From the IMG/VR virus record IMGVR_UViG_3300037119_001766, positions 1 through 22,028 of that record: 22,028 bases of DNA, one strand, 5' to 3'. The stretch is from a virus. Positions 1 to 22,028 of this stretch are shown piece by piece. A model generated the notes under the pieces. The model saw nothing but the letters and a program-made list of their open reading frames with translations, did not search any database and had not been told where the DNA came from. A program made the translations under genes and the position numbers. Numbering within the stretch: position 1 is the stretch's first letter; every line of letters starts with the position of its first letter.

Positions 1-924
1 AGTGAGATTGCCGGTGTGTCCACTGCTACAGCGTGGCGCAAACTGCAAGATGCCGAGGCAGCGGGCATGTTCAAACAGCCCGAGTACACGATGGGCAAGG
101 ATGGAAAGCTACGGCCTACAGCCTACGCACCGGCCTCGTACATGTCGTACAAGGAACTGGTGAAAGAGGAACGTAGTGAACAACGTGCCGCCGACCGTAG
201 CACGAGCACTACTCAATTCCCCAACAAGTCCCCGTCCTTCCACATATTCGAGGCTGACATCACAGACCCCACCACATGGGAATCATCGGTCGAGCCCGAG
301 TCACTCGACGCCATCATCACTGACCCGCCGTACCCGCAAGAGTACGTACACCTGTTTGAGGATCTCGGCAAGTTCGGGCAGTACGCACTCAAACCCGGTG
401 CGCCGCTGATTGCGATGACGGGCCATGCATATCTGCCGCAGTACATCGAGCTACTGTCGCGCCGATTGGTGTACCACTGGTTAGTCGCTGACATTCTCGG
501 CGGCGCCAACAACGCACAGCATGTGTGGAAAGCGTTCGTCGGCTGGAAGCCATGTCTTATCTTCACGAACGGCAAGGAGCGCCTACCCTACTACTTCCTC
601 GACCTCGTGCGTAGTCCCGGTCCTGACAAGAACTTCCACATCTGGGGTCAGGACGTGCAGACATTCCAACTGTTCGCGTATCGGTTCACACAACCGGGCG
701 CGACCATATGTGATCCATTCGTAGGTGGTGGCACGACTGCTATCGCAGCCCTGTCCATGCACCGCAAGTTCATCGGGTTCGACAACGATCCCGTCGCAGT
801 GCAGACCACACTCGAACGCCTGCACAACACGGACTGGAACAACCCTCTGTTGACCAAGCCACCGCTACTTGAAGGTGAGACGCATGTCGATCCAACAGCA
901 GCAGAACCCGAATCCGAATCCTGA
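1..924 (+). CDS. HTH + DNA methyltransferase (beta-class, DPPY), 5'-truncated
   Basis: The reading frame is open from base 1, so the true start lies outside the window; 307 residues are visible. The first residues (SEIAGVSTATAWRKLQ) look like the end of a helix-turn-helix, and the following GKDGKLRP resembles the HTH of ParB-like actinobacterial proteins. The methyltransferase domain has the catalytic DPPY at residues 108-111 and the AdoMet-binding DPFVGGGTT at about 238-246. The order DPPY before the G-rich loop is that of beta-class N4-cytosine or N6-adenine enzymes, which act on exocyclic amino groups of DNA. The likely full architecture is ParB-like domain, HTH, methylase, as in some phage proteins; the ParB part is inference. 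No restriction endonuclease is seen nearby, so protection from host restriction is more likely than a complete restriction-modification system. A GTG at 16 is an internal codon. Confidence 0.85.
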   Translation, partial: SEIAGVSTATAWRKLQDAEAAGMFKQPEYTMGKDGKLRPTAYAPASYMSYKELVKEERSEQRAADRSTSTTQFPNKSPSFHIFEADITDPTTWESSVEPESLDAIITDPPYPQEYVHLFEDLGKFGQYALKPGAPLIAMTGHAYLPQYIELLSRRLVYHWLVADILGGANNAQHVWKAFVGWKPCLIFTNGKERLPYYFLDLVRSPGPDKNFHIWGQDVQTFQLFAYRFTQPGATICDPFVGGGTTAIAALSMHRKFIGFDNDPVAVQTTLERLHNTDWNNPLLTKPPLLEGETHVDPTAAEPESES

Positions 925-1129
925 GGGTCAGATCACGGCGCTACGCATAGCGTTGGCTGCGCTCGTCAGACGATACGGCACGCCCGAAGCTGTGTTGCCG
1001 TTGACCGTCATACTCACCATTCCCCTCTCAGAACTGGAGGCCGCTGCCAAACTGCAACTCAGCATACTACCTGTTCAACACGACCTGGAACCACAGCCGT
1101 TCCTACAACTCTCACTAGTAGGAGACTAG
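884..1129 (+). CDS. Small hypothetical protein (81 aa)
   Basis: I do not recognise the family. The ATG at 884 is preceded by GAAGGTGAG (871-879) at good spacing, better than the TTG at 869. It overlaps the end of the methylase gene by 41 bases, suggesting translational coupling. The protein begins with a Gln/Asn/Pro-rich stretch (QQQQNPNPNP), followed by a helical segment with alternating leucine and alanine and a segment VLPLTVILTIPLSELEAAAKLQL. No Cys pairs, signal peptide or catalytic motif are visible. The hydrophobic section is too broken by charged and polar residues to be a clear membrane span. Confidence 0.6.
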   Translation: MSIQQQQNPNPNPEGQITALRIALAALVRRYGTPEAVLPLTVILTIPLSELEAAAKLQLSILPVQHDLEPQPFLQLSLVGD

Positions 1130-1138
1130 CACACACAC

Positions 1139-1672
1139 ATGGCAACCGGATTCATCGACATCGAGAAGTTCCTCGGGGTGCAGATTCAGTTCAACCCCAA
1201 CACCAGCAAGTTCCGCGCCCACCTGGCTGGGGTCTTGTACGAGGAACGCATACTCGACAAGCTCAAGGCGACCATCGCCGAAGCCAGGGCGGCGGCCAAA
1301 CACACGGTCGACCTGGCTGTAGCCATTCGTGGCCGGCACATGGACAACCCGTCCGATGCTCGCGTCGATCTGTACACCGTATCGGGTGTTATGTTCGAGA
1401 AGGAGCGCGGACATCCCGGCAAACTGTTCCTCAAGACTAATCAGGGCCAGCGCAGTTTCGCCCTGCACTACGTCATCCCCGATCCCGACCTGATGGAACA
1501 GATCGGGGCACTCAAAGCTGAATGGGTCGCCAGCAACGATGCGTTCTCCGACCGGCTGCTCAAACTGTTCGAGCAGTTCAAGGAGACAACGGACGAATCC
1601 ATTCTCAAGTCTCTGCTGACGGGCGAGCCGCTGCAGCCGAAGCACGTACCCGCCAAAGAAGCCGCCATCTAA
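1139..1672 (+). CDS. Hypothetical protein (177 aa)
   Basis: Family not recognised. ATG start, with AGTAGGAGAC just before the upstream stop as a slightly distant ribosome site. The protein is mixed alpha/beta: an N-terminal half with beta-like segments (FLGVQIQFNP, KFRAHLAGVLYEE), an Ala-rich helix (KATIAEARAAAKH), a central stretch (RVDLYTVSGVMFEKERGHPGKLFLKTNQGQRSFALHYVIPDPDL) and a C-terminal amphipathic helix ending in a charged tail. No Cys, membrane segment or signal peptide. It sits 9 bases after the preceding gene and 16 before the next, so all three are probably one transcript. The phase and composition match its neighbours, which makes it a convincing gene of unknown role. Confidence 0.7.
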   Translation: MATGFIDIEKFLGVQIQFNPNTSKFRAHLAGVLYEERILDKLKATIAEARAAAKHTVDLAVAIRGRHMDNPSDARVDLYTVSGVMFEKERGHPGKLFLKTNQGQRSFALHYVIPDPDLMEQIGALKAEWVASNDAFSDRLLKLFEQFKETTDESILKSLLTGEPLQPKHVPAKEAAI

Positions 1673-1688
1673 CAGGAGGACATGTAGC

Positions 1689-1940
1689 GTGGCCGTCACA
1701 CAACCGCAACCGCAACCCGTGGTGACGGTCAAGGTCAAGACGTACAACAATCAGAGGGCCTGCGAGCGTGATGCTAATAAGTTGGCACGCGATGGCTGGG
1801 CCCTTCAGCAGGTGACTGTGGTCCCAGGGCATGCGCTCTGGGGCCACACAGTCCTGAAGTGGATCACGATTGTTGGCATCCTGTCCGGGCCGTCCCGCTC
1901 TAACGACACCATCACAGCACTATACACTCGAAGTACCTAG
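1689..1940 (+). CDS. Small protein with DUF4177-like pattern (83 aa)
   Basis: Starts at GTG 1689, nine bases after a strong AGGAGG (1674-1679); the nearer ATG at 1682 is followed at once by TAG and cannot be used. The middle, QRACERDANKLARDGWALQQVTV, matches the layout of small actinobacterial proteins in which a lysine/arginine-rich helix precedes DGW and a beta strand, and the last strand (TITALYTRST) fits that pattern. Between them lies a short hydrophobic run (VLKWITIVGILSG), possibly a weak membrane segment or a hydrophobic core. Function unknown; the family assignment is from memory of the pattern only. Confidence 0.6.
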   Translation: MAVTQPQPQPVVTVKVKTYNNQRACERDANKLARDGWALQQVTVVPGHALWGHTVLKWITIVGILSGPSRSNDTITALYTRST

Positions 1941-2010
1941 CCGCCACGGACCGAAGCGACTAGCGAACGTTTCGATCCGTTGGGCTGGACACTTCCAGCA
2001 GGAGGTCACC

Positions 2011-2592
2011 GTGACCAGTATTGATAATGGTGTCATGACCGAGGCTGAGGCCGTCGCCGACGAGGCAACCGCCGCAAACGTTGAGCCCGAGGTCATTCTA
2101 CCCGAGCCGCCAAACCCTGCCGGCCATTTGCAGGAGGCGCTCGATTACATCAACCGCGACATCGAAGCCATGTACAAGCGGCGTGACAACATCGTGTGGT
2201 TCCAGAAGAACATCTTGCCGCTGCTGCCAGCTGGCGTCGATGTCTCGTCGTCGAGCTACGACTACTACAGCCGCTCGTACATCGAGGTCGTCATCGCAGC
2301 CGATCCGCGCCGCACGTGGCGGCAGACCGCGCTGATCCTGTTCCGCACGCGCAAGGCGCTCGGCATCAGCAAGCTCACGCGAGAGGTCACCATCGGCTGG
2401 AACAACGACATCCGCAACAAGTACACGGGTACAATCGACAAGAACCCGTTCCCGCAGTCTGAAAACATCCGCGTGACCATCAGCCTCGGCAACCAGTTGC
2501 CGCCGACCTGCAAGATCGAAGAGGTCGAGGAACTGGTGCCGGCAACCGAGGCCACCGTCAAGATGGTACGCAAGGTGGTCTGCGCCGACTAG
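2011..2592 (+). CDS. Hypothetical protein (193 aa)
   Basis: The open frame extends to 1870, but GTG 2011 has CAGGAGGT (1999-2006) four bases upstream and is the best start; ATG 2035 is a second choice. The N-terminus is acidic and probably disordered (TEAEAVADEATAANVEPEV). Residues from about 35 (NPAGHLQEALDYINRDIEAMYKRRDNIVWFQ) form a likely amphipathic helix or short coiled coil, followed by a beta-rich region with many aromatic residues (SSYDYYSRSYIEVVIAADPRRTW) and a strand-rich C-terminus. I do not recognise the family. It is the last gene before the first copy of the dispersed hairpin element. Confidence 0.65.
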   Translation: MTSIDNGVMTEAEAVADEATAANVEPEVILPEPPNPAGHLQEALDYINRDIEAMYKRRDNIVWFQKNILPLLPAGVDVSSSSYDYYSRSYIEVVIAADPRRTWRQTALILFRTRKALGISKLTREVTIGWNNDIRNKYTGTIDKNPFPQSENIRVTISLGNQLPPTCKIEEVEELVPATEATVKMVRKVVCAD

Positions 2593-2606
2593 CGCGCAAC
2601 AGGGGT

Positions 2607-2634
2607 GGGAACTTTTTCACGCGAGAAAGTTCCC
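2607..2634 (+). repeat. Dispersed hairpin element, copy 1 (core 2610-2631)
   Basis: GGGAACTTTTTC, loop ACGC, GAGAAAGTTCCC: a 12-base-pair stem with one T/G position, lying between the stop at 2592 and the ParB-like gene at 2660. The core (AACTTTTTC, four bases, GAGAAAGTT) recurs at 8054 and 16754. There is no T-tract after it, so it is not a simple terminator. The gene's own ribosome site (GGGAGGT, 2648-2654) lies outside the stem in this copy. Confidence 0.85.
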
Positions 2635-2659
2635 GCTCACTTCAACCGGGAGGTCGCAC

Positions 2660-3604
2660 ATGACACCAGTTATAGCATCGGTAGTCAGCCGCAACAGCCG
2701 TAAGGCGACGCCCAATCTGCGTGAACTGGCTAACCAGTTCATCGCAGATAACGTCCCTACGAAAATGTTGACGGTAGACTACAGCTACGCCCGAGCCATG
2801 ACGCCGGCTCGTATGCGAGCATGGGACAGTCGTGGGTGGGACGGCCGTAAAGCCGGTACGCTCGCGGCCAGTATGCGTAACGATGGCACATATGCCGTGA
2901 TCGACGGTCAGGGCCGGGTGTACCTGGCACTGAAGCAGAACATCGAAACCGTGCCATGCCGTGTATACATCGACCTGACAGTCGGCCAAGAGGCTGAGCT
3001 GTATCTCGCATTCAACAGGGATCGGGCGGCCACCCAACCTGTTGAGGATTTCAAGGCCAAGATCATATCTGGCGACAAGCAGGCGATAGACATTGCATCC
3101 ATCCTCAGCGATGTCGGCCTCAAAGCCGAGCGTGGTGGGCATAAGACCCATGCCACACAGGCCATCAGTACCCTTGAGGACATGTATCAGCGGCTCGGCC
3201 GTGATGTTGTGATCGTCACGTTGAACATGCTACGATCCATCTGGCCAGCGGATGGTACGGCTCTGACAGCCGACATGATCCGTGGCATGGCCGCATTCGC
3301 TGTGCGCTACGGCCCACGGTTTGCCCCGAAGCCAGCCATGGATGAGCTGGTACGAAAGCTCGGCGGTTGGACGCCGACACGTATCAAAGGGCAGGCCAAC
3401 ACGCGCCGAGAACTCAGCCCGGGCATGAGCCCCGAGCAGGCAGTAGGCCAAACCATCGCCGCCGTGTACGACAAGGGCCGACGCAACAAGCTGCCACCGT
3501 GGCAAGCATACGTGCAGGGCCCAGCAGCTAAAGAGACCGCCAGCGCTCGGTCTCTCAGGTCAGCGGCCACACGCAAAGCCAACGCCGCAACATCCAAACC
3601 GTAG
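2660..3604 (+). CDS. ParB-like nuclease-fold protein
   Basis: ATG 2660 has GGGAGGT at 2648-2654. Residues 36-100 carry the ParB/sulfiredoxin-like pattern: MLTVDYSYARAMTPARM, then GTLAASMRNDGTYAVIDGQGRVYLA, where VIDGQGR corresponds to the conserved DGxxR block of ParB-type domains. The rest is helical with a basic, Ala/Arg-rich tail (RSLRSAATRKANAATSKP). Phage proteins of this type bind DNA or have nuclease or NTPase activity; which applies here is unknown. Stand-alone proteins with this arrangement are frequent in actinophages. It is the first gene after hairpin copy 1 and is followed nine bases later by the UvrD-like helicase, so it may share regulation and a DNA-metabolism role with it. 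Confidence 0.75.
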   Translation: MTPVIASVVSRNSRKATPNLRELANQFIADNVPTKMLTVDYSYARAMTPARMRAWDSRGWDGRKAGTLAASMRNDGTYAVIDGQGRVYLALKQNIETVPCRVYIDLTVGQEAELYLAFNRDRAATQPVEDFKAKIISGDKQAIDIASILSDVGLKAERGGHKTHATQAISTLEDMYQRLGRDVVIVTLNMLRSIWPADGTALTADMIRGMAAFAVRYGPRFAPKPAMDELVRKLGGWTPTRIKGQANTRRELSPGMSPEQAVGQTIAAVYDKGRRNKLPPWQAYVQGPAAKETASARSLRSAATRKANAATSKP

Positions 3605-3612
3605 GAGGTCAT

Positions 3613-5103
3613 GTGATCGGATCCCCGCAACAGGAACGGATATGGGACGAGATTGGTAACGGCTCGTCTCATGTCATCGTCCAAGCCCTCGCCGGCACTG
3701 GCAAGACAACGACGATTGTTGAGGGGCTGAAGCGGCTACCGCCGCCAAGCCCCGCCGGCCGTCGTGTGGTATCCAGCACAGCCGCTGCGTATGGGTTCGT
3801 GGCATTCAACAAGTCTATCGCCAACGAACTCAAGACGCGGGTGCCGGCTGGCGTGGACGCATCGACTATGCACAGCATGGGCTTCGCCGCCATTCGGCAG
3901 GCCGTGCGACGTGTGCAGGTTGACAAGGACAAGGTGTTTCGATATCTCACCAATACCCGGCCCAGCATGGCGTGGAACCATGTGCGACTGGCCACACGGC
4001 TCGTATCGTTGTGCAAGTACAATCTCATCGAGCTGGAAGCCGAGTTCTACGACACGCTCGATGACCTGTGCCTGCAATACGGCATCGAGATTCCACCCGA
4101 GAAACGTATCATGATCTACGACTGCGTGCCCGATGCGATGCAGATGTCACGCTCAGTCAAGGATGCCGTTGACTTCGATGACATGGTATGGCTGCCCGTC
4201 GTTGAGAACATGGAGGTCCCCAAGTACAAGCAGCTGTTCGTGGATGAGGTCCAAGACCTCAACCCGATGCAGCGTGAGTTAGTGCTGCGCGCCGGCGAAC
4301 GCATCGTGCTAGTCGGTGATCGCAACCAGTCGATCTACGGGTTTGCTGGTGCGGACATGCGCTCGATGGACATGTTCGAGGAGATTCTCGGTGACACCCG
4401 TATGGGTATCACGTCTCTGCCACTGACCGTCACCCGGCGTTGTGCTCGTGCCATCACAGCCAAGGCCCGTACGCTCGTGCCGACGTTTGAGTGCATGGAG
4501 ACGGCCCCTGAGGGTGTAGTCGATGAGAAATACCGTGGCGACTACGAGCCCGGCCAGTTCATCCTGTGTCGGAACAATGCGCCACTCATCTCTCTCGCGT
4601 ACTCTCTCATCTCGCAGGACATCCCGCTCAAGATCCAAGGCCGTGACATTGGTGAGCAGCTGGCGAACTACGTCAAGCGGCTGGCCATCGGCAGCGGCCG
4701 TGCGATCACGCTCAACGCCGAGTTGCTCGATGAGAACGACAACTACCGGCGCATTGAACTGGCGAAGGTGAAGCCGGGTGCGCCGACTGCCGACGATAAG
4801 ATTCAGCTCATCAACGATAAGTGCGACTGCGTTGAAGCGCTGACTCAGGGTCTGGAAACCGTCGAGCAGGTGCTCGTTCGCATCTCCAACATCTTCGATG
4901 ATGTGACCCGTGTCGAACGCGGATTCGTTCTCCTGTCATCGGTACACAAAGCGAAGGGTTTGGAGGCTGACACGGTACAGATCATCGAACCGAAGCTGAT
5001 GCCAGCCCGGGTCAAGAACCCTGAGCAGATGCAACAGGAACGCAATCTCATGTACGTGGCTTGGACCCGCGCCAAGAACACACTCGGCATACGAGGAGAC
5101 TAG
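3613..5103 (+). CDS. UvrD/Rep-family superfamily 1 DNA helicase
   Basis: An ATP-driven 3'-5' DNA helicase of the UvrD/PcrA/Rep type. Motif I ALAGTGKTTT (K31), motif II DEVQDLN (D211, E212), motif III GDRNQSIYGFAGAD, motif V SSVHKAKGLEADTVQI and motif VI QERNLMYVAWTRAKNTLGI are all intact and in order. At 496 residues it is shorter than host UvrD (about 700), with reduced 1B/2B insertions. The GTG at 3613 follows AGGAGGT (3603-3609) by only three bases, and ATG 3611 reads straight into TGA, so the start is forced but the spacing is tight. It probably unwinds DNA for phage replication or recombination. Confidence 0.93.
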   Translation: MIGSPQQERIWDEIGNGSSHVIVQALAGTGKTTTIVEGLKRLPPPSPAGRRVVSSTAAAYGFVAFNKSIANELKTRVPAGVDASTMHSMGFAAIRQAVRRVQVDKDKVFRYLTNTRPSMAWNHVRLATRLVSLCKYNLIELEAEFYDTLDDLCLQYGIEIPPEKRIMIYDCVPDAMQMSRSVKDAVDFDDMVWLPVVENMEVPKYKQLFVDEVQDLNPMQRELVLRAGERIVLVGDRNQSIYGFAGADMRSMDMFEEILGDTRMGITSLPLTVTRRCARAITAKARTLVPTFECMETAPEGVVDEKYRGDYEPGQFILCRNNAPLISLAYSLISQDIPLKIQGRDIGEQLANYVKRLAIGSGRAITLNAELLDENDNYRRIELAKVKPGAPTADDKIQLINDKCDCVEALTQGLETVEQVLVRISNIFDDVTRVERGFVLLSSVHKAKGLEADTVQIIEPKLMPARVKNPEQMQQERNLMYVAWTRAKNTLGIRGD

Positions 5104-5112
5104 GAGATAACC

Positions 5113-5475
5113 ATGACCATGACGCTGACATTCACCCCTGAACTGGCCCGGGAACGGGCCGCCAGGGGTGCGGCATTTCTCGATGCGTATGACCCCGACT
5201 GGTACACGGCCATCGACCGGAACACGCTCGACATGGCCGATGGCGTGCTCTGCATTCTGGGCCAGTTGCGCGGCGAATACTACATGGGTGAGATTTGGAT
5301 ACGTGACATGGAGGAACGCACGGGCACTCTCAGCATCGACACGGATGCCGAGCATCTAGGATTCGTGGTATTGAGCAATGCAGGCGGAGCCCTGCAAGGT
5401 CCCATTACGGAGGCATACGCCATGCTACAGTGCGCGTGGCTGGAAATCCTGAGCGAGCGCGAGACTCCCCAATGA
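5113..5475 (+). CDS. Hypothetical actinophage-type small protein (120 aa)
   Basis: ATG 5113 with TAGGAG nearby; a second ATG at 5119 is possible. The block ARGAAFLDAYDPDWYTAIDRNTLDMADGVLCILGQLRGEYYMG resembles a widespread small-protein pattern in actinobacteria and their phages (a helix ending FLD, a W, then LD, and a Cys-x-LGQLxG segment). Later residues include a GFVVLSN strand and a W-containing helix. No known function. It overlaps the next gene by ATGA (5472-5475), indicating coupled translation with the lysin-like protein. Confidence 0.65.
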   Translation: MTMTLTFTPELARERAARGAAFLDAYDPDWYTAIDRNTLDMADGVLCILGQLRGEYYMGEIWIRDMEERTGTLSIDTDAEHLGFVVLSNAGGALQGPITEAYAMLQCAWLEILSERETPQ

Positions 5476-5849
5476 CAGTCCGGCGCACCGCCACAGCAGC
5501 ACTCACCATACTAGCCGTGGCGCTAGCCCCCGCCCCCGCCCCACCCGCACAGGCCCAAGAACCCTACACGTCCGATGACACGCTGGCTGCCATCGAGCAA
5601 TATAGCGAGGAATTCGGCATCTCGTACGGCTGGATATACCGGGTCGTAGGCTGTGAGACAGGCTGGACGTTCAACCCGTACTCACGTGGCCGGCAGGGTG
5701 AGCTAGGTGCCGCACAGCTGCATCCTCGTGGTGAGCTTATACGCTTCTACAGCTGGGGCTACACTGATCCGTTCTCACCGTACCAGGCCGTTCGCTTCCT
5801 AGCACAGGACTTCCAGATGGGTCGCTCATACATGTGGAGCTGCAAGTGA
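5472..5849 (+). CDS. Secreted transglycosylase-like lysin (125 aa)
   Basis: The ATG at 5472 overlaps the upstream stop and places a signal peptide at the N-terminus: basic MTVRR, a hydrophobic core TAALTILAVALA, and a probable signal-peptidase site after Ala28 (AQA). The mature part has the lysozyme-like/SLT pattern IYRVVGCETGWTFNPYS with a candidate catalytic Glu62, then GELGAAQLHPRG and YTDPFSPYQAVRFLAQDF. It ends MWSCK, and the two cysteines (61 and near the end) may pair. It would cleave peptidoglycan glycan strands outside the membrane. A signal peptide implies Sec export rather than release through a holin. It overlaps the next gene by GTGA. A tail-associated lysin is less likely here, away from the tail genes. 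Confidence 0.75.
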   Translation: MTVRRTATAALTILAVALAPAPAPPAQAQEPYTSDDTLAAIEQYSEEFGISYGWIYRVVGCETGWTFNPYSRGRQGELGAAQLHPRGELIRFYSWGYTDPFSPYQAVRFLAQDFQMGRSYMWSCK

Positions 5850-6565
5850 TAGCCATGAACATCGACCCGCACAACCCGAATGGGTGGTCGGACGATCAGC
5901 CCGAGAACCTGGTCAGCCAGGGGTTCGGCGGCGTGCGCTTCACGGCCCGTGAGGAAGATCAGCCCAAGTACGATGCGCTCGAACTCGCCGGCCTGCAAAT
6001 CATGGCCATCGTCACATGGGAGTCACAGGGATACGTACCGTACAACGCTGATTGGATTCAGGTCCACAATGAGATGACCAGCGGCGACAACCCTATGTCC
6101 CCTGAGGACTATGCCAAGGAGTATCTCATCTACCGTGAAACCTATGCCCACAACGGGTTCAGGTGGTCAACCGGCGGTCTAGCACGTGGGCCGCTATTCG
6201 ATCTCGCATGGATGGAAAGCGTAATAGCCCTCATCCCCGCCGACCTGCGGCCCGATGCTATCGCCATCCACCCGTACACCCTCGACCCGCCGGACGCACG
6301 TGATCTATTCGACGTGTACTGGAACCGCTTTCAAATTCCCATCATCGCCACCGAGTGGTGGCATCCAGAATACTCCCACAAAATCTGGGACATGCAGTGC
6401 ATGCTGAACGGTGATGGCGGCGACGGTCTCGGCGCACGCTCATCTCTATGGAACAGCTGGTTCTGCTGGACCGATGCGATGGTCCATCCGTTTGGGCTGT
6501 TCGATGATACCGGCAACCCAAAGCCCGAATACTACTCGCTGCTCAGCAGCCCATGCCGGGCGTAG
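5846..6565 (+). CDS. TIM-barrel glycoside hydrolase-like protein (clan GH-A type)
   Basis: The start is GTG 5846 (GGAG at 5836-5839, overlap with the upstream stop) or ATG 5855. The 239-residue protein reads like a compact clan GH-A barrel: early strands GGVRFTA and IMAIVTW; WIQVHNEM, with Glu76 following Asn as acid/base candidate; IAIHPY; IIATEWW, with Glu170 as nucleophile candidate; and a final SWFCWTDAMVHPFGLFDDTGNPKPEYY typical of the last strand and loop. The two glutamates about 94 residues apart fit a retaining mechanism. No signal peptide is visible. Directly after a transglycosylase-like lysin, it plausibly attacks a cell-wall or capsular polysaccharide during lysis. The substrate cannot be read from sequence. 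Confidence 0.72.
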   Translation: MIAMNIDPHNPNGWSDDQPENLVSQGFGGVRFTAREEDQPKYDALELAGLQIMAIVTWESQGYVPYNADWIQVHNEMTSGDNPMSPEDYAKEYLIYRETYAHNGFRWSTGGLARGPLFDLAWMESVIALIPADLRPDAIAIHPYTLDPPDARDLFDVYWNRFQIPIIATEWWHPEYSHKIWDMQCMLNGDGGDGLGARSSLWNSWFCWTDAMVHPFGLFDDTGNPKPEYYSLLSSPCRA

Positions 6566-6585
6566 CGAAAGGAAAAGAGCCGCGT

Positions 6586-6678
6586 ATGCCAAGATGGATT
6601 CTTATTTCTGCTCTCTTTGCACCTGTTATCCCGGCGACTCTTGCCGCCCTCGCCATTGCTTCACAGCATACGTGCTGA
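6586..6678 (+). CDS. 30-residue membrane peptide, possible holin-like or lysis accessory
   Basis: A very short ORF just after the glycosidase-like gene. ATG 6586 is preceded by AAAGGAAAAGAG. The product MPRWILISALFAPVIPATLA continues LAIASQHTC: a short basic start and one hydrophobic span of about 20 residues, then a polar end. Composition and position (after two lysin-like genes, before the next start at 6694) support a real small membrane protein. Holin or lysis accessory is inference from context; a 30-residue holin would be unusually small. Confidence 0.5.
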   Translation: MPRWILISALFAPVIPATLAALAIASQHTC

Positions 6679-6693
6679 CGCGGGGTGAATGAC

Positions 6694-6912
6694 ATGAGAT
6701 TCATGCTCAACTCCTGGTTCACGCTTCACAACCAGGAATACTGGCGCGTCGAGGACATTGACCGCATGGAACGCGACGAGGCTAAGGGCCTGCTCACTGC
6801 CCTCAAGCACATCACCAGCTTCGATATCGCTGTGAACAAGCGTGCAATGGACCTCACAGCCATGCGTTCACTCATCGACCACCTGAACAAGTGGGAAGCC
6901 CCCGCCACCTAG
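6694..6912 (+). CDS. Small hypothetical protein (72 aa)
   Basis: Starts at ATG 6694, six bases after GGGGTG, or at the in-frame GTG 6685. A predominantly helical, charged protein (RVEDIDRMERDEAKGLLTALKHI, then DLTAMRSLIDHLNKW), with no Cys or membrane segment. Family not recognised. It is the last rightward gene before the two hairpins at 6921-7019 and so ends the left transcription unit. Confidence 0.6.
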   Translation: MRFMLNSWFTLHNQEYWRVEDIDRMERDEAKGLLTALKHITSFDIAVNKRAMDLTAMRSLIDHLNKWEAPAT

Positions 6913-6920
6913 AGCACACG

Positions 6921-6962
6921 AAAGCCCATGAACGGTTCACATTGGGATTGCTCATGGGCTTT
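6921..6962 (+). terminator. Hairpin between convergent genes
   Basis: AAAGCCCATGA and TCATGGGCTTT form a perfect 11-base-pair stem around a 20-base loop that itself contains the small palindrome TGAAC-G-GTTCA. It starts nine bases after the stop at 6912. The T-run after the stem is short (TTT inside the stem, then GG), so termination is probable but may be weak. A-T ends on both arms would let it act in either direction. Confidence 0.6.
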
Positions 6963-6988
6963 GGTGTGATCTTGGCTAACACGCAGAA

Positions 6989-7019
6989 AGACCCGGGTAC
7001 CGCACTGGCACCCGGGTCT
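6989..7019 (-). terminator. Strong hairpin, likely terminator of the leftward gene
   Basis: AGACCCGGGT and ACCCGGGTCT form a perfect, GC-rich ten-base-pair stem with an 11-base loop. Read leftward it is followed by TTTCT, as expected for an intrinsic terminator 24 bases after the stop of the leftward gene. Read rightward there is no T-tract. Together with 6921-6962 it insulates two convergent units. Confidence 0.65.
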
Positions 7020-7042
7020 CGCAGCGCAGCACCGCCAGTGCG

Positions 7043-7504
7043 CTACGCCGCAGTCGGCTCCGGCTCCGGCTCGGCCGTGGTAGGTGCAGTGCCGGCGACC
7101 ATGCGGCCCGCCAGTTCAGCCGCTTCCTCCTTCGACACGCCAGCCGCCTGTGCATCACGGAACGCCTTCATCAGAGCCTTCATCGTCTGCGAGCGGCTCT
7201 TGTTGCGATCCTTCTGTGCAGCCTCGCGTTCCTCTTTCGAGGCGTACTTGCTGTGACGAGTCGTGGTTGTCTCGGGGATCGGAATGCCCAGGAACCCGAA
7301 CAGCAGATCACGGACGTAGGGTCCGACCGGCTTGTTGTCGGCGGCTTTCGCTTCCGACTCGAACCGCGATTTGACATCGGGTGGAACCGGGACGACAATG
7401 TACGAGCGGGCCTTGGCCGTGTCCGCCGCTGCCTGGGCGCCCTCGACGCCCTCCGATCCATTGGTGTTCTGTTCTGCGGCATCCGTCGATGGATTCCGTG
7501 CCAT
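7043..7504 (-). CDS. Putative ribbon-helix-helix-like regulator (153 aa)
   Basis: The only leftward gene in the window. Start ATG at 7504 with AAGGAGGT (7522-7515) ten bases upstream; the in-frame ATG at 7537 lies inside the -10 of its promoter and can be excluded. After a polar N-terminus, the core RSYIVVPVPPDVKSRFESEAKAADNKPVGPYVRDLLFGFL has the strand, helix, turn, helix layout of ribbon-helix-helix (MetJ/Arc-type) DNA-binding proteins. It is followed by a very basic helix region (KYASKEEREAAQKDRNKSRSQTMKALMKAFRDA) and an acidic Pro/Glu tail (TAEPEPEPTAA). Transcribed away from the early block with its own promoter, it is a good candidate repressor or switch protein. The fold call is by pattern only. 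Confidence 0.6.
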   Translation of the reverse strand: MARNPSTDAAEQNTNGSEGVEGAQAAADTAKARSYIVVPVPPDVKSRFESEAKAADNKPVGPYVRDLLFGFLGIPIPETTTTRHSKYASKEEREAAQKDRNKSRSQTMKALMKAFRDAQAAGVSKEEAAELAGRMVAGTAPTTAEPEPEPTAA

Positions 7505-7535
7505 GTGTCTCGTGACCTCCTTTGTGGTCACTTCC

Positions 7536-7564
7536 ATTATGCGCCCACCGCCATGCATTGTCAA
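7536..7564 (-). promoter_or_regulatory. Leftward sigma70-type promoter
   Basis: On the minus strand: TTGACA (7564-7559), 17-base spacer, CATAAT (7541-7536). The -35 is perfect and the -10 matches five of six. Predicted transcription start is near 7529, giving a short leader that contains the ribosome site at 7522-7515 of the leftward gene. Confidence 0.75.
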
Positions 7565-7569
7565 CAGCC

Positions 7570-7579
7570 GGCACGCGGA
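7570..7579 (+). promoter_or_regulatory. Operator-like direct repeat, left copy
   Basis: GGCACGCGGA, preceded by ATTGTCAACAGCC, whose TTGTCAA contains the -35 of the leftward promoter. The same ten bases recur at 7659, again just after a TTG-CAAC. Two copies, each beside the -35 of a divergent promoter, suggest binding sites for a shared regulator. Confidence 0.45.
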
Positions 7580-7590
7580 ATTCACCACGA

Positions 7591-7600
7591 ATTGTACAAT
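7591..7600. repeat. ATTGTACAAT palindrome
   Basis: A perfect ten-base palindrome between the two divergent promoters. It may be a dimer-binding site, but a ten-base palindrome can occur by chance in AT-richer intergenic DNA. Confidence 0.3.
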
Positions 7601-7649
7601 AGTATTTTCACGGTCAGTCCTAACACCCGCTATGCGTGCAAAGTGGGTA

Positions 7650-7679
7650 TTGACAACTGGCACGCGGATAGCGTACCAT
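7650..7679 (+). promoter_or_regulatory. Rightward promoter of the early block
   Basis: TTGACA (7650-7655), 18-base spacer, TACCAT (7674-7679). Expected start near 7686, only about ten bases before ATG 7696, so the mRNA would be nearly leaderless. The layout closely matches the promoter at 10967. Confidence 0.65.
7659..7668 (+). promoter_or_regulatory. Operator-like direct repeat, right copy
   Basis: Second GGCACGCGGA, starting four bases after the rightward -35, so a protein bound here would cover the promoter. Same orientation as the copy at 7570, 89 bases apart. Confidence 0.45.
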
Positions 7680-7695
7680 TGTAGAAGGTATAGCG

Positions 7696-8037
7696 ATGTC
7701 ACCAAACAGACCCAGCCAAGAGTGGATACAGAAGTGTGTAGCAGAGGTCACAGCCAAGTACAGGCCCGACCCCCGCTGTGATCTTCCGGCCTGGGAGGGT
7801 GGCCCGCCATGCGAATTGCGAGCCTGCCATCTCGATGCACACGTAGCAACCGGCCCGTTCACTCAACCGGAGTGGCTGTTCGATGGGCCGATCCCTAGCA
7901 ACACAAGAAAGGGTGTCGTCTACCATGTAAAGGTTTCACGCTTCGGCGGCCGTGCCGAATGCACATGCCCCGGCTACCGTTACAACGGCCGTGACTGTAG
8001 CCACATTCGCCGTGTACGGGAGGTCGTCCAGAAGTGA
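7696..8037 (+). CDS. SWIM zinc-finger protein (113 aa)
   Basis: ATG 7696 is the first gene after the rightward promoter; a weak AAGGT lies at 7685-7689, at or before the predicted transcript start. The C-terminus has the SWIM pattern C-x-C-x(n)-C-x-H: Cys89, Cys91, Cys101 and His103 in AECTCPGYRYNGRDCSHI. SWIM fingers bind zinc and act in DNA or protein binding. The N-terminal part has further Cys and His residues (RCDLPAWEGGPPCELRACHLDAH), similar to small Cys/His patterns seen in actinobacterial proteins. As the first early gene it could be a regulator or host-takeover factor; that is inference. Confidence 0.75.
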   Translation: MSPNRPSQEWIQKCVAEVTAKYRPDPRCDLPAWEGGPPCELRACHLDAHVATGPFTQPEWLFDGPIPSNTRKGVVYHVKVSRFGGRAECTCPGYRYNGRDCSHIRRVREVVQK

Positions 8038-8053
8038 ACCCGTACCCCGTACC

Positions 8054-8075
8054 AACTTTTTCAAGGGAGAAAGTT
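8054..8075 (+). repeat. Dispersed hairpin element, copy 2
   Basis: AACTTTTTC, loop AAGG, GAGAAAGTT, ending three bases before ATG 8079. Here the ribosome site AAGGGAG (8063-8069) sits in the loop and the 3' arm, so folding of the RNA would hide it. The core is 22 bases, identical to copies 1 and 3 except in the loop. Confidence 0.85.
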
Positions 8076-8078
8076 CAA

Positions 8079-8339
8079 ATGGTCGCGCATTCAATCAAGC
8101 GCACAACTGACATTGCCAATGAGGTCGCACAACTGCTCGACGAAACGTCGCCTGGTGATGACGATGAGGTTCGTGACGCCGAAGTAAACGAGCCCGACCT
8201 CAAGGAGTCGATGGTGGGGTTCTGGCTCAAGTACGGTGGGCTGTGGTATCAGGTGCAGGTCCAGCCAGAGACCACCGAACCGCCGGACGAGGACGCCGGT
8301 GTCGGCGCTGACGACGACGAAGAAGTTGAGAGTGCCTGA
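8079..8339 (+). CDS. Small acidic protein (86 aa)
   Basis: ATG 8079 is chosen over the in-frame GTG 8034 because AAGGGAG lies nine bases upstream of it and the hairpin element ends just before it; starting at 8034 would place the element inside the coding region. The protein has a basic N-terminal helix (VAHSIKRTTDIANEVAQLL), an acidic linker, a short aromatic segment (VGFWLKYGGLWYQVQVQ) and a very acidic C-terminus (DEDAGVGADDDEEVESA). No family recognised. Such acidic small phage proteins can mimic DNA or bind host factors, but nothing here shows it. Confidence 0.6.
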   Translation: MVAHSIKRTTDIANEVAQLLDETSPGDDDEVRDAEVNEPDLKESMVGFWLKYGGLWYQVQVQPETTEPPDEDAGVGADDDEEVESA

Positions 8340-8415
8340 TAGCATCAACATACTTGGCGCCGTAATCGTCATCGCACTGGTGCTCGCCGCATTCATCTAC
8401 TTGGTCGAGAAGTAG
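8332..8415 (+). CDS. 27-residue single-span membrane peptide
   Basis: GTG 8332 overlaps the end of the upstream gene by eight bases. The product MPDSINILGAVIVIALVLAA continues FIYLVEK: a short polar N-terminus, about 18 uninterrupted hydrophobic residues, and a charged Glu-Lys end. The ribosome site is weak (GTTGAGA), so translation probably depends on coupling. The clean membrane segment with correct stop and position argues for a real gene; role unknown. Confidence 0.5.
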   Translation: MPDSINILGAVIVIALVLAAFIYLVEK

Positions 8416-8418
8416 CGA

Positions 8419-8493
8419 GCGGGCTGGGGCCCATAAGGCGTGTTGACACCGCATGTCTTGGATGCAGCTGGTTACTGCATCCCCCCAGCCCGC
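8419..8493 (+). ncRNA. Structured RNA: 11-bp closing stem plus 8-bp hairpin
   Basis: GCGGGCTGGGG (8419-8429) pairs perfectly with CCCCAGCCCGC (8483-8493). Inside, GGATGCAG (8460-8467) pairs with CTGCATCC (8475-8482) around the seven-base loop CTGGTTA, and the two stems abut without a gap, so they could stack like acceptor and T arms. The loop is not a TTCRANN T-loop and there is no convincing anticodon arm, so I do not call it a tRNA. It ends two bases before the tRNA-like element at 8496. Confidence 0.5.
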
Positions 8494-8495
8494 AG

Positions 8496-8558
8496 GGACG
8501 GATGTTTAGGTCAGCCGGTCGCTCCATTCCGGCGTAGGTTCGAGTCCTGCTCCGTCCA
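8496..8558 (+). tRNA. tRNA-like element lacking a normal D arm (degenerate or atypical)
   Basis: GGACGGA (8496-8502) pairs perfectly with TCCGTCC (8551-8557), with A8558 in the discriminator position. The T arm GTAGG-TTCGAGT-CCTGC is canonical with one G-U pair. Only 31 bases separate the arms instead of about 42. GCCGG (8514-8518) pairs with CCGGC (8529-8533), leaving a ten-base loop TCGCTCCATT, no variable loop and no D stem. CCA could be an anticodon (Trp) but the loop is abnormal. CCA is not encoded at the 3' end. It could be a decaying tRNA, a tRNA-like signal or a fragment used as an attachment site. The ribosome site of the next gene begins right after it. Confidence 0.5.
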
Positions 8559-8570
8559 CCGGGAGGTCAG

Positions 8571-9077
8571 ATGAAATACACCTGCACAAGCGCCCGCAAT
8601 CTAGCGGGTGAGATGTGCGGATACCCGGCCCTGTTTCGTTACAAGGGCTACAAGCTCCCCACGCTGTTCATGTGTGGGGACTGTGCATACGCCATCGTTC
8701 ACGATCTAGGATGGCAACTCAAGGATAGGCTGTGCATTCTGGAGCCGCTCGATATGCTGAAGTTACGCGCATTCTGCTCGTCCTGCCACGTTGATCTGTT
8801 CGTCGGCTGGAACACTAACGCGCCGGCTCAAGGGAATCCCGGTGAGTTCATGTTCTGCCCACGATGTGGGGCACATCAGTTGTACGCCATCGACCAGGAG
8901 CGCGACTACTGGGAGGTCATGTCAGTCGCGTTCGGTGATTCGGGCGTGCCGTTCCCCATCACACTCCTGCAGCAACTCTACATTGAGTGGCCGCGCAACA
9001 AGTACCAGCGTTTTGCTGACTTTGTGGCCGCACAGATGGCAGCGTTCGATGAGACCGGAGAACTAATGGAAGTATGA
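8571..9077 (+). CDS. Zinc-ribbon protein (168 aa)
   Basis: ATG 8571 after GGGAGGT (8561-8567). Four Cys sets suggest two zinc sites: Cys5/Cys16 with Cys35/Cys38 (CGDC), and Cys69/Cys72 (CSSC) with Cys96/Cys99 (CPRC). The C-terminal part is helical with aromatic residues (LLQQLYIEWPRNKYQRFADFVAAQMAAF). It overlaps the SNF2-like helicase by ATGA (9074-9077), so the two are probably made in step and may work together, for instance as a DNA- or protein-binding partner of the helicase. Specific function unknown. Confidence 0.7.
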   Translation: MKYTCTSARNLAGEMCGYPALFRYKGYKLPTLFMCGDCAYAIVHDLGWQLKDRLCILEPLDMLKLRAFCSSCHVDLFVGWNTNAPAQGNPGEFMFCPRCGAHQLYAIDQERDYWEVMSVAFGDSGVPFPITLLQQLYIEWPRNKYQRFADFVAAQMAAFDETGELMEV

Positions 9078-10390
9078 ACCTAGCCGGCTTTATACGTGAC
9101 GTCCTTGATCCGAAGAAGGACATCACCCGCCACACCCTACACCGGCCGGCAACCATTGACCCCCGTACTTATCAGGTGGTGGGTGCCAATTGGATGATGG
9201 AGCATGAGCGCGTCATTCTCGCTGATGACGGTGGTGTAGGTAAGACGATCCAAGCCAGCATGGCGGCTACGCGCCCCGCGCTGGTCGTTTGTCCGACCTA
9301 CGCTATGTGGATGTGGCACGATTGGCTACGTGAACAGTATCCAGATGAAACTGTGGCCATTGCGCTAGGCGATGTGGTCAAGCGTACCGAAGCCATCAAC
9401 GCACGTGCTGACTGGACTATTATCAACGTCGAGATGCTACGCAAATACTGGATGCCGGTTGAACGGCTACGCTGCGTCATCTTCGATGAGTTCCACCACG
9501 TGCGAGGCGCCGACTCCGAGCAGGGTAAGAACGCCGTGCTTCTAGCTAAGCGCGTGCCGCAGATCATAGGGCTCACAGCCACGCCTATCTACAAGGACGT
9601 TGGCGATCTGTGGCATTTGCTGCACATTCTCTATCCCGAGAAGTGGCACGCTCAAGGCAAGTTCATGGCCATGTACGCTAAGACAATCGACAACGGCTAC
9701 AACACCCGGGTGTGGGGCATCAAAAACGTTGGCGCTCTACAGAAGGAGCTACGTGATGTTCTTCTGCGCCGCACGTACAATGATGTAGGGCTTGAGCTGC
9801 CAGCCGTCATTGACAAGCAGGTTGTGCTCGAGTTCCCCACCAACGCACAGAAGGAATACAACGCAGTCAAGCACTCGCGCCGATACGAGGACATCCCACT
9901 CACATCAGCATCCGAGGTATTGCACACCCTCCGCCGCATGACAGTCGAGGAGAAAGCCAAGGCTGCACAGAACATCATACGCGACTCGCATCAGCAGGCT
10001 GCCGTGATGTGCTGGTACAACGATACGGTAGAGTACGTTGCACACAAGATCGGTGGCGTACCGATCCACGGCCAGAATACCAAGGCATCCGAGCGTGCAA
10101 TCGTAGCACGGCGTGCTATCAAGGCTGGCATACCCATCGTCGCCGGCATCGAATCGCTGGGCGAATCTGTGGATCTGTCGGCCTGCAAGAACGTGGTGTT
10201 CGTAGAAGAATCATACGTGCCGGGAGCTATGCATCAGGTGTTGCGTCGATTCCAGCGGTGGTCGACCAACATCTCCCCATGTGTAGTATCCTACGTTCGT
10301 GTGAAGGGCACGGTTGACGTGACCGTTCACACAGCACACACGACCCGCCGCAACACCGCATCACTCGTACTGAGGGACGCACTATCTTGA
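9074..10390 (+). CDS. SNF2-like superfamily 2 helicase/translocase
   Basis: A compact 438-residue SF2 ATPase. Residues 30-40 hold the Q-like entry (RTYQVVGANWMM). Motif I is DDGGVGKTIQ (K57), a variant of the SNF2 DEMGLGKT. Motif II is DEFHH (D138, E139), motif III GLTATP, and the C-terminal half has GIESLGESVDL (motif V) and MHQVLRRFQRWST (motif VI, matching the QAxxRxxR region). Phage proteins of this kind move on duplex DNA and may help replication, recombination or removal of bound proteins. The start overlaps the upstream stop. It ends in a TTGA overlap with the MazG-like gene. Confidence 0.9.
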   Translation: MNLAGFIRDVLDPKKDITRHTLHRPATIDPRTYQVVGANWMMEHERVILADDGGVGKTIQASMAATRPALVVCPTYAMWMWHDWLREQYPDETVAIALGDVVKRTEAINARADWTIINVEMLRKYWMPVERLRCVIFDEFHHVRGADSEQGKNAVLLAKRVPQIIGLTATPIYKDVGDLWHLLHILYPEKWHAQGKFMAMYAKTIDNGYNTRVWGIKNVGALQKELRDVLLRRTYNDVGLELPAVIDKQVVLEFPTNAQKEYNAVKHSRRYEDIPLTSASEVLHTLRRMTVEEKAKAAQNIIRDSHQQAAVMCWYNDTVEYVAHKIGGVPIHGQNTKASERAIVARRAIKAGIPIVAGIESLGESVDLSACKNVVFVEESYVPGAMHQVLRRFQRWSTNISPCVVSYVRVKGTVDVTVHTAHTTRRNTASLVLRDALS

Positions 10391-10767
10391 CCAACGCACA
10401 CGACATCAAAAAGGACACGGTCCAGTATCCAATCAGCCACGTCGTAGCTATGCTTGCAGAACTCTGCTATCAGAGCGCCAAGGACAACGGCTGGATGGAA
10501 CACCCGCGCTCGACCCTCGAAACGGATATGCTCATTGTGACCGAGGTCGCTGAACTGTCCGAAGCACACCGAGAACTCGTGATGCCGATGTCCGATCACA
10601 TCGAGGGCTTCACACTTGAAGAAGAGGAGTACGCCGACATCATCATCCGCGTCGCCAACCATTCCAAAGAGAACGGCGTCACACCTGAACGGCTCGGCCA
10701 AGCCGTGGTTGCTAAGATGGTCTACAACCTGACGCGCCCGTATCGGCACGGTGGCAAGAAGGCGTGA
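10387..10767 (+). CDS. MazG-like nucleoside triphosphate pyrophosphohydrolase (126 aa)
   Basis: Start TTG 10387, overlapping the helicase stop, with GAGGGA (10372-10377) nine bases upstream. The MazG/all-alpha NTPase motif is clear: LIVTEVAELSEAHRE (EVAELSEA gives the ExxE pair) and EEEEYADIIIRVANH (ExxD pair), which bind magnesium. The C-terminus KMVYNLTRPYRHGGKKA is characteristic of the phage MazG-like group. It would hydrolyse NTPs or dNTPs to monophosphate and pyrophosphate. In this context it may clean abnormal nucleotides from the pool or lower alarmone levels; the substrate is not readable. Next gene overlaps by GTGA. Confidence 0.88.
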   Translation: MTNAHDIKKDTVQYPISHVVAMLAELCYQSAKDNGWMEHPRSTLETDMLIVTEVAELSEAHRELVMPMSDHIEGFTLEEEEYADIIIRVANHSKENGVTPERLGQAVVAKMVYNLTRPYRHGGKKA

Positions 10768-10970
10768 ACTGCCCATACTGTAGCGAGGAAGTCCCCACAA
10801 ATGTAGAACGGGACACGCGATCCTTGCTACGCGCACTAGATGATACTCGAAAGGCTATCATCACAGGATGGACTGGCAGCTACCCAGAAGTCCTATGTGC
10901 CAGAGACTTCAATGTGATGCTGGCGGAAGCGAACAAGGCATACACCCGCCAATTGGAGAAACCTGATTGA
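10764..10970 (+). CDS. Small CxxC protein (68 aa)
   Basis: GTG 10764 overlaps the MazG-like stop. Begins MNCPYCSEEVP, a single CxxC knuckle, followed by a helical region (DTRSLLRALDDTRKAIITGW) and another helix (ARDFNVMLAEANKAYTRQLEK) with one more Cys. Half of a zinc site is visible, so it may bind metal as a dimer. Family unknown. It closes the transcription unit before the promoter at 10967, which overlaps its last codons. Confidence 0.6.
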   Translation: MNCPYCSEEVPTNVERDTRSLLRALDDTRKAIITGWTGSYPEVLCARDFNVMLAEANKAYTRQLEKPD

Positions 10971-10996
10971 CAAACGCCGAACGTTTGCCGTATGAT
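10967..10996 (+). promoter_or_regulatory. Rightward promoter of the replication genes
   Basis: TTGACA (10967-10972), 18-base spacer, TATGAT (10991-10996): perfect -35 and a five-of-six -10. The spacer contains the inverted repeat CAAACG-ccgaa-CGTTTG (10971-10987), a possible operator. Predicted start near 11003, leaving about 11 bases before ATG 11014. After the -10 both this and the promoter at 7650 read TGTAG-A-GTA-A-CG and then the ATG. Confidence 0.75.
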
Positions 10997-11013
10997 TGTA
11001 GGACGTACAACGC

Positions 11014-12078
11014 ATGATCTTCTCTGTGACTGAACGGGGCAACTGGAAACGTTGCCTACGTCAATGGCGCTTCTCGTCCAAGAACGGTATGCACCTTGGG
11101 CCCATCGTGGCCCCGGTCTACCTGTCAGTGGGCACGTTGATACACAACGGCTCACAAGCGTGGATGCTTGATCGGGAAGGCCGCATGAACTTTGAGCAGC
11201 ACGTGCTCGTTGCCAGCATCAAGATGGTGGAGAAAGCTGGCGCACGTTACAAGGCTCAAGTCGGCGTCGGCATGACCGAAGCTGAGACAGACCTGCTCGA
11301 AGAATCCATTCACTTCGCCCGCACCATGTCTCGCAACTACGAGATTCGCTGGGGATCGGCGCTGCCAGAAGGGTACAAACTGATCCGACCCGAGCAGCGT
11401 GCCATCATACCCGTCCCCGGCACCGAACACCCGTGCGAGAACCCTCACGCACACTTCGACAATCAGACAGCCGTACATCGTCTACATCACCCAGACGGCA
11501 CGCTCGACAGCAAGGCGCCGGTTTGCCCTACATGTCTGGGCACCGGCATTGAGTTCCATCAACTGGACATGCGGTTCGACGGGCTGTTGGTGGATGACCG
11601 GGACTTCTTGCACGTGTTGGAACACAAGACGTACAAGAACCGGCCGAGTGACCTGTCGCTGAAAGCCAACGATCAGTTTCTCGCATACGTGTGGGGCGCT
11701 GAGCAACTCGGCGTAGGTGAAGTCGTCGGCATCTCATATGACGGGCTGTGGCGACGTGACGCCGTGCCGAAGGGCAAGACGTTCAACGATCTGTTTATGC
11801 GGCTCACCATCCCACAGCAGCGTGCTCGCATCGACGAGTTTGCCCGCCTACTTCCCATCGAACTGAATCGCATGGCAGCCGATACCCCAGTACCGTTCGA
11901 TGAACTACCGTTCAACCGCAAGTGGGAAGGCTGCTACGATTGCAAGGCTTTCGAGGAAGCGTGCTGGGCATACTCGCGTGGCGAGAGCGATGTGTATCAG
12001 ACGCTGCTACGCACGAACCTCACTACGCGATCCGATGATGTGGACGAGGACGATGCCGAAGAAGCCAGTGCAGCATGA
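11014..12078 (+). CDS. Cas4/RecB-like PD-(D/E)XK exonuclease
   Basis: A 354-residue nuclease with the RecB-family signature: His44 in GTLIHNG, Asp189 in MRFDGLLVD, Glu203 and Lys205 in LEHKTYK, and Gln221/Tyr225 in QFLAY. Cys14 near the start and C-terminal Cys307, Cys310 and Cys317 (CYDCKAFEEAC) match the four-cysteine iron-sulfur cluster of Cas4/AddB proteins. An extra Cys pair (CPTC, 171-174) with Cys141 and nearby His suggests an inserted zinc ribbon. It would degrade or resect DNA ends. With the Sak4-like ATPase and its partner downstream it forms a recombination set. No cas1/cas2 or CRISPR array is present. Start ATG 11014 is about 11 bases from the predicted transcript start. Confidence 0.85.
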   Translation: MIFSVTERGNWKRCLRQWRFSSKNGMHLGPIVAPVYLSVGTLIHNGSQAWMLDREGRMNFEQHVLVASIKMVEKAGARYKAQVGVGMTEAETDLLEESIHFARTMSRNYEIRWGSALPEGYKLIRPEQRAIIPVPGTEHPCENPHAHFDNQTAVHRLHHPDGTLDSKAPVCPTCLGTGIEFHQLDMRFDGLLVDDRDFLHVLEHKTYKNRPSDLSLKANDQFLAYVWGAEQLGVGEVVGISYDGLWRRDAVPKGKTFNDLFMRLTIPQQRARIDEFARLLPIELNRMAADTPVPFDELPFNRKWEGCYDCKAFEEACWAYSRGESDVYQTLLRTNLTTRSDDVDEDDAEEASAA

Positions 12079-12364
12079 AGTCCACACACGTGAACGTGAT
12101 CTGTTTCTCACGCTATCAGAGAGCGGGCGCATGAACAAATCATGCAAGGACCGTATGTCGATCCCCGCATTCCATGCATCAGGCGCTAGCTTTCTCGATG
12201 TGATGTTCACTTGCTCGAAGCCGAAAGGCCATGAGGATAACCTACACGGTGAAAGCGGCCGTGTGCGCGTAAAGGGCAAGGTCCGCATCTACACAATGGT
12301 CTGGACCAATCCGATCGAGGAGGTCTGGCGACAGGAGGTCAATGACAACACTAACCCCGTCTAA
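12053..12364 (+). CDS. Small hypothetical Cys/His protein (103 aa)
   Basis: The start is uncertain: ATG 12053 overlaps the nuclease gene by 26 bases with GAGGA very close; GTG 12068 and ATG 12131 are alternatives. The conserved-looking part is MSIPAFHASGASFLDVMFTCSKPKGHEDNLHGES, with a Cys-x4-GH-x4-H arrangement seen in small actinobacterial proteins, followed by strands (RVRVKGKVRIYTMVW). Function unknown. It overlaps the ATPase gene by 23 bases, which supports coupled expression. Confidence 0.6.
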   Translation: MPKKPVQHEVHTRERDLFLTLSESGRMNKSCKDRMSIPAFHASGASFLDVMFTCSKPKGHEDNLHGESGRVRVKGKVRIYTMVWTNPIEEVWRQEVNDNTNPV

Positions 12365-13229
12365 CGCTGCCGCTACATTGGGCATGGCATCGCAACCACG
12401 CCCCGTGTACGGTGGGCTGAAGCCACATCCGGTGTCGCAGTCGGAGTCTGGCATCAAGCTTGGTATCTACGGTCCCGGTGGGATCGGTAAGACCACGCTT
12501 GCTGCCACGGTCTGCGACACCGAATTGGGCCGGCCCGCGTTGTACTTGAACATGCGGGGAAACCCGCACGTCATCAAGTCACGCGGTGATGACATCGACG
12601 TGTACGAGATTACCAAGTTCTCACAGGTCGAAGAAATCGCCAAGAGCCTACAAGCCGACCGTAACTGCCCCTACAAGTCCATCATTGCCGACAACATGGT
12701 TGATGGCTGGTCGTTGGACCTGAAGGAGCGATACGGCCGAGCCGACAACGTGGATTGGACACAGCACAGCGCATCCACGTCGAAGGTACTAGCCACCACC
12801 ACTACGCTGCTCGATTTAGCGGACCAGGTGAACCTGCGGCTGAACGTCGTGCTCATCATGTGGGAAACGCCCGAAGATCGTGAAGTGCGGGGCAAGAAGG
12901 TAACGCGGTCAGAAGTGGCCTTCAACAAAGCCCTACAGTCCCAGATCCCGGGCAAGGTCACGTGGCTCGGTCGGCTGTACATCACCGATGAGATTCTCTT
13001 TACACGCTGTCTCGACTTTCGGCCAATCGAGACGATGCAGCAGTCCAAGTTTCAGGTCGATCCCGATGATCCGCTGACGAAGGATATCCCTATGGAAATC
13101 TACAATCCGTCGTTGGCAACGATCATCGACACAATCAAGGGAGGTCAGCCCTGGCCTACAAAACGGCACCGCCAGCCCACGCTGGCAGAGTTGAACAATG
13201 CCGCGATCAAGGCCCAGCAAAAGAAGTAG
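12342..13229 (+). CDS. AAA/RecA-like ATPase, Sak4-type recombination protein
   Basis: A 295-residue ATPase with Walker A GPGGIGKTT (K50) and a Walker B-like KSIIADNM, where D ends a strand. The layout (strand, Walker A, then LNMRGNPHVI with the second strand) fits the AAA_24/Sak4 group of phage RecA-like single-strand annealing proteins. These load on single-stranded DNA and promote recombination with a single-strand-binding partner. The following gene, a putative partner, and the Cas4-like nuclease upstream make the usual three-gene set. ATG 12342 has AGGAGGT (12333-12339) only two bases away, so ATG 12384 cannot be excluded. Confidence 0.75.
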   Translation: MTTLTPSNAAATLGMASQPRPVYGGLKPHPVSQSESGIKLGIYGPGGIGKTTLAATVCDTELGRPALYLNMRGNPHVIKSRGDDIDVYEITKFSQVEEIAKSLQADRNCPYKSIIADNMVDGWSLDLKERYGRADNVDWTQHSASTSKVLATTTTLLDLADQVNLRLNVVLIMWETPEDREVRGKKVTRSEVAFNKALQSQIPGKVTWLGRLYITDEILFTRCLDFRPIETMQQSKFQVDPDDPLTKDIPMEIYNPSLATIIDTIKGGQPWPTKRHRQPTLAELNNAAIKAQQKK

Positions 13230-13263
13230 GCGACTGTTCGCCTCCGGCGCCAGGACGTGGCGC
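13229..13263 (+). repeat. Two tandem short hairpins
   Basis: GGCGA-CTGT-TCGCC (13229-13242), starting on the stop codon, and GCGCCA-GGACG-TGGCGC (13247-13263) lie in the gap before the next gene. Neither has a T-tract, so a processing or translation-spacing role is more likely than termination; chance in GC-rich DNA is possible. Confidence 0.35.
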
Positions 13264-13305
13264 GTTCCGCCCAATCAACGAGACCCCGGGAGGTCTGATC
13301 CAGCG

Positions 13306-13782
13306 ATGGCACGTACAGTAGATTTCACCGGCGTTGGCGATTTCACGCCAGCACCGATCGGCACGTACACGATGGTCGGCAAAGAGTTCAAGTGGCGAGA
13401 CAACGCCGATGGTAGCGGCGAGCACTGCGCGTTTCAGTGGAGCATCGAGGACGAGATGGCAGCCGACGGCACCACCAAGGTCGCCGGCAAGGTTCTGTTC
13501 GTCACCTACAGCCCCAAGCAGAACGCTCTTTGGAAGCTGCGCCAGGACGCTCTCGCCGCCGGCCTCGACGAGACGCTGTTCGACGGTCCAGCCGACCTCG
13601 ACATCATCATCCCCGCGCTCGTCGGACGCCGCGTGCTGATGGAGATTGGCATCTCGGAGTACGAGGACAAGAAGGGCAACACTCGATTCCGCAACGAGTG
13701 GATCGACACGATGCCTGCATCGTCCAACGAGGACTCCGAAGCAGCCGAAGCCCTCTCGTCCGGCGCCGGTCGCCGCCGCTAA
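13306..13782 (+). CDS. Putative ssDNA-binding or recombination partner (DUF669-like, 158 aa)
   Basis: ATG 13306 with GGGAGGT about 11 bases upstream. It starts DFTGVGDFTPAPIGTYTMVGKEFKWRDNADGSGEHCAFQWSIED, the pattern of small beta-rich phage proteins that follow AAA/Sak4-type ATPases (GxYx...V followed by strands and a GS/GE turn). It continues with GKVLFVTYSPKQNALWKLRQDALAAGLDE and VGRRVLMEIGISEYEDKKGNTRFRNEW, then an acidic tail and a basic end. An OB-like fold and binding to single-stranded DNA are likely from family context but not proven by any visible motif. Confidence 0.65.
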   Translation: MARTVDFTGVGDFTPAPIGTYTMVGKEFKWRDNADGSGEHCAFQWSIEDEMAADGTTKVAGKVLFVTYSPKQNALWKLRQDALAAGLDETLFDGPADLDIIIPALVGRRVLMEIGISEYEDKKGNTRFRNEWIDTMPASSNEDSEAAEALSSGAGRRR

Positions 13783-13813
13783 CTCCAGCGACTCTAGGCC
13801 TGCACAGCGCCAC

Positions 13814-13846
13814 CATAGGATATATCCCGATATGGTCAATCCTATG
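13814..13846. repeat. 8-bp inverted repeat in intergenic gap
   Basis: CATAGGAT (13814-13821) and ATCCTATG (13839-13846) flank a 17-base AT-rich spacer containing TATATC and ATATGG. The gap 13783-13877 has no convincing gene. The repeat could be an operator or a hairpin upstream of the Cys-rich gene. Confidence 0.4.
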
Positions 13847-13877
13847 TCGCGTGTGACACTAGTAAAGCAGCAATGCC

Positions 13878-14129
13878 ATGAGGGAGCTGACCAGCTACAA
13901 AGCCTCAGCTGTCACTGTGCAGGCCTTTGATATGACGCTCCTCTCCCAGGGTCTACGCACGCAGCTCGATCACCTTGAGCGGCGAGAGTTTGAACTCCTG
14001 GGAGAGGACGTCTTTCCCGACGTTTGCGTTGAATGCTATTGCGAGAGAGACGAGTGCTCATGTTCTCGACCGCTGTTCTGGCCGCTCACATCTGCGGTCC
14101 TCAAATTGAAATCTGAACTTGGCCGCTAA
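13878..14129 (+). CDS. Small Cys-rich protein (83 aa)
   Basis: Start uncertain: ATG 13878 or the in-frame ATG 13932, neither with a good ribosome site. The C-terminal half has CVECYCERDECSC, five Cys in 13 residues, probably a metal-binding knuckle, followed by RPLFWPLTSAVLKLKSELGR. The N-terminal coding sequence contains a long inverted repeat (13934-14012), so part of its 5' region may serve as structured RNA. The stop TAA overlaps the ATG of the primase-helicase (TAATG at 14127-14131), giving direct translational coupling. Family unknown. Confidence 0.5.
   Translation: MRELTSYKASAVTVQAFDMTLLSQGLRTQLDHLERREFELLGEDVFPDVCVECYCERDECSCSRPLFWPLTSAVLKLKSELGR
13934..14012 (+). repeat. Long inverted repeat near a start codon
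   Basis: TCCTCTCCCAGG (13939-13950) and CCTGGGAGAGGA (13997-14008) are perfect complements. GACG (13934-13937) and CGTC (14009-14012) extend the stem to 16 pairs with one bulged C at 13938. The loop of 46 bases holds a smaller GCTC/GAGC hairpin. The stem covers the bases right after ATG 13932. Confidence 0.6.
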
Positions 14130-16558
14130 TGGAACTAGACCAGTTTCTTGATGCGGTCATTACCGCCCCACCCGCAGAGAACCCAGACGAAGCCGCTGGG
14201 TTCTTTTTGCTTGTAACCGGCCCACCTACAGGTGGATGGTTTGAGCAGTGGTTCCGCTGGCCTACAGAGCGGGAACAAATCCTGCGCGTAATTGCTGAGG
14301 CACGTGGAACAAACAACGTCTGGTTCTCGTCCTACCTGTTCAAGGGCCCATCGTCTGTGAAGGCGAACGCGCTACCAACACGTACACTACAGGCAGACCT
14401 AGATGAAGCGGACATTACAAGGCTTCCAATACGGCCGTCTATCCTAGTACGGTCCAGCCCGAAACGCCATCAGGCGTACTGGTTCCTAACGGAACATCTG
14501 CCGCTAGAGGAACATGAGACACTCTCGCGCAGGCTGACATACGCCATCTCTCGCGCAGATCATAGCGGCTGGCCGGTCGGACGAAAACTACGCATCCCCG
14601 ACACGTTCAATTTCAAGTACATAGCCGGGCCGCAGCCGGTCGAAGTGATCGACGCGCCGCTGCTCATGCACGAGCCGGTATCGTTCGAGGCCCTGCCAGA
14701 GCCCGTAGTACCCCGTGCTAACGGTACAGCCGACGATGCGTGGCTCGATGCGGTCGAGAACATCGACCTCGAGATTGGGCCCAATGAACTGCTACTCACG
14801 TTCCGTGACAAGGGACTAAGCGCTAAAGTCTACAACATGTATAACACAACGACCAGCGACCGATCCAAGTCGCTATGGGCGTTGATGTTGGGCCTGTTCA
14901 AGTGTGGCGCGGAACGCGATCAGGTGTTCTGGCTGGCGTTACACTCAGCCAACAACAAGTTCAAGGACCTACGTACCAACGCCCGGCGTGAACTGGCCAA
15001 GGACGTACTACGGGCCCAGGACCTCATCCGCTCTGGCGGCGAAGGGCCACGCGACAAACTCCTGCAAGACCGTTCGCTCACGCCGTCCATCGTGCGTAAG
15101 CAGACTATGCTAGCCCGCGTCTTAGAGTACATGAAGGCTGGCGGCTCGTTCATGCATACCATCGACGAGAACGCATGGTACGTGCGACACGATGTGGGCC
15201 GGCCGATACGTCTCAGCGCCGGCTCACGATATCTGGCCGTTCTGATGGACGTGGAGTACGGGCTCAACCCCACCGAAGATGAGTACAAGTTCATCGCTAA
15301 GGGGTTGGAGAACCATTGCCTGTCTCTACCCGACACCACACTAGAATCCAACCTGTCGTGGTATGACCACCCTAACCGAACCCTGTACCTGCACTCAGGT
15401 CGGCGCGACGTGTTCAAGGTCACAGCCACATCCGTAGAGACAGTCGTCAACGGCACAGATAACATAGTGTTTCCGTGGAAGCCAAGCGTAGAGCCGTTCC
15501 GTCTCGGCAACCCTGACCGTGAATGGGCTGAGAAAGTGTTCGGGCATTCATCCACCGGCGATGCTCTCGGCAACCTGATCGGTCTAGATCGGGCACCTGC
15601 ACTAGCCATGCTGAAAGCGTGGATGGTGTTCTTGCTGTTCCGCAACGTGAGCCCGTCGCGCCCCCTTCTCGCTACGTTCGGTCAGCCCGGCTCTGGCAAG
15701 TCTACACTGTTCAAGAAGGTGTACGCTCTGCTGTACGGCCAACACCGTGCGGTATCCGGCGTCACCAACCAGGACGAGTTCGATCAGGGTGCAAGCCAAT
15801 ACCCACTTCTCGTCTTGGACAACGCTGACCAGTGGGAGCGGTGGCTACCAGATCGTTTAGCACAATCTGCTGGCGATCTAGAAGTGTCCCGGCGTATGCT
15901 GTACACAGATGGCGACAACTTCATCCTGCGCCGAACAGCCATGCTGGGAATCACGGCACACAATCCCAAGTTCGCACGCGAGGACGTTGCGGATCGTCTC
16001 CTACTCCTAACATTCGAGCGGTTGCCCGAAGATCGTTGGCTACCTGAGCAAGCGATCAAGGAAGATATTATCCTACACCGCAGTAGCATATGGGCCGGCA
16101 TTGTAGCGGACGTGCAGCGCACACTATCATCTCCACTGCCTGAACGTGGCCCTAACTTTCGCATCGAGGACTTCGCACGGATAGGGTTGTGGATCACCAA
16201 CGCCACAGGCGACGCGCCGAAATTCGTGAACGCACTCAAACAGATTCGCTACGGACAACGGTCGTTCTCACTGGAAGAAGATTCAATGCTAGTGAGTGCG
16301 TTACGTCGGCTCGTATCATCTTCACCCGAAGGGCTGACTGACAGAAGTCCCGGCCAGTTGTGGGGTGGGCTAGAGCGATACTCGCTAGACAAGCAAGCAT
16401 TCGCTATGGCGTACAAGAACTCGCAAGCACTAGGCAAGAAACTACTTGTGCTGCAAGACGCACTCAAACTGATTTTCGATATTGAGTGGCGATACAACTC
16501 GGAAGTGGGTACCCGTCTATGGACAATTCGAGAACGAGAGGATCAGAATGGCCACTAG
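14129..16558 (+). CDS. Primase-helicase (AEP/RepB-like primase + P-loop helicase)
   Basis: An 809-residue fusion. Residues 25-165 look like an archaeo-eukaryotic-type primase/RepB-like domain: FEQWFRWPTEREQILRVIAEARGTNNVWFSSYLF, the metal-binding D90-x-D92 (LQADLDE), His114 in KRHQAYW, and KLRIPDTFNFKY matching the RVPGTxNxK block. A middle helical region follows. The C-terminal part has Walker A GQPGSGKST (K524) and Walker B LLVLDNAD (D564), with LGITAHNP and DRLLLLTFE as later motifs, as in replicative superfamily 3 or D5-like helicases. It would prime and unwind at the phage fork. ATG 14129 overlaps the upstream stop. An intrinsic-terminator-like hairpin lies within codons 17-27. Confidence 0.88.
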   Translation: MELDQFLDAVITAPPAENPDEAAGFFLLVTGPPTGGWFEQWFRWPTEREQILRVIAEARGTNNVWFSSYLFKGPSSVKANALPTRTLQADLDEADITRLPIRPSILVRSSPKRHQAYWFLTEHLPLEEHETLSRRLTYAISRADHSGWPVGRKLRIPDTFNFKYIAGPQPVEVIDAPLLMHEPVSFEALPEPVVPRANGTADDAWLDAVENIDLEIGPNELLLTFRDKGLSAKVYNMYNTTTSDRSKSLWALMLGLFKCGAERDQVFWLALHSANNKFKDLRTNARRELAKDVLRAQDLIRSGGEGPRDKLLQDRSLTPSIVRKQTMLARVLEYMKAGGSFMHTIDENAWYVRHDVGRPIRLSAGSRYLAVLMDVEYGLNPTEDEYKFIAKGLENHCLSLPDTTLESNLSWYDHPNRTLYLHSGRRDVFKVTATSVETVVNGTDNIVFPWKPSVEPFRLGNPDREWAEKVFGHSSTGDALGNLIGLDRAPALAMLKAWMVFLLFRNVSPSRPLLATFGQPGSGKSTLFKKVYALLYGQHRAVSGVTNQDEFDQGASQYPLLVLDNADQWERWLPDRLAQSAGDLEVSRRMLYTDGDNFILRRTAMLGITAHNPKFAREDVADRLLLLTFERLPEDRWLPEQAIKEDIILHRSSIWAGIVADVQRTLSSPLPERGPNFRIEDFARIGLWITNATGDAPKFVNALKQIRYGQRSFSLEEDSMLVSALRRLVSSSPEGLTDRSPGQLWGGLERYSLDKQAFAMAYKNSQALGKKLLVLQDALKLIFDIEWRYNSEVGTRLWTIREREDQNGH
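14178..14208 (+). terminator. Intrinsic terminator-like hairpin inside the primase 5' end
   Basis: AGAACCCAG (14178-14186) pairs with CTGGGTTCT (14196-14204) across a nine-base loop, followed by TTTT then G. This is a textbook intrinsic terminator, located 49 bases into the coding region. Translating ribosomes would prevent it folding; without translation the transcript could stop here. It may be an attenuator or a leftover. Confidence 0.55.
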
Positions 16559-16754
16559 AATACGCGAGCAGCGGGTAGTACCGCTAATGGTCTACATTGA
16601 GCCGACGCTCCACAAGGGTGTCATCGAAGTCTTGCAGAAGGAGCCGCAATCATCATCAACATATCTCCGCGCACTGGTTCTACGCGATCTACTACAGCGC
16701 GGGCTCATCACAAATGATGAGATTGCCGAAGCTCTCGGTGGGGCAGCGGCGTGA
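16548..16754 (+). CDS. Small ribbon-helix-helix-like protein (68 aa)
   Basis: ATG 16548, with GAGAGGATC before it, overlaps the end of the primase-helicase gene by 11 bases. The body VPLMVYIEPTLHKGVIEVLQKEPQSSSTYLRALVLRDLLQRGLI has a strand, a helix starting at about residue 21, a turn with SSS and a second helix, the typical CopG/Arc arrangement. It would bind DNA as a dimer. The stop codon shares its last base with hairpin element copy 3. It may autoregulate or control the polymerase gene downstream; inference. Confidence 0.6.
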   Translation: MATRIREQRVVPLMVYIEPTLHKGVIEVLQKEPQSSSTYLRALVLRDLLQRGLITNDEIAEALGGAAA

Positions 16755-16775
16755 ACTTTTTCAAGTGAGAAAGTT
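16754..16775 (+). repeat. Dispersed hairpin element, copy 3
   Basis: AACTTTTTC, loop AAGT, GAGAAAGTT, starting on the last base of the upstream stop and ending 11 bases before ATG 16787. No other ribosome site is evident, so the GTGAG in the loop and 3' arm may serve, as in copy 2. Downstream are the zinc-finger gene and the polymerase. Confidence 0.85.
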
Positions 16776-16786
16776 GCGGCACGCCC

Positions 16787-17014
16787 ATGCCCCGCATAGT
16801 CTACATGCCCAAGTGCATAGCGTGTGGCACGATAGATGGTGTTCACATATGCCCGGTATGCGACCAGTTTGCATGCTACGAATGCACCGCCCTCTTCTAC
16901 AGTCTGGACGACTACAACAGTGACACTGACGCTACCTGTACCCACAAGCAGTACGTCACCCCAGATTATCCTGGCTGGGAAGGGGCCAATCTCGGGGCCA
17001 AAGTGTCATCCTAA
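16787..17014 (+). CDS. Small zinc-finger protein (75 aa)
   Basis: ATG 16787. CIACGTIDGVHICPVCDQFACYECTALF contains three CxxC pairs (CIAC, CPVC, CYEC), enough for one or two zinc sites, followed by an acidic aromatic stretch (LFYSLDDYNSDTDATCTHKQYV). A rearranged or LIM/RING-like small finger is possible; no specific family is recognised. It ends seven bases before the polymerase start and is probably co-transcribed with it. Another frame is open across the same DNA but its translation is Ser/Thr-rich and unlike any family, so this frame is preferred. Confidence 0.65.
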   Translation: MPRIVYMPKCIACGTIDGVHICPVCDQFACYECTALFYSLDDYNSDTDATCTHKQYVTPDYPGWEGANLGAKVSS

Positions 17015-17021
17015 ATCCCGG

Positions 17022-19382
17022 ATGTACGCAGGTTATGGCGACCCTTCTTACGGCGTGCTATTGCTCGGCATCGCACCGGGCGAGCGTGAGATGGAGAAGG
17101 GTCGGCCGTTCATCGGCCAGTCAGGACAATTGCTAGACGGGCTACTCAAATACGTGGACTGGCCACGCGAGCAAACATACGCCACCAACCTGATTTGCTA
17201 TTGGAACAATGCACCTTCTGCCGAAGAAGTTGCCGGCTGCGGTGAACGGCTGCGTGCCGAGATTGAGTGGGCCCAACCCAAGGTCATAGTCTCTCTCGGC
17301 GGGATTGTGACGAGCCGTCTAACCGGCACAGATCCCAAGCGTAAGACCCTACGTGGGTCAACGCTGTGGTCGAAAGAGTTCGGCTGTTACGTCATCACGA
17401 CTCGGCACCCTGCCGGTGCGCTGCGCGCCAATTCAATGTCGATGGCACAGGACATCATCCGTGACCTCGAGAAGATTCCGCTCGTTCTGACGTGGCCAAT
17501 GGATGGTTCAGTTGCCAACGTTGTGGTCGATGAAATCATCACCGACGAGCCGACCGCACAGAGGATGCTTGATGCTCTACCGCTTGACCGGCCTGTTGTC
17601 ATTGACATTGAAACTAGCTCCAAATCAACGGATGAAACCGAAACGGACGTGTTCGTTGATGCGCTGCTACGTATCGGATTCCGCTGGGAGGATATGGCAG
17701 GTCGAGAGCATATTGTCGTTTGGCGACCTGGAGCTTGGTCCCGGGACCTTGTATGGCCCGCCGCCAGATGGCAGTTCCAATTCGGTACTTACGATACAAT
17801 GGGAATATGGCGGGAACTGGGCGTCCGCCTCCCCATTGTCGAGGATCTCGGACTCAAGTCTTACTGCTGCGATGAAAGGTCTGGGCAACACGGCCTCAAG
17901 ATTCTTGCGAGAGAATATCAAGCGGCTGGATGGTACGATGAAGCCCTAGAGAAAGACAAGCGGCGCGGCACGATGGATCGCCTCCCCGACGATGTGATCG
18001 ACGAGTACAACGGCAAGGACGTAGCGTACACTGGCCGCATGGACCCCATCCTGACAGCCAAGATGGAACGCGACGGCACTACCGGCCTGTACCGTGATCT
18101 GCTGATCCCCGCGTACAACATGTACCGTGACGCACAATACTACGGCATTGGCGTAGACTTTAGCCGGCTCGTTGACTTGGGGTACCTGACGTGGTTGCCC
18201 CGATACAACGACATGGTTGAGGAATTAGTCCAGCACGCTACAGACCTAGGGTTTCAAGGGGACATCAACCTCAACTCTAACATACAGCTGAAGAAGCTAA
18301 TGTTCCAGATTGTCGGCTTGACCCCGATAAAGAAAACCCCCAAGGGCGCACCCTCCCTAGATAAAGAGGTTCTCGACCGGCTGGATCACCCGTTTCTACG
18401 CGAACTCAAGAGTTTCCGTGCTCTCGATAAGATCATGGATTATGTGTTCTCGATTCAACGGGAGCGCAAGCTAGATGGCCTTGTTCACCCATCCGCGCTA
18501 CTACACTCCGTTCGTACCGGGCGACGGTCGTACAAGCGTCCCGCCATGCAAACGATTCCGCAGGAGTACACGGTCGGCGCCGAGTTCGCAGAGATATCCA
18601 GTGTTTTTGTACCGCACAATCCAAAGACACACGGTATGCTCAAGGCGGATTACGAGCAGATCGAGGTATGGGAAGCGTGGGTTCTGTCGCGTGATCCTGT
18701 GCTGCTTGAGCATCTGCTATCTGGCGACATTCACTCTGCCACCGCAGAAGCAGCCTTCAAGATCAGCCGACTCGATTACGGCTATCCTAACCACCGAAAG
18801 AACCCGCTATGGGACGTGAAACGTCAGGGTGCTAAGAAGGTTAGGTTCGGGCTACAGTACGGTGAGGGTGCTGAGAAACTATCATCCCCACCACCGGTCG
18901 GCCTAGGCTGCACCACACGCGAGGCGCAGGAATTCATAGACAACTACTGGTCGGTGTATGACCGCTACGCAAGGTGGATGGTGGAGATTCAAGCTGAAGC
19001 GCGCAAGGAGGGCGAACTACGCACACCGACCGGCCGCATCATGCGGTTCCCCATCATTCTCGACCATAAGCAACTACGTCAGGCGATCAATTTTCCTATC
19101 CAGTCCATTGCATCCGATCACGTTCTCATAGCCGCAATCGAACTACACGAGCGGCTGCGAGAGTACAACTCGTTCTTCCTACTGGACGTACACGATGCGC
19201 TGTGGATCGAGTACGATCTGCGCTTCGAGCGAGAAGTGTGCGAGCTGGTGCGTGAAGTGATGGAACGCCCGAAGTTTCCCGGCTACCCCAACATTCCCGC
19301 TGAGATAGCCGTCGGGCCCAACCTACGTAACATGACCAAGGTGCCGCGAAAGGACAAGTGGGAGCTATGCCTCGCCGCGTAA
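17022..19382 (+). CDS. Uracil-DNA glycosylase / DNA polymerase A fusion
   Basis: A 786-residue fusion in three parts. Residues 5-150 are a family-4-like uracil-DNA glycosylase: LLLGIAPGEREMEKGRPFIGQSGQLLDGLL, NLICYWNNAPSAEEVAGC, PKVIVSLGG and TRHPAGALR (His129). The first Cys pair of the usual iron-sulfur cluster is absent with this start; the later Cys pair (14 apart) is kept. Residues 190-350 are a 3'-5' exonuclease with DIET (D195, E197), FGTYDT and YNGKDVAYT (D333). The rest is family A polymerase: motif A KADYEQIEVW (D543), motif B RQGAKKVRFGLQYG (R601, K605), motif C VHDALWIEY (D725). It replicates phage DNA with proofreading and possibly uracil removal. ATG 17022 has no good ribosome site. 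Confidence 0.9.
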   Translation: MYAGYGDPSYGVLLLGIAPGEREMEKGRPFIGQSGQLLDGLLKYVDWPREQTYATNLICYWNNAPSAEEVAGCGERLRAEIEWAQPKVIVSLGGIVTSRLTGTDPKRKTLRGSTLWSKEFGCYVITTRHPAGALRANSMSMAQDIIRDLEKIPLVLTWPMDGSVANVVVDEIITDEPTAQRMLDALPLDRPVVIDIETSSKSTDETETDVFVDALLRIGFRWEDMAGREHIVVWRPGAWSRDLVWPAARWQFQFGTYDTMGIWRELGVRLPIVEDLGLKSYCCDERSGQHGLKILAREYQAAGWYDEALEKDKRRGTMDRLPDDVIDEYNGKDVAYTGRMDPILTAKMERDGTTGLYRDLLIPAYNMYRDAQYYGIGVDFSRLVDLGYLTWLPRYNDMVEELVQHATDLGFQGDINLNSNIQLKKLMFQIVGLTPIKKTPKGAPSLDKEVLDRLDHPFLRELKSFRALDKIMDYVFSIQRERKLDGLVHPSALLHSVRTGRRSYKRPAMQTIPQEYTVGAEFAEISSVFVPHNPKTHGMLKADYEQIEVWEAWVLSRDPVLLEHLLSGDIHSATAEAAFKISRLDYGYPNHRKNPLWDVKRQGAKKVRFGLQYGEGAEKLSSPPPVGLGCTTREAQEFIDNYWSVYDRYARWMVEIQAEARKEGELRTPTGRIMRFPIILDHKQLRQAINFPIQSIASDHVLIAAIELHERLREYNSFFLLDVHDALWIEYDLRFEREVCELVREVMERPKFPGYPNIPAEIAVGPNLRNMTKVPRKDKWELCLAA

Positions 19383-19885
19383 CGTCCAAGGCCCTAGAAA
19401 TTCGCAATCGAATTGCAGCCAAACGCGAGGGGTCTCTTACAGCCAAGAATTCGCGGATCGTAAGCACCACTGCCCAGCGGCCGGGTGCCCCGCGTGATGA
19501 CACGCGCGGGCGCACGGTGCTGGCGATTGATCCCGGCGGCTCAACGGGCGTGGCATTGCGCTTGCCTGACGGATCATACACAACCACCACAACGTCCACC
19601 CCTTCTGAACTGTTCGATATCATCCTAGAGAAACCCGATGTTGTGATCTGTGAGCTGTTTGCTACCGGCGGCCGAGTCGATAAGTACATGATCTACACCA
19701 TTGACCTAGTTGGAGGGATCAAGGCGTTGTGCTATGCGCTCGGCGTTCGTTGCGTTATGCACACGCCCCAAAGGCGGTATCCTTGGCTACTAGCCGCGAA
19801 CTCTCTGCTGCCTAAGAGTTACGCTCTCCGTCACGAGGTTGACGCACTAGCACACTTGCTTGCATTCGAGGAGTTAGGCGAATGA
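19367..19885 (+). CDS. RuvC-like Holliday junction resolvase (172 aa)
   Basis: ATG 19367 with GGGAG upstream, overlapping the polymerase end by 16 bases; GTG 19358 is an alternative. After a basic N-terminal extension of about 45 residues, the RNase H-like core has Asp55 in VLAIDPGGSTGVAL, Glu96 in VVICELF and HEVDALAHLLAF with Asp159 as the last acidic residue, the expected catalytic set. It would cleave branched recombination or replication intermediates before packaging. It sits at the end of the replication block, as expected. The extension may bind DNA. Confidence 0.82.
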   Translation: MPRRVTSKALEIRNRIAAKREGSLTAKNSRIVSTTAQRPGAPRDDTRGRTVLAIDPGGSTGVALRLPDGSYTTTTTSTPSELFDIILEKPDVVICELFATGGRVDKYMIYTIDLVGGIKALCYALGVRCVMHTPQRRYPWLLAANSLLPKSYALRHEVDALAHLLAFEELGE

Positions 19886-20058
19886 GCACGAACACCGATA
19901 AATGTGAGGATTGCGGTCGGCAGGACGTCCCGAAGTCAGCACTCAGGTACGTCGTGTTGTCGGCTGGAGAGCAACTATCTTACCGAGCCGACGCGCACAT
20001 TGACGGCCGTGGATACCTGTGTACGTTCTGTCGGTCGATGAGGAAGGCTAATGCCTAG
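19882..20058 (+). CDS. Zinc-ribbon protein (58 aa)
   Basis: ATG 19882 overlaps the resolvase stop (ATGA). Cys8/Cys11 (CEDC) and Cys47/Cys50 (CTFC) are separated by 35 residues, the classic zinc-ribbon spacing, with a strand-rich middle (ALRYVVLSAGEQLSYRADAH) and a basic end (RSMRKANA). The stop overlaps the tail spike start. Similar to small DNA-binding or RNA-polymerase-binding ribbons; function unknown. Confidence 0.65.
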   Translation: MSTNTDKCEDCGRQDVPKSALRYVVLSAGEQLSYRADAHIDGRGYLCTFCRSMRKANA

Positions 20059-21793
20059 GCTACCCGTCACAGGGGAGAACCCCTACGACGTAATACTCAA
20101 TGGCTTTCTACTACAGTCCCATAACACAGACGGCTCACTAAAGGGAGTGTACGACGTCAAGGCGTTCGGCGCGCAGGGTGACGGTATAACCGACGACAGC
20201 GCTGCCGTCACAGCAGCTATCATAACAGCAGCGGGTCAGCCGGTGTATTTCCCGCAGGGGACATACATCCTGGCTCCGATGACACTGACTGCTGCCGCTA
20301 GATTTCGAGGGGCAGGTCGAGACCTGTCAATCATCAAGCTGAAGGGACAGGCCGGCGGTGTAAACGTTGCGGTGTTCACCGTGTCGGCTGACAAGTGCTC
20401 GTTCGAGGACCTAGGCTTCCACGGCAACGGGACGACCATCGGGAGCGGCAACTACTGGGGCGGTCTGATCCAGGTGACTGGCGGTACCGACGATTGCACC
20501 ATCAGACGCTGCGCCTTCCAGACCACCGGCCGCACTGCCATCTACGCCACGGGCTCCGGTGGCACCCAAATCTACCGGCTGCGGGTGGACGACTGCACCT
20601 TCACAGACATCGGGCGGAGTGGGGCAGCCAACGGTGGCGCGTGCGTCATGCTCGACGGTGGCGTCAACGACAGCCAGATAACTGACTGCTACGCCTTCGG
20701 CACGCTGACCTCCAACTTCCTGAAGGTCAAGGTGAACACCGGGGTCAACTGCCTCGGCACCTATGTCAGGGGAAATCTGCTCGACTATTCCGCATGCACG
20801 ACGTTTGATGCTACCAACAGCGCCCTAGGGATTGAGCTATGGAACGGTGCGTGGAATTCCCGCGTCGAGGAAAACATCGTCTATGGCCCAAACACAATTC
20901 CAGTGGCGGGCGAGTTCTGGGCCGTTAGCTTCGGTGACGCTAGAGGCTCGGTGTGTTCTGAGAACCAGATCATCGGCGGTACGAACATACAGGCGGCAGC
21001 CTTCGGGATTGAGGTTGGGGAGTGCCCATCGTTTACGATGCGCGGAAACCATATCAGTAACGTCAAGACCGGGTCCAATTTTACCAACAACAACCCGCTG
21101 CCCTCGCACAGCATCATCATTGAAGGCAACACCTACGAGAACTGCTACGAGAACGGCATCATCTCCGACTCTGCGCCCTCAGCCTTCAAGATCATCGGCA
21201 ACACGTTCATCGACTGCGGGGTTGCCTACATCTTCTTCAACAGCGTCAACGTCGGCGGCGGCGACGGTACGGTCAAGGGCGGCATCGTCTCCAGCTGCAC
21301 CTTCCAGGTCAAGAACCAGACCCGGCTGCACGCCGAGACTGCCATCTTCGGTGTCTACGTGCTGGGCGCCGACTCGACCAAGATCGCCCGCGTGACGATC
21401 GCCGACTGCAACTTCATCCCATATCCCGGTGGCACTAGCACCATCGGCATGACACCAGTCGAGGTCAACAACCCTCGCGGGGTGAAAATCCACCACTGCA
21501 ACTTCGACGGCGCTCGACCGGACACCGGTGCCGCGCAGGCAGTGCGGGCTATCAACGGCTACTGCGGTGACCTGCATGTGGACCACTGCACGGCGGTCAA
21601 CTTCGTCACCGAGTTCGCATTCACGTCGCCCCCGGCAGCCGCTCCGCAGAGCACCTTCGAGTTCAACACCCTTGGCTCGCTCGCCATCGTCTCCTCAGCC
21701 AACGGCCCGAATGTCGTGATGTACTGGTCCACAGCCGACGGGCGGCTGCACGTCCGAAACCAGGCTGGTACTGATGCAGCCGTTGGGCCGTAA
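20051..21793 (+). CDS. Tail spike / beta-helix receptor-binding protein
   Basis: A 580-residue protein starting at ATG 20051 (overlapping the upstream stop; AGGAAGG nearby). Residues 33-55 (YDVKAFGAQGDGITDDSAAVTAAI) are the classic start of pectate-lyase-like tail spikes, followed by PVYFPQGTYIL and FRGAGRDLSIIKL. The body has many short repeats with Cys, Asn and Gly at turns (CSFEDLGFHGN, CTIRRCAFQTTGRTAIYATG, CTFTDIG, IEGNTYENCYENG, GNTFIDCG, CTFQVKN), consistent with parallel beta-helix coils. It ends in a beta-rich region. It probably binds and may degrade a host surface glycan. The third-codon GC in the latter part appears higher than in upstream genes, suggesting exchange of the receptor-binding part. 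Confidence 0.88.
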   Translation: MPRLPVTGENPYDVILNGFLLQSHNTDGSLKGVYDVKAFGAQGDGITDDSAAVTAAIITAAGQPVYFPQGTYILAPMTLTAAARFRGAGRDLSIIKLKGQAGGVNVAVFTVSADKCSFEDLGFHGNGTTIGSGNYWGGLIQVTGGTDDCTIRRCAFQTTGRTAIYATGSGGTQIYRLRVDDCTFTDIGRSGAANGGACVMLDGGVNDSQITDCYAFGTLTSNFLKVKVNTGVNCLGTYVRGNLLDYSACTTFDATNSALGIELWNGAWNSRVEENIVYGPNTIPVAGEFWAVSFGDARGSVCSENQIIGGTNIQAAAFGIEVGECPSFTMRGNHISNVKTGSNFTNNNPLPSHSIIIEGNTYENCYENGIISDSAPSAFKIIGNTFIDCGVAYIFFNSVNVGGGDGTVKGGIVSSCTFQVKNQTRLHAETAIFGVYVLGADSTKIARVTIADCNFIPYPGGTSTIGMTPVEVNNPRGVKIHHCNFDGARPDTGAAQAVRAINGYCGDLHVDHCTAVNFVTEFAFTSPPAAAPQSTFEFNTLGSLAIVSSANGPNVVMYWSTADGRLHVRNQAGTDAAVGP

Positions 21794-21798
21794 CCGCT

Positions 21799-22028
21799 AT
21801 GCCTGGATATGGTCTAGAGCCATATGGGCTAACGCCTTATGGAGGCTTCGTGCCAGTTGGGGACACATCATTTCCGTTACCCGCTCCGTGGGGCAATGAG
21901 CTGCCTCAGTGGCGCTATCAGGTCATCGTGTATGACACGACCGGCGCACAGGTCGGGATTCTCGACACATGGAACTCGCTGTACTTCTTCCACAAGCTCA
22001 ACGACTTCTCGTACCACACTCTCTCGCT
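21799..22028 (+). CDS. Minor tail/baseplate protein, 3'-truncated by window edge
   Basis: ATG 21799, six bases after the tail spike stop; 76 codons visible. It starts MPGYGLEPYGLTPYGGFVPV, with Gly-Tyr-Pro motifs common at the start of minor tail proteins. It continues RYQVIVYDTTGAQVGILDTWNSLYFFHKLNDFSYHTLS, the pattern (VxVYDxxGxxVxxLDxW...xLNDxSxxTL) of siphovirus ReqiPepy6 Gp37-like baseplate proteins that form a tail-tip hub. With the spike upstream it marks the beginning of the tail module. The rest is outside the window. Confidence 0.65.
   Translation, partial: MPGYGLEPYGLTPYGGFVPVGDTSFPLPAPWGNELPQWRYQVIVYDTTGAQVGILDTWNSLYFFHKLNDFSYHTLS

Follow-up and report, generated by a model that had tools for sequence, protein, structure and literature searches.

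Short repeats associated with gene starts (SAS and ESAS) were described in phages in 2011. In cluster K mycobacteriophages, SAS are 13-bp sequences, GGGATAGGAGCCC, found 3-7 bp before start codons, and ESAS are 17-bp imperfect inverted repeats, separated by a spacer of 4-13 bp, that also lie near starts (PMC3203893; PMC12699233). The ESAS consensus differs between subclusters (PMC3203893; PMC12699233). Deviations in the ESAS arms do not support RNA pairing, and Pope et al. judged DNA-binding sites to be likelier (PMC3203893). The stoperators of cluster A are 13-bp asymmetric sites, present in more than 20 copies per genome, at which elongation stops once they are bound; the protein that recognizes them is monomeric and has two DNA-binding domains (PMC9283540).

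The window considered here, that is, the whole stretch of DNA analyzed, is a complete virus record of 22,028 bases, in which the element AACTTTTTC-N4-GAGAAAGTT occurs on the plus strand at 2610-2631, 8054-8075, and 16754-16775. This 22-base element is very probably a genuine control site, since it stands at three gene boundaries and recurs at the same spot in a relative that is clearly distinct. In layout, it resembles both ESAS and stoperators, but by sequence it falls within neither definition, and the functions discussed below are predicted ones. With ESAS, it shares the character of dispersed inverted repeats near the starts of non-structural genes, mostly in one orientation, with conserved arms and a variable spacer. 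ESAS, however, have 17-bp arms and are accompanied by SAS, whereas the present element measures 22 bp in total, has arms of 7-9 bp, lacks SAS, and is known in far fewer copies. No match to GGGATAGGAGCCC with up to two mismatches was found in the window, so that the analogy with SAS drawn in an earlier, sequence-only reading is better replaced by one with the inverted repeats (ESAS) that those phages also carry. Stoperators are likewise short intergenic sites, oriented with transcription and located away from promoters (the placement of copy 2 being ambiguous here); unlike the present dyad, with its three copies in 22 kb, they are asymmetric 13-bp sites. Their consensus is GATGAGTGTCAAG, which has no match in the window with up to two mismatches. 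The Arc-type ribbon-helix-helix (RHH) repressor of phage P22 recognizes a dyad operator of about 21-22 bp. The likeness here is that a small Arc-like gene adjoins copy 3 and that the predicted operator is a dyad of similar size; the difference is that the RHH fold was unconfirmed by fold search.

The arms of the three copies are nine bases each and identical throughout, and the loops are ACGC, AAGG, and AAGT, respectively. Shuffled sequence yielded none of these elements, against three observed. Recounting upheld the sequence-only description of three exact copies with the same 18 arm bases, their common orientation, and their distances to the next ATG of 28 (copy 1), 3 (copy 2), and 11 (copy 3) bases, although with only three copies a uniform orientation has a chance of one in four. 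The element is the sole repeated palindrome family with 6-bp arms in the window, where neither half-site, AACTTTTTC or AACTTTCTC, occurs alone elsewhere, and no further copies were found with up to three mismatches in the whole 22,028-base record.

Copy 1 reads GGG-AACTTTTTC-ACGC-GAGAAAGTT-CCC, its core being 2610-2631, and the GGG/CCC flanks, which are absent from copies 2 and 3, make positions 2607-2634 a 28-base palindrome. Downstream of it lies the plus-strand gene for a ParB-like/DUF6551 protein (2660-3604), with a ribosome site, GGGAGGTC, at 2648. Copy 2 (AACTTTTTC-AAGG-GAGAAAGTT, 8054-8075) ends 3 nt 5' of ATG 8079, the start of a plus-strand gene for an acidic protein (8079-8339). An alternative start for this gene, GTG 8034, overlaps the upstream stop codon (GTGA) and is preceded by GGGAGGTC at 8018, with a spacing of 9 that is within the range of other genes. 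Since this GTG and its strong ribosome site lie before copy 2, the copy may be intragenic: if GTG 8034 is used, it would fall within the first codons, and it would be intergenic only with ATG 8079. Copy 3 (AACTTTTTC-AAGT-GAGAAAGTT, 16754-16775) directly follows the gene for a 68-aa Arc/RHH-like protein (16548-16754, plus strand), the A of whose stop codon TGA (16752-16754) is base 1 of the copy. It precedes two further plus-strand genes, the first encoding a Cys-rich zinc-ribbon-like protein (16787-17014, starting at ATG 16787) and the second a fusion of uracil-DNA glycosylase (UDG) and DNA polymerase A (17022-19382; start uncertain, an upstream GTG being possible). The placement of every copy between a stop codon and the next ATG, as first reported, thus holds for copy 1, holds for copy 2 only if its gene starts at ATG 8079, and for copy 3 includes an overlap of one base with TGA. 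No ribosome site was found between the element and the zinc-ribbon gene in either the window or the relative described below, so that in both phages this gene may depend on coupling to the gene upstream.

Relatives were found by search with a polymerase alignment. One of them, contig L019 (only 4.8 kb), shares with the window the gene order primase, small Arc-like protein, zinc-ribbon protein, and UDG/polymerase A fusion, at identities of 50, 44, 29, and 65%, respectively. It carries a 22-base dyad, AACTTTTCAGAATAAAAAAGTT, at L019:2359-2380, between the small Arc-like gene and the zinc-ribbon and polymerase genes, starting, like copy 3, on the A of a TGA codon. Matches of this kind are expected 3-7e-5 times in the contig, and the conserved synteny marks the site as orthologous to copy 3. 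The search for more copies, proposed from the sequence alone, accordingly gave none in the 22 kb record and one dyad in a relative. Two phages with 65% identical polymerases, from an uncultured clade with a UDG-polymerase replication module, therefore appear to share a dispersed palindromic control site of their own.

The arms of the element survive in L019 only in their outer parts, AACTTTT/RAAAGTT, and alignment of the four sites leaves columns 1-7, 15, and 17-22 invariant and the centre free. The left half-site is AACTTTTTC in the three window copies and AACTTTTCA in L019, and the right half-site is AACTTTCTC in the three and AACTTTTTT in L019; across the four sites, the half-sites deviate independently. 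Pair 7-16 is T-G in the window copies, where the constancy of this mismatch had been remarked upon, and T-A in L019, so that the 7-bp dyad of the relative is perfectly symmetric. In L019, pairing is lost at 8-15 and 9-14, and none of the nine pairs is altered on both sides in any of the sites, although with four sequences this is a weak test for compensatory change.

Beyond these two phages, the exact pattern was found among all viral contigs only in L004, a 9.1 kb contig that matches the window at 100% identity along 7,564 nt and, being the same phage, offers no independent confirmation. A relaxed palindrome was found in three unrelated contigs, at a single site in each, and these were taken as chance; a still looser pattern likewise gave one site per contig among the matches listed, a few of these contigs also matching a window protein. 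Relatives with 35-50% polymerase identity mostly keep the gene order and lack the element, and the records of thirteen relatives held two forward matches with two mismatches, about equal to the reversed-pattern control and hence no excess. Other palindrome families have two copies at most in the 16 loci of the clade that were compared, and the two-copy families of L122 and L123 fall within genes. The genome contigs searched gave only a weak match to a Chloroflexota UDG. One of the two forward matches, a 7-N8-7 dyad, TACTTTTCTACGGAAAAAAGTA, one base per arm off the element, was observed at L122:3826-3847, in the gap before a nuclease gene and beside a promoter-like TTGAAT-17-TACTAT; it is suggestive only, and may be a diverged site or chance.

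The reading preferred here, at a probability of about one half, is that a sequence-specific protein, as a dimer or tetramer, recognizes the 22 bp as double-stranded DNA with inverted half-sites. Such a site is favored over a sequence-specific RNA hairpin because the arms are kept while inner pairs and the centre are lost, compensation is lacking, and T-G gives way to T-A. The same argument, from independent half-site deviation to a DNA site, was made for ESAS by Pope et al. (PMC3203893). The sequence-only reading had preferred RNA to a palindromic operator and had named compensatory arm changes as a sign of it; no such changes occur among the four sequences, and the T-A pair and two broken inner pairs of L019, together with the preserved arm sequence, reverse that preference. 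Against a DNA site, only four instances are known, three of them near-identical within one phage; the window copies have a single orientation and a T-G asymmetry, both superfluous in a plain dimer site; the half-sites lie 16 bp apart centre to centre, which is unusual for a simple dimer; and there is no visible promoter on which an operator could act.

An mRNA hairpin that controls the downstream gene at the level of translation, processing, or attenuation, through an RNA-binding protein or by its structure alone, is possible though doubtful. The copies lie mid-operon, in one orientation and close to starts, and the window 22-mers fold at about -6.7 kcal/mol, T-G being a pair in RNA. The stem of copy 1 can be extended in RNA to 16 bp (2603-2638; MFE z -3.9), the structure of copy 3 encloses the start codon (MFE z -4.8), and in stability both folds rank within the top few percent of 70-nt windows; the L019 site gains four flanking pairs, and the putative ribosome site of copy 2 falls within the loop and 3' arm. 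These extensions are weak, however, when set against composition-preserving shuffles of the flanks, which gave, depending on flank length, about 0.02-0.06 for copy 1, 0.18-0.52 for copy 2, 0.06-0.53 for copy 3, and 0.08-0.38 for L019. The L019 22-mer folds at just -2.1 kcal/mol after the loss of its two inner pairs, copy 2 loses its fold when 82 nt of context are considered, and Rfam covariance models gave no match at gathering score at the copies. No pair is changed on both sides across the four sites, and the loop varies while the arm sequence, to which A-form helices give poor access, is kept. A particular form of hairpin control, in which a single protein of the phage (perhaps the polymerase itself, perhaps the zinc-ribbon protein) would bind identical stems set between stop and start codons in three mRNAs and so couple the translation of replication genes, is unlikely. 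An intrinsic terminator, or a promoter read by a phage or alternative sigma factor, would suit a hairpin located between genes and directional repeats near starts, but is very improbable: neither an intrinsic terminator nor a recognizable sigma-70 promoter was called at copies 1-3, no T run follows any copy, and a promoter at copy 2 would place the transcript start beyond ATG 8079. Terminator-like sites elsewhere in the window do not coincide with the copies, and good TTGACA-type promoter matches (7564, minus strand; 7650 and 10967, plus strand) precede genes away from them.

If the element is a DNA site, the protein would bind as a dimer or tetramer to AACTTTTTC-like half-sites, with an invariant core AACTTT, on either side of the free centre. 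Because the genes around each copy form a co-directional block, a protein bound there may act on passing transcription, as a roadblock or through a stoperator-like pause; alternatively, it may act on a promoter of an unrecognized type. In either case, it could co-regulate the genes downstream of the three copies, namely those for the ParB-like protein, the acidic protein, and the zinc-ribbon/polymerase pair. This agrees with the sequence-only suggestion of a real regulatory element that may co-regulate a set of genes. The first candidate reader is the Arc-like protein, whose gene ends at copy 3. A profile of its 68-aa family matches Arc repressor (E=0.008), whereas with a structural model of moderate confidence (pLDDT 75) Foldseek found no RHH match and no PDB match of weight, and the gene persists in relatives without the element. 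Three sites, an adjoining candidate reader gene, and a natural variant make the choice between DNA and RNA recognition directly testable.

The second candidate reader is the ParB-like protein encoded after copy 1. Phage-plasmid N15 has dispersed partition-type sites that secondarily affect gene regulation, and the copies might similarly be parS-like sites for the ParB-like protein; inverted repeats scattered over several gene blocks, one of them directly 5' of the ParB-like gene, fit such a scheme. It is nevertheless improbable, as the proteins searched included no recognizable ParA, the match of the ParB-like protein is to DUF6551, a PDB search gave no relative of it, and no homologue of it was found in the related loci searched (L019 spanning only 4.8 kb). 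Chance, or a recent non-functional duplication, would account for just three copies confined to one phage, but is scarcely credible given arms that are identical though the centres differ and an element kept at the orthologous boundary in L019. The short arms and differing centres also led to rejection of a site-specific recombination site with a lox-like 8-bp spacer.

Several other features of the phage were observed. The putative ribosome-site octamer GGGAGGTC recurs in the window before genes at 2648, 8018, 8561, and 13288, and a heptamer, GGAGGTC, before genes at 3604 and 12334. The region 7480-7700 holds divergent TTGACA promoter matches for a minus-strand gene (7043-7504) and a plus-strand gene at 7696. 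Two tandem tRNA-like structures lie at 8415-8561, where ARAGORN calls no tRNA: the first (8418-8494) is a three-arm cloverleaf-like fold of -46.7 kcal/mol (z -4.5), and the second (8496-8558) is a sub-cut-off Rfam tRNA match (25.5 of 29 bits) with an acceptor and a T arm and no D arm. The polymerase A encoded at 17022-19382, with its N-terminal family-4-like UDG domain, is shared across a clade of uncultured phages whose gene order is largely fixed as SNF2, Cas4-like, AAA, primase, Arc-like, zinc-ribbon, polymerase, and RuvC.
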